Assembly (NCBI GenBank): GCA_008933615.1
Contig: WBUR01000014.1
Span: 1-64,000 of the forward strand
Length of the DNA: 64,000 bases
Source of the DNA: a bacterium
Lineage (GTDB): Bacteria > CLD3 > SB21
Direction: 5' to 3'
Shown piece by piece: positions 1 through 64,000 of the stretch. The position numbers and the translations under genes are program-made. The notes under the pieces were generated by a model. It had not been told where the DNA came from and did not search any database. It saw only the letters and a list, made by a program, of their open reading frames with translations. Within the stretch, counting starts at the first letter, position 1. Each line of letters begins with the position of its first letter.

Positions 1-363
1 CCGCATCCCCGTATCACCCAGCTCTGAGCTGTTCTCTTCTGCCGATTCATCATCATTCTGCGCATGCGAAATCCACCACGGTATATTGGAATTATAATAA
101 TAAACCCAGAGCGATGACGCTCCAAAAGGGCTATCCGTCGCGCCAAATTCATTATAGTCCAAATTATTCACGTGACAAGATATGCAGGAATTTTGATTGG
201 AAATATCGATAGAATGTGAATAGTATTCCGGCTCTGAACCGGTTTGTTCTTCCGATGGCAGCATTATGTTTTTTTGGTGCCATACGACTGTATAACAACC
301 ACTGATCATACTGATACTAAATAATAAGAACGCCGTATCCAGCAAATGTAGTTTCCTGAACAT
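1..363 (-). CDS. Haem-motif lipoprotein, partial (runs off left edge)
   Basis: Reading from the ATG at 363 gives 121 codons that stay open to base 1, so the C-terminus is outside the window. The N-terminus is a lipoprotein signal: hydrophobic stretch, then ISGC with the lipidated Cys at residue 23. A CISCH sequence (Cys60, Cys63, His64) fits the CxxCH motif that binds haem c covalently. The mature start CYTVV and a later YYYNSNIPWW block resemble CYTVL and YYYDSPWW in the upstream gene, so the two are probably related. The gene starts 6 bp after that gene's stop and should be co-transcribed from the promoter at 1359-1387. The haem role is inferred from one short motif. Confidence 0.75.
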   Translation of the reverse strand, partial: MFRKLHLLDTAFLLFSISMISGCYTVVWHQKNIMLPSEEQTGSEPEYYSHSIDISNQNSCISCHVNNLDYNEFGATDSPFGASSLWVYYYNSNIPWWISHAQNDDESAEENSSELGDTGMR

Positions 364-369
364 GGCTGC

Positions 370-1302
370 CTACTTCTTGTAGGTACGGCTGTTCACATTG
401 GGCGAACTGGAGCGTTCACCGGATGAACGGGATGCACTTCTTCTGTCAGAAGATTCATTGGAATTGAAAGTTCTTGAAGATTGATATTCATTCCGCGAAA
501 AATGAGTCTTAACGCTTTCAAAACCCTGCTGAAACGTTTTATTATTGTTCTTAGGAACGTCTACTTCTCTGTAATTACGCTGGCCGGAATTTCCTGTTTT
601 CTTTTCTACAGGCTTGGATGCCGTTGTTGCTGAATTGGTGTTAAATCGCCTGCGGTTTTTCTTTGTCGCTTTTGCTTCTTTTTTGTTTTTCGAGACCGCA
701 GTCATATCGGATTTTGCGGTGGTTCCGGAACGGTATTGTCTTTGTGAAATAACGGCTGTAGAGTTAATCGCGTTTATCCTGTTCTGTCCCGATCCGGTTG
801 TATTCAGCGCATCATGGCGCAGACCGTAATTTCTGCGTGACGAGTAAGCGGTATAGGAAGTTCCTGGAGAATACCATGGGTCTGAATAATATGGATAATA
901 GCCCGGATAAGAAGGATAATAGCAGCCTCCCCAATAATAATAGTCGTAGGGATAATAATACCCCGCCGGATACCATGTATAGCCTAGGCTGACACTCCAG
1001 TAGCTTCCCGGATACCCGTAGCGGTAACCAGCCCACCATGGCGAATCATAATAATACCTATTAATGACAACCGTTTCGGCATATTCATCTTGATCCGAAG
1101 CAGAATCGTCTTCGGCATCCAGACTATCCGATTGGATAATATCTGCATTGGTTTCTTTGGATTTATCGGATGGTTCCTGGTCAAACTCCGAATAATACTC
1201 CCCGGATTGTTTCAGGACAGTGTAGCAGCTCGACAAAAAAAACGTAAAAAATATAAAGGCAATAAGTGCAGCGCCGCCTTTGATTACTGTGATTGTTTTC
1301 AT
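370..1302 (-). CDS. Tyrosine-rich lipoprotein, unknown function
   Basis: 310 residues. The signal peptide ends in the lipobox LSSC (Cys at about residue 26), so the product is predicted to be membrane-anchored and facing the periplasm or surface. An acidic linker (about 45-75) precedes a Tyr/Pro/Trp/Gly-rich block (about 82-155), with many YYP and YYY runs and two Cys. The C-terminal half is basic, Ser/Asn/Lys-rich and probably disordered. The start is supported by GAGGTGG four bases upstream of the ATG and by a consensus promoter. It is first in an operon with the CxxCH lipoprotein. I do not recognise a family; Tyr-rich low-complexity surface proteins can be structural or adhesive, but that is a guess. 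Confidence 0.8.
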   Translation of the reverse strand: MKTITVIKGGAALIAFIFFTFFLSSCYTVLKQSGEYYSEFDQEPSDKSKETNADIIQSDSLDAEDDSASDQDEYAETVVINRYYYDSPWWAGYRYGYPGSYWSVSLGYTWYPAGYYYPYDYYYWGGCYYPSYPGYYPYYSDPWYSPGTSYTAYSSRRNYGLRHDALNTTGSGQNRINAINSTAVISQRQYRSGTTAKSDMTAVSKNKKEAKATKKNRRRFNTNSATTASKPVEKKTGNSGQRNYREVDVPKNNNKTFQQGFESVKTHFSRNEYQSSRTFNSNESSDRRSASRSSGERSSSPNVNSRTYKK

Positions 1303-1358
1303 AAAACCACCTCTTCCTTTCTAGAAGGCCAAAAAACAACATGACTCCTGACACAATT

Positions 1359-1387
1359 AATATACATTAATAATTCAGGTTTGTCAA
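1359..1387 (-). promoter_or_regulatory. Sigma70-type promoter for the lipoprotein operon
   Basis: On the minus strand TTGACA (1382-1387), a 17-bp spacer and TATATT (1359-1364) lie about 57 bp ahead of the lipoprotein ATG at 1302. The -35 is a perfect match and the -10 is one base off consensus. Confidence 0.7.
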
Positions 1388-1435
1388 CAAATTTGTTTTA
1401 TTTTTTTGACAAATAGTGGTTCTTAGAAAATTCTA

Positions 1436-2218
1436 TTAAAATGTGGTAACCAAAGACAACCGGAGTTCTCTTGAGAATTTCCCGAAACTTTTTGAATTAT
1501 TAAGCATATCCGTCATAATGAAGTCGATCATGACACGGTTGCCGAAATTAAACTTTACGCCCATATTAAGATAACCGCGTTTATTTCCTATCAAACCTTT
1601 GTTATCATTTAGTGCCAAATCGTATTCTCCGACGAAGGATAATTCATCATTAAGACTTTTGTCCATTCCGATGAAAAATGCCGGCCCGTCATCTTTATCT
1701 TTCTTCTCCGTGACCGACCAACTAATTCCTCCATGGAAACCGAGATTACCCATGAATGCATAGTTCTTACTTGCAACAACAAAAAGTCCGCGTGATTTTT
1801 GCGTATATCGATTCACTTTTTGCGAGGCAGAATCTACACCAACTTTTTTAATAAACGGCCCAAAACCCTGATTATCAAAGCCGACTGTGACTGCGGGACC
1901 CGGTGTACTTTCATCGATCATTCGATATCGCGCCTCTACACCCGGCAGAGGATTGAATTTAACTTTGCCCGAACCGATAATATTCTCTCCGCCGAAGGCA
2001 ATGCCGAACATAAACCGATCGGTAATGCCCACACCAATACTGGTCAGCACACCGCCGTTGTCAAACAAACGCATCCCAACGTCATATTGGCCTTTTTGAA
2101 GAACACCGGCGGTTGGCACGTTCACCAAACTTCGTTTTTGCTGTGTCACATTCTCTTGCGCAAAACTTTGGATGCCCATGGCGAGCGCAAGACATGAAAA
2201 AATGATAAATCGTTTCAA
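1436..2218 (-). CDS. Small outer-membrane beta-barrel protein, unknown
   Basis: 260 residues from a TTG start. The start is chosen because AAGGAGGG sits four bases before the TTG, and because the promoter -35 lies within the longer open frame upstream. An N-terminal signal peptide ends near SFAQ. The mature protein alternates polar and hydrophobic residues in strand-like stretches and ends in a hydrophobic-aromatic tail (LSLVTTF), as outer-membrane barrels do. The segment beginning VNVPTAGVLQKGQYDVGMR resembles the opening of YjbH-like and related barrel proteins, but I cannot name a family with confidence. It stands alone, with its own promoter. Confidence 0.75.
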   Translation of the reverse strand: MKRFIIFSCLALAMGIQSFAQENVTQQKRSLVNVPTAGVLQKGQYDVGMRLFDNGGVLTSIGVGITDRFMFGIAFGGENIIGSGKVKFNPLPGVEARYRMIDESTPGPAVTVGFDNQGFGPFIKKVGVDSASQKVNRYTQKSRGLFVVASKNYAFMGNLGFHGGISWSVTEKKDKDDGPAFFIGMDKSLNDELSFVGEYDLALNDNKGLIGNKRGYLNMGVKFNFGNRVMIDFIMTDMLNNSKSFGKFSRELRLSLVTTF

Positions 2219-2254
2219 GATACCCTCCTTGATAGAGTGATGTGTGTACTTATT

Positions 2255-2284
2255 ATTATATGATTGTTGGTATATCCGTTTCAA
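2255..2284 (-). promoter_or_regulatory. Promoter for the small barrel gene
   Basis: Minus strand TTGAAA (2279-2284), an 18-bp spacer and a perfect TATAAT (2255-2260), about 37 bp ahead of the TTG start at 2218. Confidence 0.65.
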
Positions 2285-2365
2285 GAGTTCAGTGTAAACC
2301 CGTTTAAATATACAAAAAAACTAAAATGAAAAGCTATTTTTTTAATCACCTTGCGTTTCGTACAA

Positions 2366-2414
2366 TGAAAAAGCCTTCGGTACAATTGTCTTGCTACAAC
2401 GATACCGAAGGCTT
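2366..2414 (-). terminator. Rho-independent terminator after the TPR gene
   Basis: A perfect 12-bp inverted repeat (2403-2414 and 2371-2382, AAGCCTTCGGTA arms, 20-nt loop) is followed on the minus strand by a short T-run. It lies 22 bp beyond the TPR gene stop and closes the operon. Confidence 0.8.
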
Positions 2415-2435
2415 GGGTCGAATTTAAACAGAGAA

Positions 2436-3674
2436 TTATTTATACGGATTAACGTAATCCCTGTCAAGCATCCAGCTGTAGCACGATGCCGACTGGAGCT
2501 TGCCAAGACTGCCCATGAAACTGTCCGATTTCGTCACGCCGTTTTGGCGGCAAACAGATGCGTACGATTTCGCATTTTTTTCTGTATCAGGAAAACCGGA
2601 TGCCTGATCAAAATATTTCAAAGCCACCATATTCGCTTCTTTCGCTTCGATGGTCAGCACGTTGCCTGAACAAATTTTAATGCCGTCAATAATTGCCAGG
2701 CCGATGAGGAAATACGGTTGCCCGAATTTTTTTATTTCCATCGCCTTGAGAGAAAGGCTCCACGTTTTAGGACGGTTTCCTGCGTCCAGATATACGCGCG
2801 CTAATTTACAAATCAAATCTGCATCTTTATCATCCAATTTGTATGCGCGCTCATAAGCATCTATCGCTTCCTTATGTTGAATCTTTGCATCATAGGCTTC
2901 GCCTAATTTGACCAATGCGCTCTTACTATTGGGATCTTTTTGCAGGATTTCCAATGCATTCGAGATCGCACCATCGTAATCCCCTTGTTGGAGTTGCACG
3001 TCCAGAAGGTCGCTTATATAAAAATCTTTGGGGCCTTTCGGAAAAAGTTCCGTGTATCTCTTGCATCTTTCCAGCCACTTATCCTTACCCACAACTTTGA
3101 TATACGATCTCTTCAACGGATCCAAAACGTAAACCCACGTCGCTTCATCTTTTGTATCTTTATCCAGAAATTCGTCATACACTATGACCGCTTCTTTATA
3201 CTTCGCCGCTTCCATCCACATGCCGGCGATACGTTTGAGTTCCTCCAGATTTCCTGAAATCTCGTAATATTTACGGTAATAATAAGCGGCTGAGTCAAAA
3301 TTCAGCATCCCGTGATGATAAATTTCACCGATCGCGTAAACGTGTTCTGGAACGTTTAAGAACGCATATCCTTTCTTCCGCACATAGATTGCACTGTCAA
3401 ATTTTTTGATCTGATAATAACTATCTGCCAGTTTTTCGTATACGCTGGTAAATTTCAAACTGTCTTTGGGATGCAGCGCATTGTCGCAATCCATGGCTTT
3501 CCAAAAATACGGTATCGCGTTGGGGTATTCCATATTCTTCCAATATTCACTTCCGGTACTCCAGGTCTTTAAGCATTCGAATTCCGCAGACCCATCCTGA
3601 GCGCTTTGCGTATAACCGGCCTGCGCAAGCATCAAAATCAGAGTGATGCTCAATACTTTACTTCTTATGTTCAT
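2436..3674 (-). CDS. Secreted TPR-repeat protein
   Basis: 412 residues with a signal peptide (hydrophobic core, cleavage near GYTQ) and no lipobox, so probably periplasmic. Several tetratricopeptide-like helical pairs are visible, for example around residues 225-300 (DYDGAISNALEILQKDPNS, then a unit ending in DAYERAYKLDDKDADL). The final region has four Cys residues (at KICSG, SVCRQ and SASCYSW). TPR proteins act as scaffolds. It is last in the operon with the PorV-like barrel and the lipoprotein, 42 bp from the barrel gene, and is followed by a strong terminator. A role as an accessory or scaffold to that envelope set is inferred from context. Confidence 0.8.
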   Translation of the reverse strand: MNIRSKVLSITLILMLAQAGYTQSAQDGSAEFECLKTWSTGSEYWKNMEYPNAIPYFWKAMDCDNALHPKDSLKFTSVYEKLADSYYQIKKFDSAIYVRKKGYAFLNVPEHVYAIGEIYHHGMLNFDSAAYYYRKYYEISGNLEELKRIAGMWMEAAKYKEAVIVYDEFLDKDTKDEATWVYVLDPLKRSYIKVVGKDKWLERCKRYTELFPKGPKDFYISDLLDVQLQQGDYDGAISNALEILQKDPNSKSALVKLGEAYDAKIQHKEAIDAYERAYKLDDKDADLICKLARVYLDAGNRPKTWSLSLKAMEIKKFGQPYFLIGLAIIDGIKICSGNVLTIEAKEANMVALKYFDQASGFPDTEKNAKSYASVCRQNGVTKSDSFMGSLGKLQSASCYSWMLDRDYVNPYK

Positions 3675-3716
3675 GGTAGCCTTCCTTCCTTATCTCAGTA
3701 ACACATATGAAACGTA

Positions 3717-4919
3717 TTATCTTCGTTGACGATTCTGAAACCAGCGCTCTCCGCCGGAAACAGAAAAATTGATTCTAAAAATTCTGTCGCTTACTGCGTT
3801 TGTTGATACGGTTCCTCTTAGTCCTAACTCAAACGTTACATCAAAAACATTTCTTCCTTTGTTGAACGGCATTCCAAATCCGGTCGTCAAAAAATACTCG
3901 TTGGCAAATTTTCCGCCTGCGCTACTGGCGTACATATTCTGAAAATAAAAACCGCCGCGGTAGTGCCATTTATCAAAATAACTTGCTGAGATTGCTTCGG
4001 AAGGTGACCGCTCTGCTCCGAGTGAAACCCGTATCGTATTTCTGTTATCTTGGGTATTTCCGAACGCTTTAACCCCGTTCCATCCGGAATAAACCATGTC
4101 CATCCCTACTATATATCTTGTATTTAATTCATACGTGCCGCCCAGCCCAATTTCAAATGGTGAAACCGCTTGTCCGTAGCTTTGAAAGGTCGTGTCGCCG
4201 AGCGCGTCTATTTGTAGAACTTTTTTTGTCATATCGCTGCCGAATGCAACATAAGCGCCGAAGTGATACTTTTGGTATTCATATATTCCTCCGGCGACCC
4301 AACGTAAACCCGCAAAATTTTCTGTGCGGCTGTCGTTTGTATTTGAAAAATCCGGAGAATCCCAAGCTACTTGCCAATTGCGCTGTACGGAACCCAGTAA
4401 ATATTGTGCGGAAATACCCACCGTCCACTGCGGGTGAACTTTCCCCGCAACGGTAAAGGCTAATTGACGTATCCCGCCGTCGCCGATAAATTTTTCCGTG
4501 TAATCCGTTCCTTCAAAAGAAGAAAATGATTTGTAATTATATTCCACTTTCGCATACCGGGCAAGGCTGAATGCGGCTGCAACATTTTTTCCAAACGGAA
4601 TAGCAAACGCAATGTGGTTCAGGTTGACGGAATTTGAGAAAGCCGATTGGGATGAATTACTCACCTTAACGCCCTCATAATAAAAACTGCCTTCAAATCT
4701 CGTCATCCGCAATCCGATCAGCCCGGCCGGATTATTATAGTTGATCGTATAACCGCTGGGCACGGCAATATTAACTCCGCCCATTCCGAGCGCGCGGATA
4801 TTCGGGCGAAATTCGACCAGCCCATAGCTGGAATAGGAATAGGAAGATCCGCCAGCATACAATGACGCTGGATAAAGGGCAATGAGAAAAAACAAAAAAA
4901 ATCTAAATCGTATCGGCAT
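3717..4919 (-). CDS. PorV/FadL-like outer-membrane protein
   Basis: 400 residues. A signal peptide ends near SLYAGG, and the mature start contains ALGMGGVNIAV followed by NPAGL. That pairing is typical of the PorV / UPF0164 / FadL-like barrel group, where a conserved Gly-rich stretch and an NPA(G/A)L motif form the plug region. The rest is alternating strand sequence with aromatic residues, and the C-terminus ends in basic residues. PorV proteins in Bacteroidota act as shuttle factors in type IX secretion; no other type IX core gene is visible here, so that role is not claimed. The start is 2 bp from the stop of the upstream lipoprotein gene, implying translational coupling. Confidence 0.8.
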   Translation of the reverse strand: MPIRFRFFLFFLIALYPASLYAGGSSYSYSSYGLVEFRPNIRALGMGGVNIAVPSGYTINYNNPAGLIGLRMTRFEGSFYYEGVKVSNSSQSAFSNSVNLNHIAFAIPFGKNVAAAFSLARYAKVEYNYKSFSSFEGTDYTEKFIGDGGIRQLAFTVAGKVHPQWTVGISAQYLLGSVQRNWQVAWDSPDFSNTNDSRTENFAGLRWVAGGIYEYQKYHFGAYVAFGSDMTKKVLQIDALGDTTFQSYGQAVSPFEIGLGGTYELNTRYIVGMDMVYSGWNGVKAFGNTQDNRNTIRVSLGAERSPSEAISASYFDKWHYRGGFYFQNMYASSAGGKFANEYFLTTGFGMPFNKGRNVFDVTFELGLRGTVSTNAVSDRIFRINFSVSGGERWFQNRQRR

Positions 4920-4921
4920 AA

Positions 4922-6256
4922 TTAATTTTCCGGAGGCAAAGTGTAATAAATTATTATTTTCGAAGAATGTTCGCGATCCAATGGATTATTAAGAAATCTT
5001 GCACGATACAGTTTTCTGAAATTCCCTCTCACTTCATCTCCATGTGAAATCTGTAAACCGTAGTTTTGCGAAGGAAAAGTCACCCAGTCCTGCATTTGCC
5101 GCGTAATATTAAACTTCAAAGAATCGTCCTCAAGATTGTCGGTAAGTCTGCCGCGGAAACGCGACAGCGGATCGATATACAACACGTCAATTCTCTGGGG
5201 CACGAGCGTCCCTGAGACCCAGTCGGAACTTTGCACACGCAAAGCCTGTAGCAGAAGCGAATCTCCCGTACTAAACTGATAATTGTACACCGGATCCAAT
5301 TTCATTACAAGTGTTGCGAGATTGATCGTCGCGTTCGTCGGTATTTTTGCCGTACTGAATTGTATTATAGAATGATAGGGCAATCCGCCTCCCACGGTAA
5401 GCGTATTTGGCGGCTGTGGCGCACGGTCCTGGAAAATATATCCGCTATATCCCTGATTATAAATCCCGCTGGATAAATTAACGGGAATGACTGGAATATG
5501 ATCCACGGTATTCGTCTGCGTTTTTGGATCAAATTTTTGATATGTTACGTCCAGTCTCGGCACAGCATTCGTGTCTAAAGAACCTAACGAGGTTAATACA
5601 TTTGCTCCATAGAATTGCTGAACGAAGTTGGCTCCTGAAAATTCGATGATAATCCCGTTATTAATTTTAGAACGGTTGGTATCGTTAATTGCCCAGACCC
5701 AATTTTGAACGGTATCGCGGGGCATATTGATCGTAATGAAAGTACCGCTCGTCGGTGTATTCGTTATCGTGGCCTGAGCGATAATGTCGCCATTATCTCC
5801 TGCGCCCGTGAGTCGATTCCATTTGAGGTCGTCAGACGTCCAAACTTTTTTTATGGTGCGAACGTTCGCCGTAAATGTGCCGGCCGGCCCGTAAGAAGCA
5901 GAAGTAATAAATTGCAGTTTTGCGCTGGTGACGATAACGCTTTCAATTTCCGCCGGCATAGTAAAACGCATGGCGATGCTGAAATCGTAATTATCAATTG
6001 ATCCTAAATACAATCTGTCGGATGCGCTTGTACCGGTCGAATCCATAAAAGACGTGTCGCGCACAATATCATCAACGTACAAAGTATCAGTCCGGATATT
6101 GCCCGCTAATTCTCCGGTATCAATTCCGGCCAGCCCAATCGCATTGGCGCCGTCATCCTCGCATCCCGTAATACTGAAAAGAACAATTAAAAAAATTGTT
6201 ATGAAGGCCTCAAAAGAACGCGTATGCGCATTCATGAAAAATCCGTGTATGTTCAA
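4922..6256 (-). CDS. Envelope lipoprotein of unknown family (DNRLRE/DUF4270-like)
   Basis: About 444 residues from a TTG at 6256, which has AAGGAG ten bases upstream. An ATG at 6235 is a credible alternative giving a more usual signal peptide, and the frame stays open to 6298. The lipobox SITGC predicts a lipoprotein. The body contains two similar-looking beta-rich halves with phrases such as SAKLQFITSASYG and NLATLVMKLDP, recalling cell-surface DNRLRE or DUF4270 proteins; the assignment is tentative. It heads the lipoprotein-barrel-TPR operon and overlaps functionally with the barrel gene through a 2-bp gap, so the two may form one surface complex. Confidence 0.7.
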   Translation of the reverse strand: MNIHGFFMNAHTRSFEAFITIFLIVLFSITGCEDDGANAIGLAGIDTGELAGNIRTDTLYVDDIVRDTSFMDSTGTSASDRLYLGSIDNYDFSIAMRFTMPAEIESVIVTSAKLQFITSASYGPAGTFTANVRTIKKVWTSDDLKWNRLTGAGDNGDIIAQATITNTPTSGTFITINMPRDTVQNWVWAINDTNRSKINNGIIIEFSGANFVQQFYGANVLTSLGSLDTNAVPRLDVTYQKFDPKTQTNTVDHIPVIPVNLSSGIYNQGYSGYIFQDRAPQPPNTLTVGGGLPYHSIIQFSTAKIPTNATINLATLVMKLDPVYNYQFSTGDSLLLQALRVQSSDWVSGTLVPQRIDVLYIDPLSRFRGRLTDNLEDDSLKFNITRQMQDWVTFPSQNYGLQISHGDEVRGNFRKLYRARFLNNPLDREHSSKIIIYYTLPPEN

Positions 6257-6327
6257 AAACCAAAATCTCCTTATCTTGTTCGTATTCCTTACGGGCAAAG
6301 AATATCACGTGCGCCGTGGAGGTAAAT

Positions 6328-7314
6328 TTAAAACTTAATATTAATTCGATGGCCGCAGAACTTGCAGTTAGGGCCGCGCATGCCTCCCAAATTGGCTTGA
6401 TAGTCCCTGCGTTTGATGATCAGACGTTTGCAATTTGGACAAAATGTATCCGACACGCCGTCAATATCTGTGTCGGTCAGGTAAGTATAATTTAATTTCT
6501 GACTTGCTATCTTATACGCCTTGACCATGCTTTCGTTCGGCGTCATTGCAAAATGACTCATCTTGTGATGCGGAAAAAACCGCTTAAAATGCACGGGAAT
6601 ATCTTTGCCGACGCCCGCTACAAAATCTACAAAATCGCCGACTTTTTTTTCGCTGTCGCTTTCACCGGGAATCATCAGATAGGTCAGTTCCAAATGCGTT
6701 TCGTCGTTGGCCAACTTGATGGAATTCAGAACCACATCCAGATTACCTTCGACGTATTTATCATATACTTCCTGGCGCATGGATTTGACGCTGATATTTA
6801 TTCCGTCGATATACGGCAATATTTCCGTAAACGGTTTTTCATTCGCATAACCATTAGAAATCAAAATATTCTTCTGGCCGATGCCTTTAAGTTTACGTGT
6901 GGCGTCCAGCAGAAATTCAAACCAAGTCAGCGGTTCCGTAAAACTATATGCAACGCCAATGGAGTGGCTTTTACCGGAATAATCCAGGAGCGTTTGAAGA
7001 GAAATTTCTTTGTGTTCTTTTCGCTCAAGTGAAATTTCATGATTCTGACAGAACTGGCAGCGCATATTACAGCCGTTGGCCGCAACGGACAGAACGGTAG
7101 AGTTGGGATAATAATGAAAGAAAGGCTTCTTTTCCATCGGGTCGTAGACCGCGGTCACGATCCGGCCGTAACTGGTCGCATAGAGTTTACCGTCTACGTT
7201 GGTGTAGCCCCAGCAGTCGCCTTCTTCGCCGTTTTTTAATTTGCATGCGCGCGGACAAAGTTCGCAGACCACGTGGTCGGCCTCGACTCTATAAAATTTT
7301 GCTTCAACCATCAT
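6328..7314 (-). CDS. AmrS-type radical SAM enzyme (AmmeMemoRadiSam group)
   Basis: 328 residues from the ATG at 7314; the open frame reaches 7377 but that extension looks non-conserved. The radical SAM cluster motif CNMRCQFC gives Cys82, Cys86 and Cys89. The N-terminus has a Cys-rich motif CELCPRACKL (Cys17, 20, 24) plus Cys34, and the C-terminus has CPNCKRL and CKFCG pairs. This layout is that of the pyruvate-formate-lyase-activase-like protein of the AmmeMemoRadiSam system. Its usual partners, AMMECR1 and MEMO1, are not in the window. The substrate of the family is poorly defined. It may share transcription with the lipoprotein operon 71 bp downstream. Confidence 0.88.
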   Translation of the reverse strand: MMVEAKFYRVEADHVVCELCPRACKLKNGEEGDCWGYTNVDGKLYATSYGRIVTAVYDPMEKKPFFHYYPNSTVLSVAANGCNMRCQFCQNHEISLERKEHKEISLQTLLDYSGKSHSIGVAYSFTEPLTWFEFLLDATRKLKGIGQKNILISNGYANEKPFTEILPYIDGINISVKSMRQEVYDKYVEGNLDVVLNSIKLANDETHLELTYLMIPGESDSEKKVGDFVDFVAGVGKDIPVHFKRFFPHHKMSHFAMTPNESMVKAYKIASQKLNYTYLTDTDIDGVSDTFCPNCKRLIIKRRDYQANLGGMRGPNCKFCGHRINIKF

Positions 7315-7433
7315 TATATCCAAAAAATAGGTTTTTTCGTCAAGGGCGAATATATCCACATTACCCAAAAAAAGCAACCTTTAAAACGCGGAGAAATTCA
7401 TACGCTAATTTTCGTTTAACAAGCACTCCTCTC

Positions 7434-7462
7434 TTGTATCAACCGTTATTTTTTTTTAGATT
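7434..7462 (+). promoter_or_regulatory. Candidate promoter for the short-chain dehydrogenase
   Basis: TTGTAT (7434-7439), 17 bp, TAGATT (7457-7462), 33 bp before the ATG at 7496. Moderate match only; the spacer holds a T-run. Confidence 0.4.
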
Positions 7463-7495
7463 GGCGCGATTTAAAACTGAAGGAGAAAGGATCTT

Positions 7496-8272
7496 ATGGA
7501 ATCCCTTAAAAAGAAAACCGTATTGATCACCGGCGCAAGCGCGGGTATCGGCGAAGCCACGGCCATCGCTTTTGCGGAGCTGGGCGTCCGGCTCATTCTC
7601 ACGGCACGGCGAAAAGATAAACTGGATATGCTTGCCAAATCGTTGAAAGAAAAATTTAACACGGAGTCTTTGTGCATGTCACTTGATGTCACGCGCCAAA
7701 AAGACGTCCAAAAAACCATCGATAGTTTGCCGGCCGCATGGTCGGAAATTGATATACTCATTAACAATGCCGGCCTTGGGCGCGGAGTGGATAAAATTCA
7801 CGAAGCCCGTATCGAAGACTGGGAAGAAATGATCGACACGAATATCAAAGGATTACTCTACGTCAGCCGAGCCGTCATTCCCGGAATGGTCAAACGAAAT
7901 AGCGGACATGTGATCAATTTAGGTTCTGCTGCAGGCCATGAGGTGTATCCCGGCGGCAATGTGTACTGCGCAACCAAACACGCCGTGGATGCGCTCACCA
8001 AAGCTATGCGCATGGATCTGATTGAGACGGCGGTTCGCGTGAGCACGGTAGACCCAGGTTTAGTGGAAACGGATTTCGGGATTGTGCGTTTTAAAGGGGA
8101 TACTGAAAAAGCAAAGAAACCTTATGAAAATATCCAGCCGCTAGTCGGAGCGGATATCGCCGATATCATTATTTTTATCGCTTCACGTCCCGCGCATGTG
8201 AATATTAACGAGGTTATCGTCATGCCGAAAGCGCAGGCATCTACAACTATGGTGTACCGGGGGAAGAAGTAA
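7496..8272 (+). CDS. Short-chain dehydrogenase/reductase (SDR)
   Basis: 258 residues, classical SDR length. The Rossmann dinucleotide motif GASAGIGE is at 13-20, NNAG at 90-93, and the catalytic Ser144, Tyr157 and Lys161 are in place (YCATK). AGR after the second strand (LTARRKDKL) suggests NADP(H) preference. Closest overall to the YdfG-like group that oxidises 3-hydroxy acids and serine, but the substrate cannot be read from sequence. The ribosome site AGAAAGGA lies ahead of the ATG. The gene is single and runs towards the umuC stop, which is adjacent on the other strand. Confidence 0.9.
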   Translation: MESLKKKTVLITGASAGIGEATAIAFAELGVRLILTARRKDKLDMLAKSLKEKFNTESLCMSLDVTRQKDVQKTIDSLPAAWSEIDILINNAGLGRGVDKIHEARIEDWEEMIDTNIKGLLYVSRAVIPGMVKRNSGHVINLGSAAGHEVYPGGNVYCATKHAVDALTKAMRMDLIETAVRVSTVDPGLVETDFGIVRFKGDTEKAKKPYENIQPLVGADIADIIIFIASRPAHVNINEVIVMPKAQASTTMVYRGKK

Positions 8273-9553
8273 TTATATCTTCACCGTTAAAATCTCATCC
8301 CACCTGGTGGTAAACCGCGGACTGCGATAGGCTTGCTTCATTCGCCAAGGCTTGATCATACCGGAAGACGCGTATTGAATGGTATCAGAACCGAACTGAT
8401 AATTGATCGCATCGACCGCACGCAGTAATTTTTTTTCACGCACAAGATCGGGTTCCTTTACAAACATGTCTCTTTGCATTTGATTATCCGGAACGATCCC
8501 CGAAAGAAAAACGCCCGTTTTCTTATACGCGTAGCCGTCTTTATATATCTTTTCCATGATTTGATGCGCATGGCGGATCAGCACGGCCGTATTGGCCGAA
8601 GGAAATGGTAAACTGAATGTCACGGCATTACTGTAATACGGCATATCATTAAATGGATTGGTCGTGATATACACCATGATCAGGCCGGCGAGAGAGTTTT
8701 GCGCTCGCAGTTTTTCTGCAGCACGTGTGGTATATGTTGAGAGCGCCTCTTTCAATCCATCGAGTTTCGTCACCGGCTTACCGAACGAGCGCGAACACAT
8801 GATTCCTTTTTTTGGCGGAACGACCATATCCAACGGGAGGCAGGAAATGCCCCGCAACTCCCACACCAGCCTGTGTCCGACTACAGTCATGTTCTTACGA
8901 ATCCATGTGTCGGGTAAATTTTTTAACTGCAATGCATTCAACACGCCGTGCCTGTTGAGCATCTTGGATAAACTTCGTCCGATGCCCCATACATTTTCCA
9001 CCTGCATTTTTTCTAAAACTTCATCTACGGAGGGATAATTCACAAGATCAAACACACTCTGCAAAGCCGAATTTTTTTTAGCCGTTTTGTTTGCAACTTT
9101 TGCCAGTGTCTTAGTGGCGCCAATACCTATGGATACAGGGATGCCCGTACGTTGTTTAACTGTCGCGCGAATAGTCTTGGCATAATCGGTCAGATTTTTA
9201 TGTTCAAACCCATTGAGCGATAGAAAAGCTTCGTCGATGGAATAAATTTCTATGTCCGGTGAAAACTCCATCAACGTGGCCATGACGCGTTGGGACATAT
9301 CGCCGTATAGGGCGTAATTGGAGGAAAGTACTTTCACTTCCTGTTTTTTTATCAGCGCCTGCATTTCAAAAAGCGGCGCGCCCATGGGTATGCCGAGCGC
9401 TTTGGCCTCATTGGAGCGCGAAATGATGCATCCGTCGTTATTGGACAAAACGACCACCGGTTTTTTTTCCAATGCAGGATTAAAAATACGTTCACAGGAA
9501 GCGTAAAAATTATTACAATCGATCAATGCAAAAATGTGGTCAGTTGCTGCCAT
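8273..9553 (-). CDS. umuC: UmuC, Y-family DNA polymerase V catalytic subunit
   Basis: 426 residues, usual UmuC length. Carries the Y-family catalytic residues: Asp12 in FALIDCNNFYASC, and Asp107-Glu108 in YSIDEAFLSL. Tyr17 occupies the steric-gate position. It copies past DNA lesions with low fidelity after activation by cleaved UmuD and RecA. The start is 2 bp from the umuD stop, as in other umuDC operons, so both come from the promoter at 10015-10043. Confidence 0.95.
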   Translation of the reverse strand: MAATDHIFALIDCNNFYASCERIFNPALEKKPVVVLSNNDGCIISRSNEAKALGIPMGAPLFEMQALIKKQEVKVLSSNYALYGDMSQRVMATLMEFSPDIEIYSIDEAFLSLNGFEHKNLTDYAKTIRATVKQRTGIPVSIGIGATKTLAKVANKTAKKNSALQSVFDLVNYPSVDEVLEKMQVENVWGIGRSLSKMLNRHGVLNALQLKNLPDTWIRKNMTVVGHRLVWELRGISCLPLDMVVPPKKGIMCSRSFGKPVTKLDGLKEALSTYTTRAAEKLRAQNSLAGLIMVYITTNPFNDMPYYSNAVTFSLPFPSANTAVLIRHAHQIMEKIYKDGYAYKKTGVFLSGIVPDNQMQRDMFVKEPDLVREKKLLRAVDAINYQFGSDTIQYASSGMIKPWRMKQAYRSPRFTTRWDEILTVKI

Positions 9554-9555
9554 GG

Positions 9556-9993
9556 TTATAGAGGATGAATCACCGTAGTCACAACACCCCAGATCTCAAA
9601 CGGCGTGGATTCCGTGATCTCGATAGGATCATATTTTGGGTTTTCAGCTTCGAGAAAAATTTTGTTTCTGATCTTTTTCAGCCGTTTTACAAGAAACTCT
9701 CCGTTCAGTACCGCAACCACCACTTTACCATTCGCCGCCTGGAGGGAACGGTCCACGATGAGTGTGTCACCGGAAAAAATCCCGGCATGAATCATCGAGT
9801 CTCCCTCGACGCGAATAAAAAACGTCGCAGCGGGATGTTTGATAAGATGCTCGTTAAGGTCGATCTTTTTATCGAGAAAGTCGTCCGCCGGCGAAGGAAA
9901 ACCGGCGGAGAGTTTATTTCCGTACATAGGAAATTTCTGTTCCGTCCCTTCGTCGTAAGAAACAATGTGCGTGACGGTCAATTTTTTAGACAT
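9556..9993 (-). CDS. umuD: UmuD, S24 self-cleaving subunit of Pol V
   Basis: 145 residues, typical for UmuD. The self-cleavage bond Ala30-Gly31 lies in SAGFPSPADDF. The catalytic pair is Ser66 (EGDSMI) and Lys103 (FLVKRLKK), as in the LexA/UmuD family. There is no N-terminal DNA-binding domain, which separates it from LexA. RecA-stimulated cleavage removes the N-terminus and activates UmuC. The translation start has only a weak ribosome site, but the next gene is coupled to it. Confidence 0.95.
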   Translation of the reverse strand: MSKKLTVTHIVSYDEGTEQKFPMYGNKLSAGFPSPADDFLDKKIDLNEHLIKHPAATFFIRVEGDSMIHAGIFSGDTLIVDRSLQAANGKVVVAVLNGEFLVKRLKKIRNKIFLEAENPKYDPIEITESTPFEIWGVVTTVIHPL

Positions 9994-10014
9994 GCGGATA
10001 TTCCGTTTTCTTGA

Positions 10015-10075
10015 ATAATATCTTCAATTTTTGCAAAATGCAACGGTAGCTTTCGTCGACATTAGATATCTAATG
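10015..10075 (-). promoter_or_regulatory. umuDC promoter with operator-like palindromes
   Basis: Minus strand TTGCAT (10038-10043), 17 bp, TATTAT (10015-10020), about 22 bp before the umuD ATG. Two symmetric sequences overlap or flank it. TTGCA-TTT-TGCAA begins at the -35 box, and CATTAGATATCTAATG (10060-10075) is a perfect 16-bp palindrome 16 bp upstream of the -35. Since umuDC is SOS-controlled in known systems, either could bind a LexA-type repressor. Neither matches the E. coli or Bacillus LexA box. Confidence 0.6.
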
Positions 10076-10090
10076 CGAATGATTAGTTCC

Positions 10091-10217
10091 CCACGAAACA
10101 CGCGAAAAGACACGGAATTCCTTTGGGAAGGTATTTTAAGCGTTTGATTAAACGCTTTTCTTGTTAATGACTGGGGTTTTTTTCTTGCGCTTCTTTCGTG
10201 TTATTTTGTGTGTTTCG
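10091..10217. repeat. Degenerate CCACGAA-type fold-back repeat A
   Basis: The left arm begins CCACGAAACACGCGAAAAGA; the right arm (10193-10217) is its loose reverse complement, ending in GTGTTTCG. Inside is a perfect hairpin AAGCGTTT-GATT-AAACGCTT (10138-10157). Similar CCACGAA and TTCGTG arms recur at 45245-45330 and 49969-50045. No open frame of substance is present. Together with the fold-back element to its right, this fills the umuD-xseB gap. Confidence 0.5.
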
Positions 10218-10262
10218 CAGGCTGATGTTTTTCAGATAGTCATTAGCATATCTATTTTTAAC

Positions 10263-10416
10263 GCGCTTATCGGGTTGGCTCACAAATGGAAGAGAACACT
10301 TCAGTCTGAGCAAAGTCGAAGACTGATTTTACTAAACTTGGTCATGGTTCGACAAGCTTGTCTTGAGCCCCGCCGAAGGGCTCACCATGACGTATGTGAG
10401 TAAACCCGATAAGCAC
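10263..10416. repeat. 154-bp fold-back element, copy 1 (MITE/REP-like)
   Basis: Ends are inverted 22-nt arms (10263-10284 and 10395-10416) matching at 19 of 22 positions. An inner stem GTCATGGT (10341-10348) / ACCATGAC (10384-10391) encloses GAGCCC / GGGCTC. A second copy of exactly the same length lies at 24672-24825 and differs at five positions by eye. It encodes nothing convincing. The terminal inverted repeats and dispersed copies suggest a non-autonomous mobile element or a large REP-type palindrome. Confidence 0.8.
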
Positions 10417-10489
10417 ATTTTTTAATGATTGAAAAAGTAACATCCGATGATTATCTTAATTAAAAATAATTGCAGCAAAAAAACATCTT

Positions 10490-10729
10490 ATGCCAAAAAA
10501 AACCAAGACAGAAAAAACAGAGTCGTTTGAACGTTCGCTTAAAAAGCTCGAAGATATTGTCCGGACGCTGGAAAGCGGCGAAACCCCGTTAGATGAAACC
10601 CTGCAGAAATTCGAAGAAGGAATGAAATTGGTGCATTTTTGCCACGGCAAACTAAACGAGGCCGAAAAAAAATTAAAAATCCTCGTCAAAGACAAAAACG
10701 GCTCCTTTTCACTCAAAGACGAAGAATGA
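10490..10729 (+). CDS. xseB: XseB, exonuclease VII small subunit
   Basis: 79 residues, the usual size. Shows the family pattern FERSLKKLEDIVRTLESGE, then LDETLQKFEEGMKL and the tail LNEAEKKL, forming two coiled helices that bind the large subunit XseA. Exonuclease VII degrades single-stranded DNA in both directions. xseA is not next to it in this window. The start ATG follows a short A-rich leader just right of the 154-bp element. Confidence 0.93.
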   Translation: MPKKTKTEKTESFERSLKKLEDIVRTLESGETPLDETLQKFEEGMKLVHFCHGKLNEAEKKLKILVKDKNGSFSLKDEE

Positions 10730-10754
10730 TTCTTACACACTCTAACGGAACATT

Positions 10755-11087
10755 ATGAAAAAAATAAAGCTCAATCAGATTGCACATGCCCGCAGCGGCG
10801 ATAAGGGCGACAGTTCCAATGTCGGTCTTATTGCGTTCAAAAAAGAGCACTTTGAACTTCTGCGTACTAAAGTCACGACGGCGGCAGTGAAGCGCCATTT
10901 TAAAGATATCTGCCGCGGCGAGGTCGACCGGTATGAAGTGCCTAATTTGCTCGCGCTTAATTTCATTCTGCACGATTCCCTCGGCGGCGGCGGCACAGAA
11001 AGTTTAAAAACCGACGCCCAGGGCAAAACGCACGGCATGGGTTTGCTGGAAATGGAAATTGATGTCGACGACGATTTTACCGTCTGA
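10755..11087 (+). CDS. Detached AtuA C-terminal-like domain protein
   Basis: 110 residues. The start IAHARSGDKGDSSNVGLIA and the segment NFILHDSLGGGGTESLKTD match the roughly 100-residue C-terminal module of AtuA-type proteins (acyclic terpene utilisation, DUF1446 neighbourhood), which in many bacteria is fused to the main domain. Here it is free-standing; a main-domain protein is encoded at 16673-18040. It starts 25 bp after xseB and ends 1 bp before the next gene start, so the three are probably co-transcribed. The biochemical role of the module is not established. Confidence 0.8.
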   Translation: MKKIKLNQIAHARSGDKGDSSNVGLIAFKKEHFELLRTKVTTAAVKRHFKDICRGEVDRYEVPNLLALNFILHDSLGGGGTESLKTDAQGKTHGMGLLEMEIDVDDDFTV

Positions 11088-11088
11088 C

Positions 11089-12168
11089 ATGAATATCACT
11101 TACCAAACCTTTATCCACACCGAAGATCTTTCGCAGCAACGAATTCTCTTTCGCGCCGCGTTTCCTGAAAACGTCGGTACATCTTCGGAGTCCGAAGAAC
11201 ATTATTTTTGGAAATTTCAAAGCTTTCCCGCTACCCCTTTTTCGTATGAATATGCTGCATATTCGGACAAGGAACTTGTAGGCTACTATGCGGCAATCCC
11301 CTATTCCTACCGGATTGACGGCCAACTGACGGCCTGCGGAATGGTGTGCGACGTGATGACGCATCCGAAAAAGCAGGGCAAGGGTATTTTCACCGGCATA
11401 GGCCGGTACGCCACCGATGACTTACATAAAAATGGTGTGGGTTTTACAACCGGTTACCCGATCCGGCCCGAAGTGATTCCCGGCCACCTCAAGGTCGGCT
11501 GGAAAATCGTTTTTAATCTTCCGATGTACATTAAATTATTACGCTCAAACTCCGTTTTGAAATCAAAAAAAATTGGTTTCGCCGCCCCGTTGGTTAATGT
11601 TGGGTTGTTTATAGCTAATAATACATTCCGTCTGCTGAATAGAAAAAACCGGGATTACACATATGTAGTTCACACTCGTAATGAGTTTCTTGAGCTGGAG
11701 GAGTATAAAACTTTTTTTGAAAAATGGAAATTGCAACAGCAAAATATTCTGATCAAAACAAAAGAGTTTTTGGCATGGCGAACCGGCGCACCGCAAACGG
11801 AATACAAGTTCGTAGTAATTCGAAAAGACCGCGACGTTGCCGGAATTGCTATAACACGTTTTGTGGAACTCAAAGAAATTCCTTCGATCGCGGTTCTGGA
11901 TCTAATGATTTTGAATGAAGACAAGAACGGTTTGAGTGCTTTGTACAGTGCGTTAGTTGATATTGCCGACAGATATAATGCAGAAGCCATTATCACTATG
12001 ATGAGCAAGCGTTGGGCGCAGAATTACAACCTCAAACGCATGGGCTTTCTTAAATCGCCGTTTGAATTCTCGCTGATCATTAAGAAACTAGATCCTTCGA
12101 TGGACGACGCGGCTTTGTTTGATGAATCAAAGTGGCATTTGATGTGGATAGATTCGGATGATCTGTAA
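11089..12168 (+). CDS. GNAT-type N-acetyltransferase family protein
   Basis: 359 residues from the ATG one base after the previous stop; an in-frame ATG at 11059 would overlap that gene by 29 bp. The N-terminal half has a GNAT core: a strand ending in GMVCDVMTHPKKQGKGIF, where the QGKGI segment is the acetyl-CoA pyrophosphate loop. The second half (about 215-350) looks like a second, degenerate GNAT fold. This layout occurs in acyltransferase-like proteins often found near polysaccharide genes, and a polysaccharide deacetylase lies next door, convergent. Substrate unknown. Confidence 0.8.
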   Translation: MNITYQTFIHTEDLSQQRILFRAAFPENVGTSSESEEHYFWKFQSFPATPFSYEYAAYSDKELVGYYAAIPYSYRIDGQLTACGMVCDVMTHPKKQGKGIFTGIGRYATDDLHKNGVGFTTGYPIRPEVIPGHLKVGWKIVFNLPMYIKLLRSNSVLKSKKIGFAAPLVNVGLFIANNTFRLLNRKNRDYTYVVHTRNEFLELEEYKTFFEKWKLQQQNILIKTKEFLAWRTGAPQTEYKFVVIRKDRDVAGIAITRFVELKEIPSIAVLDLMILNEDKNGLSALYSALVDIADRYNAEAIITMMSKRWAQNYNLKRMGFLKSPFEFSLIIKKLDPSMDDAALFDESKWHLMWIDSDDL

Positions 12169-12198
12169 ACAGAAATGCTAAATTCGAAATTATGAATT

Positions 12199-13053
12199 TT
12201 AAATGGTCTTGACTGTATTAACCTCTAAATGTTGCATGACGTAGTCGTGATAAGGAATGATCTCCCATCCCGTCCGGATAATTTTTTCTAACTTCTTCAA
12301 AACGCTTTTCCGGTTGATATACATTAGTTGATTGAATATGCGGCTGTTATTCGCGTCCGGAAACATGAACGGCTTCTCTTCGCTGTCGATATCGTACGGA
12401 TGAAAATAACTCAACACCGGCAGGCCCCGGTTGCCGTAATACGCAAAAGCTTTTTTGGTCATCCAAAACGGCAGCATGCGAAGATAGACGCCGCCCGCAC
12501 AAGGTAGAGAAAAATATTTGGGATACAACGTGATGGGTAATTCCCACAACGTATTTTGAATCAACTTGAAATCTCTCCCGAATTTTTCCCAACCGTGCAA
12601 GGGATTTTTCGCGGGTAAAACGGAACTGGAATATGTAAATCCGAGTTCGATCAAAACATCGTACGCCCATTCGGTCTTTTCTGTTAACGAAAAAACCGGC
12701 GCGCGGAATCCATACAACGCCTTTACACCGGCATTAAATAATAGTTCCATATTTTCATCCAGATCCGCCCGGAATGATTCCCTGGTTTGCTGCGTCAAAG
12801 GAATATGCGTATTCGTATGGCATCCTACTTCATGCCCCGCTTGAACAATCGATCGCACTAACTGCGGATATCTTTTTGCCACATCGCCCACAATAAAAAA
12901 AGTTGCTTTCATTTTGTTCCGGTCGAGAAACTGCAGATATCTTTCCGTCATGGGCGGAACGCGTTCCTCATAACGGTGTCCGTCGAACATGCGATGCCTG
13001 ACGTCTTCCAGGTCGACGCTGAAAAGAAAGTATTTTTTCGGATGATGGGTCAT
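12199..13053 (-). CDS. Polysaccharide deacetylase (NodB fold, CE4)
   Basis: 284 residues without a signal peptide. Motif 1 is FSVDLED (Asp14, Asp17) and motif 2 is HTNTH (His79, His83), giving the Asp-His-His metal site of carbohydrate esterase family 4. KATFFIVGD is the conserved strand between them. Predicted to remove acetyl groups from a surface or lipid-linked glycan; the closest groups are the cytoplasmic XrtA/PEP-CTERM-associated and hopanoid-type deacetylases. It is convergent with the GNAT gene and its upstream region faces the S9 peptidase promoter. Confidence 0.88.
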   Translation of the reverse strand: MTHHPKKYFLFSVDLEDVRHRMFDGHRYEERVPPMTERYLQFLDRNKMKATFFIVGDVAKRYPQLVRSIVQAGHEVGCHTNTHIPLTQQTRESFRADLDENMELLFNAGVKALYGFRAPVFSLTEKTEWAYDVLIELGFTYSSSVLPAKNPLHGWEKFGRDFKLIQNTLWELPITLYPKYFSLPCAGGVYLRMLPFWMTKKAFAYYGNRGLPVLSYFHPYDIDSEEKPFMFPDANNSRIFNQLMYINRKSVLKKLEKIIRTGWEIIPYHDYVMQHLEVNTVKTI

Positions 13054-13162
13054 TAAAAAGCAGGTGTTATGATTCGTAAATAATATATATTAATGGAATC
13101 GTAGTCAATGGGTTTCATTTTGCTCGGAGATTTGCTTGACATTTCCTGACCACTTAACTAAG

Positions 13163-13190
13163 TTTGAACGCGTTTTTTTCGAATTATAAT
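13163..13190 (+). promoter_or_regulatory. Promoter for the S9 peptidase gene
   Basis: TTTGAA (13163-13168), 16 bp, perfect TATAAT (13185-13190), 26 bp before the ATG. A TTGACA at 13136-13141 is a further -35 candidate but has a poor -10. Confidence 0.55.
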
Positions 13191-13215
13191 ACTGCATTTT
13201 TGAAAGGACTCCTTT

Positions 13216-15258
13216 ATGAAACACGTATTATTGATAATCGCTTTATTCGTGTCACCCCGTGTGCATGCCCAGGAGAAAAAGATTTTTACGTATGAAGATC
13301 TGATTGATCTGAAACGGATCGATGCACCGGCAGTTTCCCCCGACGGAAAATGGATAGTGTACAATGTTAGACAGTATAACCTGAAATCCAACACGTACGT
13401 TTCCAATATTTTTATTCAATCCATCGACGGACTTACGATCAAGCAAATGACGGCGTCCCCTTCCAAGGACCTGGCACCTACATGGTCGCCGGACAGTAAG
13501 ATGATCGCTTTTGTATCCAACCGCGGCGGAAGCTATCAAATTTATATGATGGCGCCGGACGGCGGCGAACCCCGGCGCGTCACTAATATTTCTACAGGCG
13601 TTTCTGCGGGAAATAATCTGGTGTGGTCTCCGGATGGAAAATATATCGCGTTTACCTCCGATGTTTATTCCGATTGCGACACCGACGATTGCAACTCACT
13701 GAAAAATGAAGCCAAAGAATCAAGCAAAGTCAAGGCGCAGACCATTGACAAACTCCCTTTCCGCGTATGGGATTCATGGAAGAACGGCAAACGCAGTCAG
13801 TTATTCCTCGCTGAAGTTACTACGGGCAAAACTACCGACATGACGAAAGGCGATTACGATGTCCCGCCGATTGATCTGGGCGGAAGTACCGATTTTTGTT
13901 TTTCACCTGACAGTAAATTCCTCGCTTTTACGATGAATACGGAACCGAATATTGCGTGGTCCACTAATAATGATATTTTTGTGATGCCCGTCAGCGGCGG
14001 CGAAGTAAAAAAGATTTCAACAAGTTTAGGTTCTGATAATCAGCCGGTGTATTCACCCGATGGAAAATATATTGCGTTTCGTTCCATGAAGCGCGCCGGA
14101 TATGAAGCGGATAAACAGGATCTGGTTTTGTACGAGACCACGAGCGGCAAACTGACCAACCTTACCGAAAAATGGGATCGCTCTGTTGGTGCAGTTATCT
14201 GGGCAAAAGACAGCAAGACGCTTTATTTTGATTCCGAAGATCAGGGCTACCATCCTGTGTATCAAATCAGCGCCAGCGGCGGAACACCCAAGAAACTCAC
14301 CGATAAGAATTATGATCAACTATCCGGAGTCGGAAACGGGAAATTAATCCTGCGCCGACAGACGATGAATATGCCGGCGGAACTTCTTACTACGGATCTT
14401 GACGGAAAAAACGCGAAACAAATTACAAACTTAAACACAGGTAAACTTGCAGGAATCGAAATGAATTTGCCGGAAGAATTTTGGTTCGAAGGCGCGGGAA
14501 AAGATAAGGTTCACGGCTTTATACTCAAACCGCCTAAATTTGATCCCGCTAAAAAATACCCGTTGGTCTTCCTCGTTCACGGCGGTCCGCAAGGCGCATG
14601 GAGCAATAATTGGCATTACCGGTGGAATCCACAGTTATTTGCGGCGCCGGGATATGTTGCAGTGATGATCAATCCGCGAGGATCAACCGGTTACGGGCAG
14701 GAATTCACCGACGGGATCAATAAAGACTGGGGCGGCAAAGTTTATGAAGATCTTATGAACGGCCTCGATTACGTCATGGCTAATTACAAATTCATCGATA
14801 AAGACCGCATCGGCGCGGCCGGCGGCAGTTATGGCGGATACATGATGAATTGGATGAACGGGCACACGGATCGGTTTAAATGTTTCGTTTCGCATTCCGG
14901 CATTATGAACAAATATAATATGTACGGCGGTACGGAAGAAATGTGGTTCGAAGAATGGGAAATGGGCGGGCCTTACTGGGAAGGCAATAATAAAGAACAA
15001 TTCGAAAAATGGTCGCCGATGAATTACGCGCAACATTTCAAGACGCCGACGCTGGTTATTCACGGCGAACTTGATTTCCGCGTTCCCGTGATGGAGGGTA
15101 TCAATTTATTCCAAGTGCTGCAGCGCAAAGGCGTGCCTTCAAAATTTTTGTATTATCCCGATGAAGGCCACTGGATCTTAAAGCCGCAGAACGGGCAACT
15201 GTGGTATCAAGAAGTTCATAAGTGGTTCGATCAATGGCTGGCGAAACCGGCGCAGTAA
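13216..15258 (+). CDS. Secreted S9-family peptidase (prolyl oligopeptidase type)
   Basis: 680 residues with a signal peptide cleaved near VHAQ. The N-terminal 400 residues carry TolB/DPP-like beta-propeller repeats (SPDSKMIAF, SPDGKYIAF, SPDSKFLAF). The C-terminal alpha/beta-hydrolase domain has the triad Ser538 (GGSYGGY), Asp620 (HGELDFRVPV) and His652 (DEGHW). These enzymes trim dipeptides or acylated residues from peptides, here probably in the periplasm. AAAGGA precedes the ATG. Together with the OPT transporter and PepD genes elsewhere in the window it suggests peptide use as nutrient, though they are not linked. Confidence 0.93.
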   Translation: MKHVLLIIALFVSPRVHAQEKKIFTYEDLIDLKRIDAPAVSPDGKWIVYNVRQYNLKSNTYVSNIFIQSIDGLTIKQMTASPSKDLAPTWSPDSKMIAFVSNRGGSYQIYMMAPDGGEPRRVTNISTGVSAGNNLVWSPDGKYIAFTSDVYSDCDTDDCNSLKNEAKESSKVKAQTIDKLPFRVWDSWKNGKRSQLFLAEVTTGKTTDMTKGDYDVPPIDLGGSTDFCFSPDSKFLAFTMNTEPNIAWSTNNDIFVMPVSGGEVKKISTSLGSDNQPVYSPDGKYIAFRSMKRAGYEADKQDLVLYETTSGKLTNLTEKWDRSVGAVIWAKDSKTLYFDSEDQGYHPVYQISASGGTPKKLTDKNYDQLSGVGNGKLILRRQTMNMPAELLTTDLDGKNAKQITNLNTGKLAGIEMNLPEEFWFEGAGKDKVHGFILKPPKFDPAKKYPLVFLVHGGPQGAWSNNWHYRWNPQLFAAPGYVAVMINPRGSTGYGQEFTDGINKDWGGKVYEDLMNGLDYVMANYKFIDKDRIGAAGGSYGGYMMNWMNGHTDRFKCFVSHSGIMNKYNMYGGTEEMWFEEWEMGGPYWEGNNKEQFEKWSPMNYAQHFKTPTLVIHGELDFRVPVMEGINLFQVLQRKGVPSKFLYYPDEGHWILKPQNGQLWYQEVHKWFDQWLAKPAQ

Positions 15259-15278
15259 TAGTATTGCATAATAAAAGT

Positions 15279-15311
15279 AAACCTGTACGAACCCTTCGTA
15301 CAGGTTTTTTT
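15279..15311 (+). terminator. Bidirectional terminator between peptidase and nuclease genes
   Basis: AAACCTGTACGAA / TTCGTACAGGTTT is a perfect 13-bp stem with a 3-nt loop, followed by T residues on the plus strand and, since the stem starts with A's, also usable from the minus strand. It sits between two convergent stops. Confidence 0.85.
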
Positions 15312-15855
15312 ATTTGTCCTCTTTCCACAGTCCTTTCTTATTCTCCCGCGCAAAACGGTAAGCCGATAAGAACCGTTCTTTGTATCTCACATTCGGCGGA
15401 TACGTCATCAGATTTGCATAGCCGGCTTTTACAATTTCTTCGTTGATCATACGTCCGTCTTCAAAAAAAAGATACGCAAGCAACCGCCCGTATTTGTCGC
15501 GATCATTAACATCCACTTCCACACGAACTTGCGTTCCGCCTGGAACAAACTGTTTCACAAAATTTTTCGCGTCGTTACCTTGTTCCACAAGGACATGGAT
15601 GTCGGCGCCTGTTCGCGCCGCATCTTTGACGGCTTTTGCATTGGCGTGCGCCTCAGGTGTATCGATCCCGATCAGGCGAACTTTTTCGATCTTCCCCAAG
15701 TATTGTATTTCAAAAGTATCGCCGTCAACGACTTTTACAATTTGTGCCATTTCCGCTTTTTGTAATGGCCATTCCATACCGGCTGGCTGAAAATAAACCA
15801 CGGCTCCGCAAACGGCTGTTACTGCAATTAATACCCATTTCAATATTTTCTTCAT
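15310..15855 (-). CDS. Thermonuclease-family (SNase-like) nuclease
   Basis: 181 residues. An N-terminal hydrophobic segment (about 5-23) is a signal peptide or membrane anchor. The SNase core follows: VVDGDTFEIQY, VRLIGIDTPEAH, a catalytic-type Asp-Lys-Tyr-Gly-Arg motif (DKYGRLLAYLF) and the closing ENKKGLW. These features match Ca2+-dependent extracytoplasmic nucleases of the OB-fold SNase family. It is convergent with the peptidase gene and shares its terminator. Confidence 0.92.
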   Translation of the reverse strand: MKKILKWVLIAVTAVCGAVVYFQPAGMEWPLQKAEMAQIVKVVDGDTFEIQYLGKIEKVRLIGIDTPEAHANAKAVKDAARTGADIHVLVEQGNDAKNFVKQFVPGGTQVRVEVDVNDRDKYGRLLAYLFFEDGRMINEEIVKAGYANLMTYPPNVRYKERFLSAYRFARENKKGLWKEDK

Positions 15856-15918
15856 TCTTCTCTCATTTTAACTTTTTCCCAACACACTTCCGGCATCTCT
15901 AATCTTATATAAATTAAG

Positions 15919-15946
15919 TTTGCATGACTGTCGGAATTTATATAAT
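15919..15946 (+). promoter_or_regulatory. Candidate promoter for the DUF1257 gene
   Basis: TTTGCA (15919-15924), 16 bp, TATAAT (15941-15946), 39 bp before the ATG at 15986. The -35 is weak. Confidence 0.45.
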
Positions 15947-15985
15947 TTCTTTGATAATTACTCCTGTACTCATTGAAAGATTATC

Positions 15986-16357
15986 ATGTCCAAATTTGTT
16001 TCCATACAAACGACCCTGAAAGAACGTGTTTTTCTGATTTCGGCGCTTAAACAGATGCACTGCGAAATGCTTAAAACTAAAAAAGTTAAAACCCTGCTCC
16101 ATCGCGTGTACGACGTCGATTTCGCCGTGAAAACGCCGTTTGGCATTGTCGGATTCATTAAAAATAAAAACGGCGAATTCGAACTCGCAGGCGATGATAT
16201 GATTTTAAAAAAGAACTCGAAGTTCATAGAACAACTTACACAAAAATACGCATATAATAAAGTGCTCACTGAAGCTAAAAAAGCGGGATTCCAGCTTGTG
16301 AAAGAAACTTCCGATACGGATCAGTCGGTCAGGCTGGTGTTGAGGAAATGGAGTTAA
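15986..16357 (+). CDS. DUF1257 (Ycf35-like) protein
   Basis: 123 residues. The start MSKFVSIQTTLKERVFLISAL and the overall layout match DUF1257, a family of about 120 residues including plastid/cyanobacterial Ycf35. Function unknown. The next gene encodes a DUF2997 protein; these two families are commonly neighbours in cyanobacteria and planctomycetes, often with an AAA ATPase, which is not seen here. No signal peptide, so cytoplasmic. Confidence 0.8.
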   Translation: MSKFVSIQTTLKERVFLISALKQMHCEMLKTKKVKTLLHRVYDVDFAVKTPFGIVGFIKNKNGEFELAGDDMILKKNSKFIEQLTQKYAYNKVLTEAKKAGFQLVKETSDTDQSVRLVLRKWS

Positions 16358-16426
16358 GAATTTACGATTTACGATCTCCGATTTTGGATTGACGATTGAT
16401 GATTAGTGTCTTGTTGAAAAGGAATA

Positions 16427-16630
16427 ATGATGTCTGAAAATGTTCAGGAAATTGAATTTACTATTAAGAAAGACGGTTCTGTCGAATACACTATTAAAGG
16501 TATCAAAGGCGGTTCTTGTGAAGACCTTTCTAAAATATTTGAGGAACTGGGTACCGTGACCGCGTCAAAGAAAACAACCGAGTACTTCGAAAAAGAACCG
16601 GAAGTAAAAACTATTACGCAGATGAAATGA
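16427..16630 (+). CDS. DUF2997 small protein
   Basis: 67 residues (66 if the second ATG at 16430, better spaced from AAAAGGA, is used). The pattern IEFTIKKDGSVEYTIKGI, then GGSCEDLSKIFEELGTV, matches DUF2997: a two-strand hairpin followed by a helix with a conserved Cys. Function unknown. It follows the DUF1257 gene by 69 bp, a gap holding a degenerate TTACGATTTACGAT stretch. Confidence 0.8.
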   Translation: MMSENVQEIEFTIKKDGSVEYTIKGIKGGSCEDLSKIFEELGTVTASKKTTEYFEKEPEVKTITQMK

Positions 16631-16672
16631 CCCATGACGACTTTAGGCATCGGCGGTTAATATGGAGCAGGA

Positions 16673-18040
16673 ATGAAGGATAAAATTTACATTGCCAACG
16701 GCCAGGGGTTCTGGGGCGACAGTATTGATGCGCCGGTTCAGCTGGTCAATGGCGGAAAACTGGACTATCTGACGCTGGACTATCTTGCCGAAGTCACAAT
16801 GTCGATCATGCAGAGACAGAAACTAAAAAAACCTGATCTTGGCTATGCCACCGACTTCGTTCAATTGATCGAACGTATTCTCCCGACGATCATGGATAAG
16901 AACATCAAGGTTATCGCCAATGCCGGCGGCGTGAATCCTGAAGCGTGCCGTGCGGCGGTTTTTAACGTTGCGAAAAAACTGGGAATCAAAGGCCTCAAGA
17001 TAGGCGTCGTCCATGGGGATAATATTCTCGATCGTATCAAAGAATTTGAATCGCAGAAAATCACCATGAATAGCATGGACAGCGGCGAGAGTTTGTATGA
17101 CCTGATGAAACAGGGGAATGATATTCTCAGTGCGAATGTATATATCAGTTCAAAACCTCTGGCCGACGCGCTGGCGCAAGGCGCGCAAATCATTATTGCC
17201 GGACGCACCACAGATACAGGTTTGGCCATGGCGCCGATGGTGCATGAATTCGGCTGGGCATGGGACGATTGGAATAAACTTGCGGCGGGAACCGTCGCAG
17301 GACATATCATCGAATGCGGCGCGCAATGCACCGGCGGCAATTTCACGCGTTGGCGCGATGTTCCCGACCTGTGGAACGTCGGTTACCCGGTAGTAGAAGC
17401 GCATCCGGACGGAACGTTCTTCGTCACCAAACACGAAAACACCGGCGGCCTTGTGACGGTGGATACTGTTTCCGAACAACTGGTGTATGAAATGGGCGAT
17501 CCTAATAATTATATTACTCCCGATGTGATAGCGGATTTTACATCGATCCGGCTGGAACAGGCAGGGCCTCACCGCGTAAAAGTCTTTGACGTCAAAGGCA
17601 AACCGTCGACTGAATTTTTCAAGGTTAGCGCAAGTTATCTTAAGGGATACAAAGCTTCCGGGCAACTGACTGTTTCCGGGCCGGATGCGTATGATAAAGC
17701 AAACCTGTGCGGAGAAATGTTATGGAAACGCCTCGCGCGCACGGGAATGACGTATGAAGAAACCAATACAGAATTTCTTGGGATCAATAGTTGTCATGAA
17801 GGCATCGTATCGGTTCCTTCGCAAATCAATGAAGTAGTTCTACGTGTTGGAGTAAAAGATAAAGATCAGAAAAAAGTGGACCGTTTCGGAAAAGAAATTG
17901 CGCCATTGGTCACGAGCGGGCCTCCGGGCGTGACCGGATTTGCGGGCGGGCGTCCGAAACCGCAGGAAATCGTCGCGTTCTTTCCGACGCTCATTCCAAA
18001 GAAACTTATTCAAACTTCAGTGAACGTCGAAGAAGTTTAA
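16673..18040 (+). CDS. AtuA-family protein, main domain (DUF1446)
   Basis: 455 residues. Shows the N-terminal family signature ANGQGFWGDSIDAPVQL, IIAGRTTDTGLAMAPMVHEF and GHIIECGAQCTGGN typical of AtuA-related proteins (first described in acyclic terpene catabolism of Pseudomonas). The C-terminal module normally fused to it is absent; a free-standing version is encoded 5.6 kb upstream at 10755-11087. The exact reaction is not established. GGAG sits five bases before the ATG. No terpene or leucine catabolic genes are visible nearby, so the substrate here is unknown. Confidence 0.88.
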   Translation: MKDKIYIANGQGFWGDSIDAPVQLVNGGKLDYLTLDYLAEVTMSIMQRQKLKKPDLGYATDFVQLIERILPTIMDKNIKVIANAGGVNPEACRAAVFNVAKKLGIKGLKIGVVHGDNILDRIKEFESQKITMNSMDSGESLYDLMKQGNDILSANVYISSKPLADALAQGAQIIIAGRTTDTGLAMAPMVHEFGWAWDDWNKLAAGTVAGHIIECGAQCTGGNFTRWRDVPDLWNVGYPVVEAHPDGTFFVTKHENTGGLVTVDTVSEQLVYEMGDPNNYITPDVIADFTSIRLEQAGPHRVKVFDVKGKPSTEFFKVSASYLKGYKASGQLTVSGPDAYDKANLCGEMLWKRLARTGMTYEETNTEFLGINSCHEGIVSVPSQINEVVLRVGVKDKDQKKVDRFGKEIAPLVTSGPPGVTGFAGGRPKPQEIVAFFPTLIPKKLIQTSVNVEEV

Positions 18041-18052
18041 TAACACTTTCAG

Positions 18053-18080
18053 CCGCATCGATGCGGACATTTATTTTTTT
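18053..18080 (+). terminator. Weak hairpin terminator after the AtuA gene
   Basis: CCGCATCGATGCGG (18053-18066, 5-bp stem with TCGA loop) is followed within a few bases by TTTATTTTTTT. A second small hairpin, GAAGAC/GTCTTC (18081-18097), sits in the leader of the next gene. Confidence 0.45.
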
Positions 18081-18119
18081 GAAGACACTGCGTCTTCGTT
18101 GTTCCGTGATAAAAACATT

Positions 18120-19862
18120 ATGAAAAAAATTCTATATATCGAAGATGATCCCGTATCTATGGTGCTCATAACCAAGATCGTAGAAAAGATGGGCCATCAG
18201 ATTATTCCTGCGCTTAACAGCGAAGAAGGTATCGCCAAGGCCTATGCGTATAAACCTGATCTTATTCTCATGGATATCTTTCTGCCCGGTGTTGACGGTC
18301 TTGAGACTACGATGCACATCCGCAGTTCCGATAAACTCAGCCACATTCCGGTGATTGCGATCACTGCCGGACAAAGCCCAGGCGATCAGGAGTTGGCCAT
18401 GGCCGCCGGATGCGACGGCTTTCTAAAGAAACCGGTTGACGTGAATCGTTTTGTCAATTATATCACGGAACATCTTGAAGGAAAAGTGCAAATTCGCAAC
18501 AAATTCGATCCGCAGGAAGAAAATATCGGATTAAAAAAATTCTCCCATCGGCTCGTTCAGCGGCTAACGAATAAGATCCACGAACTCTCTCACGCCAATG
18601 CTGAACTGGAAATAGCTAACCGGACGCTGGACAAATTGGTTAAGGACGTTCGCGATAACAATTCAGATTTGTTGCAATTTAATTATGCGGCCAATCAAAT
18701 CCTGACCCTGTCGGCGCGTGAAAAAGTATATCAATATCTCCCTAATCTCATATGCGATCAGCTTAACATGCTCAGCGCGGCGGTATACGTGGTTAACGAA
18801 AGACACATGACTTTGGACATCTATTCGCATTCCCATGTGAAAACGCACCCCGATTCCGATCATATCAGTTTTATTCATCCTCCGTTTTTCGATATTGTCT
18901 ACTATCAGGAACCTTACTTGTTTGACAAGCACTGGAGCCAGGCCGCACAAAAAGTGGATGAATTGATGATCGGTAAACTCGCGCCGATCAAGGAAGCTTT
19001 TCAATCTCAGGCCGTTTATTTTTTGCCGATCATCGGCCGTCCCGCAGGACACAACGGTTTCGACTGCCAAAATCAGGATTGTCAGGCTTTTTCCAACCAG
19101 GATTTGAATTGGTGGAATAAACAAATTCATAACCTGGACCGGCAAGGTTTGTATTTTGAAACCCAACTTAAGCAGATAAGCGAATTCTATTTTAATTGCT
19201 GCCTCTACCGGCTTAAGGGTGTACTGGTTCTCGGTATCCAAGATGATCGGCTGGATGAAACGTTTCGCCAGATAGTTCAGTCGTTTGTGCGAACGGTCGG
19301 GTTAACGATTGAAAATATCCAATTATACGACGATGTAAAGGATTCTTATCTGCAAGCCGAGAAGCAGGCAGTTACAGACGGGCTTACCGGGGTATTTAAT
19401 TACCGTTATTTCCAACACCAGCTTGAGCGAGAGATCAAACGCTCCAAGCGCCATTGGGCAAAGGCGTCTCTGATCATGATGGATATTGACTTTTTTAAGT
19501 CTTACAACGACCAGAACGGGCACCCGGCAGGCGATCAGGTGCTTAAGCGGCTTGCGGAAATTCTCAATTCCTGCATTCGCACCAGCGACATCCTGGCGCG
19601 CTATGGGGGCGAGGAATTCTCTCTCATTTTGCCGGAAACACCTAAACCGTCAGCCATTAAATTGGCCGAAAAAATTCGTGCGCTTATTCAGGAAGAAATT
19701 TTTCCACACGAAAAAACTCAGCCAAACGGCGATCTGACAGTTAGCCTGGGTGTGGCAACATTCCCGGACGATGCGCAAACATGGGATGAACTTGTTCAAA
19801 AGGCAGATGAACAATTATACGTTTCTAAACACACCGGCAGAAACAAGGTATCTGTTATATAG
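18120..19862 (+). CDS. Response regulator with diguanylate cyclase output
   Basis: 580 residues from the ATG at 18120. The receiver domain (1-120) has the phospho-acceptor Asp52 (LILMDIFLPG). A helical linker (about 140-185) and a GAF-like middle region with a Cys-containing loop (GFDCQNQDCQAF) follow. The C-terminal GGDEF domain has an intact active site GGEEF (496-500) and the inhibitory site RxxD (RTSD) five residues before it, so it should make cyclic-di-GMP with product inhibition. The cognate kinase is not in the window. A second cyclase with the same motifs is encoded at 25632-26804. Confidence 0.92.
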   Translation: MKKILYIEDDPVSMVLITKIVEKMGHQIIPALNSEEGIAKAYAYKPDLILMDIFLPGVDGLETTMHIRSSDKLSHIPVIAITAGQSPGDQELAMAAGCDGFLKKPVDVNRFVNYITEHLEGKVQIRNKFDPQEENIGLKKFSHRLVQRLTNKIHELSHANAELEIANRTLDKLVKDVRDNNSDLLQFNYAANQILTLSAREKVYQYLPNLICDQLNMLSAAVYVVNERHMTLDIYSHSHVKTHPDSDHISFIHPPFFDIVYYQEPYLFDKHWSQAAQKVDELMIGKLAPIKEAFQSQAVYFLPIIGRPAGHNGFDCQNQDCQAFSNQDLNWWNKQIHNLDRQGLYFETQLKQISEFYFNCCLYRLKGVLVLGIQDDRLDETFRQIVQSFVRTVGLTIENIQLYDDVKDSYLQAEKQAVTDGLTGVFNYRYFQHQLEREIKRSKRHWAKASLIMMDIDFFKSYNDQNGHPAGDQVLKRLAEILNSCIRTSDILARYGGEEFSLILPETPKPSAIKLAEKIRALIQEEIFPHEKTQPNGDLTVSLGVATFPDDAQTWDELVQKADEQLYVSKHTGRNKVSVI

Positions 19863-19964
19863 CCGATACAGTCATAAAAAGCGATAGCTAAACCATCATA
19901 GACTTCATCTACGCCGTACTGCCATAACAAAAACCAGATTTTTAAAGAAATAAATTTGAAAGAA

Positions 19965-20010
19965 TTGACTATTCAAACTACTTGAATTATAGACTTTAAT
20001 TCATTATATT
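19965..20010 (+). promoter_or_regulatory. Two overlapping promoter candidates
   Basis: TTGACT (19965-19970), 17 bp, TATAGA (19988-19993); and TTGAAT (19982-19987), 17 bp, TATATT (20005-20010). Both precede the unknown membrane protein gene at 20060. Confidence 0.55.
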
Positions 20011-20059
20011 TAACCTGCATTTTTCGCTAATTTATGTGTGAATAACCTGAGGGTGGATT

Positions 20060-21037
20060 ATGAATAAAGAAGAAAAACCACAGCATTTTCCTGACGACAG
20101 TGAAGATCTGGTAGAAACGCCACTTTTTGTTCGGCCCAAAGAATGGTGGCGCGCAAAAAAGGAAAGTCTGGATCTTTGGGGTTTTGAGAAGTATTTAGGA
20201 TGCGATAATACTGCGTTTAAATCTGCTCTTTCAGGTTATAAAAACCTTCTTCAGGAAATCGAGCATGAATATAAAGAAACAACCAAATCGATCAATATTT
20301 CGCCTGAAGAACTGGAAGAAGCGAAAAAGAACCGCGATCAAATGCTGTTGGACGCCAAACGGGATTTTGTCTACCGCATGCCTGAAAATTACCGCATTTG
20401 GTTTAAGAAGAAGAAGATTTTCCGCTCATGGCGTTTTGCGCCTGAAAGCTGGGGATTCGAAGAATCGCGATATTGGGGAAGCCGCTCCGGTATGACGATG
20501 CGTGAACGCCGCGTTTTGTTAGGTGTATTCGTGTTAGGCGGTTTAGCGTTAGGTTTCTGGCTTTACAAAATTTTTACTTTTGAGTATGAGAACCCTCTCG
20601 AAAAATCTTCTCCGGCTGTATTTAACATAGAACGCGATACTACGCACAACGTAGACTCTCTTGCCCGCGCGCGTATTTTGGAGGAGCAACGCGCAGAGGA
20701 ACAAAAGCGGCAAAAGAAATTTATAGCCGAGCGAAACAACCGTATTATCAATGATGTAAATTCAGGATTTTATATTACCAATTCCGACAATATGCGCGCG
20801 GAAGTAAAACTGCTGATGGAAATATATTACGAGAACGTGAATAAGAAAACTTTGTACGGCATCAGCAATGAAGCTTTGTATACATCGTTGGAACTCATCT
20901 CCCGTAATAACCCGACGGTGGTAACGAAAAAAGGAAATTATGGGATACCGTTACAATGGAAGCCCAATACAAAAATAAAATTGACTTGGGCTGAAATCAC
21001 TGCCGGCTTGGATGTTCAAACTAATATTAAACCATAA
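20060..21037 (+). CDS. Unknown single-pass membrane protein
   Basis: 325 residues. The first 150 are hydrophilic, Trp-rich and positively charged (EWWRAKKESLDLWGFEKYL; YRIWFKKKKIFRSWRF). One strong membrane segment (about 152-172, LLGVFVLGGLALGFWLYKIF) follows, then a coiled-coil-like stretch (RARILEEQRAEEQKRQKKF) and a C-terminal domain of about 110 residues. The positive-inside rule suggests a cytoplasmic N-terminus and a periplasmic C-terminus. No family recognised. It has its own promoter region and a ribosome site GAGGGTGG. Confidence 0.78.
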   Translation: MNKEEKPQHFPDDSEDLVETPLFVRPKEWWRAKKESLDLWGFEKYLGCDNTAFKSALSGYKNLLQEIEHEYKETTKSINISPEELEEAKKNRDQMLLDAKRDFVYRMPENYRIWFKKKKIFRSWRFAPESWGFEESRYWGSRSGMTMRERRVLLGVFVLGGLALGFWLYKIFTFEYENPLEKSSPAVFNIERDTTHNVDSLARARILEEQRAEEQKRQKKFIAERNNRIINDVNSGFYITNSDNMRAEVKLLMEIYYENVNKKTLYGISNEALYTSLELISRNNPTVVTKKGNYGIPLQWKPNTKIKLTWAEITAGLDVQTNIKP

Positions 21038-21094
21038 CCTCCGCTTTTTGACTGCTTTTATCTGCCTTTTTTTATTCTTAGTTAAGGAATAGGA

Positions 21095-23053
21095 ATGACG
21101 CCTTTTACTCTAGGTGACAAGAAAATTTTTTACTATACAGAAAACCCCGATAAGGTACGTGGGCAAATAGATGGCAAGCCGTTTCATTATAACGGCGAAC
21201 CGCTTGTGTTCGGCGTCAGCACGGATACGATTATCAACGGCGCAGCCTGTACGCTCGGTTATACGGAAGACATTCTGGGTCCGCATTTTTTAGTCGGTAA
21301 AGGCGACCTTATTGGAGAGAATGACATTGCCAATGGAAATTTTGCAGTGGTGGTTGGCGGAGAAAGCTACGGCAGCGGATCGTCGCGGGAAGTTGCAGTC
21401 GTTGCGCATCGCGGAGCAGGTATTCGATTGGTTGTCGCGAAGAGTCTTGAACGGATATTTAGAGAAAATATGACATTCGACCGTCTGTATTTTACTACAG
21501 ATTTTACGGTCTTAGATCAATTGCACGCCGGAAAGACAATTGATCTCGATGAGTTGATGCAAAACCTCTCGCCATTGTACAAAGCGGTGTTCTTCGGAGG
21601 CGGTTTATTGGAATTCGGTAAAAAAATTGTTTCCGGCAACGCTACGTTACCTTACACTGAATCCGGACGTAAAAAGAAACCGATGACTATCGCCGAAAAA
21701 ATACTTTCTGCAAAAGCGGTGGTTATGGAAAAGTCTGATCGCAAAGGCTTGTCGTTTGTAGAACCCGGCGAACAGCTTTTTGTTAACGCCGACTTTTTGG
21801 GAATGCATGAATATACCGGAGGACATGTGCGCAGTCTTTTTTCAAAAGCATTCGGCAATACGACGATTCATTCCGGTACCACCGTACGTGGATTTAATGA
21901 CCATTTCGTACTTATCGGTCATGATGATGTACCCGGCGATGTGAAGAAAAAACGTTTCCTCTCCGCTCAGGAACTTGCCAAGGAATTGACGTTATTTTGC
22001 AAGGAAAAAAATATTCCCATGCATGGCCCCGGCGGCACCATGCCCGCCGGCGTTTGTCATCGTCTTGTTGTGGAAAGTTATGCAAAACCGGGTGATGTGA
22101 TTGCTTTGACTGACTCACACACGCCGACCGCCGGTGTGATGAATTGCTTCGCATATGGACTTGGCTCGACAGCCATTGCTATGGGACTTGGAACCGGCAT
22201 GATTCCGGTTACTGTCCCGAAAACGGTTCGCATCTGGATAGAAGGTGAAGATCCTCTGCACCTCGTGACTCCAAAAGATCTTATTTTGCATATTATAGGC
22301 GACCCTTATTTCCGTGAACAAAAATGGAAAATTAATCCGGGCGATACGGTGATTATGCAATTTGGCGGGCCGGCTCTGGAGCATTTTACTGTAGATGAAT
22401 TATCCGTTTTAACCAATATGACGGTGGAAGGCAGTGCAACAACAGGTGTGGTCGAGCCGTGCGAACCCGTAATAAAATTTCTGGTTGAAAAACGCGGAAT
22501 GCCGGAGTCGGAAGTTCGAGATATGATGGTGTATCCTGACGAAAACGCTCATTACGAATCCGTTTATAAGGTCAACATAGCCGACATTCCAGTAACGGTA
22601 GCGACTCCCGGCGACAGCCGAAACCGCAAGCCGATAACACAGGTTAAAGGAACGAAAATCGACAACGTGGTTATTGTATCATGTACGGGTGCGTCGTTAG
22701 AAGATCTCCGCCAGGTCGCGTTTGCGGTTCGCGGACGGAAAAAGCTCGACCGTATTCATATGGTCGTAACGCCGAGCAGCCAACAGGTGTATGACGATGC
22801 AAAAGAGGAAGGTCTTTTGAATTTGTTTGAAAAATTTGGCGCCGTCATTACCGAACCCGGCTGCGGTTCATGCATAGGCAACGGCCCGGGTATTTCAATA
22901 AACGGTTCCGTGACAGCTTCAACCAGTAACCGAAATTTCAGCGGGCGCATGGGTGGGAGCGGCGACGTGTTCCTTGTCTCCCCCTTTGTTGCGGGCATCG
23001 CGGCGTGCACGGGTGAACTGACCGATCCGCGAGGCTGGGAAATCGTCAATTAA
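21095..23053 (+). CDS. Aconitase-superfamily hydratase, swivel domain first (LeuD-LeuC-like fusion)
   Basis: 652 residues. The N-terminal part (about 1-190) is the swivel domain that is LeuD or aconitase domain 4, recognised by GGESYGSGSSREVAVVA. The remainder is the catalytic part with DSHTPTAG and the three [4Fe-4S] Cys: Cys530 (VSCTGAS), Cys590 and Cys593 (CGSC). Most aconitases place the swivel domain last; aconitase B also has it earlier. The substrate could be isopropylmalate, citrate, methylcitrate or homocitrate; no leu genes flank it. The active-site text SCTGAS replaces the common SCTNS. It is followed by the metK promoter. Confidence 0.88.
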   Translation: MTPFTLGDKKIFYYTENPDKVRGQIDGKPFHYNGEPLVFGVSTDTIINGAACTLGYTEDILGPHFLVGKGDLIGENDIANGNFAVVVGGESYGSGSSREVAVVAHRGAGIRLVVAKSLERIFRENMTFDRLYFTTDFTVLDQLHAGKTIDLDELMQNLSPLYKAVFFGGGLLEFGKKIVSGNATLPYTESGRKKKPMTIAEKILSAKAVVMEKSDRKGLSFVEPGEQLFVNADFLGMHEYTGGHVRSLFSKAFGNTTIHSGTTVRGFNDHFVLIGHDDVPGDVKKKRFLSAQELAKELTLFCKEKNIPMHGPGGTMPAGVCHRLVVESYAKPGDVIALTDSHTPTAGVMNCFAYGLGSTAIAMGLGTGMIPVTVPKTVRIWIEGEDPLHLVTPKDLILHIIGDPYFREQKWKINPGDTVIMQFGGPALEHFTVDELSVLTNMTVEGSATTGVVEPCEPVIKFLVEKRGMPESEVRDMMVYPDENAHYESVYKVNIADIPVTVATPGDSRNRKPITQVKGTKIDNVVIVSCTGASLEDLRQVAFAVRGRKKLDRIHMVVTPSSQQVYDDAKEEGLLNLFEKFGAVITEPGCGSCIGNGPGISINGSVTASTSNRNFSGRMGGSGDVFLVSPFVAGIAACTGELTDPRGWEIVN

Positions 23054-23056
23054 TAC

Positions 23057-23085
23057 TTGACAGGCCATAAGTTTTTCTTTATATT
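23057..23085 (+). promoter_or_regulatory. metK promoter
   Basis: Perfect TTGACA (23057-23062), 17 bp, TATATT (23080-23085), about 40 bp upstream of the riboswitch aptamer. Confidence 0.75.
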
Positions 23086-23124
23086 TCGCGCACGAAAATT
23101 GATCGTTATTTGACATAGTATCAC

Positions 23125-23299
23125 ATCTTATCAAGAGCGGGCGAGTGACAGGCACGATGAACCCGCAGCAACCGTTTCCGTTTCGGCGGAGGGTCGAGGT
23201 GCTAATTCCTGTCCCGGATATACCATTGGGTTCGGGAGAAGATGAGATAAGCTTAATTGTTATCTTACCTCTTCTTTAATCTAAATGAAGAGGTTTTTT
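23125..23299 (+). promoter_or_regulatory. SAM-I (S-box) riboswitch with terminator
   Basis: The aptamer spans 23125-23248. P1 is formed by ATCTTATC (23125-23132) and GATGAGAT (23241-23248). Conserved S-box blocks are present: TCAAGAGCGG, GATGAACCC, GCAACC and AGGTGCTAATTCC. The terminator ACCTCTTC (23267-23274) / GAAGAGGT (23287-23294) with a T-run follows. The alternative antiterminator pairs GAAGA (23238-23242) with TCTTC (23270-23274) and AGATAA (23245-23250) with TTATCT (23260-23265), which is exclusive with P1. SAM binding should therefore stop metK transcription. Confidence 0.93.
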
Positions 23300-23343
23300 A
23301 TTTATATGCATTTTCATGATCATCTAATATAAAAGGAGATATT

Positions 23344-24600
23344 ATGTCACGTTATTTGTTTACGTCGGAATCCGTCTCAGAATGCCATCCTGATAAAGTT
23401 GCCGATCAGATTTCCGATGCTCTTATTGACAACTTCTTAGCGTTTGACTCAACCTCAAAAGTAGCCTGCGAAACGCTTGTAACTACGGGTCAGGTTGTAC
23501 TTGCCGGCGAGGTAAAATCCAAAGCGTATTTGGACGTTCAGGAAATTGCGCGGCAGGTCATTCGTAAAATAGGTTATACGAAGAGCGAATATATGTTTGA
23601 AGCTAATTCTTGCGGAATATTATCAGCTATACACGAGCAGTCATCCGATATTAACCAAGGCGTTGTGCGCAAAAAGAAAGAAGAGCAGGGAGCCGGAGAT
23701 CAAGGAATGATGTTTGGATATGCGGTCAATGAAACCGACGATTATATGCCTTTGCCTCTGGACCTCGCGCATACGATACTGATTGAACTGGCAGAGTTAA
23801 GACGTGAACATCATCAAATAAAATATTTGCGCCCGGATTCGAAAAGCCAGGTAACACTGGAGTATGACGAAAATAACCGCCCGGTGCGGATTGATACTAT
23901 TGTTGTTTCGACGCAACACGATGATTTCGACTCAGAATCCAACATGCAGAAGAAAATTCATGATGATATCGTACATATTTTAATTCCGCGTGTGAAAGGG
24001 AAGTATTCTAAATTTGATCATTTGTTTGATCATAAAATAAAATACCATATTAATCCAACCGGTAAATTCGTCATTGGCGGGCCGCACGGCGACACGGGAC
24101 TAACCGGGCGGAAAATAATCGTAGACACCTATGGCGGAAAAGGCGCACATGGCGGCGGCGCGTTCTCGGGTAAGGATCCTTCAAAAGTTGACCGCTCGGC
24201 CGCTTATGCCACACGGCACATTGCCAAAAATCTTGTTGCTGCGGGTGTATGTAATGAAGTCCTGGTACAGGTGTCCTATGCTATCGGAGTTGCCCGGCCG
24301 ATGGGCATTTATGTCAACACGTATGGCACAGCTAAAGTGAATATGAATGACAGCGATATTGCCAAAATTGTGGAAAACCTGTTCGATATGCGTCCGTATT
24401 TTATTGAACAGCGTTTGAAATTGCGCCAACCGATGTACAGTGAAACTGCTGCCTACGGACACATGGGCCGTAAAAACAAAACCGTCAGGAAAATATTTAC
24501 AACGCCCGACGGAAAGGTAAAGAAACTGAATGTTGAACTGTTTACTTGGGAGAAACTTGATTACGTATCAAAAGTCAAGAAAGCTTTTAAGTTGAAATAA
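23344..24600 (+). CDS. metK: S-adenosylmethionine synthetase
   Basis: 418 residues. Begins [19 protein letters not shown], with the ATP-binding His, and contains the signature [19 protein letters not shown]. Makes S-adenosylmethionine from methionine and ATP, cytoplasmic and essential for methylation. About 25-35 residues longer than the E. coli enzyme because of insertions in the middle (near residues 150-200). AAAGGAGA precedes the ATG. It is controlled by the SAM-I riboswitch directly upstream, and followed by a terminator. Confidence 0.97.
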
Positions 24601-24632
24601 GAAGATAAAGGGACAATATATTTTTTGTCATT

Positions 24633-24665
24633 AAAAAAGCCGTATGACTTGATCGTGCGGCTTTT
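24633..24665 (+). terminator. metK terminator
   Basis: AAAAGCCGTA and TGCGGCTTTT pair with one G-T wobble around a short loop, ending in a T-run just after metK. Confidence 0.75.
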
Positions 24666-24671
24666 ATTATC

Positions 24672-24825
24672 GTGCTTATCGGGTTGGCTCACAAATGGAA
24701 GAGAACCCTTCAGTCTGAGCAACGTCGAAGACTGATTTTACTAAACTTGGTCATGGTTCGACAAGCTTGTCCTGAGCCCCGCCAAAGGGCTCACCATGAC
24801 GTATGTGAGTAAACCCGATAAGCAC
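24672..24825. repeat. 154-bp fold-back element, copy 2
   Basis: Same length as copy 1 (10263-10416) with five base differences by eye. Its 22-nt inverted ends match at 20 of 22 positions, so this copy is slightly better preserved at the ends. It fills the gap between the metK terminator and the amidotransferase start. Confidence 0.8.
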
Positions 24826-24844
24826 ATTTATTATTGGGCATCTT

Positions 24845-25432
24845 ATGATCATCGTGATCGATAATTACGATTCTTTTACTTACAACCTTGTTCAGTATTT
24901 ACATGAGGCGGTTCTTGTGGCGGGACTCAACGATGAGGTGCGAGTTGTCCGTAACGATGAGGTGTCGATTGATGAATTGAGCGCGTTCCAGCCGACCAAA
25001 ATCGTCATTTCACCAGGTCCCGGGTACCCGGCGCAGGCCGGAATATCGAATGAAACGGTCAGGAAATATGCGAACCGTGTTCCAATCTTAGGCGTGTGCC
25101 TCGGACATCAATGCATGGGTGAAATATATGGTGGACGAATTGTTCGATCCGAGAAACCAACCCACGGAAAAACATCCCCGGTCTATCACGACGGGAAGAC
25201 CCTTTTCAGGGGATTACCCAGCCCTTTTGAAGCGACACGTTATCATTCGTTGATCGTGGATCGGAATTCTGTTACTGAAAATATTGAGATATCGGCATGG
25301 ACAAAAGACGGTCAGATTATGGGGCTTCGAATAAAAGATTCGTTCGCTGAGGGCGTTCAATTTCATCCGGAATCGATATTGACGACAGAAGGAAAAAAAA
25401 TAATAAAAAATTTTATTACAGGCGGTTATTAA
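24845..25432 (+). CDS. Class I glutamine amidotransferase (TrpG/PabA type)
   Basis: 195 residues, the usual size of the free-standing subunit. Opens with VIDNYDSFTYNLVQYL, and has the nucleophile Cys85 (GVCLGHQCMGE), His174 and Glu176 (FHPESIL). It supplies ammonia to anthranilate synthase (tryptophan) or aminodeoxychorismate synthase (folate). TrpG and PabA cannot be told apart from sequence alone, and one protein serves both in some bacteria. No trpE or pabB neighbour is present, unlike most such genes. Confidence 0.92.
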   Translation: MIIVIDNYDSFTYNLVQYLHEAVLVAGLNDEVRVVRNDEVSIDELSAFQPTKIVISPGPGYPAQAGISNETVRKYANRVPILGVCLGHQCMGEIYGGRIVRSEKPTHGKTSPVYHDGKTLFRGLPSPFEATRYHSLIVDRNSVTENIEISAWTKDGQIMGLRIKDSFAEGVQFHPESILTTEGKKIIKNFITGGY

Positions 25433-25443
25433 CGATTTTTTTC

Positions 25444-25472
25444 TTGCTTGTACGGGTTTTTTTCTTTATCAT
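25444..25472 (+). promoter_or_regulatory. tRNA-Lys promoter candidate
   Basis: TTGCTT (25444-25449), 17 bp, TATCAT (25467-25472), 27 bp before the tRNA. Confidence 0.5.
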
Positions 25473-25499
25473 GGCTTCGCTTTGAAAGAAGCAGTGGTC

Positions 25500-25572
25500 G
25501 AGCTAGTAGCTCAGCTGGTAGAGCAGCGCCCTTTTAAGGCGAAGGTCGTAGGTTCGATCCCTACCTGGCTCA
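25500..25572 (+). tRNA. tRNA-Lys (anticodon TTT)
   Basis: 73 nt cloverleaf. Acceptor GAGCTAG/CTGGCTC has one G-T pair. The D-arm starts GCTC, and the anticodon loop CTTTTAA gives TTT. The T-arm is GTAGG-TTCGATC-CCTAC. The outermost anticodon-stem pair is G-A. The 3' CCA is not encoded. Confidence 0.95.
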
Positions 25573-25575
25573 CAA

Positions 25576-25613
25576 AAAAAATCCCGCAAACTGATGTTTC
25601 GCGGGATTTTTTT
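25576..25613 (+). terminator. Terminator after tRNA-Lys
   Basis: ATCCCGC / GCGGGAT stem flanked by an A-run on the left and a T-run on the right, just after the tRNA. It could also serve the convergent diguanylate cyclase gene. Confidence 0.8.
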
Positions 25614-25631
25614 GTTCTATCCGGAAAAATA

Positions 25632-26804
25632 TCATTCAAAATTGACTTGGTTACGTCCGCCCGCCTTTGCTTTATATAAATTCTGATCTGCGCGGCCGAT
25701 CAGTTCTTCGACGGAAATGCCATCGCCGGGAAAGTGCGATACGCCGAGAGAAATTGTTATGTTACGGGAAATCGGGATACTGGACTTAAACATATGCGTA
25801 AGATTCGTTGATAAATCTTCTACATTTTTGCGCACTTTTTCGCCGACAGAAAAAGCGCCGCGCTTATCCGTTTCCGTCAGAATGATTACAAATTCCTCTC
25901 CGCCGTATCTGGCCAGAATGTCCGAATCCCTGATGCTTTCTCCTATATTCTTCGCAACCCATCTCAACACCTCATCGCCTATATGGTGGCCATAGGTATC
26001 GTTGAAGTCTTTGAAGTGATCAATATCGATCATGATCAGCGACAATTCACGCTTATATCGTTTCGCTCGGTGAAGCTCCCGGAAAACCCGGTCATTGAAA
26101 TAACGCCGGTTAAATACTTTGGTCAATTCATCTTTTATGGATATTTCAAGCGTGTGTTGATAGATCTTTGCACGCTCCACGGCGGTTGCCGTTTCATTAG
26201 AGATCAGCCTTAAAAATTCTTTTTCGTTCTCCCGCAGATCTCTGGACGAATGGAAGCACAACACCTTATTCACTTTTTTATTGGAAACAAACGGTACGCC
26301 GAGCACGCACGCGTCATTTTTTTTCTCAAAAAATTTCTGATAATTTTTTTCATGGGACACTTTTGGAACATATTCTTCTTTTTGAGTGCGCATCACAGTC
26401 TCGGCGATCTCTTTTTCAACATCTAGGATATTTTTATTATTCTTATCTTTTGTTTTTTCTGTCATAAAATCGACGATCATCTGGCCTTGCGGATCCTTTT
26501 CAAATAACACAAATTGGTCAATAAAAGATATTTCACTGAGCATGTTTTGAATGATCGGATACAGCCGGTGGGTATCGTATGTCGAATTGAGTAAGGCGGC
26601 AATCTTGTACAGGATGCTCGTTTCTTCTAGCCGTTCGCTGAGCAGCCGGTTTTCGTCTTTCACCTGAAGAAAAGATTGTTCTAGTTCCAGCATTTTTTCT
26701 TTGAGCTGAGTGACTATCGTTTCGTCCACCAGATCAGCTGGAATTTTTTCTTGCGATGAATCCGCTTCATTGGGCATAGAAGGGTTATTCTCCGGATGTT
26801 TCAT
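25632..26804 (-). CDS. Diguanylate cyclase with GAF-like sensor
   Basis: 390 residues, no signal peptide or membrane segment. An N-terminal coiled coil (about 28-65) is followed by a GAF-like domain (about 65-215). The C-terminal GGDEF domain carries ARYGGEEF with the inhibitory RxxD (RDSD) five residues before it. Predicted to synthesise cyclic-di-GMP in response to a small molecule or redox cue. It starts 37 bp after clpX on the same strand and could be the tail of the tig-clpP-clpX unit. Confidence 0.9.
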   Translation of the reverse strand: MKHPENNPSMPNEADSSQEKIPADLVDETIVTQLKEKMLELEQSFLQVKDENRLLSERLEETSILYKIAALLNSTYDTHRLYPIIQNMLSEISFIDQFVLFEKDPQGQMIVDFMTEKTKDKNNKNILDVEKEIAETVMRTQKEEYVPKVSHEKNYQKFFEKKNDACVLGVPFVSNKKVNKVLCFHSSRDLRENEKEFLRLISNETATAVERAKIYQHTLEISIKDELTKVFNRRYFNDRVFRELHRAKRYKRELSLIMIDIDHFKDFNDTYGHHIGDEVLRWVAKNIGESIRDSDILARYGGEEFVIILTETDKRGAFSVGEKVRKNVEDLSTNLTHMFKSSIPISRNITISLGVSHFPGDGISVEELIGRADQNLYKAKAGGRNQVNFE

Positions 26805-26841
26805 ATAAAAAATAGCAAATGATTATTACAGACAGGATTAC

Positions 26842-28107
26842 TTATGCGGTTTGTTTGATTTCATCATCACCCGCGTCACGCAGGAGCATAACGGGCAAAG
26901 CGCCTTGAGTAACACACTCTTTGCTGATCACGCACGATTTGACGTTCGCTATAGATGGAAGGCGGTACATGATATCGATCATAAATTTTTCCATGATCGC
27001 ACGCAGTCCGCGGGCGCCCGTTTTACGACGCATGGCCAGCGTTACAACTTCATGCAGCGCTTCTTCTTCAAATTGAAGCTCGACTTCTTCCAAGTTGAAT
27101 AATTTTTGATATTGTTTGACGATGGCGTTTTTCGGCTGCGTGAGGATAGCGAACAGCGCTTCTTCGGAAAGCTCTTCGAGCGAACACAATAACGGCAGAC
27201 GTCCGATAAGTTCGGGAATTAACCCAAATGACAAAAGATCATCCGGTTCCGTCATTTGCAGAACGTGGCTGATGTTGTGATGATCCTTGCTTTGAATTTC
27301 TGCGGTAAACCCGATATTCTTTTTGCCGATACGCGTTTGAATGATCTTGTCAATTCCCTCAAATGCCCCTCCGCAGATGAACAAAATATTTTTGGTGTTA
27401 ATGCTGATAAGATTTTGTTCCGGATGTTTTCGGCCGCCTTTTGGAGGAACGTTGGCAACGGTACCTTCCAGAATCTTTAGCAGAGCCTGTTGAACGCCTT
27501 CACCGGAAACGTCGCGGGTGATGGACGGATTACCGCCCTTGCGTGCTATTTTATCAATTTCGTCAACATAAATAATTCCCTTTTCGGCAGCCGTGACATC
27601 ATAATTGGCCGATTGTAATAAGCGTACCAGGATGTTTTCGACGTCTTCTCCGACATATCCGGCTTCCGTCAGCGTCGTTGCATCCGCGATCGTGAAAGGC
27701 ACGTTCAAAAACTTTGCCAACGTTTGCGCGAGAAGCGTTTTACCGGTTCCGGTCGGGCCGATCAGAAGGATATTATTTTTTTCCAATTCGACATCGTTAT
27801 CGATGTCATTCATGGAATTAATACGTTTGTAATGATTATACACCGCGACGGACAAAGATTTTTTCGCCTGATCCTGGCCGATGATATATTCGTCAAGCTT
27901 GGATTTGAGTTTTTCGGGCGTGATGTCAGCAAGCGGAACGATGGATTCCTTGGAGGAGTGCGACTTGATCATATCGAATGCATTGCGTACGCATTCGTTG
28001 CAGATGTGAACCCCATTGGGCCCGCTGATAATACTGTCTACCTCATCGGCGGACTTTCCGCAAAATGAACAATAGACTATTCGGGACATGTGGCTATGAT
28101 CTTTCAT
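26842..28107 (-). CDS. clpX: ClpX, ATPase of the ClpXP protease
   Basis: 421 residues. The N-terminal zinc-binding domain has Cys13, Cys16, Cys36 and Cys39. The AAA+ module has Walker [13 protein letters not shown] and Walker B IIYVDEID. The RKGGNPS region and IGF-type loop (KKNIGFTAE) contact ClpP. It unfolds tagged proteins and feeds them to ClpP. An in-frame ATG at 28089 would drop six residues. It lies 42 bp after clpP, in the order tig-clpP-clpX. Confidence 0.97.
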
Positions 28108-28149
28108 AATGTACCATCTTACTAAAAACCATTCGTGTAAGCAAACGAT

Positions 28150-28821
28150 TTATTTCTTCGCACGTACCAGAATTTCGTCAATAATACCGTATTCTTTGGC
28201 CTGAGCGGCCGACATGAAGAAATTCCTATCGGTATCTTTTTCGATTTGGTCCAACTTCTGTCCGGTTTTTTCCGTAATGATCAGATTGAGGTGCTGTTTC
28301 AGCGTCACAATCTCATTCATATATATTTCAATATCTGAAGATTGTCCCTGAGTTTCGCCCATCGGCTGATGCACCATGACCCGCGCATGAGGTAAAGCAT
28401 ACCTTTTGCCTTTGGTGCCGGCCATGAGAAGAATCGCGCCCATGCTCGCAGCCAATCCCATACAAGTGGTCTGCACGTCGGGTTTGATGTAGGTCATCGT
28501 GTCAAAGATCGCCAAACCTGAAGTGACGCTTCCGCCGGGGCTGTTGATATACATAATGATGTCTTTGTCGGGATCGTTGGCTTCAAGAAAAAGTAATTGT
28601 GCGATGATCAGATTGGACACCGTATCGTCGATCGGCGTTCCCAAAAAGATAATGCGTTCCATCAAAAGGCGGGAATAGATATCGTAGGATCGCTCGATCT
28701 GCCCTTTTTGTTCAACTACATACGGGAACGGGATCTGCGATGCGACGGCATTCAGATTGGAAAACTGCGTATCATCCAGTTTCGAAAATTCCTTTTGTAC
28801 AAACTCTTTATGACGTTTCAT
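28150..28821 (-). CDS. clpP: ClpP protease subunit with Ser-His-Asn triad
   Basis: 223 residues including an N-terminal propeptide-like extension of about 30. Catalytic Ser126 (LAASMGA) and His151 (VHQPMG) are present. The third member of the triad, at the same spacing as in E. coli (49 after the His), is Asn200 in DTDRNFF rather than Asp. A natural Asn in this position is known in Listeria ClpP1. Forms the tetradecameric chamber fed by ClpX and perhaps by ClpC, encoded at 39306. It lies between tig and clpX. Confidence 0.96.
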
Positions 28822-28841
28822 GTTCTACCTTGAATTAGTTT

Positions 28842-30134
28842 TTAAACAATTAGATCGGACTTCTTTTCTTCCTGCGGCGCCGATAACGTGTCCGGCACTT
28901 CCTCAATAACGGAATTAGATTCCAAAAATTTCATCAGTTTTTCTTCGATCAAATAATCTTCGAAGTTTTTTTGCTCCGTCTCAGTTTTAAAATCAATATT
29001 GATCTGATCTCTGCTCACTTTATTATGTTCTGCCATGCGGTCGCGGTATGCTTCAATATCTTCCGGCGTCACCGTCATTTTTTCGGCTTCAATGATCTTT
29101 TTCCTCGCCAGCATCCACTTTACGTCTCGGATCGCCGCTGGACGATACCTGTCAATGATGTATTGATCTTCTACTTTTTGCCCTTTCAGACGCTGTTTTA
29201 CCATGTCCCCGATACGCTGAATCGCATTATCCACCAGAGGTTCCGGAGATGGAATTTCGTTATTCTTAATAATCTCGTCTATGATACGTTCGTTCAACTG
29301 TTTCGCCGAATCATCTTCCCAACGTTTCTTCAAGTTCTCTTTTACATCGGCTATGAATTTTTCGAGGCTTTCAAAACCGAGGTCTTTGGCAAATTCATCA
29401 TCTAGTTCCGGCAACTGCACTTCTTCGATCTTGCGCACAGTGACCGTCATGTGTTCGTGTTCTCCTTCTTTTGCTTCCGGCCCTTTCGATACGTGCAGAT
29501 TGCGCGATTCACCCTGTTTCGCTCCGATCAATCCGTCGATAAAATCCTGACCGACGTACTGCGTGGTCAACGGAATCCGACGATCGGTAAACTTCTTCCC
29601 GATGATCGGCAAATCGGAATGATCAAGCATTTGAATGTCACAGGTAACAAAATTTCCGGTTGCAACGGTTTCCGCTATCTTCATCGTTGAGTAATTTTCA
29701 CGAAGGCGCTCTACCGTAGAAGAAACCTCGTCGTCTTTTAGATCGTGAATTTCTTTCTGAACTTTCAAGTTCTTATAATTCGGAACTTCATACGTCGGCA
29801 TGACTTCTACGGTCACATCAAACGTCATCGGCTGGTCTTTCTTGAAACTAACATTATCAATCTGCCCTATGGCGATCGCTTCGGTTTTGGTGTCCTTAAT
29901 AGCTTGTTTGTAAAATTCCTCAACGATCACGGGAAGCGCTTCTGAATTGATCTGTTCACCAAATTTTTTCAATACGACGTCTCGTGGCGCTTTGCCTTTA
30001 CGAAAACCTTGTATTTGGGCTTCCTCACGATACATTTCCAATGCCTCATCAAAAAACGGAAGCATTTCCGCAGCCGAAATTTCCACGTGCAATTTTCGCT
30101 GATTCGCGTCCTCGCTTACAACCTGTGCTAACAA
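28842..30134 (-). CDS. tig: Trigger factor, ribosome-bound chaperone
   Basis: 430 residues from a TTG start chosen because AAGGAG lies six bases upstream; the open frame runs on into the tRNA-Leu gene and cannot be coding there. The N-terminal ribosome-binding part has GFRKGKAPRDVVLKKFG, the family signature. The central FKBP-type domain lies near 150-245 and the long helical C-terminal domain follows, ending in a Glu/Lys-rich tail. It folds new chains at the ribosome exit. It lies 20 bp upstream of clpP. Confidence 0.95.
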   Translation of the reverse strand: MLAQVVSEDANQRKLHVEISAAEMLPFFDEALEMYREEAQIQGFRKGKAPRDVVLKKFGEQINSEALPVIVEEFYKQAIKDTKTEAIAIGQIDNVSFKKDQPMTFDVTVEVMPTYEVPNYKNLKVQKEIHDLKDDEVSSTVERLRENYSTMKIAETVATGNFVTCDIQMLDHSDLPIIGKKFTDRRIPLTTQYVGQDFIDGLIGAKQGESRNLHVSKGPEAKEGEHEHMTVTVRKIEEVQLPELDDEFAKDLGFESLEKFIADVKENLKKRWEDDSAKQLNERIIDEIIKNNEIPSPEPLVDNAIQRIGDMVKQRLKGQKVEDQYIIDRYRPAAIRDVKWMLARKKIIEAEKMTVTPEDIEAYRDRMAEHNKVSRDQINIDFKTETEQKNFEDYLIEEKLMKFLESNSVIEEVPDTLSAPQEEKKSDLIV

Positions 30135-30175
30135 ACTTAACTCCTTCTTAATTAATAGATTAATAATTAAAAGAG

Positions 30176-30257
30176 TGCGGGATGAGGGACTTGAACCCAC
30201 ACGGTGTTACCCACCAGATCCTAAGTCTGGCGCGTCTGCCAATTTCGCCAATCCCGC
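30176..30257 (-). tRNA. tRNA-Leu (anticodon TAG)
   Basis: 82 nt with a long variable arm as expected for Leu. Acceptor GCGGGAT/ATCCCGC; anticodon stem CCAGA/TCTGG around the loop CTTAGGA gives TAG. Variable-arm stem GGTG/CACC-like; T-arm GTGGG-TTCAAGT-CCCTC (one imperfect pair). CCA is not encoded. It lies 41 bp upstream of tig on the same strand. Confidence 0.95.
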
Positions 30258-30276
30258 ATTTTTTCAAAAGGGCAAA

Positions 30277-30305
30277 AATATAGTTAAGTCAGGTCGGAAA
30301 TTCAA
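30277..30305 (-). promoter_or_regulatory. Promoter for tRNA-Leu (and possibly tig-clpP-clpX)
   Basis: Minus strand TTGAAT (30300-30305), 17 bp, TATATT (30277-30282), 19 bp before the tRNA 5' end. There is no terminator between tRNA and tig, so read-through is plausible. Confidence 0.65.
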
Positions 30306-30498
30306 GTTTTTTAATTAATATAGAGCTGAATTGGTGTTATTCAAAAATACAATTGAGGTGTTTTCTAGAAGAGAAAAAAATTGATGATTTCTAGTTGTGC
30401 TATATCCTCCAGAGAACTTTAGCTTGATAATCTTCAGTTATAACTTTATTTTAAATAAATTTTTGTCTTTACCAGATCCAACTTCTTTCGGTGAGAAT

Positions 30499-32931
30499 AT
30501 GAAACGTTTAATCATGCTGCTGTTATTTTCCATAGTGAAGATAAATTCCGTTTACGGACAAATCGGAGCGATAGCCCCTTATCATACGCAAAATAATTTT
30601 CAACTTGCATCTCCCGGGGCTATGGGCGTAGGCCTTTATGGATATGAAAATCCGGCCATGCTGAATTATCTTCATCAGCCCGATCTTATGTTCACATGGA
30701 ATTCAAATGCCGGTTACGTTCAGGCGCCTTGGAATAGTCCGGATCAATGGGGCCTATTCATGGCTGTACCGCATCTTGGTTTCGGAGTCATTCACACAAA
30801 ACTTCCGAATTCAGTTTCTGCCGTCAGCGATTACCGAATTTCTCTGGGATTCGGCAACAAGTCGTTTAGCAGCGGATTCGGTTACGGCTGGTCAACCGGA
30901 GACCGCAGCATTTTCAAAAGGCAAAATGTGTTCACGTCCGGCATGCTCATCCGGCCGATACGGTATGCATCGTTAGGATTGGCCGGTTCGTGGGCTACAT
31001 CAGGCGGAGTGAAAGAGGGCGTTGTTGACCTCGCCATTCGTCCGTTTGGAACAGAATTGATCACGCTTTTCTCCGATTATGCCATTCAAAACAAAAAACC
31101 TTATGACAAAAGTACATGGAGCGCCGGCGCTGCGGTCGAAGCTTTGCCTGGCATACGGTTTACGGGAAGATATTTCGACAGCAAAGTATTTACGGTAGGC
31201 GTACAGATAAGTTTGGGTCATACGGGATTTAGTGCTCAATCGAATTACGATAAGTCCGGTGGACAGAATTACAGAACTTATGCCGTACGGCTCGGCGCAT
31301 ATGACCGAAATGTGTTGAGAAAAACCGCTCAGGAAAAGAAAAAATACGTGGAGATGAATTTGCTTGGCCCGGTACGATATCAGAAATTTTTGTGGTTTGA
31401 TAAATCCAATACGCTTGCAGGGCTGCTCAAAACCATCGAAGCGGCAAAGAACGATCCTGCTGTTGCGGGCCTTGCCATCAATACTTCCGGTATGGATGTT
31501 AATCGTGAACTTTCATGGGAACTTCGCGAAAAACTGAAAGATTTTAAAACCTCCGGAAAACATGTGATCGTGTATATAGACCGTGGAGGTATTATCGAAT
31601 ATCATTTTGCATCGATCGCCGACAAGATCGTTATGGACCCCGCGGGAATAATCGCCCTTGAAGGATTCATTATGGGGCGAACATTTCTGAGAGGTACGTT
31701 AGAGAAACTCGGTATCGGGTATGACGAATGGCGTTTTTTCAAATACAAGTCGGCGAACGAAACGCTCACGCGTGATAGTATGTCCGAAGGCGACCGCGAG
31801 CAGCGCCAGAAATTAATGAACGATCTGTATGAGCTTATCAAATCCGAAATTTGCGATTCTCGGAAGATCGCGCCGGAAAAATTTGACGAGTTAGTAAACG
31901 AATCATTCCTATTCATGCCCAAAGAAGCTTTGTCGATCGGCCTGGTTGATGCCCTTGGACGTTGGGACGAAGTTAAAAATATGATCAAAAAAATCGAAGG
32001 CGAAGAAAAAACGTTCATGCGATCACGCATGCTCGAAGCCTTCATGTTGCCAAAGGATAATTACTGGGGTGAGAAACCGCAGATCGCAGTCATTTATGCG
32101 CTTGGCGAATGTGCGATGGATCAGGGAATTAAAGCGCGGAAATTAGTGAAAGTAATTGAGAAAGCCGCTAAGGACGCGCGGGTCAAAGCAATTGTATTTC
32201 GCGTAGATTCTCCCGGCGGTGACGGCATGGCATCGGACATTGTGGCCGAGGCTTTGCGCAACGCTAAATCAAAAAAGCCGGTGATCGTTTCACAAGGGTT
32301 TGTTGCCGCGTCGGGCGGGTACTGGCTCTCCATGTATGCCGATACGATTGTCGCCGCGCCGCAAACTATCACAGGCTCCATCGGCGTCATCGGCGGATGG
32401 CTTTATAATAACGGCTTCAAAGAAAAACTAGGCATGACCACCGATTTTGTAAAAGTTGGAAAACACGCCGACCTCGGATTTGGATTTAGGATGCCGTTTA
32501 TCGGGCTCGGCCTTCCCGACCGCAACATGACGTCGGAGGAACGAGCCAAAGCGGAATATTTTATCACTTCATTTTACAAAGAATTTGTCACCAAAGTTGC
32601 GGACGGACGAAAAAGATCGTATGACGATATCCATGCGATCGCCCAAGGGCGCGTTTGGTCGGGTGTTGACGGGAAACGGAACGGGCTGGTTGACGTGCTC
32701 GGCGGATTAGAAACGGCAATTCAAATTGCCAAAGACCGTGCAGGACTTACGAAAGAGTCTGTTCAAATCATCGAAATGCCGAAACCGGATGTTTTTGATC
32801 CGAATATATTCATGCCAAAACTTTTTGGCGTCGAATTCCAAAAGGATAAAGTGATCGAGCACATAAAATTCCGTCTCGATCATAACGGCGAACCGATGCC
32901 GATCATGCCGCTGGAGGACACGGAATTATGA
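30499..32931 (+). CDS. sppA: SppA-type signal peptide peptidase with N-terminal barrel-like domain
   Basis: 810 residues from the ATG at 30499 (the upstream extension to 30397 lacks support). A signal peptide ends near VYGQ. Residues about 22-290 are strand-rich, with outer-membrane barrel character (SPGAMGVGLYGYENPAML; GVQISLGHTGFSAQSNYD). The rest is a tandem SppA protease with Lys417 (KYKSANE) and Ser605 (AASGGYWLS) at the dyad positions. SppA normally digests leftover signal peptides at the inner membrane; here the fused domain suggests outer-membrane or periplasmic placement. It heads an operon with udg, holA, sigma, moaC and DUF3108. Confidence 0.88.
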   Translation: MKRLIMLLLFSIVKINSVYGQIGAIAPYHTQNNFQLASPGAMGVGLYGYENPAMLNYLHQPDLMFTWNSNAGYVQAPWNSPDQWGLFMAVPHLGFGVIHTKLPNSVSAVSDYRISLGFGNKSFSSGFGYGWSTGDRSIFKRQNVFTSGMLIRPIRYASLGLAGSWATSGGVKEGVVDLAIRPFGTELITLFSDYAIQNKKPYDKSTWSAGAAVEALPGIRFTGRYFDSKVFTVGVQISLGHTGFSAQSNYDKSGGQNYRTYAVRLGAYDRNVLRKTAQEKKKYVEMNLLGPVRYQKFLWFDKSNTLAGLLKTIEAAKNDPAVAGLAINTSGMDVNRELSWELREKLKDFKTSGKHVIVYIDRGGIIEYHFASIADKIVMDPAGIIALEGFIMGRTFLRGTLEKLGIGYDEWRFFKYKSANETLTRDSMSEGDREQRQKLMNDLYELIKSEICDSRKIAPEKFDELVNESFLFMPKEALSIGLVDALGRWDEVKNMIKKIEGEEKTFMRSRMLEAFMLPKDNYWGEKPQIAVIYALGECAMDQGIKARKLVKVIEKAAKDARVKAIVFRVDSPGGDGMASDIVAEALRNAKSKKPVIVSQGFVAASGGYWLSMYADTIVAAPQTITGSIGVIGGWLYNNGFKEKLGMTTDFVKVGKHADLGFGFRMPFIGLGLPDRNMTSEERAKAEYFITSFYKEFVTKVADGRKRSYDDIHAIAQGRVWSGVDGKRNGLVDVLGGLETAIQIAKDRAGLTKESVQIIEMPKPDVFDPNIFMPKLFGVEFQKDKVIEHIKFRLDHNGEPMPIMPLEDTEL

Positions 32932-32950
32932 TGCTAAGCATAGTTTTATA

Positions 32951-33709
32951 ATGAGCAATAGGCAGAACATATTATCGGAAGCGAAGGCCTTTCTAAATCA
33001 ACAGGAAGAACTGTACGGCAGCGAAGTAGTGATCGAAAGAAAGTCACTTCTTCCAAATACTCAACCGAAAGCGGATGTGAAGAAAAAAACAAAAAAAGAT
33101 CATTCCACTGTTGGCGAACCGGGAACTATGAAATATGATTCAATACCAAGCCTGGACGAATTAAAAAAATCTGTTTCTGCATGCACAAAATGTTCGTTAT
33201 GTAAAACCCGAACTCAAACCGTGTTCGGATCCGGTAGTACAAAAGCTGCCATTCTCTTTGTTGGCGAAGCGCCCGGCGCAGACGAAGATGCGCAGGGATT
33301 GCCATTCGTCGGACGCGCAGGACAGTTGCTTACGAAAATGATCGAAGAGCCTCGTTCGTTGGGCCTGCCGCGCAGTGAGGTATATATAGCCAATATACTC
33401 AAGTGCCGCCCTCCGGAAAACCGCAAACCTCAATCTCAGGAAATAACTCAGTGCGAACCGTATCTTATCGCGCAAATTGAAAATATCAAACCACGGATCA
33501 TTTGCGCGCTCGGCGCGACCGCGGCAAATACCCTTCTGAATAATACATTATCCATGGGCGCGATGCGCGGGCAGACCTATGATTATCACGGGACACCGTT
33601 GCTAGTAACCTATCATCCGGCGGCGCTTTTGCGTAATCCTAACTGGAAACAACCCGCCTGGGAAGATATGCTGCGCCTCCGCGCGATATTCGAGGAGACA
33701 AAAGCCTAA
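32951..33709 (+). CDS. Type-4 uracil-DNA glycosylase (Fe-S)
   Basis: 252 residues. Motif 1 is GEAPGADEDAQGLPFVGRAG and motif 2 is HPAALLRNP. Four Cys fit the [4Fe-4S] pattern of family-4 enzymes: Cys81 and Cys84, then Cys152 (KCRPPENRKP) and Cys168 (QCEPYL). It removes uracil from DNA at the start of base-excision repair. The N-terminal 65 residues are a Lys-rich extension. It lies 19 bp after sppA, and its stop overlaps the holA start by one base (TAATG). Confidence 0.93.
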   Translation: MSNRQNILSEAKAFLNQQEELYGSEVVIERKSLLPNTQPKADVKKKTKKDHSTVGEPGTMKYDSIPSLDELKKSVSACTKCSLCKTRTQTVFGSGSTKAAILFVGEAPGADEDAQGLPFVGRAGQLLTKMIEEPRSLGLPRSEVYIANILKCRPPENRKPQSQEITQCEPYLIAQIENIKPRIICALGATAANTLLNNTLSMGAMRGQTYDYHGTPLLVTYHPAALLRNPNWKQPAWEDMLRLRAIFEETKA

Positions 33710-34746
33710 TGGCGCGACAGGAGAAAGGGATTCCCTATCAGACGGTGCTGAAGAATATAAAAAAAGGGGACATCGGTTCTACTTATTTGTTCTACGGCGA
33801 CGATTTATTTTTGGCCGACGATCTAATTGATACGATTATTTTCAAGGTCTTTAATGCCGAAAAGGACGATTTTAATCTGCACATATTTTACGGAAAAGAA
33901 TCCCGTGGTGAAGACATTCTGAACGCGGCGATGAGCTTTCCCATTATGGCAGAGAAGAAAGTAATTATCCTAAAGGACATTGAGCAACTTGATAAGAACA
34001 GCGTCGAATCGCTGACGGACTATTTCAAAAATCCGCACGATTCCACCATCTTTGTTGCGGTAAGCGGGAAAGCCGATTTTCGTAAAAATCCTTTTAAGAT
34101 ACTTGAACAGAAAGCCGTGTGCGTTAAACTCGAGAAACTCAATGACCGAGACATACCGGACTGGATCGAAGCCGGCGTGATGCAAAAGGAAAAAAAAATC
34201 GAGCCGCGTGCCGCCATGTTGATGGCCGCGCGCAGCGATGTCTCTATGCGCGATCTGTACAACCAGATTGAGAAATTGTGTACCTATATCGGCGTTCGCG
34301 ATACGATCAACGAAGAAGATATCGAGTCCGTGATCGGCATTTCGCGTCAGTACAATATTTTTGAATTATCCAATGCCATCGGCATGAAAGACGCGGCTCG
34401 CGCTATTTCCATTTTTAATCAAATGTATTATGTCGGCGAGCAGCCTGTGGGCATGATCGTGATGCTGCACAGGCAGTTTATTCTACTTTGGCAGATCTGC
34501 GATAAACGCGAAGCCGGACGTCCATTTAAGGAAATTGAAAATTACATGATGACGAACTACCGCATTTATCCCAACTTTTTTCAAAATGATTATTGGCCGC
34601 AGGCGCAGAATTATTCGACATCCGAAATACAAAGTTGTTTTTCTTATCTCCTCGATGCGGATGTTCAATTGAAATCCAGTTCCGTTAAGAACGATTTGAT
34701 TATGCAGAAACTTATTTTCCAGCTTATCCGTGGAAACGCCACATGA
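33709..34746 (+). CDS. holA: HolA, DNA polymerase III delta subunit
   Basis: 345 residues, the usual length. Opens with a GSTYLFYGDDLFLADDLID-type ATPase-like domain lacking an active Walker A, as in delta. The middle contains KKVIILKDIEQL, and the C-terminal collar region holds DAARAISIFNQMY. It opens the sliding clamp as part of the clamp loader. Start and stop overlap both neighbours (TAATG with udg; ATGA with the sigma gene), so expression is coupled. Confidence 0.9.
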   Translation: MARQEKGIPYQTVLKNIKKGDIGSTYLFYGDDLFLADDLIDTIIFKVFNAEKDDFNLHIFYGKESRGEDILNAAMSFPIMAEKKVIILKDIEQLDKNSVESLTDYFKNPHDSTIFVAVSGKADFRKNPFKILEQKAVCVKLEKLNDRDIPDWIEAGVMQKEKKIEPRAAMLMAARSDVSMRDLYNQIEKLCTYIGVRDTINEEDIESVIGISRQYNIFELSNAIGMKDAARAISIFNQMYYVGEQPVGMIVMLHRQFILLWQICDKREAGRPFKEIENYMMTNYRIYPNFFQNDYWPQAQNYSTSEIQSCFSYLLDADVQLKSSSVKNDLIMQKLIFQLIRGNAT

Positions 34747-35411
34747 GGTCAGACGAACCTAAATCCAAAGGCGTGATAAAAAAAGAGAACTTGCGCGAAC
34801 TCGTTCGCACGCCGCATCTCGTCAAACGGGCGCTTAAAAGTTATCAAAAACTGGCGGATGAAGTCGTAATTAAAAAATTTCAGCAAGGCGACCTTGTGGC
34901 GTTTGACGTGATCGTTGCGCGGTATAAAGAACAATTGATCAATTATGTCTACACATTTGTTGGCGACAAATCCGACGCGGAAGATATCGTTCAGGATACG
35001 TTTGTAAAAATTTACCGTTTCCGGCAATCGTATAAAAATATTGCCAAGTTTTCAACATGGATCTATACCGTCGCTGGGAATCTGGCCAAAAGCGAATTGC
35101 GCAAACGCAAACGCCAGCAATTATATCCGATCTCCAGTTTAAATAATGGAGATAAGGAATTTGAAGCTGTGGAAACGCGAATCAATTCCGATGAAATGAC
35201 CGATTCCGCCGTAAAAAAAGAACTGATCAAAAAAGCGATACGAACACTGCCGGACCATTATCAGTTGGTGATTCGAATGCGCGAGATTGATAATATGTCC
35301 TATGAAGAAATCGCCGAAGTGACCAGACTTCCGCTCGGGACGGTGCGCTCTCGCATCAGCCGCGCGCGGATCCGTTTGCAGAACAAATTAAAATATCTTG
35401 TTGAAAAATAA
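34743..35411 (+). CDS. ECF-type RNA polymerase sigma factor
   Basis: 222 residues. An extra basic N-terminal segment (about 1-40) precedes sigma region 2 (FDVIVARYKEQLINYVYTF, DAEDIVQDTFVKIYR, FSTWIYTVAGN) and region 4 (LPDHYQLVIRMREIDNMSYEEIAE; PLGTVRSRISRAR, shown here as two parts). No anti-sigma factor gene lies beside it, unusual for this class, so control may be by expression or by an unlinked regulator. It overlaps holA by 4 bp and moaC by 14 bp. Confidence 0.93.
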   Translation: MRSDEPKSKGVIKKENLRELVRTPHLVKRALKSYQKLADEVVIKKFQQGDLVAFDVIVARYKEQLINYVYTFVGDKSDAEDIVQDTFVKIYRFRQSYKNIAKFSTWIYTVAGNLAKSELRKRKRQQLYPISSLNNGDKEFEAVETRINSDEMTDSAVKKELIKKAIRTLPDHYQLVIRMREIDNMSYEEIAEVTRLPLGTVRSRISRARIRLQNKLKYLVEK

Positions 35412-35925
35412 TTTATTGAAAGCATGTACTTTGAAAACATCAAAAAAGCGGTTTTCACACGTCGATCCAAAAGGCAAAGCGAGTATGGTAAACGTGACTT
35501 CCAAGAAAGAAACGTTTCGAACCGCCATTGCCCATGCCCGCATTACGATGAACGCCGTCGCTTTTTCGCAAGTAATGGAAAATAAAAATAAAAAGGGGGA
35601 CGTTCTCAGTGCGGCAAATCTGGCGGGAATAATGGCCGCAAAAAAAACTTCCGAACTTATTCCTCTTTGTCATCCGCTGAACCTGTCACACGTTGAATTA
35701 AAATTTCTTCCTGATAATGGTTCCTGCAGCATTGAAATCATTGCCGTTTGTGAACTTAGCGGAAAAACCGGCGTCGAAATGGAAGCGCTGACGGCGGTAA
35801 CCGTTGCTGCATTGACATTATATGATATGTGCAAGGCCGTTGATAAACGTATCGAAATTTCTGATATCTATTTAATGAAAAAAACCGGCGGGCGAAGCGG
35901 CGTGTATTATCGCAAAAGCAAGTAA
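35398..35925 (+). CDS. moaC: MoaC, cyclic pyranopterin monophosphate synthase
   Basis: 175 residues counted from the TTG at 35398; later TTG codons at 35416 or 35431 could be the true start, and no clear ribosome site decides. The core is typical: FSHVDPKGKASMVNVTSK, ELIPLCHPLNLSHVE, GVEMEALTAV and the catalytic MCKAVDK and KTGGRSG. It converts the MoaA product to cyclic pyranopterin monophosphate in molybdenum cofactor synthesis. No other moa gene is nearby. It overlaps the sigma gene. Confidence 0.92.
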   Translation: MLKNNLLKACTLKTSKKRFSHVDPKGKASMVNVTSKKETFRTAIAHARITMNAVAFSQVMENKNKKGDVLSAANLAGIMAAKKTSELIPLCHPLNLSHVELKFLPDNGSCSIEIIAVCELSGKTGVEMEALTAVTVAALTLYDMCKAVDKRIEISDIYLMKKTGGRSGVYYRKSK

Positions 35926-35936
35926 GGGACTATTAA

Positions 35937-36707
35937 TTGAATTTTTTACAGTCGTTTTGTTTTCTTTTTTTTATAAACTCTGTTGTATGTCTATTCGCTC
36001 AGGAAAAATTCCTGGGTGAACAATATGCGTACAAACTAACTTATTTAAGCATCCCTGCTGTAAATATTTACCTATCCGTTCCTGAAACCCTCAATGTCGA
36101 CGGGAAAAAAACATTCCATCTCTTGGCAATTGCGCGTACTAGTTCGCTGTTCTCAACTTTTTATACGCTTGAAAACCGCTACCATACATATATTGACCAG
36201 GAAACCGGCCTCCCGGTAAAATTTAACAAAACCATTCGTCAGCGCACGCTGGAACAGCAAGGCCAAATTTCTTATGATCAGGCAAACCGGCAGGCTGTGT
36301 ATGACGGCGGCCGGTTTACTTCCGAAGTAAAAATGTCCATACAGGAAAATACGCATAATCTTTTTTCAATGATCTTTTTTTTGCGGCGGGATAAATTACA
36401 AGTTGGTCAGAAATTTAATTTCAATCTGGATGTGGAGTCGGAGCCCTGGAACGTTGGAACGTATGTTGAAGCGAAAGAAAAAGTCAATGTAGCTGATTCA
36501 ACATATGATGCATACAAAGTTTCATTTCAGTTTATCCCAACCAAGGAAGAATTTAAGCGAAAACACACAGATATTCTCACTCGCCGTGTTGCCACCAGCA
36601 AAACCCGTCTCTATTTTTGGATCGGCGCAGAGCCGCCGTTTCCATTCCTCAAAGTGGAATTCGAAATGTCCCCTTTTAGCGCCTACACCACGATGGTCAA
36701 AAATTAA
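35937..36707 (+). CDS. DUF3108 periplasmic protein
   Basis: 256 residues from a TTG preceded by AAGGGA. A signal peptide ends near CLFAQ. The body matches DUF3108: EQYAYKLTYLSIPAVNI, then TFYTLENRYHTYIDQETGLP and a C-terminal strand run ending in the SPFSAYTTMVK segment. The family is a periplasmic or envelope protein of unknown function. Last gene of the sppA operon, and convergent with the next gene. Confidence 0.82.
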   Translation: MNFLQSFCFLFFINSVVCLFAQEKFLGEQYAYKLTYLSIPAVNIYLSVPETLNVDGKKTFHLLAIARTSSLFSTFYTLENRYHTYIDQETGLPVKFNKTIRQRTLEQQGQISYDQANRQAVYDGGRFTSEVKMSIQENTHNLFSMIFFLRRDKLQVGQKFNFNLDVESEPWNVGTYVEAKEKVNVADSTYDAYKVSFQFIPTKEEFKRKHTDILTRRVATSKTRLYFWIGAEPPFPFLKVEFEMSPFSAYTTMVKN

Positions 36708-36731
36708 AGATTTGTTTAGTTAAAATGTTTC

Positions 36732-37550
36732 TCAACTGCTGAAAATTCGGTCCATAAACTTGTAATACGCTTTTTCATTTACAGGACATATTTCCGTCAT
36801 CGTCGACAGCGCGATATCATAATTAAAAAAAGATTTGTTGGCGCTGAGTTTAAGATAATCTTCCTTAAACTGCCATTCCTTGTGAAGCACCGGATCCATT
36901 TCTTTCGGAAGTTTATTGACATACAAATCAATCAAACTGTGCCCGTAACAGGGGCAGGCATGATACTCTTTGTTGACCTTATTCAGGTGATTAAGTATAG
37001 CTTGTTTATCCAGCACGTACACATGCCCTACCCGTTTACCGAAGCTGTACCAGACTTTTGATGAGAATTGGTAATGAGTAAACAGCGGATCCCGCCAGCG
37101 AAACTCGATGCAGCGGTCATAACATCCCAAAAAATCGGGATAATGGCTCATCTTATTCACTCCGCAGTAATCGGCAGAATTAAGCGTCTTACGGTGTCCC
37201 CAATATTGTTTGTAGGATGTATACCAAATCTCAAAATCATTTTTTGCAATATCGTCGCCTTTGAAATTCAATTTTGTGTTTTTCCACATCCCGACGATGT
37301 CGTAGATCTCCAGAAATTTTGGAAAATCCGTTTTGAAATAAATTGCACGGTAGAATGTCACTCCGCGTTCGTCTACGAGTTCCGCATAATACGCGTTTTT
37401 TTGAGCCAACTCCAGCGCGGCGTCCAGTTTAGGCGAGTGAACCAGTTCAAATTCCACTACCAAGTACCATCCGCGGTCAACCCAGCGTAACGATTCCTCC
37501 GGCTTTTCATTGGCTGCCGTTTCCTTTTTTTGAAGTGATGTTTTTTTCAT
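36732..37550 (-). CDS. Unknown cytoplasmic protein with Cys-rich segments
   Basis: 272 residues from the ATG at 37550 (a TTG at 37562 is in frame). No signal peptide or membrane segment. Aromatic-rich throughout. Two Cys groups stand out: YCGVNK with GCYDRC in the middle (about 130-155), and CPCYGHS near 205. The start is Lys/Glu-rich and probably flexible. No family recognised; the Cys spacing could bind a metal. A terminator at 37561-37597 separates it from the barrel gene upstream. Confidence 0.75.
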   Translation of the reverse strand: MKKTSLQKKETAANEKPEESLRWVDRGWYLVVEFELVHSPKLDAALELAQKNAYYAELVDERGVTFYRAIYFKTDFPKFLEIYDIVGMWKNTKLNFKGDDIAKNDFEIWYTSYKQYWGHRKTLNSADYCGVNKMSHYPDFLGCYDRCIEFRWRDPLFTHYQFSSKVWYSFGKRVGHVYVLDKQAILNHLNKVNKEYHACPCYGHSLIDLYVNKLPKEMDPVLHKEWQFKEDYLKLSANKSFFNYDIALSTMTEICPVNEKAYYKFMDRIFSS

Positions 37551-37560
37551 ATTCAAACTC

Positions 37561-37597
37561 AAAAAAGAAGGCTACTCCTGATTCAGGAATAGCCTTT
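37561..37597 (-). terminator. Terminator after the barrel gene
   Basis: AGGCTATTCCTGA / TCAGGAGTAGCCT (one G-T pair) on the minus strand, followed by CTTTTTT, 24 bp after the barrel gene stop. Confidence 0.8.
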
Positions 37598-37620
37598 GAA
37601 AGCAAAATTAGATGTTAAAA

Positions 37621-38955
37621 TTATTTCGAGCCTGTCGGTAATTGCAGGGTCATTCCCACAAACGGGGTCACATAACGTTTAGCTTTGAAGCCGTCGTTAT
37701 TCTTATTTTCAACAAAAGTCCACTTATAGTCCACTCCTGCCTGAACAACGAACGGACCCGTTTGATAAGCTTGATACGCCAGAATCATGTGCGCAATGGA
37801 GCGCTGATCCAATTTGAACGCGTCGCCCAATTTATCCAGATTGGATTTATCATACGTTCCGCTGATGGTAACCTTTGGAATCAAATCCGGCGCCGCCATT
37901 CCTAAATGCACAATCGCGCCGTCGGTGCTTTTTAGTTTGTCCGGAATGGACATTCCGCCGATCACCTGAATCTTTCCGATCAGGTTAGCCAAGAGTTCGC
38001 CATACGTTCCCTGAACGCCTTTTGACGCGACCAAACCGAGCGCTTTGGGGGAACCGTTTAATTTGCCGATTTCATAAGTTGCATCAAAATATTGCGGCAG
38101 GAAATTGTCGCTGTAAAAACGTCTCTCGATCTTTGCGTTCAGTGTGAACACATCGGCGACGAAATTAAATTTGAAATTCACGCCCATCGCGAATCCTTTA
38201 CCGCCGCCGTAGGAAGAGTTTAATGTATCCTCAGCGTATTGGGCCAGCTTATCGTTTTTTAATATTGCGGCATACTCCATATAGGGAGTGATTTTGAGAA
38301 ATGAGGTCTCGACCACGCTCACGCCTACGTCTGCGCCAACTTCGGTAATGTTATACAACGCGTCCTTATCCCGGTCGGTGATGTAGGTGACGCCGAATTC
38401 CGTCGTTTTCAAAATAGGCATATCGGTTGTTTTGAGGGGACGCACGTACGGACGCATACCAAAAACGGCAAATCGATTGAAATCACTGTAGACTGCCTCC
38501 AAGCCAAAACGTAAATCGTAGTTCAGGTCAATATTGGCGCCGATTTTTCTTTTATCAAAACTGACTGCATTGGTAAAATTATACATGATCAATCCGTAGC
38601 CGAGCGATGTGCCGGTGATATCTCCGATACGAACGTACACGGGATCTTCGTGTTTGACTCCATAACGAACGTAACGAATCACGCGTAAGGCGCCGATACC
38701 GCCTTGGTATTCGTCTTTACGAAATTTACCGTCCGTACTGAATGTCAGCGGTACGTCCAATCCAACGCCGAATTTCCCAAAGGCCAACTCGGGCTGTAAT
38801 CGCATGCTTATGTAAGTTTTTCCTCCAATGATTGTCGTCCCGATCGGTACTGTCACCTGATTTCCACCCATATTCTCACCAAATCCCTGCGCATGTAATG
38901 AGAAACCAAATAAAAACAACATCGCAAACGCAATAAAACCTGAACATTTGAACAT
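37621..38955 (-). CDS. Outer-membrane beta-barrel protein, unknown
   Basis: 444 residues from the ATG at 38955, which has GGGAGGA four bases upstream. A signal peptide ends near SLHAQ. Long runs of alternating hydrophobic/polar residues, many aromatic and Gly residues and a C-terminus rich in strand residues predict a large barrel. The phrase YVRIGDITGTSLGYGLIMYN is distinctive, but no family was recognised. It is transcribed divergently from clpC and ends in its own terminator. Confidence 0.8.
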   Translation of the reverse strand: MFKCSGFIAFAMLFLFGFSLHAQGFGENMGGNQVTVPIGTTIIGGKTYISMRLQPELAFGKFGVGLDVPLTFSTDGKFRKDEYQGGIGALRVIRYVRYGVKHEDPVYVRIGDITGTSLGYGLIMYNFTNAVSFDKRKIGANIDLNYDLRFGLEAVYSDFNRFAVFGMRPYVRPLKTTDMPILKTTEFGVTYITDRDKDALYNITEVGADVGVSVVETSFLKITPYMEYAAILKNDKLAQYAEDTLNSSYGGGKGFAMGVNFKFNFVADVFTLNAKIERRFYSDNFLPQYFDATYEIGKLNGSPKALGLVASKGVQGTYGELLANLIGKIQVIGGMSIPDKLKSTDGAIVHLGMAAPDLIPKVTISGTYDKSNLDKLGDAFKLDQRSIAHMILAYQAYQTGPFVVQAGVDYKWTFVENKNNDGFKAKRYVTPFVGMTLQLPTGSK

Positions 38956-39169
38956 AATTCCTCCCAAAATTAATTATTCAATAAGCCGTATACATGACCA
39001 ATTGACGGTAAAGGTAAAATGATAGCCCCATAAAAGCAATAAATTTTAAATAGTTAAACGCTTGTCTTGTTTTTTTGTACAATATCATGACGAATTTATT
39101 ATGGGCCCCCGCGTTACAAGAACAACGGCTAAACATTGTAAGTATAGGTTTTGTGGGCTATTAAATATC

Positions 39170-39198
39170 TTGACTATCGTTGGTTAATTATCTATATT
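39170..39198 (+). promoter_or_regulatory. clpC promoter
   Basis: TTGACT (39170-39175), 17 bp, TATATT (39193-39198), about 107 bp before the clpC ATG. The remaining 350 bp between the divergent barrel gene and clpC is AT-rich, with no other supported feature. Confidence 0.6.
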
Positions 39199-39305
39199 TT
39201 TTTTACGTAGTTAGGTATCTTTATTGTTCTATATGACATAAAGATGATCGATTTTTTGAATTTACGTTCTGCTGTTTTATTCCGCAGGCGCACTCCGGAG
39301 CATAT

Positions 39306-41771
39306 ATGAAGAATAATTTTTCAAGCCGTGTCCAGCTTGTTGTAAAACTTTCTCAAGAAGAAGCGATTCGGCTAGGGCACGATTATATCGGAACGGAACA
39401 TCTGTTGCTGGGTTTGATCCGTGAGGGTGAAGGGGTTGCGGTAAAAGTTCTAAAGAACTTAGGCGTTGAACTTGAAAAACTTAAGCGCACTATTGAAGAC
39501 ATGGTTAAGCCGACAACGGAAAACACCATCATTGGAAATCCGCCGTTAACCAAACGCGCCGAAAAAATTCTGAAGTCAACGTATCTCGAGGCCAAAAATT
39601 ATAAATCCGATGTGATCGGCACCGAACACTTACTGCTGTCTCTCGTAAAAGAAAAAGATTGTCTGGCCGCGCAAGTATTGAGCATGTTCAATATTGATTA
39701 CGAAACTATCAAAAGGGAGTTGACGAATATTATGAGTGGTACATTTACACCAAGTAGTTCCACTAATAAAAAAACAGAACCGCGCAAAAGCAAAACTCCC
39801 GCGCTGGATCATTTCGGACGCGATCTGACGCAATATGCCGAAGAAGGAAAACTCGATCCGATCATCGGCCGTGAAGGTGAAATCGAACGCGTGGCTCAGA
39901 TATTATCCCGCCGCAAGAAAAATAATCCTGTTCTCATCGGCGAACCGGGCGTCGGCAAAACAGCGATCGCAGAGGGGTTGGCTTTGCGCATTGTCCAGAA
40001 GAAAGTTCCCCGCGTGCTTCACGGGAAACGTGTGGTAACCCTTGACGTCGGCGCTCTCGTTGCCGGTACTAAATACCGCGGACAATTCGAGGAACGCGTC
40101 AAAGCGATCATGACGGAATTGGAAAAAACGGACGATGTTATTTTGTTCATAGACGAACTCCATACCATCGTCGGCGCGGGCGGCGCAAGCGGCTCACTTG
40201 ACGCCTCGAATATGTTCAAACCGGCGCTTTCTCGCGGCGAACTGCAATGCATCGGCGCGACGACGCTCGACGAATACCGTCAGTATATTGAAAAAGACGG
40301 GGCATTAGAACGCCGTTTTCAAAAAGTGATTATTGATCCGCCGACCGTTGAAGAGACGATTGAAATTCTGCGGCAGATCAAATCTAAATATGAAGAACAT
40401 CACCATGTTCAGTACACGGACGAAGCGCTCGTTCAGGCAGTCAAACTTTCTGATCGATATATCACCGACCGGTATCTGCCGGATAAGGCCATTGATGTAA
40501 TGGACGAAGCGGGCTCACGTACGCATATTATGAATATTGTTGTTCCTCAGCGTATTCTCGATATTGAGACCGAGATCGAAAAAGTAAGGATCGAAAAAGA
40601 TTCCGTTATCAAGAACCAAAAATTTGAAAAAGCCGCCGAATTACGCGATGTGGAGAAAAAACTAAACGAACAATTGCGCGCCGCGAAAGAAGACTGGGAA
40701 AAGCGCGAAGAAAATCAGGTTGTAGAAGTCGGCGAAGAACAGATCGCGCATGTGGTTTCGATGATGACCAGTATTCCCGTCAGCCGCGTGGCGCAATCCG
40801 AATCGGATAAATTACTGCGCATGGATGAAGTTTTGAAGAAACGTATCATTGCGCAAGACGAAGCTATCCAGTCCGTTACGCGCGCAATCCGCAGAACCCG
40901 CGCCGGATTAAAAGACCCCAATCGCCCTATAGGTTCGTTCATTTTCTTAGGGCCAACCGGCGTCGGCAAAACGCAATTTGCAAAAGAACTTGCCCATTAT
41001 TTATTTGAAAGCCAGGATGCGCTAGTTCGCATCGACATGTCGGAATACATGGAAAAATTCTCCGTGAGCCGCTTGGTCGGCCCGCCCCCAGGATATGTCG
41101 GTTACGAAGAAGGCGGCCAGCTCACCGAAAAAATTCGCCGTAAGCCGTACAGCGTGGTACTTCTTGACGAAATAGAAAAGGCGCATCCGGACGTGTTCAA
41201 TATTCTTCTCCAAGTTCTGGACGACGGCATCCTGACGGACAGTTTAGGCCGCAAGGTCAGCTTTAAAAATGTCGTGATAATCATGACGTCCAATATCGGC
41301 GCACGGGATATGAATAAGACCGGCGCATTCGGCTTCTCTGCAAAAAATGAAAGTGAAGATGAATATACCCGGATGAAATCCAAGGTGGAAGAATCGGCAA
41401 AAAAATTATTCAATCCGGAATTTATTAACCGAATCGACGAAATCATTGTATTCAAGTCGCTCGACAAAGAAGCCGTGCTGAAGATCATTGACGTATCTAT
41501 GAGTGAAGTCGAACAAAAACTTAAAGAGCGCAATCTTCTGATCACGCTGACTAAAGAGGCGAAAGAATTTATTGCCGATAAAGGTTTTGATCCTGTATAT
41601 GGCGCGCGGCCATTGCGCAGGGCTATTCAGAAATATCTAGAAGATCCCGTCGCAGAAGATTTATTAAAAGGAGTCTTTACGGACGGAAGCCATATTTCAG
41701 TCGAGTTAAAAGGGGAAGAACTCGAATTTAGTGAAGCGGTGGACGAGCCGGCGCCGGACGAATTAAAGTAA
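39306..41771 (+). CDS. clpC: ClpC-type Clp ATPase
   Basis: 821 residues. The N-domain repeats (about 5-145) begin with [19 protein letters not shown]+ domain 1 has Walker [10 protein letters not shown] (212-220). A UVR-type middle segment ([15 protein letters not shown]) distinguishes ClpC from ClpB, and AAA+ domain 2 has GPTGVGKTQ (549-557). It unfolds proteins for refolding or for ClpP degradation under stress. No ctsR, mcsA or mcsB neighbours are seen, unlike in Firmicutes. The gene is single, with its own promoter; the following small gene may be in the same unit. Confidence 0.95.
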
Positions 41772-41793
41772 CCAACATTAAGGGACCGCATAT

Positions 41794-42327
41794 ATGTTCT
41801 TCGGAAAAAATAAGAAAAGACGAGAAGGCGCACTGGATGACGCATCGATTATGGAATCGATTAAGACACTCGTGGTAAATGACGGCGTTACCGTTGACCG
41901 TATTAATTGGGACGGCTCAACCAGCACGGTTTCCGGCCGCGTCAGCCATGTGAGCAGTAATAATGACCTCTTCGGTGTTGTGGATGAGGGTTCCGGCGAG
42001 TCGATGGAATTCTCGGTCGAAGACGGAGACATTGCACATATCAAGCGCATTGCCATCAGTATCGATATCGACGAAACGCAAACGGAAAGTTATATGTCCA
42101 TCGATGCGATCGTAGAAATCCTTGAAGCCCTTGATCACAGCGACACGATATCCGTATCGTATTATGATCCCTACAAAGGAAAAGGCGTGTCAAAGAAGGG
42201 CATTATCACGCTGAAAGACGAATACAACAAAGTGTTTGCCATCGAATACACCACGCCGGAAGGTGAAAAAGAAGAAAAACACTTTGATCTGAATGAAGAT
42301 AAGATCATCGATATTATTATAAATTGA
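41794..42327 (+). CDS. Unknown acidic cytoplasmic protein
   Basis: 177 residues, no signal peptide. After a basic tip (KNKKRREG), it is Asp/Glu/Ser-rich with a strand-helix pattern that could be two small beta domains (about 30-100 and 115-175). It follows clpC by 22 bp on the same strand and ends at the bidirectional terminator, so it is probably co-transcribed with clpC. No family recognised; a ClpC adaptor would be one idea from position only. Confidence 0.75.
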   Translation: MFFGKNKKRREGALDDASIMESIKTLVVNDGVTVDRINWDGSTSTVSGRVSHVSSNNDLFGVVDEGSGESMEFSVEDGDIAHIKRIAISIDIDETQTESYMSIDAIVEILEALDHSDTISVSYYDPYKGKGVSKKGIITLKDEYNKVFAIEYTTPEGEKEEKHFDLNEDKIIDIIIN

Positions 42328-42343
42328 GTTTTTTTTATATAAT

Positions 42344-42380
42344 AAAAGCCTGCTGTTAATCTGAACAGCAGGCTTTTTTT
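42344..42380 (+). terminator. Bidirectional terminator between clpC unit and MFS gene
   Basis: AAAAGCCTGCTGTT / AACAGCAGGCTTTT is a perfect 14-bp stem with a 6-nt loop, T-run on the right and A/T-run on the left. Confidence 0.88.
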
Positions 42381-42413
42381 GTTACTAATTATAAGCGTTT
42401 GAAATCCGTACTT

Positions 42414-43706
42414 CTACTTATGACTCGTGGTGATAGTTTCCAATCCATGCGCATTAGGCCCCATCTCATTCCGGCGAAGTAAGAAGGCAAATAATAATCC
42501 GAAGAACCCAAGACACGAAAATATCAACATACCGAGAGTGTAGCCTCCCGGATTTGCCGCTCCGGCGCCTGAAAAGTCATTTGCCCAACCTATCATAAGA
42601 TTAAAACCCGCCAATCCGATATTCTGGATCAAGGTCATGAGGCCATATGCCGTTCCGAGTTTCGATTGGTCTACGATGTACGCAACCGAGGGCCACATCA
42701 CTGCCGGGATCAGCGAAAATGCAATGCCCATCATAGCCATCGGGACGTATAATGACACATGCGTGTAAGCCATGATCAGGTAGACCGGAATTAATAAGAG
42801 CGATCCAAACATCATAAACAGCGCCCGTTTGCCGACTTTGTCCACCAACAGGCCAAACAAGGGCGTTGCGATCATGGCAAATAAAGTAAGCATGCTGGAA
42901 AGAAATCCGCCCAATTCCCGTGTGGTTCCGTGCGCATCCATAAAGAATTTAACGGCAAACGTCTGAAACGGAAAAATTCCGGAATAAAACGTAATGCAAA
43001 GCGCGACAATGAACCAATAGGAAGTGCTGAATTTAAAAAGGTCGGCGAATACCAGTTTATCCGTTGCCCCTGCCTCGCCCAAAGAATAATCTTTTTCCGA
43101 TTTGACTTCCATGATCCAATATAACAAAGCGCCTACCACACAAAACACGCCGAAGAAAACGGAAATGATCAGCGGCCATTGCCAACTCGAATAATAATCC
43201 GACGCCCATGACGGAGAATTCAACGCGGCAAACGAACCCATACGTGCAATGGTCAGATTAACGCCAAACGCAAAACTGAGTTCTTTTCCTTTAAACCATT
43301 TCGCAATCGCGGTAGTAACGGCTACGATGAGTGATTCCGCGCCAAGGCCGAATACAAGCCGCCCTGACGCCATGATCCAAAGTTCCCCCGACACCGCGGT
43401 GATCACGGCGCCCAGAAGACACAGAACGGCGAACAAGAAAGTCGCTTTGCGCGTGCCGATGCGGTCAATGATCACGCCGCCGATCAATACCATAAAAATG
43501 TTTGGAATACTGTAAATCGCCTGCAGCAAACCGATATCGGAGTCTGAAAACCCGAGTTGACTACTTAAGAGGTCGGCCAACGGGCTGATGCAATCGTAGA
43601 CGTAATAGTTGCCAAACATCGCCAGGCTGATAAACACCAGAACAGCCCAACGGAAAAGGCGCGGCGGTAACGGTTTTTCTGTTTGTTTTTTTAATTCAGA
43701 GGTCAT
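42414..43706 (-). CDS. MFS transporter (MFSD1-like)
   Basis: 430 residues with about 12 hydrophobic segments. The loop GGVIIDRIGTRKATF is the MFS signature between helices 2 and 3, and GLLVDKVGKRALF is its counterpart in the second half. The overall look recalls the animal MFSD1 carrier, reported as a dipeptide exporter; that likeness is recalled from general features, not computed. The PepD dipeptidase gene is 22 bp upstream in the same operon, with an OPT transporter at the head, so movement of small peptides or amino acids is a reasonable inference. Confidence 0.82.
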   Translation of the reverse strand: MTSELKKQTEKPLPPRLFRWAVLVFISLAMFGNYYVYDCISPLADLLSSQLGFSDSDIGLLQAIYSIPNIFMVLIGGVIIDRIGTRKATFLFAVLCLLGAVITAVSGELWIMASGRLVFGLGAESLIVAVTTAIAKWFKGKELSFAFGVNLTIARMGSFAALNSPSWASDYYSSWQWPLIISVFFGVFCVVGALLYWIMEVKSEKDYSLGEAGATDKLVFADLFKFSTSYWFIVALCITFYSGIFPFQTFAVKFFMDAHGTTRELGGFLSSMLTLFAMIATPLFGLLVDKVGKRALFMMFGSLLLIPVYLIMAYTHVSLYVPMAMMGIAFSLIPAVMWPSVAYIVDQSKLGTAYGLMTLIQNIGLAGFNLMIGWANDFSGAGAANPGGYTLGMLIFSCLGFFGLLFAFLLRRNEMGPNAHGLETITTSHK

Positions 43707-43728
43707 GAATTCCTTTTTGGCTAACTTG

Positions 43729-45183
43729 TTAACGCGCGTTCTTCAATATGGCGAGTAAAAAATTCCAGAATTTCTCGACGGTATCGATATATATTTTCTC
43801 ATCCGGTGAATGAACGCCTTCCAACGTCGGGCCGAAAGAGATCATGTCCATCCCGGGATATTTCTCACCGATGATACCGCATTCCAAACCTGCATGAATG
43901 GCTTTGACTAAAACCTCTTTGCCGTACAGCGATTGGTAGGTTGCTTTAGCCGTTTTCAGGATTTCAGAATTCAGGTTAGGCTTCCATCCCGGATACCCTT
44001 CCTGCGTTTCATGTTCCGCGCCGGCAAGATCAAAAATATTTCTTACCGTTTCGCATATTTCATTGATTTCCGATGCAACGGAGCTCCTCTGGCTGGTGAT
44101 GATGCTTACTTTTTTTCCTTTGGTTTCAATGATGGCAACATTGGTTGATGTTTCTATTAATCCGGGAATATCCGCGCTCATCTTGGTCACGCCGTGCGGC
44201 AGCGCTGAAAGCGTTTGCAGAATTTTCTTCTGGTACCCTTTTTTTAATACTTTCGCTTTTTTCGATTTGATCTCGGAAAGTGTGATGGACAGATCCGGAT
44301 CGACGGTTGCCATTTCCGGCTTGATCACTTCACAAAAATGCGCGACAATCTTTTTAGCTTCGTCAACGGCCTTTTTCGGGATCGCTACGACGGCATCGGC
44401 TTCACGCGGAATCGCATTGCTTTTATTGCCGCCCTGAATGAACGACATTCTCGCGCCGATATCTGTCAAAGCCAATAACACGCGCGTTATTACTTTAAGT
44501 GAATTTCCTCTTCCTTTGTCAATTTCCAATCCTGAATGTCCGCCGCGCAGGCCTCTGACTTTGAGATCAAAAAACTGCACATTGGCAGGCGTGTTGTCAA
44601 ATTCCACTTTCCATGTTCCGACCGTATTCTTACCGCCGGAACACCCGACATATACGGCGCCTTCTTCTTCGGAATCCAAATTCATCAGCGTCTTACTTTC
44701 AAGAAAGCCGGGGCCGAGATTGTTCGCGCCCGTCAAACCCGTTTCTTCATCAACCGTAAACAAAAATTCCAACGGGCCGTGTTCGAGCGTTCGATCTTCC
44801 ATGATCGCAAGATGGGTTGCTACGGCAATACCGTTATCTGCGCCGAGGGTTGTACCGTTAGCCATGAGCGCATTGCCCTTGCGAACGAGTTCGATCGGGT
44901 CTTTCAGAAAATCATGGACTTTATCCGAATTTTTTTCCGGCACCATATCTAAATGCCCTTGTAATGCAATGCTCTTAACGTTTTCCCGGCCGGAAGTCGC
45001 GGGCTTTTTCACGACTACGTTCCCGAAAGAATCCGTTTTAGCCGCGAGACCGAGTTTTTTTGCCGTATCGACAACGTACTTGGTCATCGCTTCTTCATGC
45101 TTTGACGGACGAGGTATGCGGGAAATTTCTGCAAAATATTTCCAAACCAGTTCCGGTTTTAAACCTTCAATTGCTGCTGACAT
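43729..45183 (-). CDS. pepD: PepD, cytosolic dipeptidase (M20 family)
   Basis: 484 residues, normal for PepD. Dinuclear metal ligands are visible: His77 and Asp79 (QGHLDMV), Asp116 (GADNGIAVA), Glu146-Glu147 (DEETGL) and Asp170 (NLDSEEEG). Hydrolyses Xaa-His and other dipeptides. AAAGGA precedes the ATG. Lies in the cluster with the OPT transporter, the PqqD-like protein and the MFS carrier; it would degrade the peptides brought in. Confidence 0.95.
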   Translation of the reverse strand: MSAAIEGLKPELVWKYFAEISRIPRPSKHEEAMTKYVVDTAKKLGLAAKTDSFGNVVVKKPATSGRENVKSIALQGHLDMVPEKNSDKVHDFLKDPIELVRKGNALMANGTTLGADNGIAVATHLAIMEDRTLEHGPLEFLFTVDEETGLTGANNLGPGFLESKTLMNLDSEEEGAVYVGCSGGKNTVGTWKVEFDNTPANVQFFDLKVRGLRGGHSGLEIDKGRGNSLKVITRVLLALTDIGARMSFIQGGNKSNAIPREADAVVAIPKKAVDEAKKIVAHFCEVIKPEMATVDPDLSITLSEIKSKKAKVLKKGYQKKILQTLSALPHGVTKMSADIPGLIETSTNVAIIETKGKKVSIITSQRSSVASEINEICETVRNIFDLAGAEHETQEGYPGWKPNLNSEILKTAKATYQSLYGKEVLVKAIHAGLECGIIGEKYPGMDMISFGPTLEGVHSPDEKIYIDTVEKFWNFLLAILKNAR

Positions 45184-45244
45184 ATTTTATTCCTTTAGTT
45201 ATAATGATAATTAAGGTGCTCAGGTTACGGAGGATACAAGTTCT

Positions 45245-45330
45245 TGCCACGAAGTCACTAAGGCACAAAGTATTTTATAAAGAAAACTATAGGCTTCGTG
45301 GAAGCTTCGTGGCTTTATGTCTTTGTGGCA
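45245..45330. repeat. Degenerate CCACGAA-type fold-back repeat B
   Basis: The left arm TGCCACGAAGTCACTAAGG (45245-45263 and on to 45270) and the right arm (45305-45330) are imperfect reverse complements ending in TTTGTGGCA. It lies in the pepD-PqqD gap and resembles repeats A and C. Confidence 0.6.
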
Positions 45331-45358
45331 TTCATTCTTTCCACATAACAACTTTTAT

Positions 45359-45709
45359 TTATTTCGGATGATTAAGCGTTATGAATTTTTCCCTTTGAAG
45401 CATGTGGATAAACTTCCCGACTCTTTCATATACCGGTTCGACCGAATCTCCAAAGTGTGTTTTCATCTTGTCGCCAATAGCCATCACCGTGGCATTGCCG
45501 TCCGCTTGATTCCATACGAAACTGCCGAAGGTGTCCAGCTTAAGCCGAAAATGTTTTTTGGCAAGCAAGGGCTCAAAGTATTTTACGGTAAATCGGTTCT
45601 TGAATTTAGGAATCAATAAAACCACCAGCTGATTTTCATCGAACTCCCATTGAACGTTACGCGTCGGCGTAAGTTCCAGCAAATTTGTTTTTTCTTGTGA
45701 TTCTGTCAT
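45359..45709 (-). CDS. PqqD-like family protein
   Basis: 116 residues. LDTFGSFVWNQADGNATVMAI, then RVGKFIHMLQREKFITL, resembles the PqqD fold: a Leu-Asp, then Val-Trp, then Asp-Gly, then helix pattern. PqqD proteins bind precursor peptides for radical SAM maturases. Here the first 40 residues differ from PqqD and no radical SAM or precursor gene is adjacent; the nearest radical SAM gene is 3 kb away on the other strand. Genes on either side are peptide transport and cleavage. Assignment is moderately sure. Confidence 0.7.
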   Translation of the reverse strand: MTESQEKTNLLELTPTRNVQWEFDENQLVVLLIPKFKNRFTVKYFEPLLAKKHFRLKLDTFGSFVWNQADGNATVMAIGDKMKTHFGDSVEPVYERVGKFIHMLQREKFITLNHPK

Positions 45710-45799
45710 AACCTATAAAAAGAATTGCTACGCGCCTGAATTTGCATTCAGACACGTAGCAAAATAATTATAAAAATATATTCATTAAATTATGAAGTA

Positions 45800-47860
45800 C
45801 TAAAATACGGCCGAAGGTGGCGCAGGTTCATCCGGTTTACCTGCATTCTTTATCGGAATCTGAATAAGTATGAATGTAATAAACGCAAACACAGCCAGAC
45901 TGGTAATAAATGACGGCTGCTGGAATATCGCAAACAGCGGAATTTCGAGAAACGCGAGCGTCGCAAAGACCAGCCCAACCAGCGCCTCTCCTGCAATGAG
46001 TCCTGCAGCGAGCAATACGCCCGTATTTTCAACGCGCGCTTTCTGCGCGTCGTTATGGTTTCTCTTCACGTTAAACTTTTCCACGCCGCCTTTGATAAGG
46101 CCGCCGATGAAAATCGCAAACGTTGTTTCCAATGGCAGATACATACCGACGCTGACCAGCATCGGGCTTTTGACCTGCATCAGAATGAACGCAGCGCCCA
46201 TAAGCATACCGACGATGATCAACGGCCAAGCCATATCACCGCGAACGATTCCCTGCGACAGCAGAGCCATCAAACTTGCCTGAGGAGCGGGTAATTTAGC
46301 GCCGCCAAATCCGCCTTCATATGGCGGATCGGCCATTCTTCCGGCATTAATATCGCCTTGCTGTAACACAACCAACGGCAGGAACATTACAAACGAAGAA
46401 AGAAGAACGCCCAAGAGGTCGCCCATCTGCATTTTCCATGGCGTGCCGCCGAGGATGTGCCCCACCTTGAGATCCTGCAACATTTCGCCTGCAACGGCTG
46501 CAGATACGCAAACGACTGCCGCAACGCCCAACACGGCTGCAACGCCGGTCATGCCTTTCATTCCGAGCGCGACCATCAGGATCGCGGCAACCAGCAGTGT
46601 GGATAATGTCAATCCGCTAATCGGATTATTGCTGGAACCGATAATTCCAACTAAATAACCTGACACGGCGGCAAAGAAGAATCCGGCAACGATCATAACA
46701 ACCGTTGCGACTAATGCGGCAACAACATCTTGTGCAAAATAATAATAAATGAAAAAGGTCGCAACCGCGGAGGCTAATATTCCAAAAATGATCCAGTTAA
46801 ATTTAATGTCCTGTTCAGTACGGATCGCCGTTTGTCCGCCGGTGGCCGCCTTTTTCACGTCGCTGACGGAACGTTTAATACCGGTGATAAGGCTGTTACG
46901 CATTCTAAACAGCGTATAACCGGCGCCGACCAACATGCCGCCGATCGCAATCGGACGAACGATAAATTTCCAAACATTGGTTGACATCGTGATCCAGGAA
47001 GCTTCGTCCGGCAATTGACCCGCCTGAAATAACGCAGGCATAAGTGACGGAGCCAAAAAGTAGGTAATGATCGGAACCAGAAGCCCCCATGCAAGTAGTC
47101 CGCCGCTGAAGTTAAGCGATGCGAGTTTCGGCCCTATGATATATCCCACGCCGATGTATGCCGGGCTTACGCCGGGCGAACTCAATACCATACCGCCCTC
47201 TGCAGTGGCATTTCCGCTCGCGCGCAAAGGTATCGCCGTCTTAGCGAAAGAAAGAAAGTGTTCCCACGACGTAGCAAAAAACTTCAGTTGTCCCAAAACC
47301 TGGACAAGCGCGCCGACACCCATGGCGCCAAAAAGAAACTTCGCGCCGGTGCCGCCGCTGCGGCCCGCTTTGTGAATTTCCGCCGCTGCAACTGATTCCG
47401 GAAATGGCAGCTCCACATCCTCCACCATGACCCGGCGCAGCAGTGCAACAAACATAATACCTAGTACACCGCCTGCAAACATAATCGCGGAAGCAATCAG
47501 GTAATTTTGAACGGTGTCAAATTCCAGCCAGATACCTGCAATAAAAAATGCCGGGATCGTAAAAATTGCTCCAGCCGCAATCGATTCACCGATCGATCCT
47601 ACGGTTCGGGCAAAGTTTTCTTCTAAGATCGTTCCTTTCATAATACGCAGAAGGGCCATACCGATAACGGCCGCGGGATACGTTGCCGCGATCGTCATGC
47701 CGGCCTTCAGACCGAGATAGGCATTTGCCGCGCCCAAAACAACGCTCATCACCAGACCGATGATCAACGCGCGCAGTGTAAACTCCGCCATCGAAGTTTC
47801 CGCTGCGACAAATGGTTTAAATTTGACTCCCTGCCCTCCCGATGATTGACTATCAGACAT
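45800..47860 (-). CDS. OPT-family oligopeptide transporter
   Basis: 686 residues from the ATG at 47860, chosen because AAGGAG lies six bases upstream. It has 14 or more hydrophobic segments. The N-terminal segment NAYLGLKAGMTIAATYPAAV, the loop PFPESVAAAEIHKAG and NNPISGLTL match the OPT family of proton-coupled oligopeptide (or metal-chelate) transporters. Placed at the head of the PqqD-PepD-MFS operon, peptide uptake is the simplest reading; some relatives move metal chelates. Confidence 0.92.
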   Translation of the reverse strand: MSDSQSSGGQGVKFKPFVAAETSMAEFTLRALIIGLVMSVVLGAANAYLGLKAGMTIAATYPAAVIGMALLRIMKGTILEENFARTVGSIGESIAAGAIFTIPAFFIAGIWLEFDTVQNYLIASAIMFAGGVLGIMFVALLRRVMVEDVELPFPESVAAAEIHKAGRSGGTGAKFLFGAMGVGALVQVLGQLKFFATSWEHFLSFAKTAIPLRASGNATAEGGMVLSSPGVSPAYIGVGYIIGPKLASLNFSGGLLAWGLLVPIITYFLAPSLMPALFQAGQLPDEASWITMSTNVWKFIVRPIAIGGMLVGAGYTLFRMRNSLITGIKRSVSDVKKAATGGQTAIRTEQDIKFNWIIFGILASAVATFFIYYYFAQDVVAALVATVVMIVAGFFFAAVSGYLVGIIGSSNNPISGLTLSTLLVAAILMVALGMKGMTGVAAVLGVAAVVCVSAAVAGEMLQDLKVGHILGGTPWKMQMGDLLGVLLSSFVMFLPLVVLQQGDINAGRMADPPYEGGFGGAKLPAPQASLMALLSQGIVRGDMAWPLIIVGMLMGAAFILMQVKSPMLVSVGMYLPLETTFAIFIGGLIKGGVEKFNVKRNHNDAQKARVENTGVLLAAGLIAGEALVGLVFATLAFLEIPLFAIFQQPSFITSLAVFAFITFILIQIPIKNAGKPDEPAPPSAVF

Positions 47861-48071
47861 GTTCATCTCCTTCAATTAGATTGGTATTTTGTTGCAAATT
47901 TTCATTACTGGAATAACCCAGAGGCGGGTTGTTTAATGCAGTAATCAACAAGAAATGAGATTTTGAAAAGTCGGTCAAAAATATAGAGACTGAAGTCTTG
48001 AAAGTCAATTTTTTTTTAGGGTTAAAACGTTTGTGTAAATAATAGTGACACCCGCGGTATCTCAAAAATGA

Positions 48072-48100
48072 TTGATTTTATAATTAAATATAAATAAAAT
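48072..48100 (+). promoter_or_regulatory. Promoter for the receiver-domain gene
   Basis: TTGATT (48072-48077), 17 bp, TAAAAT (48095-48100), 43 bp before the ATG at 48143. The 47876-48142 gap holds nothing else supported. Confidence 0.5.
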
Positions 48101-48142
48101 GCGGTTAATCCGGGACGAATTCAATTGAGTTAGAATAATGTT

Positions 48143-48652
48143 ATGGAAAAACCAAAAATATTGATCGTTGACGACGAAGTCGAAATTCTAAAAGTTCTTG
48201 TCAAAACGCTGGAAGACGATTATGAAGTGGTCACGACCGCGCGCGCCAAAGAAGCCTTGGACTTGATCGACGATGCAGTGCAGGTCATTCTTTCGGACCA
48301 ACGTATGCCGGAGATGACGGGATCGGAGTTTTTTAAAAGTGTTCGAGAGAAGCATCCGAACGTCGTGCGGATCATTATGTCCGGTTATTCGGATATGAAC
48401 GCGCTGATCAGTTCGGTGAATGACGGCGAAATATTCCGTTATATCAGCAAGCCGTGGGAGCTTCAGGATCTGCTTGACACACTCCAACTGGCCGTAGCAA
48501 AGTATAAAGAGAACATATCCCATGCTAAACTCGTCGACGAAAACAAACACCTCATTGAACGTAACCGCGAAGTAGCTAACCGGCTCACACAAACCATGGA
48601 AGAACTCAAACGGGTTCAAACACAACTCGAACAGTTGAATAAAAAAACTTGA
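48143..48652 (+). CDS. Single-domain response regulator with coiled-coil tail
   Basis: 169 residues. The receiver domain (1-125) has the acidic pair VDDE, the phospho-acceptor Asp in LSDQRMPEMTG, and the Lys in ISKPWE, a pattern shared with RpfG/HD-GYP regulators. Instead of an output domain there is a long helix (about 125-168, VANRLTQTMEELKRVQTQLE) likely to be a coiled coil. It probably signals through protein contacts. The radical SAM gene follows 25 bp downstream on the same strand, so both are probably co-expressed. Confidence 0.85.
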   Translation: MEKPKILIVDDEVEILKVLVKTLEDDYEVVTTARAKEALDLIDDAVQVILSDQRMPEMTGSEFFKSVREKHPNVVRIIMSGYSDMNALISSVNDGEIFRYISKPWELQDLLDTLQLAVAKYKENISHAKLVDENKHLIERNREVANRLTQTMEELKRVQTQLEQLNKKT

Positions 48653-48677
48653 CCACGTTTTTTCCCACCATTAGAGT

Positions 48678-49955
48678 ATGAAAACACCTCAAATTCTGGT
48701 CAGCGATGATCAAGGAAATATTTTTGATCTTCCGAATTACCGGATGGCGGGACGAAGCGCGCGCGACACAGTTGAAATTGATCCAAACGGATTGATCGAA
48801 TTACCGCAGGGATCGCAATTGTTTTTTCTGCCCGGACGAAAGGCCGTCGGATACCATTCCAAGACCAGACGTAAAACGGTGATTGACGATCACTTCGCCG
48901 TTGCGGCCTATATTCCGCCGTCGTACACTCATTTTCTTATGGCCGCGTATGTGATGACTCCGGAAGCTCCGCGTCTTCCGCTTCACTCCTATACCGCCGT
49001 GGGTTGGCTCAACGGAAAATTTTATGTTCCGGCCGTTCATGTCGACCAAGACATCAAACAGCTCCCAACGTCGTTTGATGATGACGATGTGAAAGAAAAA
49101 GTAAATAATACCATTCGTTCATTTCCAGGCAACCGGCTTATCGCCCATCATGGGCGGGTGTGTGCGATCGAATACGGATGTCCCAATGCCAAAAATTTTT
49201 TTCTTAACCGGTGGGAAGCGCCTATTGCCGTCGCATCGGCATGTAATGCAAATTGCATCGGATGTATTTCCTTCCAGCCGAAGGAATCCGTTTCATCTCC
49301 GCAGCAACGTCTCAATTTTGTTCCGACCGTGGAAGAGATCGTCGAGTTAGCTGTACCTCATCTTGAGACAGCCGAGAGGGCGATCATTAGTTTCGGCCAG
49401 GGTTGTGAAGGCGAACCTTTGCTTCAGGGCGCGCTGATAGAAAAATCCATTCGTGAAATTCGTAAACAAACTGCGCGGGGCATTCTGCATATCAATACCA
49501 ACGGCAGCAAGCCGGATGTGATCGAACGGCTGTTCGAAGCCGGGCTGGACAGCATTCGCGTCAGCACGAATAGCGCGCAGGCGGAATTATACCATCGTTA
49601 TTACAAACCCAATAATTACCGTTTCGAAGACATAGTAACGTCCCTTAAAGCTGCGCGTTCATCCGGCAAATTTGCATCCATTAATTATTTTGTTTTTCCA
49701 GGCATCACGGACAGTGAAAAAGAATCGGATGCGCTTTTGAATTTAATAAACCGGACGCAGGTTCATCTTATTCAATGGCGTAATTTTAATATCGACCCGG
49801 AATGTTACCTCACAGACGTTTGTTACGATTATTACTCAAAACCCATTGGCGTTCACGCGCTGATGAATAAAATTCGCGATCAATTCCCTCATGTTCAATT
49901 TGGCTATCTCAATAAATGTTCGGACGATATTGAAAGAATAGTATCATATGCTTAA
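48678..49955 (+). CDS. Radical SAM protein of unknown substrate
   Basis: 425 residues. Cluster motif CNANCIGC: Cys189, Cys193, Cys196. The preceding 185 residues form an N-terminal domain without a family I recognise. The barrel continues with QGCEGEPLLQGALIEKSI and HINTNGS, which look like SAM-binding parts of MoaA-like enzymes, and the Cys near the end (NKCSDD) may be an extra ligand. No SPASM domain is obvious. The receiver-domain gene is directly upstream. Confidence 0.82.
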   Translation: MKTPQILVSDDQGNIFDLPNYRMAGRSARDTVEIDPNGLIELPQGSQLFFLPGRKAVGYHSKTRRKTVIDDHFAVAAYIPPSYTHFLMAAYVMTPEAPRLPLHSYTAVGWLNGKFYVPAVHVDQDIKQLPTSFDDDDVKEKVNNTIRSFPGNRLIAHHGRVCAIEYGCPNAKNFFLNRWEAPIAVASACNANCIGCISFQPKESVSSPQQRLNFVPTVEEIVELAVPHLETAERAIISFGQGCEGEPLLQGALIEKSIREIRKQTARGILHINTNGSKPDVIERLFEAGLDSIRVSTNSAQAELYHRYYKPNNYRFEDIVTSLKAARSSGKFASINYFVFPGITDSEKESDALLNLINRTQVHLIQWRNFNIDPECYLTDVCYDYYSKPIGVHALMNKIRDQFPHVQFGYLNKCSDDIERIVSYA

Positions 49956-49968
49956 AAGCGTATATTAA

Positions 49969-50045
49969 GCCACGAATGACACGAATAACTTTTTGAGTTG
50001 GGGAATTCCGAAATAGATTTTTTGTGTGTGTTTCGTGTGTAATTA
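49969..50045. repeat. Degenerate CCACGAA-type fold-back repeat C
   Basis: CCACGAATGACACGAATAAC and the right arm TTTGTGTGTGTTTCGTGTGT are loosely complementary. Same kind as repeats A and B. Confidence 0.5.
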
Positions 50046-50072
50046 TCCATTTTAGTTATTTAAGGAAACCCT

Positions 50073-51710
50073 ATGACGATATCTTTTAAAGACATGCCGA
50101 AAATGACGTCTAAATTATTTCTGGATTATCTGTACTATTTTTCTAAAGTCCAAAATTTTTATTCCGGTGATTTCAGAAATACGGATTCGATTCAGAGTAA
50201 ACTCAGCGAGATCAGTTCAAAAAACCATGTAAACCGGCTATTATTAACAGAGACGCTGGTTAAGCAAAATAAGTTATTTGGAAACTCAGAAAAATCGTTA
50301 CAGAATATTGAATTGCTAAAACAAGCCAATACGGTGGCTATCGTCACGGGCCAGCAAATGGGTGTTTTCGGCGGTCCATTATACACAATATACAAGGCCA
50401 TGGGAACGGTCAAACTGTGTGAATCGTTTCAGCAGCAATTTCCGGATTATAATTTCATTCCTGTTTTTTGGATGGAACTGGAAGATCACGATTTCGAGGA
50501 AATTCGTTCTATTCAACTATTTAACATTGACAACGAGATCAAATCCATTGCATATGACGGCGATGACGCAGAGAACAAATCAAGAAGCCCGGTCAATTCG
50601 ATAGTCCTGAATGAAGACATTCAGCGCATGATGCAGGAAATAAAATCTACACTTAATCCGACCGATTTTTCAGGTGAATTATTTTTAAAATTAGAATCCG
50701 CCTATCAAAACGGGAAAAGCATCTCCGAGGCGTTTGGCCTCTGGATGGCTGCATTGCTTGGTAAATACGGACTTGTTCTGATGGATCCATCCGACGCTGT
50801 ATTCAAAAAAATGGCGATTCCCGTATTTAAAAAAGAATTAGAAAATTCCGCTGCCATACACAACCTGCTTATGGCACAAAATGCATCTCTCAAGTCAAGC
50901 GGTTATGATGTGCAGGTTGAAAACGAGCCGACGAATTTGTTTTTGCGAGACGAAGTAAATTCTAAGCATCCGCTTAACAAAAACGGACTTAACAAATTTA
51001 AGATTCGCTCCGAAGACGCCGTGTCTCATCGGGACAGTCTGATGACATTGATAGAAACCGAACCGGGGCGTTTCATTCCTAATGTAATTCTGCGCCCGAT
51101 CGTTCAAGATCACCTGTTACCCACCTTCGCGTATGTCGGCGGGCCATCGGAGATTGCTTATTTTGCACAGTTTAAAACCATTTACGAATTTTTCGAAATT
51201 CCGCAACCGATGATCATTCCGCGTCCTTTTATAACGATCCTCGAAAAGAAAATCAAGAAAGTGACAGACAAATACGGCATAAGCGTAACGGATATCTTTA
51301 ATAAGAAAAGCCGTATTGTAGATGAAGCGGCGACAGGAGACTCGCAATCATCTGCTTCAGGTCAACTTGACTCATTGCTGACCCAGATTCACAGCCAATT
51401 TTCCACGCTTGAAAAAAGCCTCGTGTCCGTTGATGCCAGCCTGAAAGGCGCTTCCGAAACGGCGCTGGATAAAATTGAAAAAGCTATAAAAGTTCTAAAG
51501 GAAAAAACGGGCGATGCTGAAAAAAGAAAAAATGAACTCACGCACAGCCAACTGACCAAGGCCATACGTCATATTTTGCCCCAGGATCAATTTCAGGAAA
51601 GAGAGATCAATGCCTTGTACTACGTTAACAAATACGGCTTCGATTTTCTCAACACCCTACATGAAAACATGGACGTTTCTGCCATCGGTCATCAGATCGT
51701 GGAATTATGA
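50073..51710 (+). CDS. bshC: BshC, putative bacillithiol cysteine-adding enzyme
   Basis: 545 residues, the usual size. Strong family marks: VAIVTGQQMGVFGGPLYT, VFWMELEDHDFEEI and YVGGPSEIAYFAQFK. The C-terminal half holds a long coiled coil (about 425-500). BshC adds cysteine to glucosaminyl-malate in bacillithiol synthesis. BshA and BshB are not in the window. Presence suggests a bacillithiol-type low-molecular-weight thiol in this organism. Confidence 0.93.
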   Translation: MTISFKDMPKMTSKLFLDYLYYFSKVQNFYSGDFRNTDSIQSKLSEISSKNHVNRLLLTETLVKQNKLFGNSEKSLQNIELLKQANTVAIVTGQQMGVFGGPLYTIYKAMGTVKLCESFQQQFPDYNFIPVFWMELEDHDFEEIRSIQLFNIDNEIKSIAYDGDDAENKSRSPVNSIVLNEDIQRMMQEIKSTLNPTDFSGELFLKLESAYQNGKSISEAFGLWMAALLGKYGLVLMDPSDAVFKKMAIPVFKKELENSAAIHNLLMAQNASLKSSGYDVQVENEPTNLFLRDEVNSKHPLNKNGLNKFKIRSEDAVSHRDSLMTLIETEPGRFIPNVILRPIVQDHLLPTFAYVGGPSEIAYFAQFKTIYEFFEIPQPMIIPRPFITILEKKIKKVTDKYGISVTDIFNKKSRIVDEAATGDSQSSASGQLDSLLTQIHSQFSTLEKSLVSVDASLKGASETALDKIEKAIKVLKEKTGDAEKRKNELTHSQLTKAIRHILPQDQFQEREINALYYVNKYGFDFLNTLHENMDVSAIGHQIVEL

Positions 51711-51753
51711 TTTCCTGCTAAAACCTTTGCATTTTTTTTTGATTTTGCCTACT

Positions 51754-51781
51754 TTGATTGATAGTTCCTATCTGATATAAC
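51754..51781 (+). promoter_or_regulatory. Promoter for the acyl-CoA ligase gene
   Basis: TTGATT (51754-51759), 16 bp, TATAAC (51776-51781), 97 bp before the start. Confidence 0.5.
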
Positions 51782-51877
51782 TCTTTGAATTACCGAGATT
51801 ATCATCTCTTTTACATATCACTCACTTTTTAGCAAGCTATTTACCTATCTATTAATTTCATTAACAGGAGTTATGTG

Positions 51878-53707
51878 ATGAATGCATCAACGCAAGCCGC
51901 CGTCACTTCATTGGCGCAATTGTTTTACAGGAGCGAGGCCAATTTCGGAAGCAAAGCAATGTACATGAGTAAACGTAATGACGCCTACCGCACTCTGACT
52001 TATAACGAAGCCGGGGTCATCATCCGTAACCTTGCTCTGGGCCTTGCGTCACTTGGAGTCAAGAAAGATGATAAAGTTTCTATCTTATGCCCGACACAGG
52101 AAGAATGGGCAATTGCAGACTTCGCCATTCTCTCCCTCGGCGCAGTCACCGTTCCGATCTATCCAAACCTGCCCGCAAAACAAGTTGAGTACATTATACA
52201 GAACTCCGATGCAAAAGCGGTTTTCGTTTCGGATCAGGAACAATTAGCTAAAATTATCGAGATAAAAAATAATTGTCCTTCGCTGACGCATGCCGTACTG
52301 GTGACTGCAGACGACAAGAAAAAAGATTATGTGATGCATTTCAGTGAATTGCAGGAAGCTGGAAAAAAATTCGGCGCCTCCCACCCGAATTATATCGAAG
52401 AGTGTCTCAAAAAAATATCTGCGAAAGATCTGGCGACGATTATTTACACATCCGGAACTACCGGCACACCCAAAGGCGTTATGCTGTCGCATAATAATCT
52501 TCTGACCAATTCTCAGACGGCGGTGACGGTTGCGAAGATCGGGCCGGACGATATTTTCCTGTCTTTTTTGCCTTTGGCGCATGTGTTTGAGCGTATGGCA
52601 GGACATTTTATGCCGATCTCCCAAGGCTGCGCTATCGCCTATGCCGAGAGTATTGAAAAAGTACCGCAAAATATGGGCGAAGTTCGACCAACCATTATGA
52701 CGGCCGTTCCCCGATTATATGAGAAAATCTATAACCGGGTGCAGGAGGGGCTTTTAACGGCTCCGGCATTGCGGAAGAAAATTTTCGGCTGGGCGATCAA
52801 GGTCGGCAAAGAAGCGCGCGATACCGGCAAAAAAGGGTTTAGCTATAAACTGGCGCACAAACTCGTCTATTCTAAGCTTCATGCGCGATTTGGCGGACGT
52901 TTGCGGATTTTCGTTTCCGGCGGAGCGCCGTTATCCAAAGAGGTCGGAGAGTTCTTTGCTCACATGGGCATGATGATCCTTGAAGGATACGGACTGACGG
53001 AAACCTCTCCTATCATTACGGTCAATCGACCGGAATTATTTAAGCTCGGTACCGTCGGATGCATAATTGACGGAGTGGAGGCGCGTATCGCTCCGGACGG
53101 AGAAATTCTGACACGCGGCCCTCACGTCATGATGGGTTATTATAAAAATGAAGAAGCAACACGCGAAATGATCGACAAGGACGGATGGCTGCATACCGGA
53201 GATATCGGCTATTTCGATCATGATAATTATCTCGTCATTACCGACCGGAAGAAGAATCTGATCGTAACATCCGGCGGAAAGAATATTGCGCCGCAGCCGA
53301 TCGAGACGCTTCTCGTTACGATTCCCTACATTGAACAGGTTATGGTCATCGGCGATAACCGCAATTTCATCAGCGCGCTGGTAGTACCTAATCTCGATCA
53401 ACTGCGGAAGTACGCCAACGACCACCAGATTGCTTTTAACAGCGATGAGCAGTTGATCAGCAACAAAGATGTTTATAACATGGTTGACAAGCTAATCCAG
53501 GAAGCCCAGGATCATGCAGGTATTGCGCGGTATGAGAAGGTTCGTAAATTTGCGTTCCTGCCGAAAGCTTTCACTATCGAGAGCGGCGAACTCACGCCGA
53601 CATTAAAGATCAAACGTAACGTGATCACACAGAACTTTGTGAGCATTATTGAATCGCTTTACAATAAAGAAACCGAAAAATTAAACGAAGGTGACAGCAC
53701 CAACTAA
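51878..53707 (+). CDS. Long-chain acyl-CoA synthetase (AMP-binding family)
   Basis: 609 residues from the ATG at 51878 (AGGAG seven bases upstream; a GTG at 51875 is also possible). The AMP-binding P-loop YTSGTTGTPKG starts at residue 190, GYGLTETSP is at about 370, and the hinge Asp-Arg-Lys-Lys is in ITDRKKNLI. Activates fatty acids to acyl-CoA with ATP. The C-terminal NLDQLRKYANDH-containing insert is of the eukaryote-like long-chain subfamily. It lies 13 bp before the large orphan gene and is probably co-transcribed with it. Confidence 0.93.
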   Translation: MNASTQAAVTSLAQLFYRSEANFGSKAMYMSKRNDAYRTLTYNEAGVIIRNLALGLASLGVKKDDKVSILCPTQEEWAIADFAILSLGAVTVPIYPNLPAKQVEYIIQNSDAKAVFVSDQEQLAKIIEIKNNCPSLTHAVLVTADDKKKDYVMHFSELQEAGKKFGASHPNYIEECLKKISAKDLATIIYTSGTTGTPKGVMLSHNNLLTNSQTAVTVAKIGPDDIFLSFLPLAHVFERMAGHFMPISQGCAIAYAESIEKVPQNMGEVRPTIMTAVPRLYEKIYNRVQEGLLTAPALRKKIFGWAIKVGKEARDTGKKGFSYKLAHKLVYSKLHARFGGRLRIFVSGGAPLSKEVGEFFAHMGMMILEGYGLTETSPIITVNRPELFKLGTVGCIIDGVEARIAPDGEILTRGPHVMMGYYKNEEATREMIDKDGWLHTGDIGYFDHDNYLVITDRKKNLIVTSGGKNIAPQPIETLLVTIPYIEQVMVIGDNRNFISALVVPNLDQLRKYANDHQIAFNSDEQLISNKDVYNMVDKLIQEAQDHAGIARYEKVRKFAFLPKAFTIESGELTPTLKIKRNVITQNFVSIIESLYNKETEKLNEGDSTN

Positions 53708-53720
53708 CCATTGAAAGAAC

Positions 53721-56492
53721 ATGATCGATACTAAACATATCCTAACGGTCGGAGTTGACGACGATACCAAGGCCATTTACGACGAGTATATTGACAACCT
53801 GAATCAAAAAATCAGTATTTCTCCGGCCAATGCCAAAACGGCGTTCAAAGGATTGATGAATATTCTCATTTCTCTCGAGGAAAATAAGAATATCCGTAAA
53901 GGCTACGATTCGCTTCCGTCCTTCTTCATCACGCACCGTATGTTGTACATGAAATTATTCGACTTCCTGACCGAGAATAAATTCTCGCCGGAGGACATTG
54001 ATAATTTTCTGTTTAATGACCAGCCCTTGGCTCTGCCGTCAAATGAAGAATTCCTGACTTTTTGTAATGACGCTATATCGCGCGTATTTGAGACGTTGCA
54101 GCCTTTTCTCGATGCAGACGATGACGCCGACCGGTTTAACCGGGTCATCGCCTTATATACCCAATTCCTGAAAACTCAAAACGACGTTGGCGCAATGGTG
54201 ACGCTGATCCATCAATTCTCAGGCTTCGCCGACAAAATCTACATGGCCGGTTACAAAAAAACCAACGACGGCTGGGGCGGAAAACTCGATCTGGATAACG
54301 AGGTTTATCCTGTTTTTTTTGAACAGATCATTCGTGAAGAAGTCGAGCCGTATAAATATTCTGAATACGTCGTTCATTTTCTATATGACCGGTTAAAAGA
54401 AGTCGGCGAGGCGGAAACTGTTTTGCCCGATCTGTATGAGTTTTCCAAATCCCTTGCAAGTGGCGCCCAGTTGCGCGATGAGATCAAAGCCGCTGACGAA
54501 ATGCTCGCCACTGAAATTTCAAAAACGATACAGCTTGTTCAGGAACAGAAAGGCGAAGCGCTCAGCGCGTTTGCCCAGAGCGCAATCGTTAAGGAGCTGA
54601 CCGCCTATGAAAAACTGGAAGGCATCATCTATTTCTATTTTGACGACCGACGTTTGCATAAAGCCATGAAAGATACCAACACGGCTGATTTGTACGAATC
54701 GGCGCTCCGTATCATGAAAGATTACAGCCCGAAGATCAAACATTTCGTCATGTACGCGCTGGGGAAACTTTTGCTTGCTCCGAAATCCAAGGTCAAGATG
54801 GACGAATCGTCGCTTAAGATGTTCTGCAAGGAAACAAAGATGTGTCTGGAAACTATCAACAGCGATGCGGTGATGAATAATCTGCCTGCACAGTACCGTC
54901 AGCGCGTTCCGGATCTGGAAGTGCGGTTTCTCATGAACCGCATGATGACGAGCACCGTAACGTTGGAAAGATTTGAAGAACTGCAGGATCAGTTTCGCCA
55001 GTACCTGACCAATCAGCAGGATTTCCCGTTGATTCACGAAATGTATATCGAACGCGCAGCCGAAAAACGCCACGCCTCGGCGCTCATGTCATTTTATATT
55101 CTCGCCTGGCTCGCGCATGACATTGGCGATGTATTCCCTGATCCGCTGATCAAAGTTCTGGCGGGACGCCTTTCCCTGACGTACAGTTTTACGCGTCGGA
55201 TTAATTTGTTTTTTGAGATAAAGAAACTGCGGTACGAATTTGACGGTACGCACGGCGACAGAGAAACGTTGTATTATAACGGATTTGATAAACAACATGT
55301 TGAAATACCTGAAAAAGAAAAACATACGCCGCTTAAAGACCGGCCTTTCGACGAACAGTGGATCATGCTCTACCATTTTATCAACAACAAAGAACTTCAG
55401 CAGGCGTTGCGCCTTATCGACGAACAAGTTCTCTTCGATTACATCTATTCCAATCCAAAGCACACGGCTGAAGAGCTTGAAGAAGCGCGAATGGAATTAC
55501 GCGGAAAGGTATATAAAATACTCGATGATAAATTTCTCGATCTGATCAGTAATGAAGAAGAGCACGATAAACGCGTTGCGGAGTCGCGCGGAGAATTTCC
55601 CGCAGCCTATTACGGGAAATACGAAAAAGTTCGCAGTCTGCTCATAGCGCAGTTTCTAGCCTCCACGTGGGACGTAGAAGTATACGAACTCAAACGCAAA
55701 GGCAAGAAACCGCTGATCCGCATGACCCAGACGGAACTGCTGCGCAGTATCAAGAACATCGACGTCAAACGCGTGCTGGAACAGTACGAATACAAAGAAG
55801 CGCGTGAAAACATCGACGTCAATACGCTTAGCAAACAGGCCGAGGCGCGCGAACAGTTGCTCGGCTTCATTAATGGTTCCGTGAAAGAAGAAGCGCGAAC
55901 CGTTCAAAAACTTAACGGGCTTTCCGATGAAGCTATTGCGCTGTTGAGTTATTCCTCGACCAAACTGCGCTCGAATGAACTCAAGGTCGAACTCGGCGTG
56001 AAACAACTGGTCGAAAGACTCAAAGCCGACCTGGGCTTACAGGCATCGCGCGAGCCGCTCGCTCTCTCTACTATCCTTAATAATGCCTTCGCCGGTCAAT
56101 ATGGAAAGATCGACATAAAGGTCATAAAGAAGGACAAGAGCGGTAAGCCCCTCATCGATCAGGAAACAGGCGAAGAAGCAGAAAAGACCTACACGATCAC
56201 GCCGGAAAAATTTCCCGACTATCTTATTCCGGCGCGCGAGGAGATCGAGCGTATGGATAAAAAACAGCTTTATAGAACATTTTATTCTTTCACACTGCAG
56301 AGCATCATCAGCGAAACCTTCACGTCATTGACCTTTATCAGAGAAGCCCTTGCAAAGAATAAATATGTGGTCGCCGCTGACGGTTTGAAGGAACAGGCGC
56401 TGGAGAATCACGAGATCCTAGAATATGCGCGCATCAAAATGGAAATGGCCAATCAGCTCGCGCCGTATGAAATACCACAGAATGTGGCGTGA
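53721..56492 (+). CDS. Large unknown protein (923 residues)
   Basis: No family recognised. Predominantly helical, rich in Glu/Lys/Leu, with no signal peptide or membrane segment. A short strand-like segment near 780-810 (KIDIKVIKKDKSGKPLIDQ) breaks the helical character. Coding quality is good: one long frame with codon use like its neighbours. The start ATG is 13 bp after the acyl-CoA ligase stop, implying a shared transcript and perhaps a linked role. Length and helix content would fit a scaffold. Confidence 0.85.
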   Translation: MIDTKHILTVGVDDDTKAIYDEYIDNLNQKISISPANAKTAFKGLMNILISLEENKNIRKGYDSLPSFFITHRMLYMKLFDFLTENKFSPEDIDNFLFNDQPLALPSNEEFLTFCNDAISRVFETLQPFLDADDDADRFNRVIALYTQFLKTQNDVGAMVTLIHQFSGFADKIYMAGYKKTNDGWGGKLDLDNEVYPVFFEQIIREEVEPYKYSEYVVHFLYDRLKEVGEAETVLPDLYEFSKSLASGAQLRDEIKAADEMLATEISKTIQLVQEQKGEALSAFAQSAIVKELTAYEKLEGIIYFYFDDRRLHKAMKDTNTADLYESALRIMKDYSPKIKHFVMYALGKLLLAPKSKVKMDESSLKMFCKETKMCLETINSDAVMNNLPAQYRQRVPDLEVRFLMNRMMTSTVTLERFEELQDQFRQYLTNQQDFPLIHEMYIERAAEKRHASALMSFYILAWLAHDIGDVFPDPLIKVLAGRLSLTYSFTRRINLFFEIKKLRYEFDGTHGDRETLYYNGFDKQHVEIPEKEKHTPLKDRPFDEQWIMLYHFINNKELQQALRLIDEQVLFDYIYSNPKHTAEELEEARMELRGKVYKILDDKFLDLISNEEEHDKRVAESRGEFPAAYYGKYEKVRSLLIAQFLASTWDVEVYELKRKGKKPLIRMTQTELLRSIKNIDVKRVLEQYEYKEARENIDVNTLSKQAEAREQLLGFINGSVKEEARTVQKLNGLSDEAIALLSYSSTKLRSNELKVELGVKQLVERLKADLGLQASREPLALSTILNNAFAGQYGKIDIKVIKKDKSGKPLIDQETGEEAEKTYTITPEKFPDYLIPAREEIERMDKKQLYRTFYSFTLQSIISETFTSLTFIREALAKNKYVVAADGLKEQALENHEILEYARIKMEMANQLAPYEIPQNVA

Positions 56493-56567
56493 CAGAATTA
56501 GGTGTTGTTTTTTGAAGAGAGGTAAGTTTTGCCCGCGACTTTATGACAAAGGCAATTTATCGTTCTT

Positions 56568-56609
56568 TTTACCCTCGTTTGACGAACGAGTGTAAATGTT
56601 ACCCTCGTT
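56568..56609 (+). promoter_or_regulatory. Operator-like repeats ahead of fic
   Basis: TTTACcCTCGTT and AACGAGtGTAAA form an imperfect 29-bp palindrome (56568-56596). TTACCCTCGTT is then repeated directly at 56599-56609, 30 bp from its first occurrence. The site ends 15 bp before the fic ATG, so a protein bound there could block initiation. Confidence 0.6.
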
Positions 56610-56623
56610 GAAAATTGAAAAAA

Positions 56624-57709
56624 ATGAAGTATCATCCGTTAAAACCACACAATACATTACCTGATTTGCCCCCGAAGGCAGAGGTTGAAACAAAAGCAAT
56701 CCTTAAGAAAGCCCTGTCGGCAAGCAGATCACTTTCTGAATTAAAGGGAGCCATCACTAATTTACCTAATCCCCTTTTGTTTGTTGACACTATCCACTTG
56801 CAGGAAGCCCGGGCCAGTTCAGCTATTGAAAATATCATTACGACTCAGGACGCGCTTTTTCAAGCCTCCGTCGCAGACAAACAAATTGAAAACCCTGCGA
56901 CAAAAGAAGTCATTCATTATAAAGACGCTTTATGGTTTGGCATAGAGCAGCTTAAAAAAAAACCGCTCCTGACTACCAATCTTTTCATTGAGATCATGCG
57001 GATCATAAAGGAAAACAGGTCTGGCATACGAAATATACCGGGAACACAATTAAAAAACCCGGTTACCGGCCTGATAATTTATACGCCGCCCGAAGGAGAA
57101 GGCATTATAAGAGATAAACTAAAAGCGTTGGAAACATTCATTAATACCGAAAACGGTATGGACCCTATGATTAAATTGGCCTTGATTCACTATCAGTTTG
57201 AAGCGATTCACCCTTTTTTTGATGGAAATGGAAGAACCGGCAGGATCATTCTTTTGCTCTATCTAAAAATTTGCGGGTTAATGGACTTGCCGGCGCTCTA
57301 TTTAAGTAGTTATATTTTGAAAAACAAAAATACATATTATGTCAACTTAAGAAATGTAACCGAAAAAAATGATTGGGAAAGCTGGATCCTTTACATGCTT
57401 GATATGATAGAGGTGACTTCTCAAAAAGGAAGAGAACGGATTGAGGAAACGAAAACATTAATGAAATCAATGGGCGGCAAGATTCAAAAAAAACTGCCTA
57501 AAATATATTCAAAAGATCTTTTGGAAATACTATTTCGGCTGCCCTACACAAAACGAAATTTTATAGAAACCGCAGGGCTGGGTAATATCAAAACCTCGGG
57601 ATCTTATTTAAAAAGTTTGGAAGAAAAAGGATTTCTTAAAAGTGTAACCGTAGGCAAAGAAAAACTTTATTTAAACTTTCAGCTGATGGAGATACTAAAA
57701 AAACAGTAG
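56624..57709 (+). CDS. Fic-family protein with C-terminal winged-helix
   Basis: 361 residues from the ATG at 56624 (an in-frame TTG at 56615 is possible). The catalytic motif HPFFDGNGRTGR starts at His196; an N-terminal self-inhibitory motif S-x-x-x-E-N lies at Ser65-Asn70 (SSAIEN). Fic proteins transfer AMP to hydroxyl residues of target proteins. The last 65 residues look like a winged helix (LLEILFRLPYTKRNFIETAG), which could bind DNA. It lies beside operator-like repeats, suggesting self-control. A chromosomal regulator or a toxin role is possible; no antitoxin gene is adjacent. Confidence 0.92.
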   Translation: MKYHPLKPHNTLPDLPPKAEVETKAILKKALSASRSLSELKGAITNLPNPLLFVDTIHLQEARASSAIENIITTQDALFQASVADKQIENPATKEVIHYKDALWFGIEQLKKKPLLTTNLFIEIMRIIKENRSGIRNIPGTQLKNPVTGLIIYTPPEGEGIIRDKLKALETFINTENGMDPMIKLALIHYQFEAIHPFFDGNGRTGRIILLLYLKICGLMDLPALYLSSYILKNKNTYYVNLRNVTEKNDWESWILYMLDMIEVTSQKGRERIEETKTLMKSMGGKIQKKLPKIYSKDLLEILFRLPYTKRNFIETAGLGNIKTSGSYLKSLEEKGFLKSVTVGKEKLYLNFQLMEILKKQ

Positions 57710-57854
57710 TCGGACGCGAAATGGACACGTTGAATTGCAGCAGAATGTGGGGTGAGTTGGTTCGAATAGTTGTCGTGTGAACTTGAAGATCATTACGTTC
57801 GTCACTTTAGACAAAATTATATGTTTATATATCATTTTTGCAAAGGAGGTTCCA

Positions 57855-58325
57855 GTGCGTTATTTTATTCCAGCTTTTGCAGCCATAATTGTGGCCTGCT
57901 TGGGATGTTCAAATCCTCATAAAGAACTAAAAACAGAGCACGATGCTCTTCGTCTGAAACATACGACCTTTAAGAAGGATCACGACAGTCTTCGTACGGA
58001 ACACCGCAACCTGAAATCTGCGCATATCGCCCTATTAACCAACGAAAAGAACCTGAACCCTTCGGTAATCTACCCGGAACATGAATTGTGGGCGCGTACA
58101 CATGACAGTCTTGCGCTTGCGCATAATGCGTTAGTTGTTGCGCACAGGGCAATAGAAGAACAGCACAAGTCGGGTAATGTGTCCGTTGAGCAAATGGAGT
58201 CTGATCACAGTCGGATGCGGGAAGAACACAAAAGAATGCAGGAGGAGCACGACCTTTGGATCGCTCAACATATCACGATGCGAGATGACCATTTAAAAGC
58301 CATGGAAGAATTAAAGAAAGAGTAG
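57855..58325 (+). CDS. Lipoprotein with histidine heptad ladder
   Basis: 156 residues from a GTG start with AGGAGG five bases upstream. The lipobox ends at Cys18 (ACLGC). The rest is a predicted long coiled coil with His exactly every seven residues in three blocks: 22, 29, 36, 43, 50, 57; then 76, 83, 90, 97, 104; then 118, 125, 132, 139, 146. The last two blocks are in register with each other, two heptads apart. The residue class at the other heptad positions is mostly Leu/Met hydrophobic. Envelope-anchored; a metal-binding or pH-sensitive rod is an idea. No known family. Confidence 0.85.
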   Translation: MRYFIPAFAAIIVACLGCSNPHKELKTEHDALRLKHTTFKKDHDSLRTEHRNLKSAHIALLTNEKNLNPSVIYPEHELWARTHDSLALAHNALVVAHRAIEEQHKSGNVSVEQMESDHSRMREEHKRMQEEHDLWIAQHITMRDDHLKAMEELKKE

Positions 58326-58418
58326 AGTGAAGTTGTCTGATGTGTGTCCCGCGTGAATCAAGGATTTAAGGAAGACGCACTGATTAACAAACAAGTCTTG
58401 CGCTTTATTTGAATTGAG

Positions 58419-58958
58419 ATGACTAAGATGAAAATATCATTCTTGAGAAAAGACAGTCCCTTCCTTCCGTTATTCTGGATAGGGATATCTGTCATATTGT
58501 TGGTCGCCGATTACAATGCCGGCCCGTTTATCCAATTTCCGATCACTTATCTTATTCCTGTCGCTCTGGCGTCTTGGTATACCGGACGCGGTTGGGGTAT
58601 TGCATTTGCTATAGCGCTGCCTCTGGTCCGCTTGTTTTTTAATATCGCTCTGTGGACAGTCCCATGGACTTTTGTTGACGCTTCTATTAATTGTTTTATC
58701 AGAATCACCATTTTTTCCCTGCTTGCGATTCTGATAAACCGCACAGCCAGCCAATCGCGGGAATTAACCGAGGAAGTTGAAATTTTGAGCGGATTGCTGC
58801 CTATTTGTTCCTTTTGTAAAAAAATTCGTGACGATAAGCAGGAGTGGCAACCAATCGAGTCGTATATATCAAAAAGGAGCGAGGCATCATTTTCACACGG
58901 CCTGTGCCCGGAATGCGCCGAAAAGCATTACGGAGAATATCTGAGGAAGAAGTCATAG
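58419..58958 (+). CDS. Small membrane protein with C-terminal CxxC domain
   Basis: 179 residues; ATG at 58428 is an alternative start. Three or four hydrophobic segments lie between residues 18 and 108. The cytoplasmic tail has LLPICSFCKKIRDD (two Cys, CxxC) and, later, HGLCPECAEKHY (CxxC), likely a zinc-binding unit. This tail is found at the end of PAS/GAF/receiver proteins in many bacteria, so signalling is inferred. Sensor domains are absent here, and the membrane part may itself sense. Confidence 0.8.
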   Translation: MTKMKISFLRKDSPFLPLFWIGISVILLVADYNAGPFIQFPITYLIPVALASWYTGRGWGIAFAIALPLVRLFFNIALWTVPWTFVDASINCFIRITIFSLLAILINRTASQSRELTEEVEILSGLLPICSFCKKIRDDKQEWQPIESYISKRSEASFSHGLCPECAEKHYGEYLRKKS

Positions 58959-59211
58959 CCATTGAAATGGTTGACCTACTGCGCTACGGAGCGCCGGAAA
59001 AATACATGAAAGAACTCATAACCTAGCCGAAAAGCAAATAAGTTGGTGGTCGCCGTATAGGCGGTTATGAAGAGATAGCACGCATACAATGAAAGCAGCG
59101 TGTTGTGAATTAATCAAAATTTAGATTTCAAAGGTAAGCTTTACTCAGGTTTTCCAACCGTTCTTTAAATTACACTTCTGCTCCAACTGATCTATACGGA
59201 GGAAAAAATTT

Positions 59212-60825
59212 ATGAATCCCATGCGTCTACACCGAATCGTTGTTGTAATAAGTTTATGCGGCTTGGTAATCAGTTCATGCGGAAAATCCGAAAAGATTTC
59301 CGATGATGCTAATTTAAAACCCAAATACGGCGGCACGCTCGTTTACACCAAGAACAGCCCGCCCGTAACGCTCGATCCAGCGCTTACCACAGAAACGGAA
59401 TCCACGATTCCCTGCGATAATATTTTCGATCCATTGGTACAGCTCCAGCTCGGCAAAACGGGCATTGCGCCGGCGCTCGCAAAAACTTGGGATATTTCCA
59501 AAGATGGACTGGTCTACACCTTTCATTTGCGCACGGGCGTTACATTTCACGACGGCACGCCATTCACCGCCAAAGCGGTTCTCTTCAGTTTCAACCGTCA
59601 GCGCGATCCGAAACACCCCTTCCATCAGGGCGGCGACAAATTCGAGTACTGGAAAAACTTCTCGATGAATGAAATGATCAAAGATATTAAGGCGGTGAAC
59701 GATTCAACAGTACAGTTCACGCTATCCAGCGCCAACGCAACTTTTCTGTATATTCTCAGCATGCAGTTCACCGCTATCGTGAGCCCTGACGGTATGAAAA
59801 AATACGGCACTCAGTTCTATGCCCACCCGATCGGAACCGGCGCGTTTCATTTTGTATCGTGGCAGAGCGATGATAATCTGATACTCGCGGCAAATACGGA
59901 ATACTGGGACGGGAGGCCGTATCTTGATACCTTGATATTCAAAGCGGTTAATAAATCGGAAGAACGGGTTTCCAGATTGCTTTCAGGTGAATACGACATG
60001 ATCGAATCGCCGACGCCGGAAAAGATCTCCGAGATCGAAAACAATAAGAACCTCAAAGTTTTCAAACAGCCCGGCGTCAACATTGCCTACATGGCGATGA
60101 ATATGAACAAAAAACCTTTTTCGGACGAACGCGTGCGCAAAGCGATCGTGTATGCGGTTAACCGCGAGAAACTCGTGGAACAAGTGTATGGAGAATTCGG
60201 GCGTCCCGCGAAAAATCCTATTCCGCCGATGTTATTAGGATATAATGAAGAAATTCGTTTCACACCGTACGATCCTGAAAAAGCAAAACAATTACTCGCA
60301 GAGGCAGGCTTTCCCGACGGTTTTAAAACGAAGCTTTGGTATATGCCCATCGCGCGGGAATATATGCCTGACGGTAAAAGAACGGCTGAACTCATCGAAG
60401 CAGATCTGAAAGCGGTTGGCATCGAAGCTGAAATTTCAACCTATCCATGGCACGAATATCTTGAAAAACTTTACCGCGGCGAACATGAGATGGCGATCAT
60501 GGGCTGGATTGCCGACATTCCCGATCCGGATAATTTTTTCTACCCGCTGCTGGACAAAACGGTCGCGGAAATCGTTCCGTCCAACAACATTGCCTTTTAT
60601 AAAGGTGAGGATATGCATCAGCTTTTGCTCCAGGGCAAGTTAGCCACGGATTTGGTTGCACGCAGTAAGATCTATAGAGACGCTTGCGCCGTATTCAACC
60701 GTGATCTTCCGTGGTTCACGATCGCGCATTCCGTCGTGATCGTTCCGATGCAATCGTACGTAATGAATTTTCAGCCGTATGCAAGTTACGCGCGTAAATT
60801 TAATACCGTTTGGCTAAACAGATAG
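59212..60825 (+). CDS. Peptide-binding lipoprotein, ABC family 5, copy 1
   Basis: 537 residues. The lipobox ISSC places Cys at residue 23. The SBP_bac_5 fold is marked by LDPALTTETES, WDISKDGLVYTFHLR and FHDGTPFTA; the C-terminal lobe holds YMPDGKRTAELIEADLKAVG. Such proteins deliver oligopeptides, dipeptides or nickel to an ABC permease. GGAGG precedes the ATG. First of three tandem paralogues, 36 bp from the second, with no permease gene in view. Confidence 0.93.
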   Translation: MNPMRLHRIVVVISLCGLVISSCGKSEKISDDANLKPKYGGTLVYTKNSPPVTLDPALTTETESTIPCDNIFDPLVQLQLGKTGIAPALAKTWDISKDGLVYTFHLRTGVTFHDGTPFTAKAVLFSFNRQRDPKHPFHQGGDKFEYWKNFSMNEMIKDIKAVNDSTVQFTLSSANATFLYILSMQFTAIVSPDGMKKYGTQFYAHPIGTGAFHFVSWQSDDNLILAANTEYWDGRPYLDTLIFKAVNKSEERVSRLLSGEYDMIESPTPEKISEIENNKNLKVFKQPGVNIAYMAMNMNKKPFSDERVRKAIVYAVNREKLVEQVYGEFGRPAKNPIPPMLLGYNEEIRFTPYDPEKAKQLLAEAGFPDGFKTKLWYMPIAREYMPDGKRTAELIEADLKAVGIEAEISTYPWHEYLEKLYRGEHEMAIMGWIADIPDPDNFFYPLLDKTVAEIVPSNNIAFYKGEDMHQLLLQGKLATDLVARSKIYRDACAVFNRDLPWFTIAHSVVIVPMQSYVMNFQPYASYARKFNTVWLNR

Positions 60826-60861
60826 AATTCAAGTTTCATCATTAAACAAGGATATAGAGAT

Positions 60862-62469
60862 ATGATCACAAGAAAACTTTCATTTATCCTATCGGCTTGC
60901 ATCGCCGTATGGAGCCTCTCATGCGGACCTGAGAAAAAAACAAATACGGTAAGCGACGACGCTAAACCGGAATACGGAGGAACATTTATTTATGCTAAGA
61001 ACGGTCCTCCAATCACGCTTGATCCCGCGCTCACGAAAGAAACGGAGTCAACCGTCATCGCGGACAATATTTTTGACGGCTTGGTACAGCAGCGCGCCGG
61101 GAAAATCGCAATCGATCCATGCCTTGCAAAATCATGGGATATCTCCAAAGACGGAAAAATATATACATTCCATTTACGAAATGGCGTCAAATTTCATGAC
61201 GGCACTCCTTTCACGGCAGGCTCCGTTCTGTTCTCGTTCGATCGACAGGGCAACCCCAAACATCCTTTTCACGGCAAGGCCGATTTTGATTTCTGGCGGA
61301 GTTTTAATATGGATAATATCATCAAGAGCATTAAAGCGCCGGATGACTCCACAATAATATTTACACTGACAAGCCCGGATGCAACGTTCCTTAATATTCT
61401 ATCCATGAACTTTCTTCAGATAATCAGTCCGGAGGCAATGAAAAAATTCGGCGCCGATGCGTACAAGAACCCGGTTGGAACCGGCGCATTCAAATTTGTA
61501 AGCTGGAGCGATGACGGAAGCGTGGTGACGGTGGCAAATGAGCATTATTGGAACGGCAGACCGTATCTCGATACGCTGATATTCAAGCCCTTTCCCGATG
61601 CGCGTAAGCGCTGGCAAGCTCTTAAAGAAGGCGCAGTCAGTATGATGAGCGTCCCGGATCAGGCCGATCTGGCAGAGATACAGAATACCGCTGGAGTAAA
61701 ATCTTCGCAACAACCCGGGGTCAATGTCGCATACCTTGCGATGAATATGAATAAGAAGCCGTTTGATGATTTGAAAGTTCGCCAGGCGATCGTGTATGCC
61801 ATCGACCGGGAAAAACTGGTAAAAGCTGTCCTGTCACAACTCGGTCGGCCGGCCAAAAATCCAATCCCTCCAAATCTGCTGGGTTACAATGAAGAAATTC
61901 GCTTCACTCCCTTCGATCCTGCAAAGGCTAAACAGCTTCTTACGGAAGCCGGTTTTCCGAACGGGTTCAAGAGTTCGCTCTGGACATTGCCCGTTTCACG
62001 CGAATATATGCCTAATGGAAAACTTGCCGCTGAACTTATCCAGGCCGATCTGAAAGCGGTGGGAATTGAAACCGAAATAATCATACCGGAATTTCAGGAA
62101 TATCTGAGACGTCGCGGCAATGGCGAGCATGAACTGCTTATCTCCGGATGGGTTGGCGATGTTCCCGATCCGCATTTCTTTTTCTATCCATTGCTTGATA
62201 AGGTGAGCGCCGAACAACGGCCATCGAATAATGCGGCATTTTACAAAAGCCAGGAAATGCACGACCTGATCGTCAAAGGAAAAGAAACTTTCGATCCGGT
62301 GGAGAGAAGCAATATTTACAAGAAGGCTTGTGAGGTTTTTAATAAAGACCTGCCGTGGTTTACGATAGCGCATGCCGTCGCCATCGTTCCGATGCGCGAC
62401 CACGTGATGAATTTTCTCATGCACGCAAGTTCCGTTAGAAAATTCGACAAAGTCTGGCTTAAAAAATAG
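60862..62469 (+). CDS. Peptide-binding lipoprotein, ABC family 5, copy 2
   Basis: 535 residues, lipobox WSLSC (Cys21). It aligns with copies 1 and 3 over the whole length, sharing for instance KNGPPITLDPALTKETES and PTKNPIPP-like phrases (AKNPIPPNLLGYNEEIRFTP). The ligand-lobe residues differ between copies, so each may prefer another peptide. The downstream gap to copy 3 (62470-62706) holds a short REP-like remnant. Confidence 0.93.
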   Translation: MITRKLSFILSACIAVWSLSCGPEKKTNTVSDDAKPEYGGTFIYAKNGPPITLDPALTKETESTVIADNIFDGLVQQRAGKIAIDPCLAKSWDISKDGKIYTFHLRNGVKFHDGTPFTAGSVLFSFDRQGNPKHPFHGKADFDFWRSFNMDNIIKSIKAPDDSTIIFTLTSPDATFLNILSMNFLQIISPEAMKKFGADAYKNPVGTGAFKFVSWSDDGSVVTVANEHYWNGRPYLDTLIFKPFPDARKRWQALKEGAVSMMSVPDQADLAEIQNTAGVKSSQQPGVNVAYLAMNMNKKPFDDLKVRQAIVYAIDREKLVKAVLSQLGRPAKNPIPPNLLGYNEEIRFTPFDPAKAKQLLTEAGFPNGFKSSLWTLPVSREYMPNGKLAAELIQADLKAVGIETEIIIPEFQEYLRRRGNGEHELLISGWVGDVPDPHFFFYPLLDKVSAEQRPSNNAAFYKSQEMHDLIVKGKETFDPVERSNIYKKACEVFNKDLPWFTIAHAVAIVPMRDHVMNFLMHASSVRKFDKVWLKK

Positions 62470-62539
62470 CCGGTAACCGTTAAGCCGCAAATGGTCACAA
62501 ATTTTTACAAAGAAAAAAAGTCTGTTTAATAGCATGTAT

Positions 62540-62560
62540 GTCATGCTGTGCCTGTCGAAG
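62540..62560. repeat. Possible remnant of the fold-back element
   Basis: GTCATGCTGTGCCTGTCGAAG resembles the inner arm of the 154-bp elements (GTCATGGTTCGACAAG and its partner). One short fragment only, so tentative. Confidence 0.3.
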
Positions 62561-62706
62561 TGTTATAAGTAAATGGACTTTTTCTTCAACTTCTGTTCTT
62601 AAATAATTCATATGTGAATCTGTGGCAGTTCTATTTTAGTTCGGAACTACCGTGCTCTCACTGCAACTTATTTGTGCGGTTCGATTATTCAGAAAGGAGA
62701 AGCGTC

Positions 62707-64000
62707 TTGAAACATCAAACATTTTATCAATGGATTTTTATCTGCACGATCGGTTTATCGCTAATCGGCTGCGGGGGAGAAAAAAAAGATTCAGCCTCCG
62801 GCGATAATTCCAAACCGGAATACGGCGGCACGTTGATCTACGCGAAGAACGGCCCGCCGATCTCGCTCGATCCTGCCGCAACAAAAGAAACTGAATCGTC
62901 GGTCATTGTTGCCAGCATTTTCGATGGGCTCGTAGAACAACAAGCAGGTAAAGCGGCGATAAATCCTGCACTGGCAAAATCATGGAATATTTCAAAGGAC
63001 GGTTTGACTTACACATTCAATCTCCGATCCGGAGTCACTTTCCATGACGGCACGCCTTTCAACGCCGATGCGGTATTGTTCAGTTTTAACAGGCAAAAAG
63101 ACCCAAAACATCCCGGATATACTACGCGGGACGCATTTGAATACTGGAAAAATTTCGATATGGATAAAGTGGTGAGAACTATAGCCGCAGTTAACGATTC
63201 GACGGTTGAGTTCAAATTAAGCAAACCGGATGCGACCTTTTTGAATTTGCTCACGATCAATTTTGCCGCGATCGTCAGTCCTGAAGCAGTTAAAAAATAC
63301 AAAAATGATTTTTATAAAAATCCCGTCGGAACGGGCGCATTTAAATTTTCAAGCTGGAATGACGACGGATCGGTGGTATGCGTCGCATTTGAAAATTTCA
63401 TGAACGGCCGGCCTTATGCAGATACGTTGGTTTTTAAACCCATTTCTGACGGCCATCAGCGGTGGCTGGAATTGAAAGCGGGCACTGTGAATATGATGTC
63501 TACGCCGGGACAAGCCGATCTTGCAGAAATTGAAAATACATCCGGCGTCAAAATGGCAAAGCAGCACGGCATCAATGTCGCGTACCTGGCGATGAATATG
63601 AGCAAAAAACCTTTTACGGATCTGCGTGTTCGCCAGGCTATCGTTTATGCAATCAATCGTGAACACTTGGTCAAAGAAGTGTACGGCCAACTCGGCCGCG
63701 CTGCAAAAAACCCCATTCCGCCGGTGTTACTTGGGTATAACGAAGAGATCCGATTTACGCCATATAATCCGGAGAAATCCAAAGAACTTCTGAAAGAGGC
63801 TGGGTTCCCGAATGGCTTTAAAACCAAACTCCTGAGCTTACCTATCGTACGAGAATATATGCCCAACGGACAGCTGACAGCTGAATTCATTCAAAAGGAA
63901 TTAAAAGCCGTCGGCATTGAAGTGGAAATCGTGTCGTACGAATGGAAAGAAGTTCTTGCCCGGCGGGAGCGTGGTGAACATGAACTCGCGTTAGCCGGCT
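62707..64000 (+). CDS. Peptide-binding lipoprotein, ABC family 5, copy 3, partial
   Basis: 431 codons visible from a TTG with AAAGGAGA upstream; the frame is open to the right edge. Lipobox LIGC (Cys22). Clear family marks: KNGPPISLDPAATKETES, WNISKDGLTYTFNLR and FHDGTPFNADAVLFSF. Closest in wording to copy 2. The TTG start and missing C-terminus mean the full gene should be read with downstream sequence. Confidence 0.9.
   Translation, partial: MKHQTFYQWIFICTIGLSLIGCGGEKKDSASGDNSKPEYGGTLIYAKNGPPISLDPAATKETESSVIVASIFDGLVEQQAGKAAINPALAKSWNISKDGLTYTFNLRSGVTFHDGTPFNADAVLFSFNRQKDPKHPGYTTRDAFEYWKNFDMDKVVRTIAAVNDSTVEFKLSKPDATFLNLLTINFAAIVSPEAVKKYKNDFYKNPVGTGAFKFSSWNDDGSVVCVAFENFMNGRPYADTLVFKPISDGHQRWLELKAGTVNMMSTPGQADLAEIENTSGVKMAKQHGINVAYLAMNMSKKPFTDLRVRQAIVYAINREHLVKEVYGQLGRAAKNPIPPVLLGYNEEIRFTPYNPEKSKELLKEAGFPNGFKTKLLSLPIVREYMPNGQLTAEFIQKELKAVGIEVEIVSYEWKEVLARRERGEHELALAG

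Follow-up and report, generated by a model that had tools for sequence, protein, structure and literature searches.

The window analysed here, a 64,000-nucleotide stretch of DNA, contains on its forward strand an entire gene for a 156-aa lipoprotein with histidines at heptad spacing (57855-58325 including the stop codon; coding part 57855-58322). The gene starts with GTG and is preceded by a Shine-Dalgarno-like AAAGGAGG (57842-57849, +), as read from the sequence; its ortholog (L003) in G002, the second genome of the window's genus, has a similar ribosome-binding context and also starts with GTG. The first codons (57855-57908, +) encode a signal peptide and a lipobox whose lipidated residue is Cys18 (SGC in the ortholog), with Cys15 as an alternative possible in the window copy. 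Mature numbering is window residue minus 17, and the mature Cys1 is conserved in at least 90% of the members of alignment A2, in agreement with the earlier note, which had called the product a lipoprotein. Three blocks of His follow on the same strand. Block 1 (residues 22, 29, 36, 43, 50 and 57; 57918-58025) and block 2 (residues 76, 83, 90, 97 and 104; 58080-58166), the best conserved of the three, are defined by sequence and conservation, and block 3 (residues 118, 125, 132, 139 and 146; 58206-58292), in which Met occupies H+3 in three of five cases, by sequence. The gene is flanked by a Fic-domain gene just upstream (56615-57709, +), which encodes a SoFic-like Fic adenylyltransferase (411 bits to NF046030, cut-off 550) and is not at the same place in G002, and by a gene for a 179-aa DUF4118-like membrane protein downstream (58419-58955, +; weak DUF4118 match). 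The latter neighbour is kept in G002 (L021), and its product ends in a zinc-ribbon-like tail, CSFCKKIRDD...SHGLCPECAEKHY. Three tandem paralogous genes for ABC-type substrate-binding lipoproteins occupy 59212-64000 (+) and are tandem in G002 (L021) too.

The earlier note had described sixteen His in three blocks of exact heptad spacing, which proved correct to the residue. The 16 His fall into blocks of six, five and five, and the spacing is seven in all 13 adjacent within-block pairs. Shuffled sequences gave on average 1.65 and at most 8 His pairs at i,i+7, and none of 100,000 shuffles reached the observed 13. Blocks 2 and 3 are in the same register (104 to 118 is 14 residues), and block 1 is offset from them (57 to 76 is 19 residues). 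Comparison of the window gene with its G002 ortholog gave a dN/dS of 0.117/0.708 (= 0.17) with all 16 His kept, and the gene is under purifying selection. An origin of the heptads as a DNA tandem repeat was ruled out because the codons vary between heptads and dN/dS is 0.17. Searches against Pfam and NCBIfam placed the protein in no family and returned only sub-threshold coiled-coil noise; a weak Pfam match to WXG100 (16.1 bits, gathering cut-off 27.3) was rejected as membership. No Cys was found in the mature core.

The genome also encodes a paralog, 25% identical, that keeps the His of blocks 2 and 3 (five, a gap of 14 and five) and has lost those of block 1. The last of the paralog's block-2/3 His aligns to Tyr in alignment A1 and is kept by G002-like members. 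Adjoining the paralog is a gene (L020:9432-9899, -) whose exported 156-aa product (GMSNGIHLMIKT..VHLGPAWYI) matches nothing in Pfam. A scan for HxxM heptads across 84,980 species genomes gave many false matches from simple repeats, and many loci were dropped after inspection of their ORFs as short-repeat DNA read in frame. The scan also gave a well-defined group of exported proteins that follow the plan of the window protein, namely Cys, block 1, a variable hinge, block 2, a short turn (often S/A-G) and block 3. This plan was found in Aquimarina, Christiangramia, Robertkochia, Cyclobacteriaceae and other Bacteroidota and in one proteobacterial MAG. The members are exported, mostly with a lipobox Cys, and in the proteobacterial protein (L095) a plain signal peptide takes its place. 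A query shuffled within each heptad position of each block, with every His fixed, was used to assess homology (100 shuffles): for most members the real score exceeds 97-100% of the shuffles, and L056 and L065 fail. Because these register-preserving shuffles score lower, most members are homologous to the window protein and not just alike in period. The search of other genomes for the pattern, which the earlier note had proposed, thus yielded a homologous family that is real and widespread and, it appears, has no name yet, with members in Bacteroidota, one proteobacterium and the window's own small lineage. The note had known of no described family with the pattern, and our literature search, with subscription papers outside its reach, likewise found no description of one.

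The distribution was surveyed with a family profile built from A2 (19 members). The family is rare overall; among 327 sampled genera the profile matched the window's genus only, apart from weak repeat-like matches. Matches were patchy in the class Bacteroidia (16 of 295 genomes, about half of them genuine by inspection) and in Flavobacteriales (5/198), and they were commoner than in the other samples in the order sampled around a Cytophagales genome (36/391). A protein-based scan of genome contigs confirmed no relatives. Weak matches in other phyla (G347, G268, G360 and G230) were attributed to repeat artefacts or to coiled coils of other kinds, and a count of six-His heptads in 386 genomes was abandoned as a census, its matches being mostly DNA tandem repeats. 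Separately, two long Acidobacteriota proteins (L139 and L159, Thermoanaerobaculales), BlaR1/M56-peptidase-like by eye, carry a tail of IHxDMEPxHEQMEAIH-type repeats with 7-residue spacing, a second use of His heptads that is apparently unrelated to the lipoprotein family.

Conservation was assessed in 48 homologues found by profile search and not selected by His pattern, because a pattern-selected set is biased towards the block-3 His; the profile is His-rich itself, and some bias to His-rich members stays in this set. Each of the six columns with the highest conservation is a heptad His (mature 59, 115, 73, 66, 26 and 12), and heptad His make up 14 of the 17 best columns, the other three being a Leu at H+3, the turn Gly and a Met at H+3. 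Outside the heptad columns His reaches at most 6%, bar two columns, of which one extends the register and the other lies in the hinge. Loss of the His positions from close homologues, which the earlier note had named as counting against its reading, was therefore not what we found: all 16 are kept in the ortholog, and heptad His make up most of the top columns among the homologues. Across the family, heptad position a is His in 75% and position d is Met, Leu, Ile, Phe or Val in 91%, Met being the commonest d residue (37%). Polar residues predominate at b, c, f and g, with Glu or Asp frequent at g, and e is partly hydrophobic. Since His occupies a and aliphatic residues or Met occupy d, the His should lie in the packed core face together with d rather than in an exposed stripe. 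The alignment of the His on one helical face, as the earlier note had it, thus holds, but the face is that of the core. These His might be a structural choice only, a polar core that confers specificity on a bundle that does something else, for example bind a partner protein in the envelope. The window context offers no metal hint, and the end His are replaced by Ile, Leu, Lys or Asp in some distant homologues, as such a role would allow. The His are, however, conserved far above any other residue, the d hydrophobics included, and we regard this explanation as very improbable because neutral packing would conserve d first.

AlphaFold2 run on A2 predicted three helices in the window protein (pLDDT 86, pTM 0.74), all encoded on the + strand: helix 1 at residues 21-63 (mature 4-46; 57915-58043), helix 2 at residues 74-105 (mature 57-88; 58074-58169) and helix 3 at residues 111-155 (mature 94-138; 58185-58319). 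A homologue with 33% identity was likewise predicted to form three helices (3-48, 55-91 and 97-144; pLDDT 89, pTM 0.76), the input alignments of the two models being shallow (19 and 13 rows). The window chain has two predicted breaks at Pro/Gly, and indels in A2 occur only at the breaks and at the two ends of the chain. Foldseek against the PDB gave no confident match (no E below 0.001). The best superpositions were compact up-down bundles: 8d9o (TM 0.58), 5mx5 (TM 0.62) and, for the 33%-identical homologue, the designed metal/heme bundles 6z0c (TM 0.59) and 8d9p (TM 0.55) as well as 9rgw, a designed single chain that forms an antiparallel three-helix bundle (0.55 by target length).

These models bear on the rod or fibre that the earlier note had envisaged. 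Such a rod would be one long coiled coil of parallel strands, perhaps trimeric, with the His lines running lengthwise, and would stiffen or space the envelope. Heptads with an a/d core on a lipid anchor are indeed what coiled-coil envelope lipoproteins have. The window protein nevertheless differs from a murein lipoprotein-like rod, which is a single continuous, trimeric helix, in its three predicted helices, seen in the models of both members; the two Pro/Gly breaks, the position of the A2 indels and the compact bundles among the Foldseek matches also speak against a rod, which we now hold to be improbable. Because His sits at core position a, the His lines should be turned towards one another within a bundle, not run along the outside of a fibre. 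If the bundle runs up-down-up, the three lines would by inference meet in layers. Antiparallel layers agree weakly with the way in which His co-occur among homologues (mean phi 0.31-0.38), a signal that is confounded by relatedness and is no more than suggestive of the register; in mature numbering these layers would be 12/87/101, 19/80/108, 26/73/115, 33/66/122 and 40/59/129. The register derived from hairpin geometry and that from co-occurrence are one heptad apart, and either would give at least four three-His layers.

The best matches of a profile search of the PDB were the designed pH-responsive filaments DpHF7, DpHF18 and DpHF19 (8ub3, 8uao and 8ubg; E 2.8e-4 to 0.004), which resemble the window protein in having helical subunits with buried His layers. 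The filaments are artificial, and in their subunits buried three-His networks, held by Asn/Thr networks, switch over 0.3 pH unit (PMC11286511). As evidence of homology the matches were rejected and judged convergent because the best targets are designed proteins. They do lend some weight to a pH-responsive bundle, in which the core His would pack at neutral pH and push apart when protonated, making the protein an envelope pH sensor or switch to which metal is incidental. But the DpHF networks need partner Asn/Thr, and no such conserved residues occur in the 48 homologues; the E-values come from shared heptad composition, and the genes beside the relatives concern metals, not pH. A pH switch is thus an unlikely explanation in our view.

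For metal binding, which the earlier note had suggested alongside a pH response as a possibility and which is the reading that we prefer, the genomic neighbourhood of the family is informative. In 19 homologue-bearing genomes, a CobW-type GTPase lies within 8 kb in four (expected 0.07, p 5e-7), a CDF transporter in three (expected 0.13) and one or the other in seven (expected 0.20, p 5e-10), statistics that are post hoc, as CobW and CDF were chosen after inspection of the neighbours. Four loci added after the link was noticed have neither CobW nor CDF nearby. In a later set, seven of 40 loci (at least two of them related) have CobW and most have none, against 0.12-0.42 loci expected at an assumed 1.1-4 copies per genome, and three have a Fur-family gene. 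The full-length CobW neighbours at L218, L222, L223, L269 and L282 score 547-571 bits to the ZigA zinc metallochaperone, below the cut-off of 600. One locus (L226) combines CobW, two NicO, HMA, HupE/UreJ and Fur within 8 kb. In other genomes, then, the family gene is near ZigA/CobW, CDF, Fur-family and TonB receptor genes far above chance. Zur (zinc) regulons typically include TonB receptors and COG0523 GTPases (PMC6103462). Neither the window gene nor its paralog has metal genes nearby, the paralog lying beside non-metal genes, and therefore the metal inference is limited for the window organism.

Six loci (L212, L214, L215, L216, L280 and L283) share a conserved cassette of a TonB receptor, an outer-membrane barrel and a Pfam-less lipoprotein, joined in some of them by a small His/Cys-rich protein (HxxxHxCxxC). 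The cassette receptor is weakly similar to those for hemin and to ZnuD, and the cassette looks like an uncharacterised metal-uptake operon. At L269 and L286, membrane proteins of ~135 aa that by eye resemble the MerC type are encoded near CobW and the His-heptad gene.

The metal might also be Ag+ or Cu+, held by HxxM motifs in a sponge that, like SilE, is disordered without metal. SilE binds Ag+ by His and Met, is disordered as apoprotein, carries HxxMxxxHxxM and has been proposed to act as a sponge (PMC5008109). The window protein resembles SilE/PcoE in being exported and His-rich with conserved His, in repeating HxxM in block 3 and, as a family, in the prevalence of Met at d. It differs in its exact three-block heptads with runs of five or six, in its predicted folded state and in the Leu-type d residues of two of its three blocks, H+3 in blocks 1 and 2 being Leu, Phe, Ile, Trp or Gly rather than Met. 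No SilE/PcoE model was matched in NCBIfam, and no sil, pco or cus genes were recognised beside the family loci, whose neighbours are of the Zn/Ni/Co type instead. We therefore consider a sponge of this kind improbable as well.

We propose instead, with a probability of roughly 0.58, that the protein is a lipid-anchored three-helix bundle with a ladder of His that binds or buffers a divalent metal, most likely zinc, in the periplasm. The His pattern, its conservation, the a/d core and the gene neighbourhoods of relatives are observed, the three-helix fold is predicted by modelling, and the exact His layers, metal binding, the identity of the metal and the role as buffer or relay are inferred. 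After export and lipid anchoring, the three helices would pack up-down-up into a single bundle, each turning its His line (position a) to the core in alternation with Leu/Met layers (position d). The His of the three helices would then stack about one heptad (10 angstrom) apart to form four or five three-His sites, each of which could accommodate a divalent metal, zinc being the likeliest and Ni, Co or Cu(II) possible. Tethered to the membrane, such a bundle may serve as a high-capacity periplasmic metal buffer or relay that takes up metal from outer-membrane receptors and passes it on or holds the excess, exchanging it with receptors, transporters or chaperones.

Designed His3 bundles usually carry one His3 site each. 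They are artificial, whereas four or five sites would be present in one natural chain according to the model of the window protein. In designed three-stranded coiled coils, a Co(II)/Zn(II) His3 site is formed in the helical core by one His per helix (PMC13262294). Csp proteins are four-helix bundles that form tetramers and bind Cu(I) in a Cys core (PMC10155185). Csp1 and Csp3 are similar to the window protein in that one metal-ligand residue, present many times, lines the core of a helical bundle, and Csp1 is exported; the window protein, in contrast, has three predicted helices, a His core without Cys and a lipid anchor, and shows no sequence match to them. By analogy, it may work like the Csp bundles, with His for Cys and three helices for four, and like repeated His3 sites, as a member of neither group. 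ZinT, ZnuA and AztD have folds unrelated to that of the window protein. They show no sequence match to it; they are exported proteins with a proposed role in acquiring or passing zinc and are Zur-linked in some species (PMC6103462; for AztD, a separate source).

Bacteria store copper in Cys-lined helical bundles and trap silver or copper in His/Met sponges. To our knowledge, no comparable dedicated zinc reservoir has been established in the envelope. It is conceivable, at somewhat less than even odds, that the family described here, as natural, envelope-anchored, single-chain three-helix bundles with four or five stacked His3 sites that are linked to zinc uptake in several bacterial groups, represents the first dedicated high-capacity periplasmic zinc buffer built in this way. 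The occurrence of a natural His-ladder family beside zinc-handling genes in several lineages makes an envelope zinc reservoir directly testable. Protein designers, who have so far built stacked His3 sites by hand, would also gain a natural template from it.
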